From: Fennellomyces sp. T-0311
Lineage: Eukaryota > Mucoromycota > Mucoromycetes > Mucorales > Lichtheimiaceae
Assembly: GCA_025266875.1 (NCBI GenBank)
Contig: JALLLT010000002.1
Coordinates: 558,001 to 622,000, forward strand
Length of the DNA: 64,000 nt
Direction of reading: 5' to 3'
Made by a program: the position numbers and the translations under genes. Below the pieces are notes generated by a model. It searched no databases. It worked only from the letters and a program-made list of their open reading frames with translations, and had not been told where the DNA came from. Positions 1-64,000 of the stretch are shown in pieces; position 1 is the first letter of the stretch; every line of letters begins with the position of its first letter.

Positions 1-1439
1 AAGACCGCGCGTCCGCGTCCACAGGTAACTACACTTAGTGTGATGCCTCATTACTCAAGCACCTTTTTCCTTTTCGGTTTTATTCCTTCGCAGCTTCCTT
101 TTCCTCCTTTCATCTAATACCAACCTTTTATTCATACAGACATGTTTTCTTCCCGGGTGAGGTTTCTTCAGAAATGGTATCAGCTTTCTTCACTATATTT
201 CTATACATTTGTATAACAAGGGGGCAACCACAGGTCTATTAACCTTTCAAGTAAAATTCATACTTGTTCAACTATAAATACGCCTTACGTATATGTATAT
301 ATTATTCTATAATACGTAGTTATATGGGGGCAACCTTAAACGTAATTACATATAATAACACATTTAGATGCCTAGCGCAAAGCTCTGTAATTTCATAGAC
401 ATACAGTCCTCGTGAGTACAAAAAGTCATTAATAAGGCTCTTCAATTCATAATATCAGAATAGATACGTTCGTTAGCTCAAAGCAATATAGACAAACCTC
501 GCACCACTCACATAAGCCACAACGCTATAGCAAGTAACGCCGTCATTATGCTCTGTTGTTTGTTTGGGGATGTTACTAGACTTACTGCTCTGAACTTGGT
601 ATTTGAAAAGCCGGCGCTGGAGGTTCTAAAGCTCGCAATATAAAAGGCAAACATACCTACAGGAACAGGTCAACAAGTCTTCCATAACAAAATAAATACT
701 TTTCAACTCTGAGACAAACACCTACTAACTTCAATTCATTGCTCCTTTTGTGGCATTTAATATGCAATTTACATGACTTGTTAGGTTAAAAGCTATATAT
801 TTATCTCGAAGTTACTAAATCTACTCCTATAGGCATATGACCTCGTCCTTGCGATACGAACATTTAAGATAATACAAGTGTAATGTATGCTCATGCCTGA
901 AAAAACCTATGATAAGTGAAAAAGGCAGGACGGTATAGAGGAAGTGTCTTTGAAGTGTTTGGTGTGTTTGGGTGTGTGTATGGACGAAGTAATTCGTGAG
1001 ACTCTTTAGAGGAGAGATTTATTCCGGAAAAGAGAGAGAGAAACACAAATTGAAAATAGACTATTCTTAAGCTACCGCATGTTACACCAGATACAACTCA
1101 TTTGTCTCCCGATACCACTGGATACGACAGCCTTGCATACCAGTCCCGATTCCCTTCGTCAATTTCGCTCAGCGTTTGAGATATTGCTGCTTGATTCCTC
1201 CTGTTCGTTGCCCTCGCCGGTCGGGTGAACTAGCCGGCCGATTCTGTGAAGTACTCGTCGTAGAGCTGTCCAGACGTCTGGTCATTTGCCCTGGGGAAGG
1301 CAGTTTTGAATATGGTCGATACAGTGTATCTCTGCTGGTAGCTTAGGAATTGCACCGAAAGTAGAGTATTTATTATGCACCCAAAAATTAACATATTAGT
1401 GAGAAATGAATTTAAGTATATGTATTTACCTGATCATAC
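1..1439. other. AT-rich spacer, no supportable gene
   Basis: No convincing gene is seen. On the minus strand at about 1100-1340 there are short open stretches rich in Ser/Thr/Arg and a fragment reading EGNRDWYARLSYPVVSGDK before a stop, but the frames do not join by an obvious splice. The first 24 bases read as a possible exon end (..RPRPQ followed by GTAACT), so a gene may enter from outside the window. Confidence 0.4.
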
Positions 1440-2415
1440 TATCAAGACTTGTGAAGTATTATCAATTATTGATCTGATCCACCCGTATTCTTGCCAACAG
1501 TTTATTACTTGCGATATGTATTGTATCACTTTCAGTTTATCTTCCATTACATTTATGGATTTCGGGGAGGACAGTACGAAAAGCTTCTCATCCCGCATTG
1601 TCGCTTAAATCACTGGCTATAGCTGCCAGTATGGCAACTAGCGCCATCCTCCTGGAAGATGAACTTCCTATCAATCTCAGCTTCAGTCTACTTCATATAT
1701 GGGATCACGTGCTTGGCAAGGCAATCCACGTAGACATCTTGATCAACTGTGCCACCATAACAACTAACGCGCGAAAGCCTCCAGGCCAAAAGCAGCCCCA
1801 CACCATCACCAATCCCTTGCCAAACTTTTCAGTGGTTACAACATGGTATGCCTCGTAATGTTCTCCATTCCGTCGTATAATCCAAGCATCTCCATTATTG
1901 CCGACAATCTTAAATCTGGACTCATCAGACCAGACGATATTGCTCCACTGGTTGGTCGTCCAACCCCTGTACATAACTGCCCATGCGCGTCGTCTGATGA
2001 TATGGCTCTTGGTAAGTCTTGTCTTACGGGCTGGAGAGCGTGAAGAGAATCCAGAAAGTCAAAATGTTTGATGACCATGCTTAGACGAACGTGTATTCCA
2101 GCATGTGCGAGGTTAGCTTGATGTAAATGTTACGGTGCGAACGGTTCATTGCGTACACTAAGTTGGAACGCTCTTGCACATCTCTAGTAATCTTGGTTGG
2201 TCTTCCACTTCTTGGAGTATTGTCAGTGAACCCTGGTTTCTTATGTTTATTGCCAATACGGCAGACAGTTCTAAGGGGTATACCCAAGTCATCTGAAATG
2301 TACTAGTCATTCTTACCACCCTTGTATGGATCAATTATGAGATCATTTTGGTAATCTTTGAGCTGTTTTCGAATATTTGGAGGGCTGTTTGTGATATTTC
2401 TAAGTGGCATTGTGT
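1440..2415 (-). mobile_element. Decayed Tc1/mariner-type transposase
   Basis: Read on the minus strand from an ATG at 2415, the sequence shows the order typical of Tc1-like transposases. First comes an N-terminal helix-turn-helix region (DDLGIPLRTVCRIGNKHKK), then the linker motif TPRSGRPTKIT, then the first catalytic aspartate in NIVWSDESRF followed by VMVWGCF, and then FIFQEDGASCHTG with the second aspartate (about 1650-1680). The frame is broken by several stops and shifts, for example in the N-terminal part near 2310 and in the region where NPIE is expected near 1550. No functional protein can come from this copy. Sequence at about 2480-2530 (GGTCCCACTCAAAAAGTGA on the minus strand) could be its 5' terminal repeat; I found no matching 3' end. 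Relic status is clear; exact borders are not. Confidence 0.85.
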
Positions 2416-2514
2416 TGTATAATAAGAAAAGATGTCAGGAATTGTAAAGCAAAACCAATGCCACATTTTTATTTCTATTTCCAAATTCGGCTTGGCCATC
2501 ACTTTTTGAGTGGG

Positions 2515-2650
2515 ACCGTATAAACTCCCATTGTGGATTTAATATACAGAAAAATATAAAAACGTAGAGCGTTACATTCAATAATGCATATACGAAACTT
2601 CAAAGATACATTTCTGGGTCACGCTGTTCTTCCTATTGTTTGATCCGCCT
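2515..2650 (+). repeat. Local direct repeat, copy A
   Basis: The core (about 2545-2612) shares long stretches with copy B at 3430-3560, such as GAAACTTCAAAGATAC and the stretch around TAGAGCGTT.CATTCAATAA. Similarity weakens on both sides. The copies lie about 0.9 kb apart in the same orientation, next to the Tc1 relic. Confidence 0.7.
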
Positions 2651-3429
2651 GACTAGTCACTAATTCTATTAATACATAAGCTTCTAAGCGTCAGTACATG
2701 CTACTCTCATACATTTAACGGTCAGCACAATTTTGCAATGCTCGATGACACAGAAGTAAGTGGCTGAGACTTTCGGCATAATTTGTTTACAAATATCTCA
2801 GTAAAGGTAGGTTCAAATCTGTAATGGATATAATAAAAGCCTATCGAAGATCGTATCCCAATAACTGTACACGGATGAATTCAAGCTATACATATACTTT
2901 TATGTTTGTATCTGTGGTCGAATCTGAGATCTAGCCAGATCATATACTGAAGTATCGCATAAACGTTCAAAAGCATACTACACAACATGCTCTCGATGGC
3001 TTAGAGGCATCCATCCACCTTCAACTTCAAGGATATTCTTATTTCAGGGGGTAAACTCTCACAGGAGTGTTGCCAAGAATTCAGTCATATACCGCATTGA
3101 ACATTCCGCTGTTCTTGGTTACTTTACTTCATGTGGTGAAACAACCACAGATGATAATAATAGAAAATATTTCCTATCGGATAACACATATCGGTTCAAC
3201 ATAATCACGAAGTGTACTTACATAGTAACTTGTCTACACGGATTAAGGATTACACCGTATGCACGAATGGGATAAACTGAACAGGACATATAATTGACTC
3301 CAATATAGCAATGCGGTCATTACACTACAGAACGGATGTCAAAGACATCCTCAGATTCGCACAATCAAAACAAAGGAAAGGATCCTATACCTCCTCTATC
3401 CATTCAGGCAATTCTGAAGAAGAGTCACT

Positions 3430-3560
3430 ATCTAAACTGCCATCGCTGATTCAATACACAAAAAAGATATAAAAGCATAGAGCGTTGCATTCAATAAAGC
3501 ATATCCGAAACTTCAAAGATACTTTTATAAGTCTCTTTTCATTCTTTGTACCGTTGATTC
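3430..3560 (+). repeat. Local direct repeat, copy B
   Basis: Partner of the copy at 2515-2650. The roughly 75-base core is about 85 percent identical by eye. The 780 bases between the copies hold no recognisable gene, so this may be a remnant of an element with direct terminal repeats or a local duplication. Confidence 0.7.
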
Positions 3561-3937
3561 ATCTCACTTCACATACGTGTTGAGAGTCCAAAACAATATA
3601 GAATGATAAATCGATCATCTGACATATGGATTACAACAGATAAATAGATCACTATGTGTGTTGTGCAACTTTAAGGTAGTGCATACTACAATGCGCCGCC
3701 TACTTGTTACATCCGCGTGCATCGAATTACAGCAGTTTGGGCAGTGTAGACGCGTATTATAAAATTAATGCTTTATTCACATCTAAATATTTCTCAGCCT
3801 TTTTTACTTTTCGTACTCGACTCTCTACAGCTTCATTGCTGCAATACCAAAAACATACATGACTATATCGTTATTTGAGAGCTTTGGTAAGATGTTGACA
3901 CCCTCTATGCTGCTATAAGAAATTGCTAACCTAATAC

Positions 3938-5710
3938 ATGCTGAACGCCCCTAAATATATAGCTTCAAGATTTTACAGCAAACCCACAAACAAGCGTGTA
4001 GACAATCATGAGTTGCACAGCCCGCTTACACGGGTACGCAACATGACAATTCTACAAGGCGCTCAGGACGACGGCGTTCTTGTTGATCAATGCTTGAGTG
4101 GTGTTTGTGAAATACGTTTAAACCGCCCTAGCGCGCTTAACGCGCTCAGCACTGACATGTGCGCCTCCATTATTGAATATCTCAAGGTAGACTTTCAAAA
4201 GATCCACAAAGCTATGCTTGACAGCAACTTATCTGGCCTCTTATTTCAGTCATGCGAAAGTCGCAACTCGGTTAAGATGATCTTGATCAAAGGTACTGGA
4301 AAGGCATTTTGCGCAGGCGGCGATATTAAAGGTATTGTCTCGAGATACTTCATTCGTAATAAAAAAAATAGCATTGTTTTAACGATAAGCACGTAGCTGT
4401 CAGTAATCTATCACGCTCCGGCCAGTTTGAGAAAGGCGCCATGTTCTTTGATATGAATTTTTCCATGGAGCATTTGATTGGAAATTTGAAAACACCAACC
4501 ATAACTATTATGGACGGTATTACAAGTAAGTGTATGAACTAATATTACACATTGTTTATTTGATATTAATCAGAGACTTCATACAGTGGGAGGAGGTGTC
4601 GGGCTGTGCATAAATGCCCCCTTTCGTATTGCAACAGAAAACACGCTATTTGCTATGCCCGAAAATGCTGTTGGATTATTTTCAGATGCAAGTGCCAGCT
4701 TTTGGATGCCTCGCCTGGATGGATACTTTGGTCATTATCTTGCTTTGACAGGCCGTCATTTGCGAGGTACTGATGTGTTGTATGTAAACAAGCCATCTGA
4801 AAGTTTTTCTATAGAACTAATTATGAGTGGTATTCAATTAGCTACATTGGTATCGCTACGCATTACATTCCAGCAAAACGATTGAGCGCACTGGAGACTG
4901 AACTCGCACGTTTGTCTTCGAAATCTATGGGGAAGGCAAGTCTGGATGCCATAAACAACGTTATCGAAGGATTCGCCGTGGATATGGAGCTGGAAAATCC
5001 GTTTTCTTTAGATAGTAGTATACGCGACGCAATCAACAGGTACAATGATAGTGCTATTTGCTCTATGGCAATTTTTCTAAAGCCAGTTTTTTAATTCACT
5101 TTTCTCGTATAGATGCTTTCGGTACAGCACTATCGAGGAAATCGTGACTGCTTTACAAAACGAAACGATAGCGATCAACTGGGCGAAAGAGTCTCTAGAG
5201 CAACTTTCCAATATGTCGCCCACATCATTGAAAATATCATTGGAGCTCTTCCAACAATCCGAACATCTTTCGTTCACGGAATGCATGAAGCTAGAATATC
5301 AATTAGCCGTTAAGGTTTTGGTGAGTCAGTCTATCCTAATTTTATGCCCTGCATATTGATGTAAAATTCTTGGGAAGTCCGAGCGAGATTTTATTGAAGG
5401 TACCACAGCCGTTCTTATGACTCGGACGAAAGCAAATTGGGTACCATCAACCTTGCAGCAAGTGGATCTTAGCAAGATTAAGCAGTATTACTTTGATTCG
5501 TCAGCAAATTCGACTTTATCGTTGCTGTGTGAGGGTGGAAACTATGTGGATAATCCGCAATGTCGTTTTGCACTGCCTACGTGCACAGATATTCTAAAAG
5601 TACATGAACTGGTTGGGCGAGAAAGTACAGTTCAGTACTTTCTGTACAAACACAAAGGAAAGCAAGGCGTCAAGGCAAAGATCAATGAAGTCCTAAATGT
5701 GTGCTACTAG
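3938..5710 (+). CDS. HIBCH: 3-hydroxyisobutyryl-CoA hydrolase (mitochondrial)
   Basis: This enoyl-CoA hydratase/isomerase-fold enzyme releases 3-hydroxyisobutyrate from its CoA ester in mitochondrial valine breakdown. Seven exons give about 463 residues: 3938-4186, 4250-4331, 4397-4525, 4587-4779, 4842-5039, 5113-5320 and 5378-5710. All joints keep frame. Visible motifs are EIRLNRPSALNALS, the oxyanion-hole loop GTGKAFCAGGDIK, MGGGVGL, PENAVGLFSDASASFWMPRL (catalytic Glu and Asp kept), GIATHYIP, and the C-terminal ERDFIEGTTAVL..NWVPSTL typical of this subfamily. The N-terminus (MLNAPKYIASRFYSKP) is basic and fits a mitochondrial leader. The usual Gly-rich DVGGGYF stretch reads DASASFW here, which is a mild oddity. 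Length and motif order match fungal EHD3/HIBCH. Confidence 0.93.
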
Positions 5711-6705
5711 TCGCATCAGTACATAAGAGCTCCAAATTGCTAATAAAAATCTAATTCTTATTACACGGACACGAGATGAGAGTGCATTTTTGCTGACAAT
5801 TGTTACACTAGTTGCACGCTGTTTAGGTAGCTTCTCCCGATATATACGAAATCTAGGCTTTTGCACCAGGATTCTTGGGATCTTTAGGGCTGCAAAAGCC
5901 AGGAATGTACTGTATGTGTATTGATCAAAGATTAACGACATTACATACACGTACGTAGACATATCCTGGTGCAGTCCCATTTAGTACTTATCAACCGAGA
6001 TAGCATCATGTAACTTGTATATAGGTCGAAATATATTTGATCAACTCTACTTTATTTCATGTTTTGGATATACCGATGGTATCATTTTCCTGGATTTTAA
6101 AACAATAGAGAGGGAGGGGTGAATTCAAAAGCAATCCTCATCCTCATTCATGCATATACAGAATAGCACTATTCAAAAGCAGTGAACGATCTCGCGTCTT
6201 TATCGTTGGCCGGATGCCAAGTTCACAACTTCGTAGTGAATGCTTTTAGCCACGATGAAAGGTAAAGCTTCTCGGTATTACATCCAATGGAGCCGAGAAA
6301 TTGTAATGCGTAGGCTAGCTCTCACGTCGCTTCGACAATTTTGTAGTCAATTTATGTAACACCTTTCAGGCAGATGGCTACATATAATCACAGGAATTTC
6401 GAGAAAGGCGCATAAGCCTCCGTCAACAGATTTAACATATGCACGTATCTTGAGCGCTTTAACAAGATATTACAGCGGCTCCAAATTATGATCAAGTTAA
6501 TAATTTACTTGTTTGATTGATGTGTTTATTGATACATGAAAAGAAGTCCTTCTACTGCTACTTCTTCTGCTGTTACTCAATTACTGTGAGATTCTCTGTT
6601 ACATATTTACTGGGAAAAAGAATGCTATATACAAAGATACGAAGGTGCGACATGAAAATACATAAAAAGAAGCAATATAAGGGAATGAAAAAAAACGGTA
6701 AGAGC
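5711..6705. other. Spacer without gene
   Basis: This is the 3' flank shared by the convergent hydrolase and velvet genes. Only short chance reading frames are present. I see no repeat, RNA gene or recognisable regulatory site. Confidence 0.5.
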
Positions 6706-7998
6706 TTAGCGGCGTAGAGGTGGTAGTGTTCTATCATCTTCAAGGGTATCTGTCATAATAGCGCGTAGCGGTGGTAAACGTTCACCCCATTCCTTATGAG
6801 GCGTAAAAGAAGGAATAGGTGGTGATGACAAGGGTGAAACAACGGATTTCGGGGGAGAGGGCGGTGTTGCTTGCCATCGTCCAAAATAAACATCAGCAGC
6901 TGTGGATGCGTAAGCTGGTGTTAGTAAATCTTCTTCTTCATCTTTGAATCGTTTTTCGTGATGGCTGTTAAATATAGGAGCTGTGCCACCATCAATATTG
7001 TCCATAAGCGCTTGGACATCGAGGCGTCGCTTTCGTGCTTTTGAACTAATTAAGGAGATTATTAATAGGTCCATAATTTGCACCACCACAATCCGGGAAA
7101 CACTTACGATGCCTGCAAGCGAGTCTCTTTGCGTATCCGAATTTTAACACCCTGATCAGAAAATGTCCTTGATAAAAATGTAGATTCAAGGGGTCCCGGG
7201 AAATTCTTCGTTGTATATACTGTGAACGATTCGCTCACGATGGTTTTCCGATTCTGTACTGTTCCTCTAAATCATAAAAAAAACGTCAGCTGGACTCTCA
7301 CAAGGTGCCGGAAATAACTTACTCCACAATCTCAAACAGGCTAAAATGAAGCTTATAGTCACCTTCTTTACGTACCGACAAGTCGCCAAACACGAAAAAC
7401 CCGCCATCTGAGTACATTGTTTTCCATTTCAGTAACGGAATGGGGCGGTGTTATTAAGTTTTATTTTTACCTGTATTGTCCATATCACGTAGCCGATAAA
7501 GGGATGAAACTGTGGTTCCAACAAGGTATTCCTCTAATAGTTCTTGTTCCTTATAGTTGTTGGTATGGTTACTGAGGACCAAGTTGGCAACCACAAAGTA
7601 AAAAGGACTCTGTAGACAATTTCTTAAAAAAAGCGAATTTGTGGGTAAGAACCGCAAAATGTGTTGCCTTTAGTGGAACCGTACTTTGTCCTTTCTGGTG
7701 TGCAGTTTATCCAATCGACTTGCAGTATGGGTGCCGGTTCTATGGGATACCGACGCTCGAGAAGACTGGTGCCAACACATACTTTAGCCTGCTTCGGCTG
7801 TTGCCGTATATTCAGATAGTAGTCTCTATAAACACGTAATGATTATAAATGATGCACGTAAGTATCATCGAAACAGTAAAGTAATCAGAAGAGAAAAAAG
7901 AGTGATGACGAAGTGAACCTGTTTTCAGGAAGATCGGCCAGGGAGCTCGATAGAAACCGATATGTACAGCTGTTGCTACTTTCAGTTTGTTTTGGCAT
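6706..7998 (-). CDS. Velvet-domain developmental regulator
   Basis: Six exons (7998-7919, 7825-7685, 7622-7471, 7407-7323, 7266-7108, 7045-6706) join in frame to about 318 residues. The velvet DNA-binding fold spans about residues 28-204: [109 protein letters not shown] and [11 protein letters not shown] basic stretch KARKRR (about 208-213) right after the domain looks like a nuclear localisation signal. The Pro/Ser-rich tail is probably disordered. Velvet proteins dimerise and control sporulation, light response and secondary metabolism in fungi. The sequence alone does not tell whether this is VosA-, VelB- or VelC-like. The start is the only ATG compatible with the first splice. Confidence 0.92.
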
Positions 7999-9472
7999 CG
8001 TCTTATTAATATATAAAAGAAAAATTGAAGAGAAAGACGAGAAACTTTGCAAGTTTATCCCTAAAAGAAAATAAAAGAAAAAAAAACCTACTACGCCCGG
8101 TCTTACGCACCTACATTTAAACAAATTTACCAAGAAGGGCAACCCCGGTAACTTGATCCTCACCTAAAATGGGAAAAACATCGTGTGGTCGCGGTATGTA
8201 TTCGGTATGTATTCCCCCGCTCGGAATGACGTAGCACAGCGCCTCAAAAGTACGCCGGAGAGCGGGTACAGCATAGCCAGAGGGGTATCTGAAGCCGAAG
8301 CTGACTCGCACAGGAATATGCCAAGAATATTAAGGTGGCATGGTGCTCTGATGAACAAGAGCGACAAAAATTCGAAATCAGAATAAATTCGTTGGTTTTG
8401 CCATTCATATCGTGCGCTGCCTTTGTCAAAACACACGGCTCCTTGAAATTACACCTTGGGATAAGAATCCCTGAACAGTCGATGTATTCGAACTATGGAA
8501 CCGTAGCATATCATATATTCGAAACACCAAATAAATAAAAGTAGGAAAGAATTGTCAGGTATGCTTTATTTGGATTTGACGCTCGTTTTGTGTTTCCTGG
8601 TGTTACCTCGCAGCGCCACATTAGAGTTACCATAGGCTTGAATGTGTAGCTTTCCAGCTATGCACTGTTTTACTCAACGTACAATAGTAAAATATTATAC
8701 TATTGGCGCTTAGCATGTTCATGAAAGCGATTACATAAGGTACAATGAATCCCGGTTTTGGTTGCTGTACATAATAGTGCATCGCATTTCCCAAAACTAT
8801 CTCTTTCATGGAAGGCTTAGCTTATGTTGCTCACATTCATGGCGTCCTCACCTAATACCCTTTAATTAATACGACTCGTTGTCAGTTACCTCGCCATAAA
8901 ATTATGTTCGTATACATTTTTACCGCTGATGTACATAGAAATTACGTAACAGTTCTGAATACTTGGGGTCAAAAGACGATACACTGAGGCTAAGTAGCAT
9001 TACAGGCTCCAGTTTTAATTAATAATCCATTGTTTGCGCTAAAAGTAGATTTTAAAAAAAGTCTATTGAATGTATCAGATACTCGAAGACTGGGAAAGGG
9101 GCATTAGCTGCTGCAAATACGTATTATATATAATATACATAATATGGCTAATTGAGAGGAAGTACTACCTCTCAAAACTCGTTGACATTAAGAGCATAAG
9201 GTTGTATTTGCGTATGACGCACTTGTAACCTGTGGCCTCGATGAAGGAATAATAATAGGATTGGGAACCTCTATCTCGTTTTGTATGCTTGACAACATAA
9301 AAGATGTGAATGCGCATTATAAAAAACACAGATATCCCACACTTTCTTGGTGATAGATAAAGAGAATCCCATGTTCGCAAGAACGACACTAGTGCTCCCC
9401 CTGTCACACAGCCGCGGGTTGATTTGGGGAACCGGAGGGAACGTCACCATCGCGTGTTTCACGGCAACAATC
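7999..9472. other. Intergenic region between divergent genes
   Basis: Upstream region of both the velvet gene (minus) and the YjbQ gene (plus). A 67-codon plus-strand frame at 8183-8386 has no recognisable similarity and I do not call it. A tandem copy of CGGTATGTATTC occurs at about 8192-8215. Otherwise AT-rich and unremarkable. Confidence 0.45.
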
Positions 9473-10126
9473 ATGAGTTGGTTCCAGAAAGAAATTCGTT
9501 TGAATCCACGCGGCAAAGGTTTGTCAACACAGCAATTCATGAGTAATCAATTAAGACAAGTCCTTGTTAGGTTGCTTCCTTGTGCATAATGAAATCGTGG
9601 GTCAGATTCCTGAAATAAGGAATTTTAAAGTAGGAATGGCCAATATCTTTTGTATGTCACTGAAGCAGTTATCGATGGATCATGCTTGACTGACCTTTGA
9701 TATAATTATCCAGTGAAGCACACATCGGCAAGCCTGATGCTGAATGAAAACGCTGACCCAGACGTACGTCGGGATATGGATATGGGATTGGATAAGATCG
9801 TCCCCGAGACTTTCCCGTATATTCATACTGATGAAGGCCCAGATGATATGGTGAGGAATGAGTGCGTGGACTTTACGTATATAGGGCGTTGCTAAAGGAA
9901 TGTGTAATGTAGCCTGGACATCTCAAATCTGGCATTATCGGCACTTCACTTAACATTCCGATCACCAACGGACAGCTGAACACCGGTACATGGCAAGGGT
10001 AAGTCTGTCGCAACAGTTTAAAACAGCAAATGAGAACACGTTTTCTTTAGTATCTACTTGTGTGAACATCGCTTTCATGGCGGTAGTCGTAAGGTGGTAG
10101 TGACCTTGCAAGGTGAAAAGAGATAG
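9473..10126 (+). CDS. YjbQ/UPF0047 family protein
   Basis: Five small exons (9473-9518, 9571-9651, 9714-9850, 9913-9998, 10051-10126) join in frame to about 141 residues, the normal family length. Diagnostic segments appear in the right order: MSWFQKEIRLNPRGKG, HNEIVGQIPEI, KHTSASLMLNENADPDVRRD, HTDEGPDDMPGHLKSGIIG, TSLNIPITNGQLNTGTWQGI, and YLCEHRFHGGSRKVVVTLQG. The conserved His, Asp and Arg residues of the family are kept. Bacterial members have thiamine-phosphate synthase activity in vitro; the role in fungi is not settled, so no pathway is assigned. No targeting signal is seen, so the protein is probably cytosolic. The gene converges on the Voa1-like gene. Confidence 0.93.
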
Positions 10127-10446
10127 TTCTTATATAGGATGGAGCGTTTGAACCTCCAGACCGAGAGCAACGGCCACCTACTCCGTTACATTTGCTCCCT
10201 TGTCTTTTTTTTTTGACATAAAGCCTTTGTTTATACGATTAACAAGATATCATCTGATGTTCTTATCAGCCCAGCTTAGCACCCTGCAGTGCCAACCAAT
10301 GTAACCAAGTATGCCAAACCAGATATATCGCCTCTTCACAGGCCTGTTTTGTATATGGCAGCGACGATCTGCCAATTGAAATATTGAGGAAATTCAGTTT
10401 TATATAGCAGGTAAAAGCATCATCAATCAGGTATTCAGTTTTATTC
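10127..10446. other. Convergent 3' intergenic region
   Basis: Short spacer between two convergent genes, with a T11 tract at about 10206-10216. A tRNA-like D-arm and T-arm pattern on the minus strand at 10140-10205 was examined and rejected. Confidence 0.5.
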
Positions 10447-11586
10447 TTAGTTTTTCTTGGGCTTTCCTTCAAAACGGATAGGCGTTTGGATTCCAGTGAG
10501 CCACGATAGACCAATGGTGACGATGGTAATAATCACCAAGGAGATGGCGAGGATCATGAATACACCTGGCGAAAACAACTGATACTTTGCAAAGATTGGT
10601 CTGCTCTTTTCGACAGGGGGTGCTCGACGTTCAAGTACGCTACGCTTTCGCACGTGAGATGAGGGCTATGTCGTCAACTGTTTAGCTTTCACAGCAAGCC
10701 GATGTATACAAATGCGCTTACCAATTTCTTGGCCGAGCTCGAAGTGTAGATGACTGCATAGTTATCTTCAGCGTGCTCTTGGACGGACTTGATGAACGCG
10801 TCAACCTTTTCATCTTTTTTATCGTCATATCAGCATAGCCCACTATCTTTAGAAATCTGCGTGTTCTTACCATTCTGTTGCAAAGTAGCCTTGTCTTCAG
10901 CAGAAGGCAGCGACAGGACAGCCACGGTAGTTCCATCATTTTCCTCGTTTGACAGGTCTGCATAAATCCAGTCAAAAACCATGACTGTACGGTTGCTAGG
11001 AAGCATACTTACTGTCGCCGTACACCACTGAACCATCACATTCTTCGGCAATCAGCGTTGCCAAGGTGTTCACGTTGACGTGATCGGCGATATACTCAAT
11101 CTCTGTACGCGAAGCAGCGTCTTTGCGGTATTGCTAAGTTTTCAACCTCTTTTTAACTATACAGTTCTAGTACGTGTCTTCATTTTCGCTTTACCTTGAT
11201 AGCTGTGAACGATTCCGAACGTGCAAAGTCGTTCAAATGAATCTAAAACAGCGTGAGTTGCCATTACTACTGTGCTATTTTTCGTTCGTCCTTCAATGTT
11301 ACGTACACCAGGTTGGTCAATGATGGCAACGGTTTTAGCATCGCAAATGTCAGACGACAGTGAAGACCAGATGGTTGAAACTGCTGCTTCGTTTTCGATA
11401 ATGAACTGCTCCGCGACTTGGGTGAGGTAGCTTTTAGTTCGAGATGTGTCAGTTTCAGGGATAAACGTTAATGGACAACGATAAGACTAACTCTTTGGGC
11501 GACCACATCAGACATGGCACGGTACCCTCAAAGGCAACCACGGCTGATGCCAGCGAAGACAGTAATGCGGCGGCGTATATCTTCAT
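10447..11586 (-). CDS. Voa1/Big1/Ac45-type ER membrane protein (V-ATPase accessory-like)
   Basis: Seven exons (11586-11492, 11430-11307, 11242-11195, 11133-11013, 10957-10871, 10813-10722, 10644-10447) give about 254 residues. The N-terminus MKIYAAALLSSLASAVVAF is a clear signal peptide, followed by EGTVPCLMWSPKDYL. The luminal middle has no catalytic motif. Near the C-terminus KYQLFSPGVFMILAISLVII begins one transmembrane helix (about 217-237), the hallmark of Ac45/Voa1/Big1 proteins, which help assemble the V0 sector of the proton pump in the ER or act in wall glucan synthesis. The tail ends KPKKN, which fits a K-x-K-x-x ER retrieval signal. It is shorter than animal Ac45 and close to yeast Voa1 in size. 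Whether the role is V-ATPase assembly or Big1-like cannot be told from sequence. Confidence 0.75.
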
Positions 11587-11964
11587 GGCGTGTACAGAAA
11601 GGAGGACAAAGTGAAACGGGCAAGGGCGTGCGTTACCAGAACTCCGTGTGCGTTCGGGGTGACTTTGTTTCAGTCGTGCATTGTTTACCTGGCACAGTCT
11701 GCCATAATCTGCCTCAAGCATGCAATATATAGAACTTTCGCTATCAATGACCGTGCAAAATCTAGTATTATATGTGGCTCCCCAGATGCAAAGCGTCAAA
11801 AGTACAGAAAGTCATTGGACATGGCGGGATAAAATGCAAAAAGAGAGGAGATAGCGAGAGAAGGGAAAAAAGAAGTTAAAAAAGCAATACGGTTACGAAT
11901 CTAGGTCAATTTAGAATCTATTGTAGCAGAAACAGTCTGTTAGTAGCCAGTAATAATGTACTAT
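11587..11964. other. Short spacer upstream of the Voa1-like gene
   Basis: Promoter side of the minus-strand Voa1-like gene and 3' flank of QCR2. No element recognised. If the last QCR2 intron is real, the QCR2 stop lies at 11911 inside this stretch. Confidence 0.4.
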
Positions 11965-13453
11965 TCAGTAAATAATACAGTACCTGTTGTATGCCATGTT
12001 ACCACGAACTCGGGTGTAATCGGTCAAGCACTCGATAGGACCAGCGCCAACAACAGCAAGTTCCTGATCCCAGATGTACTTGCCAGCAGCGCTGCGGACA
12101 TCCGAGACAGTGATCTTGTCAATGGCCTGGGCCAATTCCTCACCGTTCAATCGCTTGCCAGTCGCCAACACCTGGTTACCGATATCCTTGGCAACAGCGG
12201 AGGTGGAGTCGAGGCTCAACGACAAGCTAGCCTTGAGTTGGATCTTGGCACGCTCGACTTCGCTGGAGGTAACGGTGGTTGAGAGACGGTTCCATTCCTT
12301 TTGCAGGAAGTGGACAAGGTCATCAAGTTGGTCACGGTTTTGGGAAGCAGCGTAGAAGCCCCAGAGACCAGTATCCTTGTAACCCTTAGTAAAAGCAGCG
12401 AACGAGTCAGCAAGGTGGTTGTTGTTGACAACGGTCGACAAGCGCGAAGACAAGTTGGCAGCACCGCCCAGCGAACTGTCCCAGGCACCAACGATGGTCT
12501 GAAGGACAAGCAAGTTCAAGTAGTCGGCGGACATGAAAGGAGCACCCTCCACAGCAAATGCGATGTGGGCGACCTTGGCAAGATCATCACGAATACGGAT
12601 TTCCGAACCAGTGAACGAAGGCTGGGCAACTGCAGACGAAGATCCGGATGCAAGACCACCGAAGTTCTTCTCAGCCAACTTGACCAAGGAATCGTGATCG
12701 ATATCACCAGCACCGACCAAGACAATACGGTTAGCGGTGTAGTTGTTCTTGACAAAGTCAGCCAAATCTTGCGAAGTCAGATTCTCAACGTTCAAACCGG
12801 CGACGGGAAGACCGAGAGGGGTGCCCTGGAACGCGGTGGCGTGCAAATGTTCGAATGTCACGTCTTCCATGCTCTGTTGCTCATTCAATACGGCAGCGCG
12901 TTGGCTTTCCAAGCTGTCATACTTCAAATCCTGCACCAATTCGGCAAGGCTCTCGACTGTGTTTGACACGTTCGATCCGATCGTCTTTGCAGCATAATAG
13001 GTCTGGTCGTGCGTGGTGCGAGCCGACAATTCACCGCCAGCATACTTGTTGTTCTGGAATATTAAAAATTAAAGTTTCCACTCTTTTAGTTTCACTTATT
13101 CTAGGGACGTGTAATGGTGAAGCTAACCTGGACGGCAACACGACCAATCAAGTTGGCAGCACCGCTGTTTTGTACTGAATCAGCGCGCGAACCCGCGTTA
13201 ATCCAAACACCAACAGTGGCAGCACCATTGGCGGTCGAGTTTTCCTCGGTCGCGATCGTCAAGCCGTTGGAAAGAACAGTGGTGCGAGTGGCGGCAACCT
13301 GCTTAGCAGCCGTGGCCAAAGGTCGGACGAACTTGAAAACAAACTGTATGAGTTGCACAGCATTTGGGTGTATTGTTGCGCGTATTCCTCCATTACCTGC
13401 TTGGTCAAGCCAGCATGGCTCTGAAGGGTATTGGAAAGAAGCCTCGATGCCAT
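11965..13453 (-). CDS. QCR2: Cytochrome bc1 complex core protein 2
   Basis: Subunit of mitochondrial complex III with the M16 peptidase fold. Exons 13453-13397, 13343-13128 and 13053-11965 give about 453 residues. The N-terminus (MASRLLSNTLQSHAGLTKQ) fits a mitochondrial presequence. Recognisable stretches are TVLSNGLTIATEE, GVWINAGSRADSVQNSGAAN, LVGAGDIDHDSLVKLAEKNF, AHIAFAVEGAPF, and the C-terminal LAVVGAGPIECLTDYTRVRG. The zinc motif HxxEH of active processing peptidases is replaced by sequence without His or Glu (NSGAANLIGR), which marks core 2 and not the peptidase. A possible extra intron at 11918-11983 would change the end from ..NRYCIIY to ..NRF and move the stop to 11911; both readings are open. 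Codons are strongly C-biased, as expected for a highly expressed gene. Confidence 0.93.
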
Positions 13454-15183
13454 TAGAGTGGGGAGAGTAGAAAACAGTTGTATTTGGCTTTGTGTGTGTG
13501 GCGCCGGGCTGCCAAAATTTTTGTTCAGCGGGGGGTGCACCGTGAGGGTCGATACGTCACGATTTTAGATAGCGTGATTTTTTGGTTCATTTACCTTGTC
13601 ATTTAATCATTCCGTACATGACAATAACAGTGGTTACCATGGCAGCAACAGTGCATGAATGACATGATATGTTACTAGGCTATAGTCAAATGAATCGAAA
13701 TTCAACTCATCTTTAAATTAGCTTTATAACGAAAGTGTGCTACTAACAATTAGCTGTGTTTTCTCCCACACCTTGTTCCCTGGGAAGCAAGAGCGAATTT
13801 ACCAGTGCAACGTATCAGTTCGTTGCATAGAATAACGCTCTAAATTACTTCGAGCATAAGAGTATATCCGGATATAGCTTCTTTGGGTACAACCGCGTCC
13901 TTACAACAAGGGTACACCTGGCAGTATAGAGGATGAACTGATACGCATGAAAGATGGGGATATCTAACGATAATCAAAGAATAACAACCCCGCCTACTGG
14001 TATATAGGGGGAAGGGTACGCACTATCCTGGTATTACCAAGCACTGCGCATATTTTACATCTTTGAAGTTGGTAAGTAGCGAAAGTTGTTGCTTTCGTGC
14101 GTACTATTTTGTACAAAAGTTATTAGTATACATAAGTTCTGATCATTAAAAGTTGCATTATAATGCGATAGTATGAATCATCTGTGCATATTGCTGCACT
14201 TAACAAACTTAAACACCGATTACTGCAAGCAAAGGCGCATCGTTGATGAACAAGTGACCTTGCCTTTCCTCTATAACATGAAACACTATGTTGCTTGCTA
14301 AGAACACCAAGTTTCTCACGAAACATTACATACATGTGTGCTGGGGATTATGAGAGTCATAATCGTTGTTGTTGCCTATAAATTCGCAGGACTCAAACGA
14401 GGGGATGAGATGGTAAATGCATCCAAATTATAAATACTTTTATTGCTATCTATGTACATTTTAATAGGAACGACCATGGTACGCCATATTGTATGTCTCT
14501 GAGCACTGAGGTGGAACCGAGTATGCCTTTCTCCTGAGTGGGAACAACCTATGGCTAGAAGATGGCGGTCGATCACTGATCGACGAAAGGTACACTCCGT
14601 CTTGGTATGTGTGTCGGTAATAATCTTTATCTGTTGTATTCGATACGATCGAGAATGTGTAAGTAAAAGTGCTCATCAAAGTATGTGCTCTTTTCTCTCG
14701 AGAAGACGAAAGGGATAGAACATTTCGCCACTGTACCTCTTGGTTCGTACTCGGGGATATAGGATCTTCGTTTAGTGTATTTGCCAACGCGCCACATTTC
14801 TATTTGTTTCTTTAATTTGTCCATTACAATGCTCATCGCTGCAAAAGATGACGAAGGGAAAAGGGAGAAAGAAAGAACAGAAGGGAAAACTGCAAGGCGG
14901 AGGGAAATAACAGCAAAAGGGGCAACAATCCTGTATTATAGGCAGTTGCAGATACCTATATCGGGGTTTCGAGTTCATCTATCAGCTGCAATTCAGCTAT
15001 GCAAATGAAGCTGTGCATCCAACTCAAAGAGCTGACAGCACCATCTACAGAATACGCTTATGCATTCCCCGCCATTTATAACCAACGTATAACCAGTGAT
15101 AGACAAAAAAAAAGAACATGTTAAAAAACGATAATATATTACACGGTCGAAGACCTGTCGTCGTCCGGCTACTAAAATGAACT
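13454..15183. other. Intergenic region with one uncertain small ORF
   Basis: Upstream of QCR2 and downstream of the GT49 gene. A minus-strand frame at 14824-14627 (MDKLKKQIEMWRVGKYTKRR..) and an overlapping frame ending ..NMAYHGRSY at 14461 look mildly coding-like but match nothing I know, and no splice joins them convincingly. Nothing else is seen. Confidence 0.35.
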
Positions 15184-16856
15184 CTAATGGTTTGGGCCAA
15201 TGATCTTTTCTTTGCGCAAGCTACCCAGAGCTTTGGCACACTCCTGCTGAACATGCTTTGCACGATCAGTTTCAAAGATCCCAGCTTGATCGAACTGACG
15301 CGCATAAAATACACATTGTTCGATGCGATAATTTTTGTACATTGGCACTTGCAGCTTACTCTGTTCAAACGTGATGAGCGTTCCCTTCTTATGCGATCTT
15401 CATAAGCCTGTTATATACCTCTTCAAATGACAACTTTTTCTCCGGCTCTTTGCCGGTGCGAACAACAAAGTCATTGGGCAGTACCCAGAGGTTGGCACCG
15501 TTTAAGTAGATGGAGTATAAACATGCCGATGGCTCATCAGCGAACCGTTCCTCGCACCTGAAAAAAAAAAGAACCGTGTCAACAATGGACCAGTGCTTCT
15601 CTTTTCCTTACACGTACCAAGGATGATCGTCCCGTGCGGCGATATAGATTGGGCTATAGTGATAGTCATATTCGGGAACAAGGTAAGGCTCGACAGCATC
15701 GCGCCAGGTGTCATAGGACGTAGGGCCATCGTTCAACTTCCAGTGATAGTCAAGCAAACCCATCCGTTTGTCGTCAACCCATTCAACGATATCAGACTTG
15801 GTCGTTGGGTATTCATCCGTAATAGCGTTTTTGGGGAAGCCAAAGGTGGGAACGATCAGAACGTCACCGGACTGTAACCGTTCGCTATACGTCTTAGCGG
15901 CTGTGGTAAGATCGGATATCCAGAGCGTGGTAACAGGCACATGGGCGACGTTTTCGGTGCGACTGAACAAGCGTGCTAGGTTACGGCTGTCCTGGAAACC
16001 ACCGTGGACAACTGGATCGCCGTTGCTAGGGCGGACGATCAAATGCAGATCAACGTGCCGGGAAAGCATGGCTTGGGTTTCGTATTCGCGTCGGATAGCG
16101 TTGAGATGCTGGATGATGGCGCCTGAAGCAAGACCGCCCATGTCGGATGGGATCTGGAGCGTGGCGGAGATGGGACCTGGAACGGAGCTTAGTTGCAAAG
16201 AAAAAAACATGTAACGAATATTATGGAAAGCTAACCTTGCCAAATTTCGGCAAGACGAACGAGATGAGGCCACTCATCCATGGTGAGGGTGGTGGCGATG
16301 GTCAGCTGGTCAGATGTGGGTGCAGCGGATGCAGTGAACCAGTACGGACGAAGATGATCCATACGAATCAATGATTTAGAAAACATTTTTGACAGACGAA
16401 GTTGGTATGATAGAGTGTTGAGGGATGACAGGCCTTCTGGCACGGGATGTTGTTTGTGAAGGTGATTCATGTCTTGCACTACATTAAAGTTAGTGAAAAA
16501 AATAAACTATTTTTCGGCTTTTGCATTTTACCTAATGCAGTAGCTGAACCTGCTGCCACTGTACTCGTATTACTGCTGGTAAAGGACGTGAAAAGATGCA
16601 TGGTGGACAAGACCAGGCTTGTCAAAACATAGGCCCACCCGATAAGTCGGACAATACGTAATCTGAACATTCGCTTGACCCATTGTGCCAGAGATGACGC
16701 CGGGAACGAATTACGAGAGGATTTGTCTGCTGATCGACCCGTGGGCGGGCATGCTGTGGTCAATGACGGCTTACGTTGATGGAACCCGGACTTGGCCGGT
16801 CGGGAAGCTACCGTAGTCGTCCCTGGTGCACTCTCTGAAGATCGGGGCGGCGCCAT
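15184..16856 (-). CDS. LARGE-like glycosyltransferase (GT49 family)
   Basis: Five exons (16856-16532, 16478-16236, 16176-15612, 15557-15419, 15360-15184) give about 482 residues. The N-terminus is a Ser/Pro/Lys-rich cytosolic tail, then one transmembrane anchor around VRLIGWAYVLTSLVLSTMHL, so this should be a type II Golgi or ER protein. The luminal part has the segments usual in fungal GT49 proteins: LTIATTLTMDEWPHLVRLAE, IWQGPISATLQIPSD, VDLHLIVRPSNGDPV, DVLIVPTFGF, a C-terminal DDHPWYVCEERFADEP, ACLYSIYLNGANLWVLPNDF and RIEQCVFYARQFDQAG. The animal relative LARGE extends dystroglycan glycans; the fungal substrate is unknown. The last intron (15361-15418) is needed to avoid a stop after ..SFEE and has good borders. 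Confidence 0.8.
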
Positions 16857-16950
16857 GAGGAAAAGAGGATATGAGGTTTAGCGACGAAAGTAAAGAACGG
16901 AGGAGAAGGAGAGGCGGTAAGGAAGGGAGTAAAGCGGGTCGGTTGCTTGG

Positions 16951-16990
16951 GAGGGAGAGAGAGAGAGAGAGAGAAGAGAGACGAGAGAGA
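16951..16990 (+). repeat. GA-rich simple repeat
   Basis: A run of GA dinucleotides, seen as a CT tract in the direction of the GT49 gene, starting about 95 bases before its ATG. It is likely part of the 5' leader or core promoter of that gene. Confidence 0.8.
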
Positions 16991-19900
16991 CGTGTTCTGG
17001 AGGACTATCGTATGGTCGGCTGGAAAGAAAGAGAGAGAATCGAGCGGGGCGCCGATTGGTGGTCGCACAGCCAGCAGGATAAAGGCGTTGCACACGTGTC
17101 TTTGACGATCCAGTGTTTCTCGACCGACCAGCAGATTATTTGGGTTAGAACGGTGCACGGACAGTGGATGATGAGCATTTCTCTGGTAGAGCAAGTAGAA
17201 ATATGAAATGGTGTTTCCAGAAGGTAGAAAAGAAAGCGTACTCGGAATAGTCTAATTGGAGCCGTGAAGTTACCGGATCATCGTTTATCGATCCATGTTC
17301 TGGACGCGGGCGCTTCATTTGCCGGTCATCTACAGTATCATCTACGTCAAGCTCCGTCCGCCGCAAAGGAAAGGCCCTGCATTCTTTTATATTGATTGGA
17401 ACATTAATCGGGACAACGTGTGCACACTCCCATACCGCCGTCAGCCCTGATACGAGCAGTATGATCTATTGGGCACCGAGCGCCGCACCTACGATAGAGT
17501 TGTGATGGCGGTATCTTTCTGGTTGGCACGGAATGTAATAACGACTGATGAGGGTTGTGTGACGGTGTACACGTTATGCTTATTTGCTTGAAATATCGCC
17601 AACTGATGACAAGGTTCAAGGAGAATTTTTTTCACTGTAATAAAATGTTGTACCACCGCGCCTACATATTGTAAGCAGCACCTCGATCCTATCTATTCCA
17701 GAGGAGTAAGATGCATCACCAGGGCAAAGGAGGGCAAACTGTTGCTGTCTCCAAAATATGCACGTTGTCATGGACATTGAACACAGCATGGTGGTAAGAA
17801 TTGTACCACCACTGACCCGTGCAAAAAGAATGTTTCTTTCTTTCTTCCATCGCTGGATTCGTATATGAAATTATTCGACTACCGAAATGAAGTACTTTAT
17901 TATGAGAAATTGATATATGAATGCAAGTACAATCGAAAGAAGAAAATTTTCTGCTTTTTCTCTGCTGTATAATGCACAAATTACCGCCTTAGCGAAGCGT
18001 TATATACTACATCACCCCTAAACGGGGAGTCCTGTTGAAGATACATAAACACCTTGTGATAACGGAGCTGCGTCCGTTATATCTATCCAAGCGATACATA
18101 CTTATCTCTGTTTTGATGCAGCAGGCTGTTCCGGAAAGTAGGGATGTGCGACTGCACGGGATTACATAGACCGAATACAGGCAACGTTGACGTGGATGTA
18201 ACATTATGAAATTTGTCGAAGAAATTTCACGGAGATGCTGCTAAACCCTAGAGTATCGAATGAACAATAAGATACGCAAACGAAAATGTATTCAAAGGGA
18301 GGCAGATGGAGTGTATGCTTTATAACGACATTGGCTTTCGAAGGGCTGTATGTGCACGATATTATAAAAGGACGCACTGATTTAAACGATCAATATGACA
18401 TGGTAAATGTACATGTGCCACCAATGATATTACTGGCAAAATGCGATGGATGGAGGTCCGCCAACGTAAAATGATCGTATCACTTCTTTTGTTGCGATGG
18501 AACGGCGCTCTTTTTTGCCGGAATTCCGTAATCCACTTTTGGAATTGTGATCCTGTCGTACACATCCTTCAAACAGGAGATGTATGTTTGATAGAGCTTT
18601 CGTATAGTATGTAATTCCTATCGTTCTATATCAAGTACAAAATGCTATTGCTAGTTTGACAAAGTTTAAGTTACGTATGGAGGCCTACGAGAGTTTCATA
18701 TTCGCTTCGCTTATCACCTCCATGCCTGGGAGAATGTGAAACATCGAATACTTGCTCTTCTTAATACCGAGATGAGAGTAAATTCTAAAAGTTATTGTAC
18801 CATTCAGCACAATATTAGAAAAGGGTTGTCTCAAATGACTTAGAATCGGCTAAAAATAGTATTACCCATTTAATAATCAACATAGGTACAACGAATAAAG
18901 CCCAAATATAGATAAAATACTTTCACTTGAACCTGATCCACTGTCTATATCTTTACTAAACACATTACCCCGCGTTGTACCTTATTGTCCTTGGATAATC
19001 GATCACCCAATCCTATAATCACTTTAAGAGTACGGGTGAAGGAAAACTTGCGAAAAGTTATCTAAGGGCGTACATACTCTACAATCGTTGATGAGCCAAC
19101 AGAAAGGGATGCCCTTGAAAAACTGGATGGATAGCTTGCACTGAGCCGTATGTTTATAAAATATGCGAGTGGTGTACTGACTAGAGGTGGCTTACCCTAT
19201 CAATAGTAACTTTTAGTTCCAGTTTTAGGCATTTTATCTCTTACTAAAGCATAATATATATTTGGAAGCAAGCACTAAAGTTCACTGAATGTACCACAGC
19301 ACAGTGTCCTAAGTTACTGATCCATCGAAATAGGGTAGCACTACTCTATTTTTCCCATGTTAGTCACAAAATACGATATCCTGAAGGCTTCAAAATTGTG
19401 AAGCACCATTAATTATAGTTGAGAACTTTTGTGGGGCCAAATTTGATAGGAAGCATCGATTAGGAAATCCAGTAAACTGAACTGGGGGATAAGGATATGT
19501 TTTTTGGTTTAGGCGTACGCGAAGGTATGGTAGTCTGCTCTTGGTCATAACTTGGTATCAATGAATGTGAGTACTACCCTTGAAGAATTTTTACTTGCTA
19601 TTATTCTGACTCCAGGACGTTTAAAAGCATCTCATCAGCTTGGCGAATTTTCCCTCTGCAATCAGTTTTCCTCTCCATTACGTAACAATAATGGATACCT
19701 TTAAGCTCCTTACAAAGTAGTATCGTATTAATGGATTAGGAGAATCCAATTGTCAGATCAATTTTATTTCAGGCGAAAATTTATAAAGATACATAACTCT
19801 ATAAGTTTATTACCTCTGATTTTTCAATCATATGTACTCTTCATATTATTTTGAACCGAGTTATAACTGAAAATAGGTCGCCTTTTCTTAGGAATTGCTA

Positions 19901-20111
19901 TAAAAAAATTGGAAATTAACGCATCTTTACGTAGAATGTATAAGCAGTATACTGAAGGTGATGGTCAGTCCCCAACATCAAACATGGTGCAGATGCAGAG
20001 TTTTGCGACGGAAACATCAGGCCACAAAATTTTGTTACTTTGGTGAGAGGGTTTTAGTGGCAAAAATATGTAAAAATATATACAGGGCTTGTTGAGAGCC
20101 TAAATAATTGT

Positions 20112-20470
20112 ATCACTCTTATATCTTAACCGGGGATTCTAATATCCGTTCCTGGCGAAAGATACTTGGCCAAGGACGTATCGGACTGCGTGCTTACTTT
20201 ACATTTTACCGATGACGGAATAGCATCGACTCCTTGTACTTCGTAAATAGACGCATGTCCTGTTAACATAATCCAGCTCCCTTGAAACCAATACTAGGTA
20301 ATACCATGCGGATGTTAGTCATCAATACTTTTCCAGAGTAATTTCTCCAGTGCAATATGCTAGAATAGATATTTGACCGATCTCCTTTAAGTGCATAGAT
20401 TTTATAGTGGTGCACCATGATGACAACAACCGAAATAATACATCACCGCGACATTATGGTATTACCGATA
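20112..20470 (+). repeat. Dispersed repeat family, copy 1
   Basis: The sequence matches 36010-36395 in the same orientation with roughly 75 percent identity over more than 300 bases. Shared blocks include ATTCTAATATCCGTTCCT, GTCATCAATACTTTTCCAGA and TTGACCGATCTCC. One indel shifts the frame between copies, so neither copy is an intact coding sequence. Confidence 0.8.
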
Positions 20471-23268
20471 TGTACGGAAATTATCTGATACTTATTATTT
20501 GTTATGCGCTGCGTCCAGGATACGTAGACATCGGAGCAGATAAGATGCTGTCTCAAATCTTGACAACAAGAGACAGGATGAGTAGGAAGAAAATATAGGA
20601 AATACCGAAAGAATTCGCCATCTTAGCGTCTTTATATGCATGACGATATTCATGTACTTACGCAAAAGGTAGTCGATCCACGTGTAGCTTCTGAATATGC
20701 TTACGATCATATCTAAGGTTGATATTATTTATGCCCTGCTACTGCCGCTATAAAGACTTCTTTCTCATAAAGTAAGATGGACCGACCATTGGTCCCCATT
20801 TGCTACAAAAAATATGACGCTTGCGAGCAATAGATGTGTTTTAAGTTTTCGCTTCGATTACACTATCAACAGTAATAAGCAAATGAAGCCACAAAATGAT
20901 TCTTGGTGTATTGTAAAAGTGAAAAGTGAACTTCTTCGGATATATCTGTATTGTATGACGACAGTTTAACGCAACTCCCATGCTCATGCAGCCCCTTAAA
21001 ACAACAGCTTGTATGCAATATTCATTATTACTTCATAATCGTGTGTGTAATACGTATGTAACGACTTCTTTTATCCTGTACTATTTACTTTTTTGTTGGC
21101 TTTTTATAATAACTAGCATGTAAGAACAAGCGGCATCAATTACTAACTTACAAATAACAACACAGAAACGAGACTAGAAGCTATACTGCTCTTTCAACGC
21201 GTTGAGGTTCCTGATACTATTAAGGTCGTTTATATTTATTTGTCTATATTTATTTTCCTGTACGTTTATTTGTTTGTATTTTGAGGCGTATACCCGCAAT
21301 AACTAACACCACCACGAAAACAAACAAGCCAACTCATGCAAATATAAGTACAAACTCTTTCACATAAGCTTTTAAATTAAGCTTATCATAGCGATAAACT
21401 ATAAACAATAACTGCGAGAGCGTCGACGCGACGTATATGAACGTTTTTACTATCAATAAGCTTACTAGCCTAAAAAACTGATATACATGTAGCATTATGC
21501 TATCCATTGCTCACATTACACATGCGAGACAAAAATTAACGAGGCCAGAGGCTTATAAATAGTCTACAGCGTATGTTTAAATTCTTGCTTTTTTTGTTCC
21601 ACGTTACTCTCAATTAAAGTAAACCTTTCAGTGTAAACAACAGTATAATGTGCTTTTGTTGGTTATATGTATTGAAACATTTTGTTAGAGTAAAAAACAC
21701 TGTATTTTATGAAAACTGGAGCAAAAAAATCGTTGAAGTTTCTAGAATCTAAAATTTTAAGCACACATAAGCATTTTGTTGTTTCGATATAATTTGCTGT
21801 GAGTCACCTAGATGGGAATAGAATCGGCGTAGATAATATTGAAGCTTAATACTCATTAATGTTGTACTTGGAGGAGTCTGGGCTACCGTTCACAACTTCA
21901 AACATAGCCAAGCCATCGTGTGAACATGATCGGCAAAGATGAAATCACAGAAAGTTCGGAGTATGTTGCCTATTTGAGTACGTGCGTCCTTATCTATAGG
22001 TATCTTCTCAGAGTCGAGATAACAACCAGCATGTAATCGCCCCCCAAAGCAAACCGATGAATTCGAAAAGAGCGGAAAATGTCCGACCTATCCTACATTT
22101 AAATGAGGTCATTGACAGTCTCAGTTCACAATTTATGTTGTGATGGGAAAAGATCAAACACGGTACTTTCTCGAAAGATCCGAGAAAAAGTAAATGGGAA
22201 CTTGTATTACCCATGTTGCATATTTGTATATATATCGAAGCGCCAGTATGCACGCTGTACTACTTGGACAAGCTATTATGACGTTATTGCGGCTATTACC
22301 GCATCCACAAGAATGCTTTTTCTTGGTACCGCGCCAGCCTTTTGTGTAAATGTTACATCGACAAGGGGTGAAGCGAGGATCGTGCTTAGGATCGGCAAGC
22401 CAATTCCTTTCATTGTCTCCCTCCGAAGCTTTGCTAAACAGTCCTAGCGTGCATCTCAGAACAAAAATTTGTTTGCATTATGACAATGATCAGGACATAG
22501 GTAGGAGATGGTTTAAGTTAGTGTCAAAGCGAACTCGGGATAGTTAACTTAAGAATAGCACAGTAGCCTCGATGATCCAAACTATTCAAAAAGCGGAACT
22601 AGTTTTCTTAAAGTTCACCAGACATTCGGGTTGTATTTATGGTGTCATAATTGGCAAACGGTAATAAGCCTTTTCTATTTTGGAGAAAAATGGGCATTTT
22701 GCTCCCTTTGGAATTGGAATGCATTTCACCTTCCACAGTGGATTGGTACGTAGCTCGCGGGCTAGCATGGATGTCATGTGTTGCGGAGCATCGCGCAAAC
22801 TCATACCAAGCATCATATTTATAATGAGACGAAAAATGGAAGCCGCACGTTATATCGATTTATGATGTCACCATGAGGGAATTACAACTACATAGCAAAA
22901 CTATGTGCCCTAGGATATACCAGGTTTTCTATATCTACACTCTCAGAGAAACAGAAAGGGTCTCCTATATTAGATTGCTCACATGTCCTACAAACGCGTA
23001 AAATTCGATTAAAGCGATCGAGATAAATCGTGGTAACTCAAATCCTGCATGTGCCCTAGTGCTCATTGGTTCTCTGCAGTTGATCAACATGTGTCATCCT
23101 GTTTAGGCTTAGACAGACAGGCAATCGTGTGTGGATAAATCACTGGTTCTCCCTGTAAGATGCTCCGCATGACAATGCTATAATACCATGCAGTTCGATG
23201 GTGTCAATGAGCTGAGAAAACAATAGTCGTCTGCACTGCGAGGTTACGTCACTTATACCAGAGCATAT

Positions 23269-23945
23269 ATGTATCGAACCATTCGCGGCATAGTCACCGT
23301 TGCCAGGGCAGAGGCTGCCGAGGGTACGCGCAAACGCCCTATGCCTGTGTTGTTTGTTGGAACCAAGACATCTTCAGGGTAATCACCATAAGCAATTCCA
23401 CGCCAAGATAAAGATAAAAAAAAAGACAGCCATTTAGGCTCAATGCCCAACTCTTTTTTTTTTTAGATTATCACAACAATGGCAAGCACGATTGTCGGAA
23501 TCCGGTTTCGATTCAGCTATTGCCCATTTAGATGGCAATGACACCATGACAGGTGACAAGTTACTGCAATCATGGTATCACGGTAAGGAAAAGCACGACT
23601 ACTTTTTGGGGAAAATCGAAGACTAATCGAACACTAGGCGTACGAGGTAAAGTTCGAGAAATGGGCATGTTCCCACCAGTAATGGTTGGGCACGGAGAAG
23701 CCGCTTGGCGCCTATGTCAGAAGTACGTCGCAAATGAGCCGCTTTCCGGATTAGTTCTGGTGGATGGTCCGAGTTCCGTTGACCCTCAGACGCTTCCATC
23801 GTTTGAGTTTGAGCCTTATTTTCCGATAATGGCGGTGGCGGAGGCCCCCAACTTCCTTCTTGAAGACATGGACTTGATTGAGGCCCAGGACAACGACGAG
23901 CAGGCCATGGAGCAAGTACTCGAGTGGATTCAAGACAACTTTTAA
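23269..23945 (+). CDS. Small alpha/beta-hydrolase-like protein lacking a nucleophile
   Basis: Three exons (23269-23378, 23467-23582, 23638-23945) give about 177 residues. The start of the fold is PMPVLFVGTKTSSGLSQQW, followed by RLSESGFDSAIAHLDG and PPVMVGHGEAAWRLCQKYVA, then SGLVLVDGPSS and a Leu-rich acidic C-terminus ending QVLEWIQDNF. The layout strand - elbow - helix - LVLVDGP resembles an alpha/beta hydrolase core. However, the elbow reads G-H-G-E-A (residues 93-97), where Gly replaces the expected nucleophile Ser, and the length is too short for a full catalytic set. I therefore infer a non-catalytic or shortened member. The gene lies 119 bases upstream of the alkaline ceramidase gene, same strand. 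The family assignment is tentative. Confidence 0.65.
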
Positions 23946-24064
23946 TTTTCACCTGCCTTGCCAGTCGTTACCAAAGCGGGAATAAAAGCTTATTCAGAAA
24001 TTAGCAGAAAAAGGCTCTCTGTTTCTTCAACTGCTACACTTCGTTTGTTTCGGTCATGAGTAAC

Positions 24065-25307
24065 ATGTCGGAGGGCTACTGGGGCCCCATCACAAGTTCT
24101 GTTGATTGGTAACGATGAGTAATCTCGGAATCATCGAACGGACAAATAATGAAGAGAACGTCGCCATGACGATTTAGGTGTGAGAGCAACTATACTCACT
24201 CGTACTATGTGGCCGAATTCTGGAATACGGTTTCGGTAAGGCCTTTGTGAGAAAATAAGACGCCAAAAAAATTAAGCACTGGATTAGAGTTTGGCGATGG
24301 TGTTTCTGGGCGCGTTGGGGGTGCTTCTGCACCACCGTAGCCTCGGGTGGCGCTTGTCATCGAGCTATCTTTTGATTGTCGTCGTCGGGATCGGCAGGTA
24401 AGGGTGGAGAGAAAGAGCAGAAGGATGCATTAACCTGACAAAACCTAGTGTGCTTTTCCATGCAACATTGCAGTTTGAACATCAAATGTGGGACGAGGTA
24501 TTATTATTATCTTTACAGAAAAGAAAGCTTGGCTCTCTGATTGGAAACAAACTCAGGTCCCCATGGTGTGGACGGCATGTTATCTGTGCTATGTGCTATT
24601 GGACGAGCATGGCTATCGCGGGCCACATTATGCGATAGGAATGGCGGCGTACTGTGCCTTTGCGACCTACGTGACCAGTCAGTCCAAAGGCTCGACCCAA
24701 TTCTTCATGTTTCAATCATCGCAAGTTCAGCTGGCCGTGTCCCCCCAATTATATTTTTTACTCATTATACAAAACAGGTTTGGGTGCGTCATGTGGAGCT
24801 GTCTGTGGTTTGTATGGAAAATGTACCGGGCCACTCAAAATCAGGAGATTGTCCGGCTCTTCCACCGAGGCTCGTTGTTTCTGGTACTTGCGCTGGCGGT
24901 CTGGCTATTTGACAAGAACATGTGCTACGTCTATCGAGAGTACAACCTGTTCAACCCTCAGCTGCATGCATGGTAAGGAGCAAACGTACCAGTTTCTCAG
25001 GGACCAGTAGGGAGAGGGGTGTACATAGAGGCAACAAGCGTAGAGGGAAATGGTGTCATTATATATATAGCAAGCTCACTATCCCCCCCTCGTTTGTTAG
25101 GTGGCACGTTTTGGTAATGTGTCTATAAGGGTTTTAGGCAATGCACCGCATCGATAAGCGACTGAACAAAATCAATTATAGATGTGCGCTAGCTTGCATT
25201 ACTTTTACGTAGCATGCGGTCACGAAACGGTGTTAGACCAGAAGCCTAAGATTGCCTACTTTGCGCACCTGATACCGTATGTGCAGACGAAGGATAAGGA
25301 GAATTAA
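24065..25307 (+). CDS. Alkaline ceramidase (ACER/Ypc1 family)
   Basis: Integral membrane hydrolase of the ER or Golgi that splits (phyto/dihydro)ceramide into sphingoid base and fatty acid. Eight exons (24065-24108, 24178-24235, 24288-24397, 24449-24497, 24557-24708, 24778-24972, 25101-25113, 25182-25307) give about 248 residues. Family signatures are MSEGYWGPITSSVDWCESNY, SYYVAEFWNTVS, LFHATLQFEHQMWDEVPM and LHAWWHVL. The zinc and catalytic residues of the CREST superfamily appear kept: Glu in WCE, Ser/His/Asp around SVLFHAT..MWDE, and the HxxxH pair in HAWWH. Several hydrophobic segments match the seven-helix plan. Exon 7 has only 13 bases. The donor of the fifth intron (GTTTCA at 24709) is weak but gives the only good frame. 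Confidence 0.88.
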
Positions 25308-25891
25308 GGTTGGGGTGGTTACCCGGCAGCACGGAAAGGACGCTCTTTTTGGACCTAGTCTACTAGAACAGGTTTCTACTATTAAAGCTTATCTTTTGCT
25401 GATCGTTTCTACAAACAGATCGAACTGGAAGTAGCACCTGCAGCGTGGTTAGGGGCACGGCGCCCGCTTTTTTTTTCGGACGTTTGTAAAGAACTGCGCG
25501 GGTTGAGCGGAAAGCGATAGAACAATTTTTGCTGGTTGATTGATGAATTCAGAAATGTTGTTGGGCGTAACGTGACACACTTATTCTTTAAGGCAGGAGG
25601 AAATTGGGGGGTCGGGACCAATCAGGCATTCATCGAAAAGCGGGCTGCTTCTCACTCGTGACGAAAATGAAAACATGGGCATTTTTCTCGATATAGAAAA
25701 GTCGGTCTTGGATCCTTATAGCCAATTCCCATCGTTGGCCATTGCATGAAAGTGCGTTTTTTTGTGCTAAACTTTAATATTCCCACTCTCTTTCCGTTTT
25801 ATATAAAAGCCTTACTTTTTTTCATTTCGTAAACTTTTCTGGGTTCTCTTCCTCTTTTACGGCAATTTTTTTTCTTGCATTACTTTTATAC
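25308..25891 (+). promoter_or_regulatory. Promoter region of the WOPR gene
   Basis: This 584-base gap precedes the WOPR start. A TATA box (TATATAAAAG) sits at about 25799-25809, roughly 85 bases before the ATG, followed by a pyrimidine-rich leader (TTTTCTTCCTC and similar) typical of fungal start regions. No specific factor site was identified. Confidence 0.55.
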
Positions 25892-26674
25892 ATGGAAACC
25901 TACATCGGTCACATCAAGACACCACAGGATGCGCTTATTATCTTCGAGGCCTGTCGAAGGGGCCAGCTAAGCCGTGTGCAGCGGCGACTGTCATCCAAGG
26001 AACGCTCCAAGATCGAGTCGGGCTCGGTCTTTGCGTGGGATGAACGTGAGGCCGGCATGCGACGCTGGACGGATGGCCGTACCTGGTCGCCCAGTCGCGT
26101 ACTCGGCAGCTTCTTGACCTACCGCGAGCTGGACACCAAGCGGCGCCCCCGGAGGAACAAAACAACGCCCATATACTCCTACAAGACCGACGGCCTGATA
26201 AAGCAGAGCTTCTCTATCTGCACGGCCTCAAATCAAAAGCTGCACTTGATCTCCTACTATACCAAAGCGGACGTGATTGCCGGGCGCCTTTGCTTGCCCT
26301 CGGCCGATCCCTTCCTGAGTTCTATTGCCGTTCCCAAGGGCCTTTATCCTGAACTTAACCCTCTCGAGACCAGTGGTGGCCATTCCGCCACAATTCATAG
26401 CATGATGAACAAACATTCTCCACCGCCATCGCTTTCTGCATCACCCATTTCGTCCGACGAAGACAGTCCGATCGAGTGCCCGCCATCGCCCATTCTCTAC
26501 TATACCCCCCGTCCGTCCACACTACCACTGCAACCGCAACAACGGCCAGACTGCACTACAGCATCGACAATTCTCCCATCGCCTCCTCTGCTGCCTCTCC
26601 TTCACATCAACTCGTCTACATCTTCTGAAGACGCGCGCCAGCTGAAGGCTCTCGAATGTCAGTTGCGTCTCTAG
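25892..26674 (+). CDS. WOPR-domain transcription factor (Gti1/Pac2/Ryp1/Wor1 family)
   Basis: A single-exon gene of 260 residues. The two halves of the WOPR DNA-binding fold are plain: WOPRa at about 2-80 (ETYIGHIKTPQDALIIFEAC, SGSVFAWDEREAGMRRWTDG, RTWSPSRVLGSFLTYREL) and WOPRb at about 95-155 (YSYKTDGLIKQSFSI, LHLISYYTKADVIAGRL, PSADPFLSSIAVPKGLYPEL). The rest is a Pro/Ser-rich tail. Members act as master switches of morphology: white-opaque in Candida (Wor1), yeast phase in Histoplasma (Ryp1), gluconate uptake and mating in fission yeast (Gti1, Pac2). What this one controls cannot be read from the sequence. In Histoplasma, Ryp1 works with the velvet proteins Ryp2 and Ryp3, and a velvet gene lies 18 kb away here. 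Confidence 0.93.
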   Translation: METYIGHIKTPQDALIIFEACRRGQLSRVQRRLSSKERSKIESGSVFAWDEREAGMRRWTDGRTWSPSRVLGSFLTYRELDTKRRPRRNKTTPIYSYKTDGLIKQSFSICTASNQKLHLISYYTKADVIAGRLCLPSADPFLSSIAVPKGLYPELNPLETSGGHSATIHSMMNKHSPPPSLSASPISSDEDSPIECPPSPILYYTPRPSTLPLQPQQRPDCTTASTILPSPPLLPLLHINSSTSSEDARQLKALECQLRL

Positions 26675-28701
26675 GAGACCGCCCATTCTTAGCAACATTA
26701 CCGATTTGTACAGACCAAAAAAAATTTCTACATATCTATGCAATTTCCTTTTCTTTTTCTCTTCTCTCGTTATTCTTTCATTCTAATCTTCATTCCTTAA
26801 TGTCTCTGGGAACATACGGTGGTGCCTCCCGTCCTTATTTTCAATGCATGCATGGCAACACAAACACACAAACAGCAGCCTCCCCAACCCTTCTCTACTC
26901 CTAAAAAAATCTTTTTATGCCTGCAATACAGCGGTTTGCGTGAAATGTATAAACTTAAAAAATAAACATAATTATGAAAGTGGGCCCGAGTCAATGACGA
27001 ATGGTAACCGATCGTAGGGTATTTGTTTCCCGATATGGGAAGATCGAAAGTTTAGGCTGCGCCAGTGCCGCGGCGATCCTCAGAACTTGCTTAGTTATAC
27101 GTCATTTTCTGAATAACAATGTCCAAGCTTGTTCTAGATCTTCTAAGCCCCCCAAAACGCCATTGAAATGACATCATATATACTGTCTATAAAACGCTTA
27201 GGTATCTCGATCAACCCTGGGCAGAGGAGTACATCTAGTCGGCAGAAAACCAAAGCATTCTTTGGCCTTGTAATGCAAGCACAAGGAACTCAGTACGTAT
27301 CTCGAAACAAACTGGTAGCTATTACTATTTCCAGCCTAGTATACTAGACAAGCAGCTTAGTGTAGCCTATCATGGCATCATTGAAAACTGTTTTGTACTT
27401 TCTCAGGTGTCCTTGACCCCCAGTATAATTTACTTGGGAAACCTTGTTCAAATCGGGTAAAGCTGAGATAGTGCGTTACAGTATCAACGGGGCAAGCATG
27501 ATGCTCCATACTTCTCTATAGCTCTATGTAAAGTAGACTTGCTGCACGTGTATACTTAAGAGGAGGTAGCGAATCGCGATTGCTGCCACTTTATCCAAAA
27601 AAAGGCGCACCCCGTTCTCCCCCAACCTTCGTTAAAAAGAACCTGCGATTAGAGAATCCTATCATTCCTTGTGAGGGGCAATCTGACTCTATGCCCTAAC
27701 TATCTCAATATTTGTGGCGTAACGCATCAGATAATGACAAAACAATATTGTTACCATAACGAATATGTATTATGGAAGGTTTGAGCTGCTTCATTTACTG
27801 AAAGTTAGTTCATTCATCCACAGACGTACCGCTCCGCTTTCTGCATAACAGAAAGTAGCTCCCGCAGTCTGCAAAAATACAAAACTATCCGGCATAGATA
27901 ATGTCCTTTAGGAGCGAGAAATGATATCCTGCCGATTACACGACCACTTGTATCAGTTGCAGGAAAGCATCCTCTGTAGACAGTGTGTCGGCGTAACACT
28001 GATATTACGTATTGTGAAACGATCGCCCCTTTCACTTTCCCAGCTATTAGGTACATGCTCCGCTGTGAGTGTCGACAAAACGGAGAAGCTTCTTGTTCTC
28101 TGTAACGCAGATTTAAGAAGAGGTAATACACACGACCAGTCGGATAAAAAAAACTGAGGCAGCGCGCGCATAAAGGTGGCTCTTCTCAGTAGAACCTTTT
28201 CATTAGATTATGTAATTCTTAAGTGGTGGGGACAAAGTTGATGATCATAAAAGTCGTTGCAGTCGCCCGATACCCTGGTATGGACGGCTCAGTTTAGAAC
28301 TAGGGGAATTCACGCAGAATTGATTGTCACGCATATGTGCTACTGTAACAACCTTAAAAGCACTATTGTCCCTCAATGTAAATTAAAACACTCCTCAATT
28401 ATTTGCCCGGGACCCCCCGTCCCCAACCATTATTAGTGCAACAGGTCATGAACAGATAGATTGGAAACGCAACCTTGGAGTTTAAAAAGCTATGTTGAAC
28501 AATTAGATGGGTCAACTGATAGTGACCAGTTGTGTACCACTTGACTACCTCAGCCATTACAGACGAATATTGCTGCTCCAATTAACTTTCTTTGTGGAAA
28601 AAATGCATTGTATTATGGCGACAAAGTTTATGAATATGGTACAAGAGTCGAAATCAAGGGGTTTGATTGAGGGATAAGAGAGGGTGAACGGATAAAATGA
28701 T
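26675..28701. other. Spacer of about 2 kb without a called gene
   Basis: 3' flank of the WOPR gene (T-rich tracts at about 26740-26800) and of the PEPCK gene (convergent). Overlapping frames on both strands at 27814-28157 show no recognisable similarity. No RNA gene or repeat seen. Confidence 0.45.
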
Positions 28702-30534
28702 TTACAGCTTGGGACCAGCAGCCAAAGTCTCAGGAGCAGCCTCATCCTCATAGGTCTTGAAGTTCTCAGTGAACATGGTAGCGACCTTGTGCAGGGACTC
28801 GGTGAATTCTTGTGGGGTGCTCATCCAGACCTTGCGGGGGTCGAGCATCTCATCAGGAACGTTGGACACCTTCTTGGGGACCTTGAGGTTGAAAACGTCG
28901 TAGTTCTCGAACTCGGCCTGGGCGAGCTCACCACTGTGGATGGCATCAAGAATGGCGCGAGTGTACTTCAAGGGGCAGCGCTTGGCAACGCCAGCCTTGC
29001 CACCGATCCAGCCAGTGTTGATCAACCAGGCATCAGCCTTGTGGGTAGACATCTTGTCAGCCAACATGGAAGCATAGCGTTGAGGATGCAAGACCAGGAA
29101 GGGAGCTCCGAAGCAGGCAGAGAAGGTGGCCTGGGGTTCGACAATGCCGTCTTCAGTGCCAGGAACCTTGGTGGTGTAACCTGAGATGAAGTGGTACATG
29201 GCCTGTTCAGCGGTAAGCTTGGAGACGGGGGGCAAGACACCAAAGGCGTCGCAAGTCAACAAGATAATGTTCTTGGGATGTCCACCCATGCAAGGGATCT
29301 TGGCGTTGGGAATGTGATCTATCAAAGGGCATAAGTATACACATGTTCCTGTGCCCTCCCCCCAAATTAAACTTACAGATAGGATAAGAAGCACGAGTGT
29401 TCTCCGTCAAGAAGTCATCGGAGTAGTCAACAACGCGGGACTCTTCATCCAAGACAACATTTTCTAGAATAGAACCGAACTTGATGGCGTTGAAAATATC
29501 GGGCTCCTTCTCGGCAGACAAGTCAATGCACTTGGCGTAGCAGCCACCTTCAATGTTGAAGACACCAGAGTCGGACCAGCAGTGCTCATCGTCACCAATC
29601 AGAGCACGCTTGGGATCAGCAGAAAGGGTGGTCTTGCCAGTACCGGACAAACCAAAGAAGAGCGAGACATCACCGTCAGGGCCTTCGTTGGCAGATGAAT
29701 GAAGAGACAAGACACCAGCCTTGGGCATCAAGCTGTAATAGAGTGTATGGAGGTTAGTTACGAGTTGACAGCCATCAAAGAGATACGTACTAGTGCATCA
29801 CAGTGAAGATACCCTTCTTCATTTCACCAGCATACTCGGTACCGAGGATAACCATCTCGTTGCGCTTGAAGTTGACGGAGACGGAGGTGGTGGAGGTCAT
29901 ACCAGTGGTGTAACGGTTAGCAGGGAATTCACCAGCATTGAAGATGGTGAAGTCGGGAGTGCCAAAGTTCTCGAGCTCTTCCTCAGTGGGACGGATCAAC
30001 ATGTTGCGCATGAACAACAAGTGGTAAGCACGCGAGGCGACGACACGGATCTTCTTGCGGTACTTGGGATCCCAACCGGCGAAACCGTCAAAGACATAGA
30101 GGCGAGGGCGGGTGTTGAGGTAGTCAATGGCACGCTCACGGTTGATCAAGAAAACTTTTTCTTCGAGAGGGGTGTTGACAGGGCCCCACCAGATATCCTT
30201 GTCAGAGGAATCTTCGCGAACAATACGCTTGTCCTTGGGCGAGCGGCCCATCTTCTTGCCGGAGTAAGCGCACAAAGCACCGTTAGAGGAGATCACAGTG
30301 CCTTGCTCGTAGGTCAAGGCTTCTTCGTAAAGAACGGCGACGGAGGGGTTGCGCTTGATGGTAACCTATTTCGTTGTGTGGTCAGATCAAATGTTGCTAG
30401 GTCACACATGTGGCCACCAGTTATACCTTGTCGTAGTCAATGCCGGCGTATTCGTGCAATTCCTCTTCCACCTTGGTGTGGGAGGTGTTGCTAGCGGGAC
30501 GGCCAAAGGGAGATCCGGGTCTGGAGCCAACCAT
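28702..30534 (-). CDS. PCK1: Phosphoenolpyruvate carboxykinase (ATP)
   Basis: Cytosolic first committed enzyme of gluconeogenesis: oxaloacetate + ATP gives PEP + CO2 + ADP. Four exons (30534-30427, 30365-29791, 29732-29377, 29318-28702) give about 551 residues, the usual fungal length. Key motifs: [39 protein letters not shown], the kinase-1 P-loop [89 protein letters not shown], and [20 protein letters not shown]. All catalytic elements (P-loop, metal-binding Lys/His/Asp set, R-x-P) look intact. Codon use is strongly biased, fitting high expression. A TATA-like AATATAAAGG lies about 60 bases before the start at 30588-30600. Confidence 0.97.
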
Positions 30535-30831
30535 GATTGATGATTAGAAAAGAGTAAAGAAGCTTATTCCGAGGGGTTTGTCGCGACCCTTTATATTAAA
30601 AAAATCTTCTTTGTCAGAGCTCGTGAATTTGGCTTCGGAATTCCAATCCTTCCCCGGACAAAGTCGGCAAATGCCGGAAAGCTTTTACCGCTCCCGACAA
30701 AGTGGCTGGCCCATGTGAACAGGGAGCACCGGAACACAAGGTTTCATTTGCATGACGAAATGAAACCGCCGTCCTAAAGTTTTCTCTCTTGAAATGGAAC
30801 CGACTAGTGTGGCTCTTTGATTCTGAATACG
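30535..30831. promoter_or_regulatory. PCK1: Bidirectional promoter between PCK1 and the BAG-like gene
   Basis: The 297 bases separate two divergent start codons. On the PCK1 side there is a TATA-like element at 30588-30600 (minus strand AATATAAAGG). The centre has several short GC-rich blocks with Cys6-factor-like CCG/CGG spacing (for example CCCCGG near 30652 and CCGGAAAGC near 30673). I infer that PCK1 regulation must be set here, but no site can be assigned firmly. Confidence 0.45.
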
Positions 30832-32400
30832 ATGATCGGCTATTGTACGTTGGACGACTACCTGCAGCTGCAACTGCTCTTGCAACACGAACAACAGCGT
30901 CGCGAACGAGCCATCCAGCACCATTTGCAGCACCATGGAGCGCTCCGACATCGAAATGCACAACAATATCGGCTTGCACGCGCCATGCATAATCTGAAGG
31001 CGTTGAAGGAGAATTACCGCCGAGCCCGCGCGTATCAAATCCAAAAATACATGGAATACTATCGAAATCAGGCTTTGGCCGCAGCAGTGGAGGATGCCTT
31101 TTTCCGCCCCAGCCTGGCATTAGCCATCGAGCGGCGCCGCGCAGACACCATCAGGCAGCAGAGAGAGCAGGCCAGGGGGGCTGAAGAGGACGTTCATGCG
31201 AAGCAGCTGTCCAACTTGCTCCGACTGCTTTTTGACCATCAGTTTGACCAGGAAGTGAAACAACAAGAATATCAAGAGGAACGCTCTGAAGCTAATGACG
31301 ATGACCAAGAGGCTGAAGATCTGTGGCATTACATTACGAATCTCCAGCAGCAGGATCGGGAATCAGAGGAGGAAGAGGAGGAGCCTGAGTATGAAGAAAT
31401 TGACAGACCCTTCGAACAAAGCCCAGTCAAAGAGCATATCCCAGCACCAATCGAACCAGATATTCAAGAAGCCATGCAAGAAAGCCCAATCCGACACTTG
31501 GCTCAGGAGCCCGTGCTATCAGATCAACCAGTTTCTTTTGACAACCGCAGCCATGGCAATCACAACGATGAAGTGCACGATGCAGTCAATAAGGTGTTGC
31601 ACAGGCGAACGGCACAGGCCAAGGAGCCGGAAGCCGTCAACGTGATCGACAACCGTGCGGGTGTACCCGAATCTCCATATATGGAAGACATCAATCCACA
31701 TGAATATGATAATGACGCTCAAGATGATCCTCCGCTCGACAGCTCCGTACTCAATCTCAAGGACTTGCTGAACGAGCTCGTCTCCGATAGCTCCGACTGT
31801 CCTTCCCCCGCGCCAGATGAAAAGCCCGAAGACGATACGCTCTTCGCTCCCAAACATGTCGTCACTGCCGCTGAGCCAACCCCGCAACAGGAGCATGCGC
31901 CTGTTCAAAACCAAGATGACGACGAGGAGGACTTTGTTCACAAGATTGCGGAGCAGCAAAAGCAGAACTTTCCACCCGCGGATCCGGCGAAGTACGAGCA
32001 ACTGCAGGAGATTGACCGTCAGCTCGAGGACATTCGAGCTAATCGTCAGGCCAAAGTTCTCAGCACCCCGCTCCACTTTCAAAACAAAGCGGGATCGCTC
32101 CAATTGACCGCCACAACCCCGCAAAACCGCGAATTTCTCGGCTGCGAGGATGAGATCATGAGGAATATGCTCAAATTGGATACAATCGACTCTAATGGAG
32201 ATGAAGGCATTCGCAGCGAGCGAAAGGCGCTTGTCAAGAAGGCGGAATCCCTCCTCGAACAGTTGGATGAACATAAACAACAAGAGTGGGAACGTGTCAG
32301 AAAGCCCAAGGCGGCCCACCATCACAAAAAGAAAAAAAATCGACGACCACGCCATCATCAACAACATCACAATAAAGCCGGCGGAATTCTTGTTGGATGA
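30832..32400 (+). CDS. BAG-like domain protein (putative Hsp70 co-chaperone)
   Basis: A single exon; the first in-frame ATG gives about 522 residues. The N-terminal third is rich in Gln, His and Arg helices (LQLQLLLQHEQQRRERAIQH), with a hydrophobic-aromatic stretch NYRRARAYQIQKYMEYYRNQ. The middle is acidic and disordered. The C-terminal region from about residue 395 reads KYEQLQEIDRQLEDIRANRQ, LTATTPQNREFLGCEDEIMR, NMLKLDTIDSNGDEGIRSER, KALVKKAESLLEQLDEHKQQ and ends in a Lys/His-rich tail. The LKLD.I...GD..IR..RK.LVK pattern is the third-helix signature of BAG domains, which bind the Hsp70 ATPase domain. The gene is divergent from PCK1 and shares its promoter. The domain call is from pattern recognition; the overall protein is otherwise unfamiliar. 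Confidence 0.6.
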   Translation: MIGYCTLDDYLQLQLLLQHEQQRRERAIQHHLQHHGALRHRNAQQYRLARAMHNLKALKENYRRARAYQIQKYMEYYRNQALAAAVEDAFFRPSLALAIERRRADTIRQQREQARGAEEDVHAKQLSNLLRLLFDHQFDQEVKQQEYQEERSEANDDDQEAEDLWHYITNLQQQDRESEEEEEEPEYEEIDRPFEQSPVKEHIPAPIEPDIQEAMQESPIRHLAQEPVLSDQPVSFDNRSHGNHNDEVHDAVNKVLHRRTAQAKEPEAVNVIDNRAGVPESPYMEDINPHEYDNDAQDDPPLDSSVLNLKDLLNELVSDSSDCPSPAPDEKPEDDTLFAPKHVVTAAEPTPQQEHAPVQNQDDDEEDFVHKIAEQQKQNFPPADPAKYEQLQEIDRQLEDIRANRQAKVLSTPLHFQNKAGSLQLTATTPQNREFLGCEDEIMRNMLKLDTIDSNGDEGIRSERKALVKKAESLLEQLDEHKQQEWERVRKPKAAHHHKKKKNRRPRHHQQHHNKAGGILVG

Positions 32401-34564
32401 AGCGGAAATTGACCCCATTGGCCTGACTCATTTCTCTTTGATAGTTCTATGCGATAGGACAAAAAACCTTGTATATAATATTGTAAATTACTGTGATATT
32501 CTTTGATTTTGAATAAAAGAGGCCTTTGCGTGTTGCAGATTTTTTGACCTCAGGATCTTCTTGTGCCGTGTGCTCTCGGATGATTACGGTGTTGGTGGTA
32601 TCATTGGCCTTGTGTTCCTTTCCTATATAAAAAGGTATATAATATTGCGCCGTATAACATGCACTTACCCCTTATCTAACAATATCTTGGCTTTTCGTGC
32701 TGCTTGGTATCAGCACGTGAACGGAAATCGCCGTAGCCATCATCGGATTCACCTTGCATATATAACACATTTAGGGGTTTTTTCTTTATTTTCGTACTGA
32801 TCATAAACGATAGTCTTTACTAGGAAGCCATCCGCAATACTTTCACGAAAAGAAACCGGCTTCTTTCCTGACTGTTCGTTAGGCGCATTATATGTCAGGT
32901 GTATTTCTAGTATATGGTCGCATGCATCCGAATAATCTCCTACATATTGAACGCACGGAAGTCCAAAAATATCAACCAGGTGTGGATAGTAGATTTTGGA
33001 TTAAATATTTTGATCATAGCGATATCAGATAATTGTATACACCCATCCAAGAGCTTGACTTGTGTAACGATATCGCTTATCATTAAAAGTATAAAGTTGG
33101 ACCCTGAGGCACAGTACCAAAAGTGCCACACAACACAATTCAAGGTACCTTCAGCTGTGGAAGCAGAGTGGCATAATCTTTATCCGGAAAACCGGGTCCC
33201 CCAATATGGCATTTCGCCTTACGTTACGCTTTCTTTTTTTTTACAAAGTCAGCAACACTTTTGGATGATATAGAAAGTTAACCTCGTACCTTCCAGAATC
33301 GTAATACAAGCCGTCCCCCAATTCGTCACCAAGAGGTCCCGGCTGCTGCTCATGAGATTTTTAATACACCTCAGACGGATGCTTAGCAAGCCGAAAATCA
33401 GTCCTCCAAGAGTGATTTTTTTTTAAAAATGCATCATGAGGCAGATGATATCACATCAGTTGTCAAAGAATACGATTCATTCTGGAAGTATGAGTGCCGC
33501 AATCACGAACTAGTATGCAGTCATTCGAAGAGTATTACATATTGGGTTGCTTCTGCTGCTGCTGCAGCTTCAACACCGCAAAAGCAATAGCAAAACAGTA
33601 TGTAGGATTGAGAAATAAATAAAAAAAAAGTATAGAAGTACGAGAAATCTAAAGAGCCAGGTAGAAACGCAATTGATAGCGGAAGTGTCTTTTGCCATAT
33701 TTTATAGGCAGATGCACGCTTGGGTCACTCCGAGCTGATGGATAGTCAACATTGGCTATGTGTTCTTGTACTTGGCAGTTATATGAGAACCGATCCAGTA
33801 TCTATATAGCGGGGAAGAATTCGAGTTAAGGCTGCTAACCAGTTTGGACAACTTGCCCATCTGATATCACCTCTACTCGTTCAATTTACCAGTGAGTTAA
33901 ATAGCAACTATGGCTATGTTGTGATTACCCGGATATGTACAGCAAGCCATACGAAATAACATACGTAGTAGCGAGCACAACAACGGGAAAGAATAGTATA
34001 AGGGCAGGAGTACAGAGAACAATAGCAATATATATACCGACGTACATCTATAAAACTTCAAAACTTTAGGATTACTTGTAATATGTAACTTGGTGTACGT
34101 TTAATAAACAGTCGGAAGTAACTATTAATGTGAAATAAAAACGCTTTAAAACTCTTATATACGAGCAATACCAAATCAGCAGTCTTATAAGAATGCATCA
34201 GTGGCTGGATAGTTAAAGTAAACTTCATAGACGTAGCTATTTTTGGGAAATCTTGGAAGGTAGTAAAGGCAGAATAGGGTGAAGAACGTCACGTTGAAAA
34301 GCTATATAGTCGCTCTTATTGTATTACGTTTAAATAGCACCGGTTATCTACCGAATTTCCACGCACTCATGTAAAAAGTACTAGTCTTTACTAGAATTTA
34401 TCGGAGGCAAATAATCTTAAACGATACGTCATTCATTCCAAAGGCTTGCAGCAAATATGTGGTTGAAGGCGGGTTTATAAGATGAATAAGAGAAAAATGT
34501 TCTGGAATCTATTGCAGGAACATAGGTACTAGCAGCAGAGATGCTTAACGTACAGTAGCTTCAA
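32401..34564. other. AT-rich spacer of about 2.2 kb
   Basis: Holds the 3' flank of the BAG-like gene and the 3' flank of the bZIP gene. A plus-strand frame of 119 codons at 32914-33273 has no known similarity. A short CTG repeat occurs at about 33551-33563. Nothing else supportable. Confidence 0.45.
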
Positions 34565-35171
34565 TTATTCTGTGCCAGGACCTTTTGATTTCTGAATCAC
34601 ATCGTTCACTAAGGACATTTTGATATATTCCTTTACAGCTTGACAATTGCAGCTATGTAAAGAAATATGTAAGAACACATGATATTTATAAAGACTTTTT
34701 TAATTAGGGATAAGTACCCGTCATGAACAAGCAATTGATTCTTTAAAGAATATATTTCTTCTCGTAGGCCTGCAACCATTTCTTGAAGCAGCTCGTTACG
34801 TTGTTTTGATTGTTCGTGCTGTCGGGTTAATTCCTCTACCCATAATTTCTTGCGCTGACGACAACGAGCAGCTTTTAATTTATTAATACAATCCAACACT
34901 GGGCATTATGTGTTTCTGAGATAATAAGCTTACCTGCACGACGGTTTTTCTCTAGAGTACGCGATCGGCGGTCGGTTGTACAATCATTACTACTAGAAGT
35001 GCTTGGTTCATTTTCAAAATGGGAAGGTTGTATTGCTGTATGACGAGAAGATAACCCACTATCACAACTGAGAGTATTCTGAGCGGTGAGTAATGGAAAC
35101 CCTTGGTTAGCGTCATAATTATGCTTTTGATGCTTCTCGTATTCAATAATATCGTAGTCATGATAGTTCAT
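34565..35171 (-). CDS. bZIP transcription factor, ATF/CREB type
   Basis: Three exons (35171-34934, 34871-34718, 34652-34565) give about 159 residues. The basic region reads TLEKNRRAAARCRQRKKLW (about 72-90), where N-x-x-A-A-x-x-C-R is the ATF/CREB-type DNA contact pattern, and it is split by the first intron. The zipper follows (EELTRQHEQSKQRNELLQEM, REEIYSLKNQLLVHDGCNC). The Cys-x-Cys just after the zipper, followed by QAVKEYIKMSL, is typical of the Atf1/ATF2 branch. The N-terminal half is Ser/Thr-rich with no phosphorylation cluster I can name. It is short for the family: yeast and Aspergillus Atf-type factors are usually larger. It may act as a partner subunit, as small Pcr1-type proteins do in fission yeast; that is inference. 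Confidence 0.88.
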
Positions 35172-35654
35172 TGCGAAGTAAGTTGGAGAAAGAGAAGGAT
35201 ACTACATGGATTGTTCCTCCGCCTCGATTGAACTACGTGGGACGTCCGGCAATTGAAATACTTCCATATGTAACTAGTTACAGAATTTTGGGTTCTATTT
35301 CGATTAACTCTTCGCTCTTACCATTTTCGTAAAATTTCTAGCATATAGACAGATCACATTTGAATATAAAACCCCGAACGCCTCATAATACCAGCTTTAC
35401 GAATTACAACGGCTAAGAACCATGATTTGCGTATACGAAACAAGAGCGCCATGAGATTTTCTGCTCTATAACGTGCAGTATCGCACTTGGAAGACCATGC
35501 TAAGCAATGTGGTGGACTTATTTAAAAAATGAACAAAGCAAGGATCTAGTTGATCAATTAGCAGTGCACACAATAATGATGATGATGAAAGTGAATAAAT
35601 ACGTACCTGCGTAGTCCCAGAACAGGCTACAAAACAAGGTACCCAACGCCATCA

Positions 35655-35912
35655 TCATTCTCTTTGTCCTTTATTACCAACCCCTACAGCAGCGCCATTA
35701 GCCATAATATTATACATACCGATGTTGAAACCATGCGTCAAGCGTTGGATATTGTAAATTAGCGCTTGCTGTCTCCTCCACCAATAGCTCTGCCCAACAG
35801 GGACCTTCTTGACGCACTGATGACAGTAATCGAGACCTTGTATACGAGCATTATATTAGTGGCAATATTTTTAGTAGACCTACCGACATTGATCTTGTCG
35901 GCATCATACAAG
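35655..35912 (-). pseudogene. Unassigned coding-like remnant
   Basis: On the minus strand the stretch can be read as LYDADKINVG + LDYCHQCVKKVPVGQSYWWR + RQQALIYNIQRLTHGFNIG + VGNKGQRE stop. This uses GT..AG junctions at about 35838-35884 and 35687-35722 that keep frame but would be only 47 and 36 bases long, shorter than the other introns in the window. Further upstream the frame runs on into the dispersed repeat with a stop between. I do not recognise the product. It could be a real small gene or a relic. Confidence 0.3.
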
Positions 35913-36009
35913 CTGTGGTGAGAGAGTTAATAGTGATAAAATAGGTAACAAGAATAGAATTCGTTGGGAATATGAATAGTTGTATGTTTTTTACTATGAA
36001 TGAACTCTA

Positions 36010-36395
36010 TCTCTTTTATATCTTTTACTGGAGATTCTAATATCCGTTCCTCGATAAATGATACTTGGTCGAGGACGTATCGGGTTGCGTGTTCATCTTA
36101 CGTTTTACCGGCGACGGCAGATATCGACTCTGTGTACTCTGTGATAGGTGCATGTCCTGTAGAACATCATTCAGCTTCCTTGAAACTGGTGTAAGGTAAT
36201 ACCGTTTAGATTTTAGTCATCAATACTTTTCCAGAGTGTTCATCTGATGGTATGCGCTAGAATGAATGTTTGACCGATCTCCATTGTGTGCATACATGTA
36301 GTAGTTCACCACACAAGCAACATGGCTACAAAATTGATTACTAAAGCTTAAGAAACTTGAGATTACCCATCATTACGACATTGCTATATTAGTAC
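36010..36395 (+). repeat. Dispersed repeat family, copy 2
   Basis: Homologous to 20112-20470, same orientation. Shared blocks include ATTCTAATATCCGTTCCT, AGTCATCAATACTTTTCCAG and TTTGACCGATCTCC. The similarity fades near CATCATTACGACATTGCTAT. On the minus strand this copy keeps a short open stretch (HATRYVLDQVSFIEERILES) that is frame-shifted in copy 1, suggesting both are decayed from a coding element or gene. Confidence 0.8.
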
Positions 36396-37875
36396 TGTGA
36401 TAGATTTTTCCTGGTTACTCGTACACCATAATACTTGAAGAGGTTTGTCTGTAAACTCGGCTGTATTAAGCGCTACGTATATTATTGCTACTCAAAGGTA
36501 TCGATGGGACCCTGACCGAGAATCTTATATGGTACATAGCCTCATCATATTTTGTAGAAGCAAGGGTATTGAAAATCGTCCAATTCCACAGCAACACTTT
36601 GCTTGTCGAAAATGATAATGCGGGTAGCCAAAAATTGCTAATGGAGACTTTGTCGCACAGCCTTAGTATCGGTTTCAACATTAATCAAAAGGGACGACAA
36701 GAAATTCTACGCGATTCCACGAATTCAAAAATTACTCTGTCCATCGAGTATTCGCAAACCCTACGTAGATAGCAGAATGCTCATTAATAACTCTAGATCG
36801 TTTCGAGAGATTCCAGACATACTCACCGTTTGTTGTTATTTGGTTATATTTAATTCCATAATTGGTATATTAAGATCTTGAGCATATACGTAATTGCACC
36901 AGGTTCTAAGCTTGCCAAGCCATGAAAGAAAAGGCTTCGTAATGGGTCCTTTGATGTGAAGGATACCTACATAATTTTGCACAGAGAGTACAATGACGAA
37001 AGAAAATGACAGTTGGCCATATATGGAATGCCATTTAAGACAGCAAATAATACAGAGCGAAAAAAAGTGATCCAAGTGAAGGGCGAACTCGGAAAATGAT
37101 CACTCAAATTACTTGTTGAATTCTCGCTAGACTGTCATCAATGAACTTATTAGTTTGCTTGCAAGCGCAAATCATTGGAACATCGCTGGCAAGCTCAATC
37201 AAAGCATCCAACGTTTTCCACCGGAAACAGAAGAATTGGAATATTCCCTGCGGTTTGGATATTGGATGAACCATTCGGAGCGTCACTTTTACAGCAAATT
37301 CGTCCATCTAAATCGATAGCATCGAACTCACTATCTTTGTTATCAATTATGATACGCTTACACACTAATATACGTATGCTGAAGCGGAAGTATAAGCTCT
37401 TTGCATTACTACATCCATTAGTCAGACAACAGCAGGATGACCCTTTTTAGGAAAATCGTTAGTAACAAACATGGTAATTTTACTAAACTTTATTAGCGGG
37501 ATTTCGTATAAGCGACGGATGGTTATATTTAGCATAGGTCGGAAAAATTTTATTTACGGAATATATAGGTGAAAGTATACTTCAACGGCTCTAGGCGTTA
37601 GAGATTTTCTACTATGGTGAATATGTGCCAGGGATCGCATCACAATCTTCCAATCGCAGATAAGGTCATGTGATGCCCGTTACTGATAATCACAAGGATG
37701 CATTTCGTGCAGAAGATGCAAACCTTAACGTAAAATCGTGGGGGTTGCGGCCGAAACTGAGAAACAAGATGCAGACAACCAATCACGTTCGATCGTGGTA
37801 GCTTTTGCTTTTGTTTGTTATATCGTTCAATCAGAAGACGGTATTCCTTGAACCCCTTCAACGTTATCTTATCGC

Positions 37876-38705
37876 ATGGCCGATTATCTGCACGTTTTAC
37901 AGCGCTGGATCAAGCATTTCTTGGGCATCCGGAAAGAAACACCACCTCGTATACCTATCTGGCGCGCCTGTTTTTGGTCATTCGTAGGCGCCTTTTGCGG
38001 CATTAGCGTTCTGGAGATTCTGTTCACTTACACTCCCGCATTTCAAAATCACAATGTCCCCATGGTAGTGGCGAGCTGTGTAAATTATTTAATTTTATTA
38101 CTTTTGCTTTGACATTGCAACTGACACTTTTGCCGTAGGGTGCCAGCGCTGTGCTCATTTACGGTGCGATTGAGGCGCCATTAGCACAACCGCGTGCTTT
38201 GTTCTGTGGAAACCTTATCGCGTCGTTTATTGGTGTGTGCATTCATAAATTGTTCCTGGAAATCAAAACGCCGGAGACGTATGTCAACGAGGTGCGATGG
38301 GTTGGTGGGGCAACAAGTGTTGCCTTGACTCTTGTTGCGATGCAGTTGACCAAGACTGTGCATCCACCGTGCGGAGCAACTGCACTCCTCCCCTTGGCTC
38401 AACCGGATATTGGTGAGCTAGGTTGGCTCTACATTGGTATTATGGCTTTGTCCAGCACAATCATGCTCGTCGTGGCCTTGCTTATAGATAACATTGAGCG
38501 ACGATACCCTGTTTATTGGTGGAAAGTTGCCGTACCACCATCACCGCGGAATGATATCGAGATTTCCTTACAAGATGATTCGTCCAAGGAAACTGTTGCG
38601 GAGCAACAGTTCATCATTTTTGGTCAAGCGATATCGCCAGGCACACTGAACCCAGAAGAAGAAGACTTCCTACGTAAAGTCGTGACCAGGCTACAAAAAA
38701 CATAG
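37876..38705 (+). CDS. HPP-family integral membrane protein
   Basis: Two exons (37876-38079, 38139-38705) give about 256 residues. The HPP domain (four to five transmembrane helices) is clear: PIWRACFWSFVGAFCGISVL, VPMVVASCGASAVLIYGAIE, APLAQPRALFCGNLIASFIG, VRWVGGATSVALTLVAMQLT, and the name-giving motif in KTVHPPCGATALLPLAQPDI, then LGWLYIGIMALSSTIMLVVA. A cytosolic tail of about 80 residues ends in an acidic and amphipathic stretch (EEEDFLRKVVTRLQKT). A chloroplast HPP protein was linked to nitrite transport in plants and cyanobacteria; the fungal role is unknown. The intron lies inside the loop before the second conserved block. Confidence 0.9.
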
Positions 38706-39738
38706 ACTTGTTGTTACATATATATCTTGCCGGTTTTTTTTTTTGCAATAATAGATACCCTTACCTCTCTTTACTATTCCGACATGTTTCGATTCTGTCA
38801 TTGTGTGACCATAAACCTAACATATATGAGTTAAGGTTAACATTGCCAAACACTTGGTGCCACTGGCTTAATCAGTCAGTATGGGTTAATCGAGTTTTCT
38901 GTTTTCACAAGTAAAAACCTGTCCGGTTTTGAACTTCTAAGAAAGCAAGCCGAGAGCCAGACTCTTTTTTGAGTGGTGTGAGTGTGTATCTCTCAATCAC
39001 ATACACTCTTCCAACGAGCTACATACCTCCTGCCTGTTCCTTTAATCTAACGCTCTTTGGCTATTTTAGCCCCGCAGAATCACTTGGTGTCTTTCGATCA
39101 GAACTCGTGTCAAAGAGGGGCTGATATAATCAAACTCTCAATGTTCAGCTCTTCCCATCTGGTGTACTCGGCTTTTAAAACTGCTCATGGATGTATATTT
39201 ACATCCCATCACTACTTCATAGCTACTAAATAATAAAGGAGGATTCTTTTTTAGTTGTACCCTTTTCTTTAGTTGGAAAGTCGGTTATGGATAAATCGCG
39301 TTTCGTGGAATGACAGCTGACAGCGAGCAGATACGTTCTTCACAATCAAGTGAAACATTTTACCAGTCACCTTATCTGTGTACACTTCGAACCTTGTATT
39401 CTAATGGAAATTAATTAGTATGTCGTGAGTTCTTGTGAAATGAACTTATGAAGAGTAGTCAATACCGCCGGCTTGCTTCTGTTTTGTCGAGTTCGCCCGA
39501 CCTGTCGATGTTATGGATGGGCTCTAATTTGCGTTTTTCGTTAGACACTACAGACATCATGGAAGGTCACGCATACGATAGTAGCCTCTAACATTTTATT
39601 AGACCTGTTGGCTTTATTTTTTCGCAATGTGTATATTTATATATATATATATATACAGGTTTCACGGATCTGTTCTTTCTATATATGACCTTAATTAGGT
39701 TCTTCCGCCGCAGCATACGTTATGAACACCGAATTCAC
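38706..39738. other. Convergent 3' spacer with a TA microsatellite
   Basis: Between the HPP gene and the DUF1348 gene (opposite strands, tails facing). A (TA)n tract of about 20 bases sits at 39636-39656. No gene recognised. Confidence 0.5.
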
Positions 39739-40247
39739 TTACCACCAATGTTTTTCTGAAATGTCCACAGTGTTCACATCAATGTTATCCTTGAACCATC
39801 GCTCCTCTTCGCTAATCTTGATGTTATTGCCACTCATTTGTCGCTTTCGCATCTTGCCATTTTCATCGAAAGTCCAGTCTTCGAGACCATAGCAACGCCA
39901 CCACTGTTGGTCGTCATCATGGAATTCGTACCAGAACTGGACAGCAATTTTATTGTCCGTGAACGCGAATAGTTCCTTCCGTAGCTGGTAACCTTGCTCT
40001 TTTTCCCATTTGGCTTTCAAGAATTCTTTAATTTTTTCGTGTCCAGTGAAAAAGTGATCACGGTTTCGCCATATGCAATTTTCGGTATAGCCTGTTGAAA
40101 GGGGAAGGTCATGTTGTGCTTCTTCAATATCGTTTTTTATTAACCTTTGTACACCACATTATAATCTCGAGTATTCCACAGGTCTTGTGCAAACTTGACT
40201 TTCTTCTGGGCAGTTTCTTGTGTGAAAGGGGGTTTCAAGTCGGACAT
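39739..40247 (-). CDS. DUF1348 protein (NTF2/SnoaL-like fold)
   Basis: Two exons (40247-40145, 40091-39739) give about 151 residues, the standard family length. The whole protein is the DUF1348 domain: KPPFTQETAQKKVKFAQDLW, NTRDYNVVYKGYTENCIWRN, RDHFFTGHEKIKEFLKAKWE, YQLRKELFAFTDNKIAVQFW, YEFHDDDQQWWRCYGLEDWT, FDENGKMRKRQMSGNNIKIS and EEERWF. The fold is a small cone-shaped alpha+beta barrel; no reaction is known. The gene is a near-complete match to bacterial-type sequences in motif order and is widespread in fungi. The stop codon overlaps a perfect splice donor (TGGTGGTAAGTG), so a longer spliced C-terminus cannot be excluded. Confidence 0.88.
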
Positions 40248-40901
40248 GTTTACCTGCGGTGTTTTCTTTCTATTGCTTCTCTATTTATGCTTTTTCTCAC
40301 TAAGCCTCATGTTATGTTTTGGGACCTGCATTACCCGTGTATTTTTTTCCATCTCGAGGACCCATCGATTATTAATCGAGAGATCAGGATACTGTAGCAT
40401 AGCATTTATCCGACTTTCGTGGCAAGGTGGCAGAGGAAAGGTAGGAACTGTAAAAGTACTGTGAGAATCAACGACAATTATATCTTTGTTCGTTAGTATC
40501 CTTCTCAATTCATATTATTTGGGGTATAAATTATGCATCATCATATAATCGAACTGAGAGACTGTCATAATGTTCAGGTGCTGTCTCTGCTGTTTATCCG
40601 GTACTGCTACATATCTTACGCTTTGGATGTCACACTTTTGAACCCCTATCACACAGCTATTTGTTATACTAAAGTTCAAAAACAGTACTGACACATGATT
40701 TGATGGTAAATGTCAAGAACTATCAACGGCGATCTAAAACCTGTAAACGCAGATGCTTACACATACGAAAGTGCTATGTACCCTTCACTGGGTGATAAAG
40801 ACTTTGAAGTAGAGTCTTTTTGTCCAAAGAGGGCGATAATTGATGTGGAAAGTTGTCGCTTGCTTATTAATATCATGACCTTTGGCTATCAAAATAATGA
40901 C
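40248..40901. other. Spacer without gene
   Basis: Upstream of the DUF1348 gene and downstream of the UBX gene, both on the minus strand. Only short chance frames. Nothing else seen. Confidence 0.5.
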
Positions 40902-42268
40902 CTATGCAATATATGAAAGAACAAGCGCAGAAGATGGCACCAGGTCTACGGATCACGTCAGTACAATTATTTTTAAGCATACTTTGACATTCACCAGCCA
41001 CTTACTCAGGTCCTTTAACGATTTATCCAAATCAGCGTTACCGAATGTTTTTCTAACGACGATATGATGTTAGTACAACCGTATCTAATAGGTGTCTGGT
41101 TACTTGATCCACCTTGGAAAAGTCATAGAAAGCGTGAAAGGCCGGTCGCAACCATTCGACTGTAAGAACTCATGTACTTCCTTAAGTGGAGCATCAGCAG
41201 GGAAAGTGTGGGTGATGGGTGCTGCTCCGGGGACTCGGAACTGTAATCTTGCTTCGTTATATTCTCGCTTGCCACCCGATGAGGCTGCAGATGGAGCAGC
41301 AGCGGCAGAGACAGCGGCGGCCTGAGCATCTTGCTGAGCGGCACGCTTTGCAGCCTCTCTCTATAATATTTGTGGTTACTCTACTCGCTCACTATATGTC
41401 TTGCACAAGAAAACCCTCCTACCTTTGCTGCTCTCTCCTTTTTATCGGCCTCGATCTGCGCCTTGACCTTGGCTTTTGCAATTTTATCCTGCTCTTTCTC
41501 ACGCTTTTTTGCATCGAACGCCTTTTTCAACTCTTTTTCCTCGAGTTTCTCCTTGGCAACCGACATATCCTGTCCTGCCTTTCTTCGGATCTTCTCCTGT
41601 TGCTTACGCTCTTCGGCCTCTTCCTGTGCTCGAGCAGCACGTTTCTCAGCCATGCGTTCCTTTAACTCAGCCAACTTGGCCTTCTTCTCTTCTTCAGTGA
41701 GCTTCGGGATAACTTGAGTACTTTCGGAGAAGTCTTGGTGGGATGTGCGGACCGCATGGCGTTGGGCACTGGTAGCTAAATAGTTGTCAATAGACGTGCA
41801 CACTGCCTTTGTTCTATCTTTCTTACCATCGCGGAAAAGCTTTTGGCATTCGTTACAGATCAAGCTTTGAGCTGTTTGTTCACCATTGTTGATTTCGCCT
41901 AATCGTATGCTTTTAGTTCAAACAGTATGCACGTTTAAATATTACATTACCATCTTCGCTGGCAGGTGGAGGCTGTTCTGTTGTGGTTTCTCCAAGCATA
42001 TGTTCGGAGGGTTCTTCGGGCTCGTCCGAGACGTCAGGATTAGCTAAAAGCCTTGAAAACTGTTTTAGCTTGACGACAATGACATTTGCTTCTGTCACTT
42101 ACCAATCCATCGCGGGTTGTAGTCCTGCACCATTTGTGGCTCTCCATGCTTTTTGGCTAATAAACATACCAAACAATGAATACATAGTCACTGACAAGAA
42201 TAAGGCAATGCTCACACTTTTCCGCGCGAGAAGCCCATGCCAACGAGTGTGTCGATATCATTTGCCAT
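40902..42268 (-). CDS. UBA - C2H2 - UBX domain protein (UBXN1/SAKS1-like Cdc48 adaptor)
   Basis: Eight exons (42268-42216, 42156-42103, 42051-41951, 41898-41827, 41775-41423, 41360-41113, 41052-41006, 40945-40902) give about 323 residues. A UBA domain (about 1-40: DIDTLVGMGFSRGKVQKAWR, ATNGAGLQPAMDWLLANP) should bind ubiquitin. Then comes a C2H2-type finger LICNECQKLFRD..SAQRHAVRTSHQDF and a charged coiled coil (LTEEEKKAKLAELKERMAEK..). The C-terminal UBX domain is REYNEARLQFRVPGAAPITH, PLKEVHEFLQSNG, FTLSMTFPRKTFGNADLDKS, LKDLNLVPSSALVLSYIA. The R..R strand and the FPR loop that enters the p97/Cdc48 N domain are both kept. It probably links ubiquitinated clients to Cdc48. Seven introns of 51-62 bases all keep frame, and two short last exons are needed to complete the UBX fold. 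Confidence 0.9.
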
Positions 42269-43105
42269 TTTGTATAGCAGTATTACGCGTTCAAAAAGCA
42301 AGCGTCAACGAACAATGCGTCAACTTGATTTTAATTAGCGCTCAACCAGCATTTACTCCTGTATTTGAGTATTATTCACAAACCTGCTTCAGGCAAGCAT
42401 AGCATCGATCGAAGTCCGCGCGTTTAATAGTAAAAATGCATAATGATACGCTTTTCTGTTCTCGATATATGGATTTACTATGTTGTAAGTTGAGTGAAAA
42501 AGCATTACTAGCCTTGTTCCTTTTAGGTTGCCTTAATTAGATCCAGACGTAGCGAAATGATCTTCAGGGTCACGACAAATGTTGTTATGACAACGAGCTG
42601 TACAATCCGATATGTTGTCTGGCAGTGTCACTGTATACAATATCAGGAACAGTGGCACGGATTGCTTGCACTTGAAACAAAAGGGGAATCATTCTGCGCA
42701 GTATTGACAGGATCAAATGATGATCACGTTTAAATTACCGGCGATGCATATCCCAGAGTATGGGATGCCATGGCAATATTGTTGTTAAGTTATTCGAGAG
42801 ATAATCGCAATAACGGGATGAAACGTACCAAGCGACTCATTAAGTGTGAGCAACGATAAAACTCTGTGCCCTCAAGACAAGCATATTAAAACAGACTGAT
42901 ATAGTATCCATTGTGTACATACTACAGACGATATTGTCCTCAATGACACAAAGAAAGGGCATTTTCTGGAGCGGGTACATTGGTGCCTTGCCCTAATGGT
43001 TGGTGACTGTCGGGAAAGTGATAACAGCCTACTGAGCATTGTTTCAAGATTTGAAAAAGTTCGTCACCCGCCGCTCTTTGCCATTCAAGTACTCTTTCCT
43101 TGGAC
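42269..43105. other. Divergent intergenic region
   Basis: Shared upstream region of the UBX gene (minus) and the RING gene (plus). No reading frame, repeat or TATA box worth reporting was seen. Confidence 0.5.
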
Positions 43106-44682
43106 ATGACGACTTGCACCATTTGTGCCGATCAGCTTTCAGAAAACCTCTCGGCACTACCCTGTCGCCATGCATTCCATCACGATTGGTAAGTGTAGGG
43201 TAATAAAAGCGGGCGATTAGGTCATGTTTATGCTGATCGAAACCCAACGTTAAACAATTTTGGCAGCATTCAGGCATGGTTCCGTCAAAAACCAAGCTGT
43301 CCCAACTGCAATGCGACATTTCATAGGAACAGCATTATTGGCCCTCTTTTTCTCGACGATGCTCGTCTGTTACAATCGTCAAAGCTCCCAACGACAAACG
43401 TAGATCCGCCTAACAACGCTAATCATGTTGCGTTGGCCCAGTCCAATTCAAAAATAGCACAGTTAGAACGCGAAAATATCGAGTTGACTCAAAAAGTACG
43501 GTACCTCAAGTCGCTGCGAACGTAAGTTGACAGGTCCAGGTCTTTTTCGATAAAAAAAACTTATCCAAGTGTGTGTGCAGGATAATAGAAGCTGAGGGTC
43601 GAATGCAAAACATAAGCACCCAAGTAAGAGTGCAGCACTGGAGAGAAATGAACGGTGAAGAACTGGCAGTACTATTGGAAGTTTCTACTCGACAAACAAA
43701 GTAAGCGCAGAGGGGAAATATTTCGTAAATAGCCTTTTGACCGCAATGCTTAGAGATGCTGAAGAGAAGCTCTTGCTGGCGAAGAGAGAGAACGAAGATT
43801 TAAAAACCAGCGTTGATGAGTGGAAGCGCGAGAAAGAGTTTTTTGAGTCTCGATATGACAGGCTACGAGTAAGTGGTTGCTGTGTTGTTGCGCGTATAAA
43901 TTCTAATTATCGTAACTACAGAAAACAATGAAAGACGCACAGAAACGAAAGCCGCGGACTCGTAACAATGGTATTCCGTCGGGAAGCGTAGTCACTGGAA
44001 GCAGCTCAAAGCAAGCGTCACAAACAACTGTACTTGACGAATCCGACGAGTCTACCGACGATGAGCACTCAGCAAAGTAAGCATTATAAACGGTGTTGTC
44101 ATCTCCTTGGCTGATCAAGCTATTTTATCTATGCAGACGCGTAGTACCTAAATTTCGTTCATCAGGCGATTCGTCGCGTAAAAAGAATATGCTCCTTCCT
44201 TTTGGAATGCCAAGTAACAGCAATGTACCCGTGAAGCGATCACTTTCATCAAATCGGTCAAATGAACGTGCTGATACGTGCGTATAATGTTGTGTGTTTG
44301 ATAATGCATAGTGCTAATGCTAATGATATTCATCTAGAAACGGTGTTGTCGGCGCAAAACGTCGGCGGGGAGAGGAAGAGGATAATGGTAGTGATGGTGA
44401 ATCAACAACCGATGATGGTATCGGTATCCAAAGTGATAGTAACGACAGTGAAGACAACGGCTTAAATGACATTGAGATCGTGACATCTCGAATTGAAAGG
44501 TAAGCATATCTCTAGTATATGATGCTGTTTCTTGGTACCCTTTTTAACGCTTGAGGAACAAAAGCCGGCCGCGCAATATCGTTCATTCCCCTTCACCCCC
44601 AATTATTGGTAAGTTTTCCATCTGTTTGCTGGATTATAACTTAATGAACATACATGCAGATTTGTTGAGCGACGACGAGTGA
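43106..44682 (+). CDS. TRAIP-like RING-H2 E3 ligase with C-terminal SUMO-interaction motif
   Basis: Nine exons (43106-43188, 43267-43521, 43581-43700, 43754-43868, 43922-44076, 44137-44277, 44338-44499, 44556-44608, 44660-44682) give about 368 residues. The N-terminal RING is complete: C4-x2-C7, C20-x-H22-x2-H25-x2-C28 and C39-x2-C42 (MTTCTICADQLSENLSALPC, RHAFHHDCIQAWFRQKPSCP). A coiled coil follows (KIAQLERENIELTQKVRYLK, EEKLLLAKRENEDLK). The second half is disordered, basic and acidic patches alternate (GAKRRRGEEEDNGSDGE), and the protein ends PPIIDLLSDDE, a textbook SUMO-interaction motif (hydrophobic core plus acidic tail). RING plus long coiled coil resembles TRAIP, an E3 acting at stalled replication forks; the SIM suggests SUMO-targeted activity. 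Exact orthology is uncertain. Confidence 0.8.
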
Positions 44683-46252
44683 TGACCTACTCCGACTATA
44701 ACTCCTTTTATTTTATACCAGTAAGTCTGTTGTTATAGATATACGATTTAAACCGGATCTGACCGTCATTATAGGTTTGCATCGTTTACTTTCTCTCTGT
44801 ACATTTACCATCTATATAGTCTCTTTTTCTCAGCCATTTTCACAATGCATATATAACGTCATTTCTCCGTCTGAATTCCATGTTGCCCGTACGTACCGTC
44901 GATTTATTTCTTTCCTGGATGTAACATAGCTTAGTTAATACAATAAAAGTCAATCAGACAGTGTAAAATTATCCACCGTATGATCATATATTTACTGGTA
45001 AAGCTACTATTGACTTTTAGGGTTTCTTAATACTTAAAGCTGACCTTCCAATTTCAGAGAATACGAAGCAGTGACCTTCACTCTAATGTCACTATCTGCT
45101 TGGGCTCATTACCTTTGTCATGGTCTCAGTTAGATGTACATACATAGGAATCGTGGAACAAATTTCTAATATTTCCATTTCCAGCCAGCAGATGCCACGT
45201 AACATTACGCACTCGCAAACAGGACCCTGGTCACAACGAAGGAGCTGTGGATCTTAGCATTCGCCTCATAGGCGTTTGCTACGTTCGGTTGTGTAAGTGC
45301 CAACGACTGACCCACCATCGCCTATGACGCAATAGACTCGAAATGTATTACTCTTACATACAACATAGCAAATATGGATACGGACCTCCCCTTAAAGTAC
45401 GTAGAGCTACTTTACGATGCCGTGAATACGCATAATTGTATATACTTATATATACGCAGGTTTATCCTACGTATCTTTTCATTCGGCTAAGTCAATAATA
45501 CTCAAAGTAGCTAATGGTTTATCTTATCGATAAATCATTGGAAAACAAGACCAAGGACTAATTTGTACCAGGAAATTCTTATTGAATGGGTGAAAGCCCA
45601 TCCCAGAGCAAACAAAGCTAATTAACTTTGACAGGCATATATGTGATACAAATTAGAATGTCCACCCATTTTATTCTTTGGATGCCTACTATCGATCGTT
45701 TTCGTATTAGCCATTTAGCAAGAGCCCGCGGTTGTCACTTTAGGTTTGACAGACGAAAAGGTTGAAAGTACGTTCATCTTATGATATGCGCTCCTTCAAA
45801 CTTTGTATAACCTCAAAGCTCTTCCGCAACTACCACGTTTGTCTATATCTACTTTGGGAATGTAAGAAGGTATCACAAGATTGTCCACGCAAGCATGGTG
45901 ATTTGATGAAAATGGAAATGGTTGTACGGGATCATATATCCACTGCCTTCAAACTATGTAGCAATTCTTTATGGTTTAGCGAGTTTCTCTCAATCCAATT
46001 AACAACGATGGGAGGAGCACAGGGCTTTAAGGACGATCCATTGGCAACACGCAATCAAGTGATATAAAAAAGCATCAATATGAATGTCATCTAAGAAAGG
46101 ATGTGCCAAGTCGGGGTACGCATTGACGTTTGCGACATTCGAGAAATACTAACCATATAAAGCAGCAATTACTGCCTATATATGGTAGCTATTTTGTCGA
46201 GCAAGTACGCCACGCCTTTTTTAACCTCATTTCATTTCAACATCTCGGAATC
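44683..46252. other. Spacer of about 1.6 kb without gene
   Basis: AT-rich 3' and 5' flanks. A 101-codon plus frame at 45762-46067 is unfamiliar and not called. No repeat or RNA gene seen. Confidence 0.45.
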
Positions 46253-47425
46253 ATGAACACGCCTCCACCCCAACAACAGCCTCAGGCTCAAGAGGCAACT
46301 ATTGCTGACGGCACTGAGCCACCAGCTGTCCCACCATAACGCGTTTTTCGTCTGTAAGGCTCGCGTTCAGTGGGCCAGTGGAATACATACTGGCACTTCC
46401 TGTACAAGGGTAGCGATGCTGAAAAAGAAGGTACTGTAACAGCAAAAGACAATAGCTAAATATAACCTAGCTTGATAGAGTGGGAAGCTACGATTCCAGG
46501 CGTAAACAGGAACGCGAATACCACTTTCAGCAAGAGTGATATGCAAGCAGGTTATCGTAGCCTCAATAACGAACAAAGAAAAAGGCTTGAGGAGAAAGCA
46601 GAAGAGATGGATCTTGCGAAGCTACAATCTGTATCAGGCACAAATGCACGCAAAGCTGTGGCGAGAAAGTACAGACGCAGGTTCAAAGTTCTTATGTCTC
46701 AAATGCATGCTCAATTGGGACGGGATGCGGCAATTACGTTTTCTTCCAAGTTTCCTGAAGATCATGGCGGACTGACAAAAGCCATAACCAACGGAAGTAT
46801 GTGTCTTTTGTTATCAACACCCATGACTAATGATTGTGATTTAGATATGGCAACAAACGCACTTCAGAGGATGGGGGTGGATATAATTTTGACAAATATT
46901 GTCAAAAAGGTAATGTGCTATAGTGTTCAATGGTATTGAAAATGATTTGCAAATCATTATACGCATGCTATAGATGATGAAGAAGGTTTGTATTCAACAT
47001 AACACCTAACTACATATGCGTCACCCGATACGTTTTGTTTATCAGAAAGGCAATTGCCATATTCTGTAGAAACGGCAGGGCCAGCTCTTAAAAGATCAAC
47101 TACTGCCCAGAAACATGAAATTTCAAACGGTATGAGAAAGCTGCTTGGTAAGTTTCTCTTTTTTCAAGGGATACGGTATGCACTTCTTTTGCGTCCAAGT
47201 AGCAGAAGTATCTGGTTCAGAAGTAGCAGGCTTTCCTTGGAAAAAGTTTGTAAGTGAGCAGCGAGGAGATGAGGAAGGGCGCTTTTGGTATCGTTTCGAT
47301 AACCTTGCTGTAATTGGCATCGACTACAAAGGGCCATTCCTCAAAAGCCCGAGCGTAAATGGCATAACTGCGAGTTACCTTAATGCCCTTTCGAAAGGTT
47401 TAGAAAAGAAGACAATTAAATTGTA
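46253..47425 (+). CDS. HMG-box-like protein, uncertain gene model, possibly decayed
   Basis: From the ATG at 46253 the protein starts MNTPPPQQQPQAQEATIADG and meets two stops before a coding-like stretch GQWNTYWHFLYKGSDAEKE (46373-46429). It then continues after a probable intron as LIEWEATIPGVNRNANTTFS, KSDMQAGYRSLNNEQRKRLE, EKAEEMD, which recalls an HMG box (W..L..EQR..LEEKAEE). Later pieces are RFKVLMSQMHAQLGRDAAIT, NMATNALQRMGVDIILTNIV, PYSVETAGPALKRSTTAQKH, EVAGFPWKKFVSEQRGDEEG and RFWYRFDNLAVIGIDYKGPF, ending SKGLEKKTIKL. Splices at 46801-46843 and 47152-47209 keep frame, but the joins near 46340-46470 and 46975-47046 do not. Either I miss exons or the gene carries frameshifts. The family is not one I can name; the HMG link is tentative. 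Confidence 0.4.
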
Positions 47426-47821
47426 AACGTGAATACGCAGTAAAAGTATCATCATCTTATTGCTAGTAGAAGGATCATGATGACTGTAGGTTTAATAAAT
47501 CGTGAGCATGAAAATGATACTATTTTCCAATTACTGGTGCAGTAAACGAACGAAAACTTTCTTTTTAAGCATGGCTCTCTATAATGACTGATATACTATG
47601 TATATCGAATTCACTCTGTTATTGACAAAGTTTATATATACTTATATCATATGTGTACTAATAAGTTTTAATACGTGGTCGTGCAGTGTTTTGGTGATAG
47701 AACACGTTTTTGGTATATCCTATACTTCCTCCATAAATCCTCTTATGACTGTACGTAGTTATACGCTTTCTTTTATTACAATCTGACGAACAAACGGCAG
47801 CAACGTTCCAAAAAAGGTTCG

Positions 47822-48131
47822 ATGAACCAAAAGGGTAATAGACGAGCTGCTGAAGACGTGGAACAGTTGGGCGAACCACACATCACCAGCAAAGGGCAAG
47901 TTATACCTCGTTCTCACAATGTTCAGCTTTTTGATGGACGCAACGATGATGTACTCGAAAATACCAACATTTCTGGGTCTGCAACTAAACGCCTTGGTCT
48001 TGAAAGAACTTTGAACAGTAGCGATATTAATACGCGTTTTCTGAAACTATTGTTAATACTAACAATCTCATAATTATCTTTATGATAATGCAGATAATGT
48101 CAATGATGATAGCGGCAATATCGACTTTTGA
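47822..48131 (+). CDS. Hypothetical small protein
   Basis: Two exons (47822-48035, 48094-48131), joined by a 58-base GT..AG intron that keeps frame, would encode about 83 residues. It begins MNQKGNRRAAEDVEQLGEPH and ends THNVNDDSGNIDF. The composition is polar and probably disordered. I recognise no family. It could also be an orphan 3' part of the damaged gene upstream. Confidence 0.3.
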
Positions 48132-48531
48132 AGTACCCCTCAGCGGCGCACTGAAACAATTACAAATCACTATGAATACACTAGAATTTACAACAATCAA
48201 AAGCACACTCACGGCAGAGCTTTCTCCTATCCTCGTCTGGGAAGAAAAGCCTTGTTATTTATTCTTTTGATCAAGTTTGCTTTTTAAAGTACACAGTGTT
48301 GTACAATCGTACGGTCATACGAGGAAACTAGTGCTATAATTAATGAGGAGGGAATGCTGTGTGAATTCACCATAAGAGTTTGATACAGTAGACTTCAGTC
48401 ATCCTTGATTTTTACTATAGGCTTCACTCCCGCACCAACACTATACTATACATATTCTCTTGGAAGGAAATAATGGCCCGGGTACCATGTATGGGGGAGG
48501 AGAATTAATTATGAAGGATTTTGGGGATTAA

Positions 48532-48563
48532 TTTCGCCTGAGCGCCAAGGCGCTCAGGCGAAA
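48532..48563. repeat. Perfect hairpin with 15-bp stem and 2-base loop
   Basis: TTTCGCCTGAGCGCC, then AA, then the exact reverse complement GGCGCTCAGGCGAAA. It is GC-rich inside an AT-rich spacer and lies 48 bases beyond the stop codon of the exonuclease-transposase gene (stop at 48611). It may mark an element end, a structured 3' UTR, or an old palindromic insertion footprint. Confidence 0.9.
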
Positions 48564-48610
48564 AATGTGTAATAGCTGTAGCATTATCAGTTTTTGACGT
48601 GCGGGGAGAT

Positions 48611-51600
48611 TTATTTTAGACAAGCTTTTGACCCTTTGTAACGGCCTGGACAACTAATTGTATCGCCGCATTTGGTGCATTTCCGCGGCTTCCGACCGCT
48701 CTTTGCGCCTGCAGAGAAGACAGATACATGGTGGTTACTACCACTAGACATCGACGCACATGCTTTGTTCTCGCTACTGGTACTAGCAGCATGCTCTAAG
48801 TACTGAGGCATTGGTGGCGGCATTGGTGGCGGCGAGTAGAAATCTTGTGCAGTAGTAGAAATACTATTCTCGACCAAGGGCAGACCAGGAGCGAGCGGGC
48901 GATAACACCGTGAGCGAGGTTGCAAAACTGCGGATTGACTGGTACTAATGATTTGCTCAAGAGGCACATTCAGTCCTAATGGTGGTGGAGAAGGAGCAGG
49001 AGGAGGAATCGGCAGCAAGAACGGCTGAGGTACTTGTTCACACACTGCTTGCACGTCTCTGCATGGTTCTCGTAGACGATTTTTCAAGTTGATCCAAGCA
49101 GCAAGGTTATTTGTGATCGTATTTACTGCATTGCGTTCCTTGGACCAATCGTTGAAATATACTTGAATGTTCTCAGGCGTTTTGTAGAATATCTGCCTAC
49201 CGTCTGCCTCCTTCGACCATAACCTTGCAAACAAGTCCCAATCTGGTTGACGCCCCTTTTTGACGAACTGTTCATTCAGAATCCGGGAAAAAAGTTGACG
49301 TTCTGGATCGGTATGAACTGGTACTATTGCATATTTGGCATCTTGTCGACGTGCCAAGTATTCTAGATGAGCCCCAGCTCGCGTATGAATTGCAGCTGGC
49401 AGTACGTGATGAGGAACTTGCCACTCATTCCAGGGAACGGTAATACGGTTGCTAACCGCGACTTGTTGATGATATGGCTCGTGAGCAAAGCTATCGGCAA
49501 TATCTCGTGGCAAGGGACAGATACCAAAAAACTCGTTCGACGACTCATATTCAAGAGCATTTGGAGTTACACCTGGGTAATCAAAGTTAGATGGCAGGCC
49601 AAGTGTAAGTCGCAAGCGATGAATGTGCTGGGATATCCAGGGGTCATAATGACCTTGATGAATGCGCCCATATCTGTTGACACTTCCAACCTATATATCA
49701 TCACACATGCGCAGTAAGTAACCTTCAATATATGAAAAACCATCAAGCCTCTAAAATGAACTTACATCGGTGTTGTGGCGCAGCCTATAGTCAGTAAGCA
49801 CATTCTGGATTAGATGTGGAGATGCGCCAAAGGATCCGAGACGTCGAATAAGGTTTTGATGGACACCACCTTCGATTGAATTGGTGCCTCGGCTACAGCG
49901 ATATAGAGGAAGACTGTTTTTATCCCTACCAATCTTGAAGTAGAATGATGCGCCGGGCGGATCAGATACATGACCGTCTTTAATGGCCTTTAACACATTT
50001 TTTGCTTGCTTCTCAGCAGCAGCATCAAAGAGTGGCAGTTGGCTTTTAGCACATTTAAGAGGACCGCAGGCGTTGAACAGGTCTTCGATAATTGGGTATA
50101 GTTTTTCTGGTGGTGGGATTACTCGCTTCACTCTTTTGAAAATCCAACTAGGATTTTTTGCCAGCATTTGCTTCCAAGAGGTGCCGTTGGACTCCAAGAA
50201 TTCTTCCACGCGCTTTCGATCATCTTCGTCATAAACGAAAAGGGCATCACGATACCGTCTGAAGAATTCAGCGTGGAGACCATGACGCTTCGACACTTTG
50301 ATTTGATCCATAAGATGGAACGCGTCTTTAAGAACCCTCGTTTGCAATACATCTTCTGTAGGCTCGTCGGTGTTATTGCCATCATTGCCTGCAGAGGCTG
50401 AACTGAAGGTTGCACTCGAAACATGGGTGGACGAAGGCAATGGTGTTTCGAGGTCAATCGTGTTTGCGGTACGTAGTTGAGACTTTTTGACAACAGCGGT
50501 AAACCGTGTTGGACCAAAGGCACTCAAAGACTTTTCGTGCAGGTCCAAGATGTATCCAGGGATGGTAACGTTAGTTACCCTAATCGCAATTCGCTGAGTG
50601 CCGGTTGGCTTTGCTTTTTCAATAGCCGTTTTTTGGTCGTTTATAATGGTGCCATAAGCTACCACTTTTTTACCAACCGGATCGCGAAGGGAGATAGGAG
50701 TGCCTGGTTCTAGTGGTCCTCGTATCGTTAATCCCGCCGGTCGAATGTGCTTCAGCTTTTCATGAATGGCAAGCGAGACCCACGCGTCCAACGCCGCATA
50801 CGCCACTTGCTCTTCTTTTAGGTTGCCATCCCAGTTACTGCACCGAACATCGCTTTCTTTGGCAAGATGAAACTCGAGGACAGTCGCTGTGATATCCGCT
50901 AGGCTCATCGCTGCATTGGTTATTCGGCCTCGGTCTTTGCAGAAAGTGCCCAATTCGACCGATCCACGACATTCAACCCCGAAGTCCTTCTTTATCTTCC
51001 GAAAATCGTTGTCGACGCGCACACCAATTTTGAATACGGAATCGCTACACAGAAACGAAGCTAGAGAAGACGGTATGGCGCGTAGCTTTGCGAGATGGAA
51101 AATATAAACGACATTGTCAACGGCAATTTGGACAACGGCAACTTTTCCGGCCTGTCTACCAGTAAAGGTCCATTCGCAATCGAAACCAACAGTAAAAAGT
51201 CTTTCTTTTTCAGCTCGCTCGAGTAGAAGGTTGCATGCAAGATCGATTTCTGTTGCTGTGCTGTAAACATTAACTTGCACGTGGTCTGGCAATCGAAGGC
51301 GTTCCAAGGTCGATTCTGAGGTAGGCTTCACGTTCTCTGACAATGACGGTAGGACATTCATGAGGAAGCGTTGATCTCCACGTACATTGTCGGTAAAGAA
51401 GTATTTTGGGGGTTGATGGCCGTACAGCTCATATGCTCGGCGCATCGCCTCGAACGATGGCTTCAAGCGAGACAGTGCCTTGGTAGGTGTCAATAGCTGG
51501 AGACGGATCTCACCATATTCGTTGCATAAAGTATACAATGCTGTGAACGGTGTACTGCCTCCAGTCTGTGCCATGGGCTTGACAATCTTGTGGGAGTGAT

Positions 51601-53295
51601 CGCCTTTCAATACTTCTCCATCAAGCATCATTGTCAACAAGTCAATCAACGGTCGAATATGGTCCATCAACGCGTTGTAGACTCCTCTGAGGTAGCTAGC
51701 AGAAGGTAAGTATCCGGCATAACCTTGCTTGTCAGAAAAGCTGGAGAAATTTGGTATGGATATTGACTGAAAATGCTGTAAGACCGACGGCATGGGTTTG
51801 CAACGTTCATAGACTGCGTTCAGATACTGAAGTTCAAGTCGTGCATGCTTTAGCCGGTGTAGTTCGCGCAGGATTTTGGCAAATCGTTTTGGACCAACAG
51901 ATCAGCAAGCTCCACTGACACAGCACTGCGATGGGTAAGATGCGCAGGGAATTCAGCCAAAAGTTCAGGTGGTAATTGTCGCAGGATTTCTTCGTCATGT
52001 CCATTCCAGCTCTTTTGTTTTTTCTCGCTGAAGCCACCATATCGCTTGTTGCGACAAACATAGCGCATTGACATTAGGTAAAACGAACTAAATTGACATT
52101 AGATAACGTAACGATTGGTATTACGAATAAAAGTACCTGGTGAGATCGATGACACGACGCGCATATGGAGTTTTGTTGCATCCTTTTGTACGCAGATTGG
52201 CTTTACATTCTGGGCAACTAAGACGCTTGTGGATCAAAATATGCGGCATCCATAGGAACACCCGAGGAAGGTAGCAAGTCGTTGGATGCAGTTTCTTTTT
52301 GAGTGCGAAAAAGGGCATTGAAGGTAGGATCCAGAAATTGCATTTTTATACACTTCCAGGTATTCCTGTTCGCGTAGATCCGCTTGGATTTGGGATAGGT
52401 ATTTGGATATAGGGCTGTCTTTCGGTGCAGCATCTGGGCTGGCACTGACATCTTCGTCTTCGTCTTCTTCATTCTCCTCGTCACTTTCCCCATAATTATC
52501 TTCGACCATTCTGCATCGTAAACATCATTACGAACATCGTCTGGTCCCTGTGGCTGCGCATCCATTCGACGTCAGCATCCAACTCTTCACTCTCGACAGC
52601 TTCGCAGAATTATGCTCCTCGATATCAGACAACCGTATTATCTCAAATTAGATATTCATCCTTACGTCTTCGTCAATATTAGCCTCTTCCCCGACATTTG
52701 GTTTGTCTTCTGAGTTTACAGACCCCATATCCTCATCCGCAGTCTCCTAAAAATATTGCAAGTTTAGCACCTGTACTTTATTTTAGACAAATTCAATTCA
52801 AAGGCTTACCCAAGAATCACTCTCGTTCTCAGAATTTTCGTTTACTGCACTTGCAAACTCACCATCTACAATATCCATCTCGTTTGCGGTCTCCAGTGGC
52901 GCCTGGTTGTGCTCTGATTCCTGAAGTGCTTATACAACGCAACAATTATATAAGCGACTCGTCCTTTAGCTCGACAAGCGATATCCTTACATGATCATTA
53001 CTATTGCCAGTATTTTGCTCAACATCCATTAATTCGTCATCGCTCTCAGTCTGTGTATCATCATGAATAGTCTAAAGATTTTTAAATTAGTAAACTCACA
53101 GTAGTGCTGCGTGTTGTCTTTACAGTCTGACCAGTGTCAATAAATGCCTCCTGCTGATTATGCCGCAAGAAAAAAATTATCCACCCGCTCTTGTTTGCCT
53201 GACTTTATCGCTTTCGAAATCTTCGATGGTCGGCCAACATGAACAGCTGTTTTCTTGTTCTTTGTTTCTAGAGGTCGCCCTCGACGTTTGCCCAT
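48611..53295 (-). CDS. Transposase-like protein with inserted DEDDy 3'-5' exonuclease and Cys-rich N-terminal domain
   Basis: The gene can be followed from ATG 53295: MGKRRGRPLETKNKKTAVHV, VGRPSKI (two AT-hook-like motifs), several acidic exons (for example VNSEDKPNVGEEANIDED), then a Cys domain (FFALKKKLHPTTCYLPRVFL, WMPHILIHKRLSCPECKANL, GCNKTPYARRVIDL, SMRYVCRNKRYG). I relate this to the fungal DUF6729 group. The core is a 680-codon exon (51793-49766). D65 (LKGDHSHKIVK) and D135 (YFFTDNVRGD) come first, then a WRN-type exonuclease with D205/E207 (VGFDCEWTF), D263 (RVDNDFRKI) and Y332/D336 (YAALDAW), and then E641 (RGTNSIEGGVHQNL). After the 49691-49765 intron the protein ends in a Cys motif (RKCTKCGDTISCPGRYKG). 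Two lesions break the N-terminal half: an apparent 1-base loss in an A run at about 52345 and a frame change near 51900. It is either a mobile element product or a decaying or mis-assembled copy. Confidence 0.75.
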
Positions 53296-54683
53296 ATTGG
53301 ATACGATTGGTGAAGAAAAAAACCTGTCAGGAACACAGCATCTATATATAATCCGACTTTTATATGCCGATGCGCCGCTTCAAGTGAGTGAACATAATAA
53401 TGCCGACTCGGACAAAAAAGGATCATGACCCATCCGTATATCCAGTATAAAGCAGAGCGTACTAAAGTAACCGAAACAATATAACAGAACAAAAGCAGGT
53501 ACATTAAATGAGGTATACAAAGCATCCGGCAATACAATGCCAATGAAACCGGCGCCGGAGGAGGCATTGCAAGCTACATCAATCGTCCCAGGAAGCCGTA
53601 CATAATTTTGTGGAATCCAGAGTGTTCATAACACTTCCCTTCTTCGTTTCGGCTTTTCCACCTGCACTGTTCTCTGTGTATGTTTTTTTCTTTCCTTCGT
53701 TCATCTTCCATATCAACCTGCCTTTTTTCACCTTCTGGGTTTTTTTTCAGGCACGGTCTCTGTACATCTATGTCTCTATCTTAAACCTAGTACCGCAAGG
53801 AAGGGACCATATACCTATAGGAGTCGGTCTAATACCTTCCACATTAAATATATAACTTTTCAACTACAGTGCCAATGACACAATAGCCAAAACAAGGTAG
53901 CAAAAAAAGCCACGGTCAACTCACACATCCAGCATGAAGCAGGATATGGGAGTTGGCCGTGGCCTCAGCAAAAAATTAAGTCAATGTATCGATGCATATG
54001 CACGTCAAGTGAGATTCAGTTTCGGTAATGACAAGCACAACCTGAAAATGTAAGCTGTATAGTCGCTATATAAAGCACAAGGGCTATGTACAATCATTGT
54101 TCGAGAAAATCCGCAAGACATAGCTTCTATAGACACCATCAAGCAATAGGATCGATAAAAGACTTGTCAAAGTCAAATCTTGTAACGTTAGAACACAACC
54201 AGTAGGAGCAAAGTGCTATGCATAGTTTTTTTTTTATATTCTCGTGCTTCACTTTACATTTTCGCTGCCGTTTATTACATCAAAATAAAAAAGTACATCA
54301 GCTGTTTTACAACTACAATGTGGTCGGCAAATCTACATACAGAATCTAAAAATTGTTTTTTACATCTTCAAGCGTATACTACTATAACTGTACCCTGTGG
54401 CTGAATCAATAAAAAAAACTGGTAGCATTCATTCGAAAAATCAAATATATGACCAATGTTACATGAGTCGGGGCACCGACTTCTTGTACCTTTTTACTTT
54501 TTTTTAATTTATAAATATTTCTACAAAGTTCAGCCAAACAAGAGTAAGCGAGTAAAGAGAACAGTTTAAGACGGAATAGTTTCATGGTCTACGTAAAGGG
54601 TAATCGACAAGAAAGAATTTTTCATGGGAGCGTGTGTGTGAGGTGGTGAGAAAGATGATGCTAAAGAGGTTCTTTTTTTTGTT
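53296..54683. other. AT-rich spacer of about 1.4 kb
   Basis: Upstream flank of the exonuclease-transposase gene and 3' flank of the GMD gene. T-rich tracts occur at 53680-53760 and 54220-54240. Frames on both strands are short and unfamiliar. I saw no counterpart of the 48532 hairpin here. Confidence 0.45.
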
Positions 54684-56135
<1,452 letters not shown>

Positions 56136-56525
56136 GATGATGAGGGATGATGTTGGTGAATGGGATGAAGCTTCTAAAAAGCTGGCAGAAACGACTTATT
56201 TAAAGAAATTTTGGCGGCGATGGTTACACAACCGAGCCAATTACAGCACGGTGATAAGACTCCCGCAACGCTAAGTTCGGGGCAAATCAAATCTATATTG
56301 CTAACTTTTATGCTCTTGGCATGGCAACCACAGAAGGAAACCAATGTAGCGGCGTGAGCATACTTTACTATAATGTCAAGTTCAAAAAGTGTTCTTTGGA
56401 TGCAAATCATACGGATTAAATCTACCAGCACGGCAGCTTTGTCCTCGTATGTATACGTAATGTCGGCACGCAAAAAAAACGTGCAATGGGTGATCGACAG
56501 TCCCTCCTAATTCGGTCTAGCCACT
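56136..56525. promoter_or_regulatory. GMD: GMD promoter region
   Basis: The 390 bases lie between the GMD start and the stop of the Zn2Cys6 gene, both on the minus strand. A TATA-like sequence (minus CTTTAAATAAG) at 56195-56205 sits 60-70 bases before the GMD ATG. No other element is recognised. Confidence 0.5.
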
Positions 56526-58679
56526 TCAGCATAGCAGAGATCGGATGCTCATTTCGGCCTTTCGATTAGAGTCCGTCTTGCCTACCGCCTTGTCATTGTT
56601 GGCCATCGTGTCTATGGCGGTGCTGTGTAAGGTTCGTGAACTGCTCTGCGCTGCAGAAGCGGCTGCGTTAAGCGTGCTACTGGAGGTTTGTAAAAAGTAC
56701 TGGGTCGTGGGATGCGTGTACGATGGAGGGCCCCCTCGTGGAGATCCAACGGCCTTGCTCCCAGATGTTATCGGTGCAAATCTGTACGCCAGGGTCGAGT
56801 ATGGATTAGTCGATTCTCGGGCGGCCGGAGGAAGGGGTCCTCTACTGCTATTACTATTGCTGCCCGCCGCTGCGATGGGCCGGAAATACGGAATTCCCGG
56901 TACTGTCGATCGCTTCTTCCCTGTCATGGGTGCAATGTTGATTTTGGGTATGTCCAATTTTCGGGATGGCAGCGAGACAGTGTTGAGCTGGGAATTGGCG
57001 GCGAAGTGATTGGGAAGTGACCCTTGTCTGGCCTGCAGCCCGCCGCTTCCCAGTCGCCCAAAACTGTACTCCCGTGACTTTGAGCCATTACTATTTGGTT
57101 GAGTTGTTGGTGATGATGCTGATGATGATGATGGAGAAGAATGCACAAAAGGGGGAAATAGCCGAGATCGATCGAAGCTTAGACTCGCCGGTAGTCCTGC
57201 TGCACTGCTTGACATGGATTTGGTATTGGATGTGTTGACCTTGTACTCATGCTTCCTCAGTTCGGCCACAATATACAGTTTGCTGAGTGTTGTAGGCGTT
57301 GACAGATCAGCCCCGAGGCCGCCGCCAAGATACACAAGCATCTCGTACAGCTCGTGGTCTTCCTCTTTCTTTTTTATGTGGAGCGTGTCTGAGAACGTGC
57401 TTGATCCTTTGGCTGTAGCAACTAGATTCTCCGGGTCTGTCTCGTAGAACAATGGCGACGAAGTGCGTTCGGCTGGTGGTGGTCTCACGTCGGGTCCAAT
57501 GGTACGATCGTGCTGTCTTGCTATGTCCATAACATTGTCCAATAGCAAGCGATGTAGCCTTCCCAAACGATCGGTGTCATGCGCAGAGATCAATTCATAC
57601 AGGGATCGATGGACCAGATCCTGCGGATGATATCCCCACAGGTCGGTGACTTCGTCGGATGCTCGCGCACAGCACATCTCCATGGAGAGGAACAAAGTAA
57701 TTGTTGTCCGCTTTTGTGTTGCTAGGCATTGTTTGGGCGCGGTAGGACAAGGTGTCGCACATGACAACCGCATTTGTACCTGATGAGCAGGCGACTTGAG
57801 TGATTGATTTAATGGAGATGGTGTTGATAATGATGATGATGGTGGTGGTTCTGGATCACGCAGAGCCTGTTGACTCCGCGATCCCGATGCCGTGCTGGCG
57901 TCCTTTTTCCGGTGACGCTGCTCATCTTGCTCCCGAAACGCTTCAATCGGTTCGTGGATGAAGGAGATACTTGTTGTTTGTGGCCTGGGATTATCACGAC
58001 GTACGACAGAAGTGGCGACTGTGAACGTGGGTGTCTGGATCATGCCATACATCATGCCGCCTTTACCAGCGTCATCCAATATCATCGAGCCACCATAGAC
58101 GCCCCCCAATCGTTTGCTTTCGTGAAGTCTAGGTCGCCCACGTTTCTTATGTTTGACATCTTGACAACTATCAGCTTTTCCTGCAGAAACACATCGTTTG
58201 CAAGGTCTTGACACTGGTAAAAATTCGCCGGCGCGTTAGCAAAGGAATACTAAAATGCCCACTCTATACCTAGAGAGCCCTACCGTCACAAGCCAAATGC
58301 GCTTTTTTACAATTCACACCTATAGAAATGCGTTGAGTGGAGGGAGCGAGGCTGAGTCGAACATTAAATGAAGCTTACAGGCACTTGGTACGTGCGATTT
58401 GTAGCCTCGTTTTGCCGGAACGATCATGGGAGTAAGTTGTTGTTCTGCTATATGGCTTGTCGCATCGTCGTCGTCTTTGGAGGGTGTTGCGGGAGTCGGG
58501 AGTTGCATGACTGCAGGATATGCATTGCTACTACTTGGCGAGCCGGTGAATAGTGACGAGGGAGACGAAGGCAGTGTGACCATGTCCGTCGTCGTCCCCG
58601 TTGTTTTAGTTGTTGTTACGAAATCTTGATCAAAGTCTGGCGATGGTAAGTCTTGAGCTGCTCTTAATGGTGCCTGCAT
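56526..58679 (-). CDS. Zn2Cys6 transcription factor with PAS-like region
   Basis: Three exons (58679-58379, 58319-58284, 58213-56526) give about 674 residues. The start is the first ATG in frame (MQAPLRAAQDLPSPDFDQDF). The binuclear cluster is assembled across two introns: KRGYKSHVPSACVNCKKAHL, ACDVSRPCKRCVSAGKADSC, with spacing C-x2-C-x6-C-x5-C-x2-C-x8-C, followed by the basic HKKRGRPRL, which resembles an AT-hook. A PAS-like segment lies further on (SDEVTDLWGYHPQDLVHRSL, YELISAHDTDRLGRLHRLLL). The rest is Ser/Pro-rich. Zn2Cys6 plus PAS architecture is shared with the gluconeogenesis regulators Ert1/AcuK/Rds2, but the finger sequence differs, so I do not assign that function. Confidence 0.88.
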
Positions 58680-60667
58680 AACAAACAGCGGAGCGTGTGT
58701 GGGATGTATTGGGTGTACCCACGCGGTTAATGTCTCTTTCTCAGTGTTTTTTGGTTGTGCGGAAAAGCTTATGTGAAAAAAATGGGTTGACGAGAAAAGG
58801 AAGGTGATACACTGCCACAGCAATGACCGAGAGCAATTCAACTTTTTAGTAAAGATACGTCACAGAACCTGCATGGTCGATTTTCACTTGGACTCTGAGG
58901 ATGAGCCTACCTTCTTGATCTCTCTCCACCTCGTTCTTCAGCGAGCGGAACTTTTATTCTTACCCCACACACGCAGCATGGCAACGAAGTTCAACTCCAC
59001 ATTCTTATACCCGAAAAATCTGTGTAACTGTATGCATTTTTACCTCAACTTTTTTGCGAGATCGGACGAGAAGGGCGGTTAGGTAGCAAACCTTGTTTCC
59101 CGTGATGCAGGTTTGTTATCACTATCTCGTTCCCGCTACTTAATAGCCCCTCACCAACGCAACTCGCTTCTATTGATCTAAGTGTTATCTTGCATGGTTA
59201 CGCAACATCTTTTTATTATTATATAATGGATCTTGCATCCGATTCTGGTGCGCGTCCTCTCTCCTAGGATGTGATATGCTATAGACAGGAAAACAGCACA
59301 TCGCGTTATATTTCGTTCAGCAGTAGATAGAAACATTTCTACAATATTATGCAACGTAATTGTTCTGAAAAATGCTATGCAGCCGCGCAAACAAAAAAAT
59401 GCAATCTAATATTTCTTGCGCTATATTTATATAATAGGCTTCCAAAGAAAGAAATGTGTGACAAATCCATCGCCTTGTCAGGAAACCGGGAGCAGCTTAG
59501 TACTTAGTCAGTTCTCATCATTGTACTTAGCCTACACAAGTACGTAGCAGAGACAGATCCGTCGTTGCACCAGGCAAGCGCGCACGATCCTATTGCAAAG
59601 GAGATCTATATGTGTGCGGCTCAAATACTAAATACTCTCCACTTGCCCATGGCCTGCAATGGTGTTACTGATAGAAAATTAGTGCTCTACACTGTCCCTG
59701 TATCACTGATTTCGACTTTCGACCAGTGAATTGCATACATTTGAACAGGCCCACTAGCCTTTACAAGTTCTGGATACCGAGCATTATTCGCAGATTATTA
59801 TGGACTTAAATCTTGCACTAGTGTTTATGCGTAACATGAGATCGAGACAATAGTATACGATGATGTATATTGGATTCATGGTACCTTATGGAGTATAGTT
59901 TAGGTCAACATATGCGGTGTCAATGTAACAAAGAAGTGATGGACACTGCTAATTTCGTGTGGAAATGCTGGAATGATCGTCGGATGCTTACCATAGGTGG
60001 TACGGATCTCTCCTCTCTCTCTTATCTATCGTATATGCTGATACGGGGTATATATATGCAACATGTGATAGTGAGCTATCATTAGAATGAGACCTCTAGA
60101 TTGATGGGACGGATAGCCATCAACAACACATCATTTAGTTTCTCAAGTCGACTGGGCCCGAGGCTGAAAAAAGCGGGTTTTTCCCGTAGATTACATAAGC
60201 CATGTGTAGTCAATGCGATGCTATATGAAAATGCGCACGGTGGCCTGTCAAATCAGGGAGCAGCTCATCTCTGAGATTATGACAAGCATATATTAGTGCG
60301 TTCTACGTACAGTGGCCGCTTCATATAATGATATTTTATATAACGATAATTCCATATACGATACAGTTTTCGATGCACCAAAGCGGTAATCACTGCCAAA
60401 TCACGTTTTAAATAATGATATTTTTGATACAACGATAAAGTTTGGGCTGCACGATCGTATCATTATATAAAGCACCCACTGTCTCTGTGTCACCAGACAC
60501 TGCTTATATGGTCCACATAACAAAGGTATTAGTAAGGTGCTCGATGAAGTAATTCATCCGACAAAAGGTTATACTTTCAAGCTATGCCATCTGACTGGGA
60601 GCGGGGGAGCAGTTTATAATCCTGTACAACTACTGTGTACAGGTAATCTTGAAGCACTTCAACAAAC
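58680..60667. other. Divergent intergenic region of about 2 kb
   Basis: Upstream of the Zn2Cys6 gene (minus) and ADA2 (plus). It contains the MITE-like element at 60310-60481. Other frames, such as 59870-60085, are not supportable as genes. Confidence 0.45.
60310..60481. mobile_element. MITE-like element with terminal inverted repeats
   Basis: The left end CAGTGGCCGCTTCATATAAT and the reverse complement of the right end, CAGTGGGTGCTTTATATAAT, match at about 17 of 20 positions and continue into GATA on both sides. The inside has repeated ATAATGATATTTT.. and ACAACGATAA/ATAACGATAA motifs. The CAGTG start, short AT-rich body with TATAACGATA-type repeats, and a TA on the left border recall non-autonomous pogo/Tc1-type elements. 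The right border reads TC instead of TA, so the target duplication is imperfect. It has no coding capacity at 172 bases. Confidence 0.75.
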
Positions 60668-62422
60668 ATGCTTGGGCCACCCGAGCAAATTTCGGAACCC
60701 GCCCTCGACCACACGCTGGTGGAGGGCAACTGTAAGAGAACTTCTGCCTTTGCAGAAAATAACATGACGATCACCCATCGCCAACGGCCAGCCAATACGA
60801 GCACGTCCAGCTCGAGCGGCAACAACGATTCGCAAGTTGACGATAAAGAGCCACCTAAATACCACTGCGATGCGTGCAGTAATGATGTTACCAACACTGT
60901 TCGTATACGATGCGCTGACGACGATTGTCCCGATTTCGATCTGTGCGTTACTTGTTTTAGTGGCGGTGCAGAGCCAATGAAGCACAAGACATACCACAGC
61001 TATCGTATTGTCAAACCGCACAGTTTCCCCATATTCAGTGAAGATTGGGACGCCGATGAGGAACTGTTGTTGATTGAAGCTGCCATGAAGAACGGATTGG
61101 GCAATTGGCAGGCGATTGCAGATTACGTTGGTACAAAGGACAAGCACGAGTGTGAGCAGCATTATCTAGACGTGTATGTGTCGAGCAGCGAATGGCCCAA
61201 GCCGCGCATGGATCTCAAGTTCGACGATATCAGCGAAAGCGAGTGCAGGGAACGTAAGCGACATCGATTGCAGCAATCGCGTGGTATGCTGCCGCGTAGC
61301 AAGGCGCAAGTCAACAACGCCAAACCAGTGACTAGTGGACCGGCGTTCCACGAGATCCAGGGTTATATGCCGCGTCGTTTTGAGTTTGAGACCGAGTACG
61401 AGAACGAGGCCGAGCAGTATGTCAAAGACATGGTCTTTAACGACGACGACACGCAGGAGGAGATTGATCTGAAGGTGATGGTGCTGGATATCTACAACTC
61501 ACGGCTGGATCGGCGGATGGAGCGAAAGCAGCTGATCTTTGAGCGCGGATGGCTTGATTTCAAGAAGCAACAGGCACTGGAACGGAAGCGACAAAAGGAA
61601 GAGCGAGAACTGTACAATCGCACGCGCGTGTTCTGTCGATTGCAAACGCCTTCGGATTACGAGACGCTGGTGCAAGGTCTGGTACGAGAGCAACAGCTGC
61701 GCGACCAAATCATGATCTTGCAAGAGTGGCGGAAGGCGGGCCTGACGTCTCTGAAGCAAGGTGAACAGTACGAGAAAGATAAGCAGCAGCGGCTGGCCCA
61801 GCTAAAGACACTCGTGTCGCTATCCAACGACCGGATGGGATCTGCAGCCACCAGCCAGCGAAACAGCTACCGCGCGCAGATAGCTGCCTTGTCGGCCACT
61901 CCAAGCGCGACGGGGTATTTCCGAGAAAATGCCAAGGCATCATCCTCAGCACACATGAATGGTTCAGCATCGGCAGCGTCATCGGCAGCAGCGGCAGGCG
62001 CGCGGAAGCCGGCCAACCCATTGGACATCAGCGAGGCAGACGGGGTTCATCTGCTTACGGAACAGGAACAAATCTTGTGTTCCACTCTGCGTATCCTGCC
62101 GCGGCCGTACATGGTAATCAAGGACACAATTCTGAAAGAATATGCCAAACAAGGATATTTGAAGCGGCGGCAGGCTCGTGCACTCATCAAGATTGACGTG
62201 AACAAGACAAGTCGCATCTATGATTTCTTTATTGAGAGCGGCTGGATCAAGGCCTTCAAAGAGCCAGCTTCATCACCATCACCTGCCCCCCAACCACCTT
62301 CCGCCCCTGTCACCGTAGCAACCCCATCCTCTGTCGTCCCAGCAACCACACCATCTGAAATCACCCCATCCGCCTCCTCCGACCCAGTGCCGTCAGCAAA
62401 TGCAGTTGCATCCAAATCTTAG
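60668..62422 (+). CDS. ADA2: SAGA-complex transcriptional adaptor ADA2
   Basis: Subunit of the SAGA/ADA histone acetyltransferase module that activates Gcn5. A single exon of 584 codons; a second in-frame ATG at 60764 could be the true start. The ZZ zinc finger (about 65-112) reads YHCDACSNDVTNTVRIRCAD, CPDFDLCVTCFSGG, YHSYRIV. The SANT domain (about 124-172) reads FSEDWDADEELLLIEAAMKN, GLGNWQAIADYVGTKDKHEC. Then come the ADA2-specific RRFEFETEYENEAEQYVKDM and a long basic helix region. The C-terminal SWIRM domain (about 448-535) reads NPLDISEADGVHLLTEQEQI, LRILPRPYMVIKDTILKEYA, IKIDVNKTSRIYDFFIESGW. A disordered Pro/Ser/Ala tail follows. All three signature domains are complete. Confidence 0.96.
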   Translation: MLGPPEQISEPALDHTLVEGNCKRTSAFAENNMTITHRQRPANTSTSSSSGNNDSQVDDKEPPKYHCDACSNDVTNTVRIRCADDDCPDFDLCVTCFSGGAEPMKHKTYHSYRIVKPHSFPIFSEDWDADEELLLIEAAMKNGLGNWQAIADYVGTKDKHECEQHYLDVYVSSSEWPKPRMDLKFDDISESECRERKRHRLQQSRGMLPRSKAQVNNAKPVTSGPAFHEIQGYMPRRFEFETEYENEAEQYVKDMVFNDDDTQEEIDLKVMVLDIYNSRLDRRMERKQLIFERGWLDFKKQQALERKRQKEERELYNRTRVFCRLQTPSDYETLVQGLVREQQLRDQIMILQEWRKAGLTSLKQGEQYEKDKQQRLAQLKTLVSLSNDRMGSAATSQRNSYRAQIAALSATPSATGYFRENAKASSSAHMNGSASAASSAAAAGARKPANPLDISEADGVHLLTEQEQILCSTLRILPRPYMVIKDTILKEYAKQGYLKRRQARALIKIDVNKTSRIYDFFIESGWIKAFKEPASSPSPAPQPPSAPVTVATPSSVVPATTPSEITPSASSDPVPSANAVASKS

Positions 62423-63149
62423 TTTGAATGTAGTAAAAATAGCATGCTAAATGTAGGTCTGTGTGTCAAATAATTTTGGTCCAATGTAATTGCTTTACCA
62501 TGTTCAATAATATCTTTCGCAGCAAATCTAATTACGCTTGGTCCAGAACACCGAAAGAATCCAAAAAATGAACTACTTTAGCTTGTTCCAGGCACCATCA
62601 GAGAGTTACGGAAGAGTATATGAACGCGCAAGAAATCATGTCACATAGCAAAACTGGTTTGGTCCGGGGACACCACACTGTGCACACACACACTGAGCTA
62701 GATTCTTGGCACGTCATAGCGCCACGGTATAAAAATAAGTTACTTATTATGGTTACGGGAAATCATGACATTTTGTGTTGCGGGCTGCGTTTTACTGAGA
62801 CCCAAAATTTCTCCTAACATGTATAATCGCAATATACGCATGCCAGCCAGATCACGTATTTGGTAGCCAATAATGGATGGTTATACCGCAAATGTTTTTT
62901 TAAGGTGATAAAACCCTCTCCAAGTAGCCACGTTTTTCTCCGAGCTTCTATTTTGAGCCTGGTAACTTGCTTCTACATTTTCACAGGGTGCAAAACTTGA
63001 AACCAAATGGGAAAACCAGTGGTCAGGAAATCAGAGAGAAAACGGCAAAGTTATCAAGGAATAAAGCTTTAAAAAAAAGTGGCCATAAAACCAGGAAAGT
63101 TGGTGGTGATGTTGAGCAGTCGATTCATGCTCCCGGGTCTTCAGTGTAG
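62423..63149. other. 3' flank of ADA2, no gene called
   Basis: A plus-strand frame reading QNLKPNGKTSGQEIREKTAK.. (62967-63149) runs opposite to the likely 3' part of the SWIM gene and is probably antisense noise. No other feature seen. Confidence 0.4.
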
Positions 63150-63900
63150 AGCACACATTATCCATCGCTTGGGAAGCTTGGCTTAAGTGACGTGCAGCAG
63201 CAGGAAGGTAAATACTTGTGTTTACTCTTTGCGCCTGTTCAAACAGCTTTCGCGCAGAGAACTGGAACTTTTACATAAGAACGTCAGATGGATTGAAACT
63301 TACGAAAAATGCGTATTTACCTTGTGACAGCTTGTTCAAACAGACCTTCTGGAGAAGGACGCTCATTTTCCACTGTTTCATCGATCGTTTGAGGTGCAAG
63401 AAGCGCAGAAACATACCCTAAAGGCAGATTAACACCGTGTATCCCATAACTAGGTACATATGCTTGCACACACACCCTCGCTGAACAAAATCAGTGCAAG
63501 TGCACTTGTTCATAGCGCCATCTTCACCGCATTCAAGAGTGATGGTGTAAGAGCCGTTGCCTGAAAACGAGGATACATTGACAGTGTCTTCATCCACCCA
63601 ATCGATCATAAAAATCCAACATCATCTACCATAATTACACGCAGCAGAGTAAGTAATTAATGGGGACAATGCATACCTTTTTTGCCAAACTTATACATGT
63701 GATACTAAACTTACCTGATTATTACGGTTCCAGTTGCGAAGTCGCATTAAATTTATTCTCTCTTCTATTGGGATATCATGGTAAGCACTGATAGAATATT
63801 TTCGATCTCCATACTAACACATTTACCTGCTGTAGGACACGCGTCGCTTCCGTCCATTGGTTGACAATGCCAATACAATTCTATAATGACTGGAATGGTG
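63150..63900 (-). pseudogene. SWIM zinc-finger protein, 3' part, probably damaged; 5' end outside the window
   Basis: On the minus strand, exons give STNGRKRRVSYS + SAYHDIPIEERINLMRLRNW + NRNNQ (63865-63720), then MIDWVDEDTVNVSSFSGNGS, YTITLECGEDGAMNKCTCTD and FVQRGCVCKHMYLV (63609-63440). The C-x-C..C-x-H pattern (CTC..C-x-C-x-H, using KCTC and CVCKH) is a SWIM finger, as found in MULE-type transposases and in a large family of Mucoromycota proteins of unknown role. After KHMYLV the frame is lost, while a further coding-like piece SALLAPQTIDETVENERPSP and a helix SQAMDNVCSTLKTREHESTA follow to about 63150. The joins before WVDED and after HMYLV do not keep frame with normal introns, so the copy is probably decayed. 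Confidence 0.5.
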
Positions 63901-64000
63901 AGTCAGATAAGATCAACTGATCAAACGCACTACAAACACAGTGCGATGGTCGTCAGTGGTTGATTCATTGAAATAACACTGCTTCCAACGCGGCTCTCTT

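Follow-up and report, generated by a model that had tools for sequence, protein, structure and literature searches.

We suggest that the window analysed here, a stretch of 64,000 nucleotides from Fennellomyces sp. T-0311 (Mucorales, Lichtheimiaceae), carries a fungal DNA transposon in a decayed state that very probably comes from an exonuclease-bearing branch related to Dada, and for which a mechanism can be proposed. Its transposase combines a DUF6729 domain with a CCCC motif, a DDE core of RNase H-like type and a DxxH motif of the kind described in the enzymes of hAT, P, Kolobok, MuDR and IS256.

The remnant occupies approximately 48475..54220 on the minus strand, with an intact 3' end and an absent 5' terminus. 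The 3' terminus (48475..48499, minus strand) ends in ...GGTACCCGGGCC, and the border ...CCCGGGCC is common to the window, the copy on contig C163 and distant copies, the flanks diverging beyond it. On the 5' side, the likeness of the window to the C163 and C104 copies ends at 54217-54220, while these two copies remain alike for ~50 bp beyond the counterpart of that point. The span given in the original prediction, 48611..53295, does contain the gene parts but falls short of the element. Past the stop codon, and still ahead of the 3' terminus, the element holds a perfect palindrome with 15-bp arms and 2 bases between them (48532-48563), which is also present in the C163 copy. Just past the 5' side there is a 279-aa frame (54769-55608, minus strand), which by eye reads like a GDP-mannose 4,6-dehydratase.

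All coding parts lie on the minus strand. The N-terminal start, as read in frame (53173..53295), has two GRP motifs, which we take to be AT-hook-like; both this start at 53295 and the Cys motif of the last exon had been anticipated. The DUF6729 (PF20499) zinc-binding N-terminal domain (51794..52336) is divided into two exons by an intron at ~52088-52136, proposed from its GT..AG borders and the homologous reading frame, and its frame is broken at ~51.92 kb. There follows the 680-codon frame of the ORF list (49751..51793), which holds the two halves of the DDE core and the inserted exonuclease, with D65, D135, D205, E207, D263, Y332, D336 and E641 at the positions first claimed for them. Residues 57-152 (51338..51625; fold matches of model m5a7ca57a2d1b) are the N-terminal half of the RNase H-like core, with D65 and D135, and residues 172-351 (50741..51280) are the WRN-type DEDDy 3'-5' exonuclease (D205, E207, D263, Y332, D336). 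A small beta-rich domain, recognised from secondary structure, forms residues 360-450 within the insertion (50444..50716), and residues 487-651 comprise the DxxH strand (D490, H493), a helical insert and the E641 helix (49841..50335). GT..AG borders and continuity with P0005 and P0006 suggest an intron at 49691..49765 that separates the main exon from the last; the latter (48611..49690) carries a terminal Cys knuckle (C-x2-C-x5-C-x9-C) and appears in the ORF list as a C-terminal ORF of 334 aa (48611-49615).

The window copy is decayed. Compared with the C163 copy, it has lost ~25 bases near 51.92 kb, and because of this loss DUF6729 is out of frame with the 680-codon frame; the main exon as originally predicted is a real frame, but the coding part does not naturally begin where this frame does. 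Near 53.17 kb the first frame runs into a stop, owing either to an intron or to a break. A ~320-bp, MITE-like, high-copy repeat (53547..53866) has also inserted upstream within the element; it matches many loci of the genome independently of the element (query positions 735-1054) and is missing from the C163 copy (C163:42372 to 42387). The C163 copy is itself interrupted by ~11 kb (G000:C163:43957-54940), flanked at its junctions by a duplication of 9 bases and probably representing a second mobile element nested in the first.

With regard to the zinc domains, the DUF6729 region of the window was recognised as a tblastn match with P0002 from residue 92, and PF20499 exceeds its cut-off at G000:C95:610124-610342. 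The N-terminal CCCC motif is covered by 29 of 40 homologues, with Cys present in 28, 29, 29 and 21 of them at the four successive positions; the fourth Cys is absent from the window copy. The C-terminal Cys knuckle, in which C replaces H, is found in the window and in three genomic copies (L009, L012 and L027), the other loci being unmatched by the pattern used. Within the genome, DUF6729 matches best (66.7/65.7 bits) to an open 397-aa frame on C161 (G000:C161:1211209-1212402; positions 2710-3903, minus strand, of locus L047), which we had considered as an exonuclease-free sister copy and rejected as a DUF6729-only frame; no transposase or exonuclease was found within the 4.3 kb fetched, and this frame is possibly a host gene derived from the zinc domain of the transposon.

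Searching the 45.6-Mb genome of Fennellomyces sp. T-0311 with the 680-residue protein returned at least 92 matching segments at a minimum of 48 loci on 37 contigs, all of these being lower bounds. Some copies are nearly identical (L018/L019 at 99.2–99.6%, L011/L013 at 99.0%, L012/L027 at 98.3%), and pairwise comparison of copies revealed sharp borders. Twenty copies were fetched, and 19 were scanned for exact duplications flanking a pair of GGC...GCC ends, the C163 copy (L009) being left out as it is split by its insertion; five other end triplets served as controls. An 8-bp duplication was present at 8/19 loci (L012, L013, L014, L015, L016, L020, L027 and L028), compared with 1, 0, 0, 0 and 0 loci for the control triplets, while duplications of 7 bp (1/19) and 6 bp (5/19) stayed inside the control ranges (0–4 and 3–8, respectively) and those of 9 or 10 bp occurred at none of the 19. 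The remaining 11 loci gave no exact 8-bp match, perhaps because of truncation, decay or the proximity of a contig end. L016 yielded two end pairs, of which 1818/7673 was kept and 1379/8377 dropped, because the 3' end of the former fits the shared terminus.

The eight elements with a duplication are 4755–5856 bp long and have imperfect terminal inverted repeats, 14–22 of the 25 terminal bases matching. Their eight joined empty sites contained no tRNA according to ARAGORN and no shared sequence, with a mean identity of 27 per 100 in fixed register, and neither the window nor the 20 whole loci contained a small RNA gene detectable by ARAGORN or Rfam. The family is mobile and inserts with 8-bp duplications at unrelated sites, the joined sites having been screened for tRNA and compared with one another. 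Both copy number and duplicated borders bear out the original prediction of a mobile system.

Protein searches 2 and 3 gave 157 matches at E ≤0.001 and 192 at E ≤0.01. Among the matches listed (120 of 157 and 120 of 192), all homologues named by organism were fungal, mostly from mushrooms and their allies, plus Phenoliferia, with Mucor and Fennellomyces appearing in the first search. Relatives beyond fungi may exist, since the search needs shared words, and one exonuclease-bearing relative outside fungi has been described in Ectocarpus (PMC3706591). In viral contigs, examined with one pattern, 0/15 pattern matches were confirmed. A BFVD search returned exonuclease matches; a Yasminevirus protein aligned over 651 columns in that search was not counted (TM 0.23, rmsd 28.3). 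Muszewska et al. 2017 is cited in PMC8290104 as a source of fungal Dada profiles, and we found no literature on DUF6729, on Dada in Mucoromycota or on transposons of Fennellomyces.

Judged by its protein, the window family belongs with the exonuclease-bearing branch formerly placed in Dada. As defined by Kojima and Jurka in 2013, Dada elements encode a DDE transposase with DxxH, an N-terminal CCCC and a C-terminal CCHC zinc motif, generate 6–7-bp duplications and insert into small RNA genes in all families with clearly definable termini (PMC3706591). In Dada-1_LB and Dada-2_LB of Laccaria bicolor and Dada-1_ES of Ectocarpus, a DEDDy exonuclease follows the second D and precedes DxxH; processing of cleaved 3' ends was proposed as its role (PMC3706591); the idea of an exonuclease inserted in a DDE transposase, reached anew in the original prediction, was thus already published in 2013. 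These three elements resemble the window family in the position of the exonuclease, the N-terminal CCCC, the introns and the DDE core. Their ends are not described in the available text of PMC3706591, whereas the eight Fennellomyces copies provide ends, 8-bp duplications, imperfect inverted repeats and no fixed target. Dada-U6, Dada-U1 and Dada-t of animals and Perkinsus, which target tRNA, snRNA or 5S genes, share the DDE core with DxxH and the zinc motifs with the window family, and the D-D distance is 68 in Dada-U6_DR versus 70; they differ from it in their 6–7-bp duplications and small RNA targets, and the descriptions available mention no exonuclease in these families. A later paper on fish Dada again gives 6 or 7 bp, and the word exonuclease is absent from its main text (PMC8869645).

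An alternative classification would be a plain Dada transposon, with the differences in duplication and target being variation within one superfamily. DxxH, the N-terminal CCCC, the introns and the exonuclease position are all common to Dada, and the C-terminal knuckle of some copies may correspond to its CCHC motif. The L. bicolor proteins P0080, P0105 and P0122 are homologous to the window protein, and the contig carrying P0080 has a length (3,566,367 bases) that would allow it to be the one with Dada-1_LB. At the same time, the duplications are of 8 bp and not of 6–7 bp, the termini themselves form imperfect inverted repeats, which Dada-U6 and Dada-U1 lack, carrying sub-terminal repeats instead (PMC3706591), and small RNA genes are missing from the whole loci and tRNA from the joined empty sites. 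We regard a plain Dada as a serious possibility, somewhat below an even chance. Relatives in better condition depart from the published traits of Dada in their ends and in how they insert, and because of the 8-bp duplications, the imperfect terminal inverted repeats and the lack of a fixed target we do not class the element outright as Dada. As to whether an obligatory active exonuclease, together with short inverted repeats, duplications of 8 bp and insertion without a target, marks a lineage of its own, apart from target-specific Dada, we are evenly divided.

Comparison with other superfamilies points to partial likenesses. MuDR/MULE elements have target duplications of 9–11 bp and so differ from the window family with its 8 bp. 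The RNase H-like core of ISCth4, a bacterial element of the IS256 family, was matched by the window protein over residues 55-153, and we know of no exonuclease insertion in ISCth4. In hAT and P transposases the RNase H core is likewise interrupted by an inserted domain, which is helical or GTP-binding and not a nuclease. Pfam scans of the window protein and of 40 homologues (E 0.1) gave no hAT or P domain, the hAT family domains being BED and hATC, although such profile absence is weak evidence. Both superfamilies resemble the window family in their ~8-bp duplications and the C/DxxH motif (PMC3706591). KolobokD is likewise a DDE transposon with a DnaQ-type exonuclease thought to act on 3' ends during transposition; however, that nuclease is DEDDh, TREX/ERI1-like, and belongs to the Kolobok superfamily, its insertion within the core being unstated in the available text (PMC9587614).

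The predicted DEDDy exonuclease is present in the window protein: Pfam places DNA_pol_A_exo1 at residues 192-348 of the 680-aa frame (E 2.1e-16), and the corresponding part of the 680-residue model resembles WRN in a PDB structure search. The exonuclease profile was found in 40/40 scanned homologues (a chosen set, mostly long), and the exonuclease region was matched in 20/20 fetched loci when read with P0002. The exonuclease belongs to the transposon family. It may be asked if it is a mere structural spacer or DNA-binding module whose enzymatic function has been lost, as P0005 has K at E207 and C at Y332, P0037 and P0069 have G at D205, and E207 is replaced by K or N in 3/20 genomic copies. 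Such a loss is improbable given the conservation in our homologue alignment of 69 sequences (the window plus 68 of 133 proteins, mostly the longer ones, counting only sequences with a residue at the site), where D205 is retained in 66/68, E207 in 67/68, D263 in 68/68, Y332 in 66/67 and D336 in 67/67. Among the 20 genomic copies, D205, D263, Y332 and D336 are each kept in 20/20 and E207 in 17/20.

The insertion consists of the exonuclease and the beta-rich domain, placed between the second Asp and DxxH, with the helical insert and the Glu following. The beta-rich domain varies far more from copy to copy than do the core pieces and has no Pfam match at E values up to 10. Candidates for exonuclease-free sisters on C111, C151 and, in one copy, C130 all matched the exonuclease when read with P0002. 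A further candidate at C1:209.3-213.7 kb keeps both gene ends and has no core match beyond residue 56 and no exonuclease match; it was rejected as a sister since it looks like a derivative that has suffered an internal deletion. It is one of a group of related sites at G000:C1:184-298 kb that match the two ends of the element.

In the DDE core, D65 and D135 are separated by 70 residues, D135 and D490 by 355, and D490 and E641 by 151. In the homologue alignment D65 is conserved in 64/64, D135 in 66/67, DxxH in 56/56 and E641 in 50/50 sequences; the 20 genomic copies have D65 in 20/20, D135 in 18/20, the Asp and His of DxxH in 18/19 and 19/19, respectively, and E641 in 18/18. On the sequences compared, such retention of D65, D135 and E641 is not a matter of chance. 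In a PDB search with the 680-residue model, the best 50 matches in each of two lists were all exonucleases, so residues 1-165 were modelled alone. By structure comparison, residues 55-153 match integrase and ISCth4 cores, and the range starts of these fold matches would align D65 with the first catalytic Asp. From its conservation, its spacing and the secondary structure predicted around it, E641 would share the fold of D65 and D135. Removing ~330 residues (exonuclease and beta-rich domain) yields the spacing of zebrafish Dada-U6 (D567, D635 and E811, i.e. D-D 68 and D-E 176; PMC3706591), although this is arithmetic and not an alignment.

It could be argued that D65, D135 and E641 do not make up a DDE triad, the parts flanking the exonuclease being of another nature. 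A Pfam scan of the window protein itself gave no transposase domain, and its weak CagS and CheX matches were treated as chance; the MULE profile matches only 1/13 core pieces of this genome, and weakly (E 0.16); and the sequence profiles of both core pieces retrieved no transposase from the PDB, the weak matches (best ARF1, E 0.013) being taken as unrelated proteins. We consider this very unlikely in view of the fold matches that span residues 57-152 and the presumed register of D65, the MULE transposase matches in 10/40 homologues (E ≤0.1, best 5.1e-5), and the invariance of the residues together with their Dada-U6-like spacing. The fold and the conservation of both active sites support, as predicted, a DDE transposase whose second Asp and Glu are set apart by an inserted exonuclease.

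A host exonuclease or a domesticated repair or defence protein, which the original prediction had left open and which the WRN-like domain and the database name 3'-5' exonuclease of many homologues might suggest, is hardly credible and unsupported for a family that is multi-copy, has near-identical copies and element ends with target duplications, and whose window copy is broken.

For an exonuclease-bearing DDE transposon, the following course of transposition can be proposed from related enzymes. The zinc domains would bind the GGC...GCC ends, and the DDE core would cut and join with an 8-bp stagger. The exonuclease may trim the 3' strand kept in the same complex, acting, with about equal probability either way, on the donor flank or a 3' overhang and not into the element. 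Random trimming of the 3' ends of the element is unlikely because ends and duplications are exact in the eight defined copies. The role of the exonuclease is the weakest step of this mechanism.

In the window family one nuclease is nested within another that shares its broad fold, and both active sites are retained. Since some copies have defined ends, the part proposed for the exonuclease in transposition can be tested. Our results suggest that the exonuclease architecture is separated from the small-RNA-gene targeting typical of Dada, and that many fungal proteins named '3'-5' exonuclease' or 'DUF6729 domain-containing' in databases are transposases.
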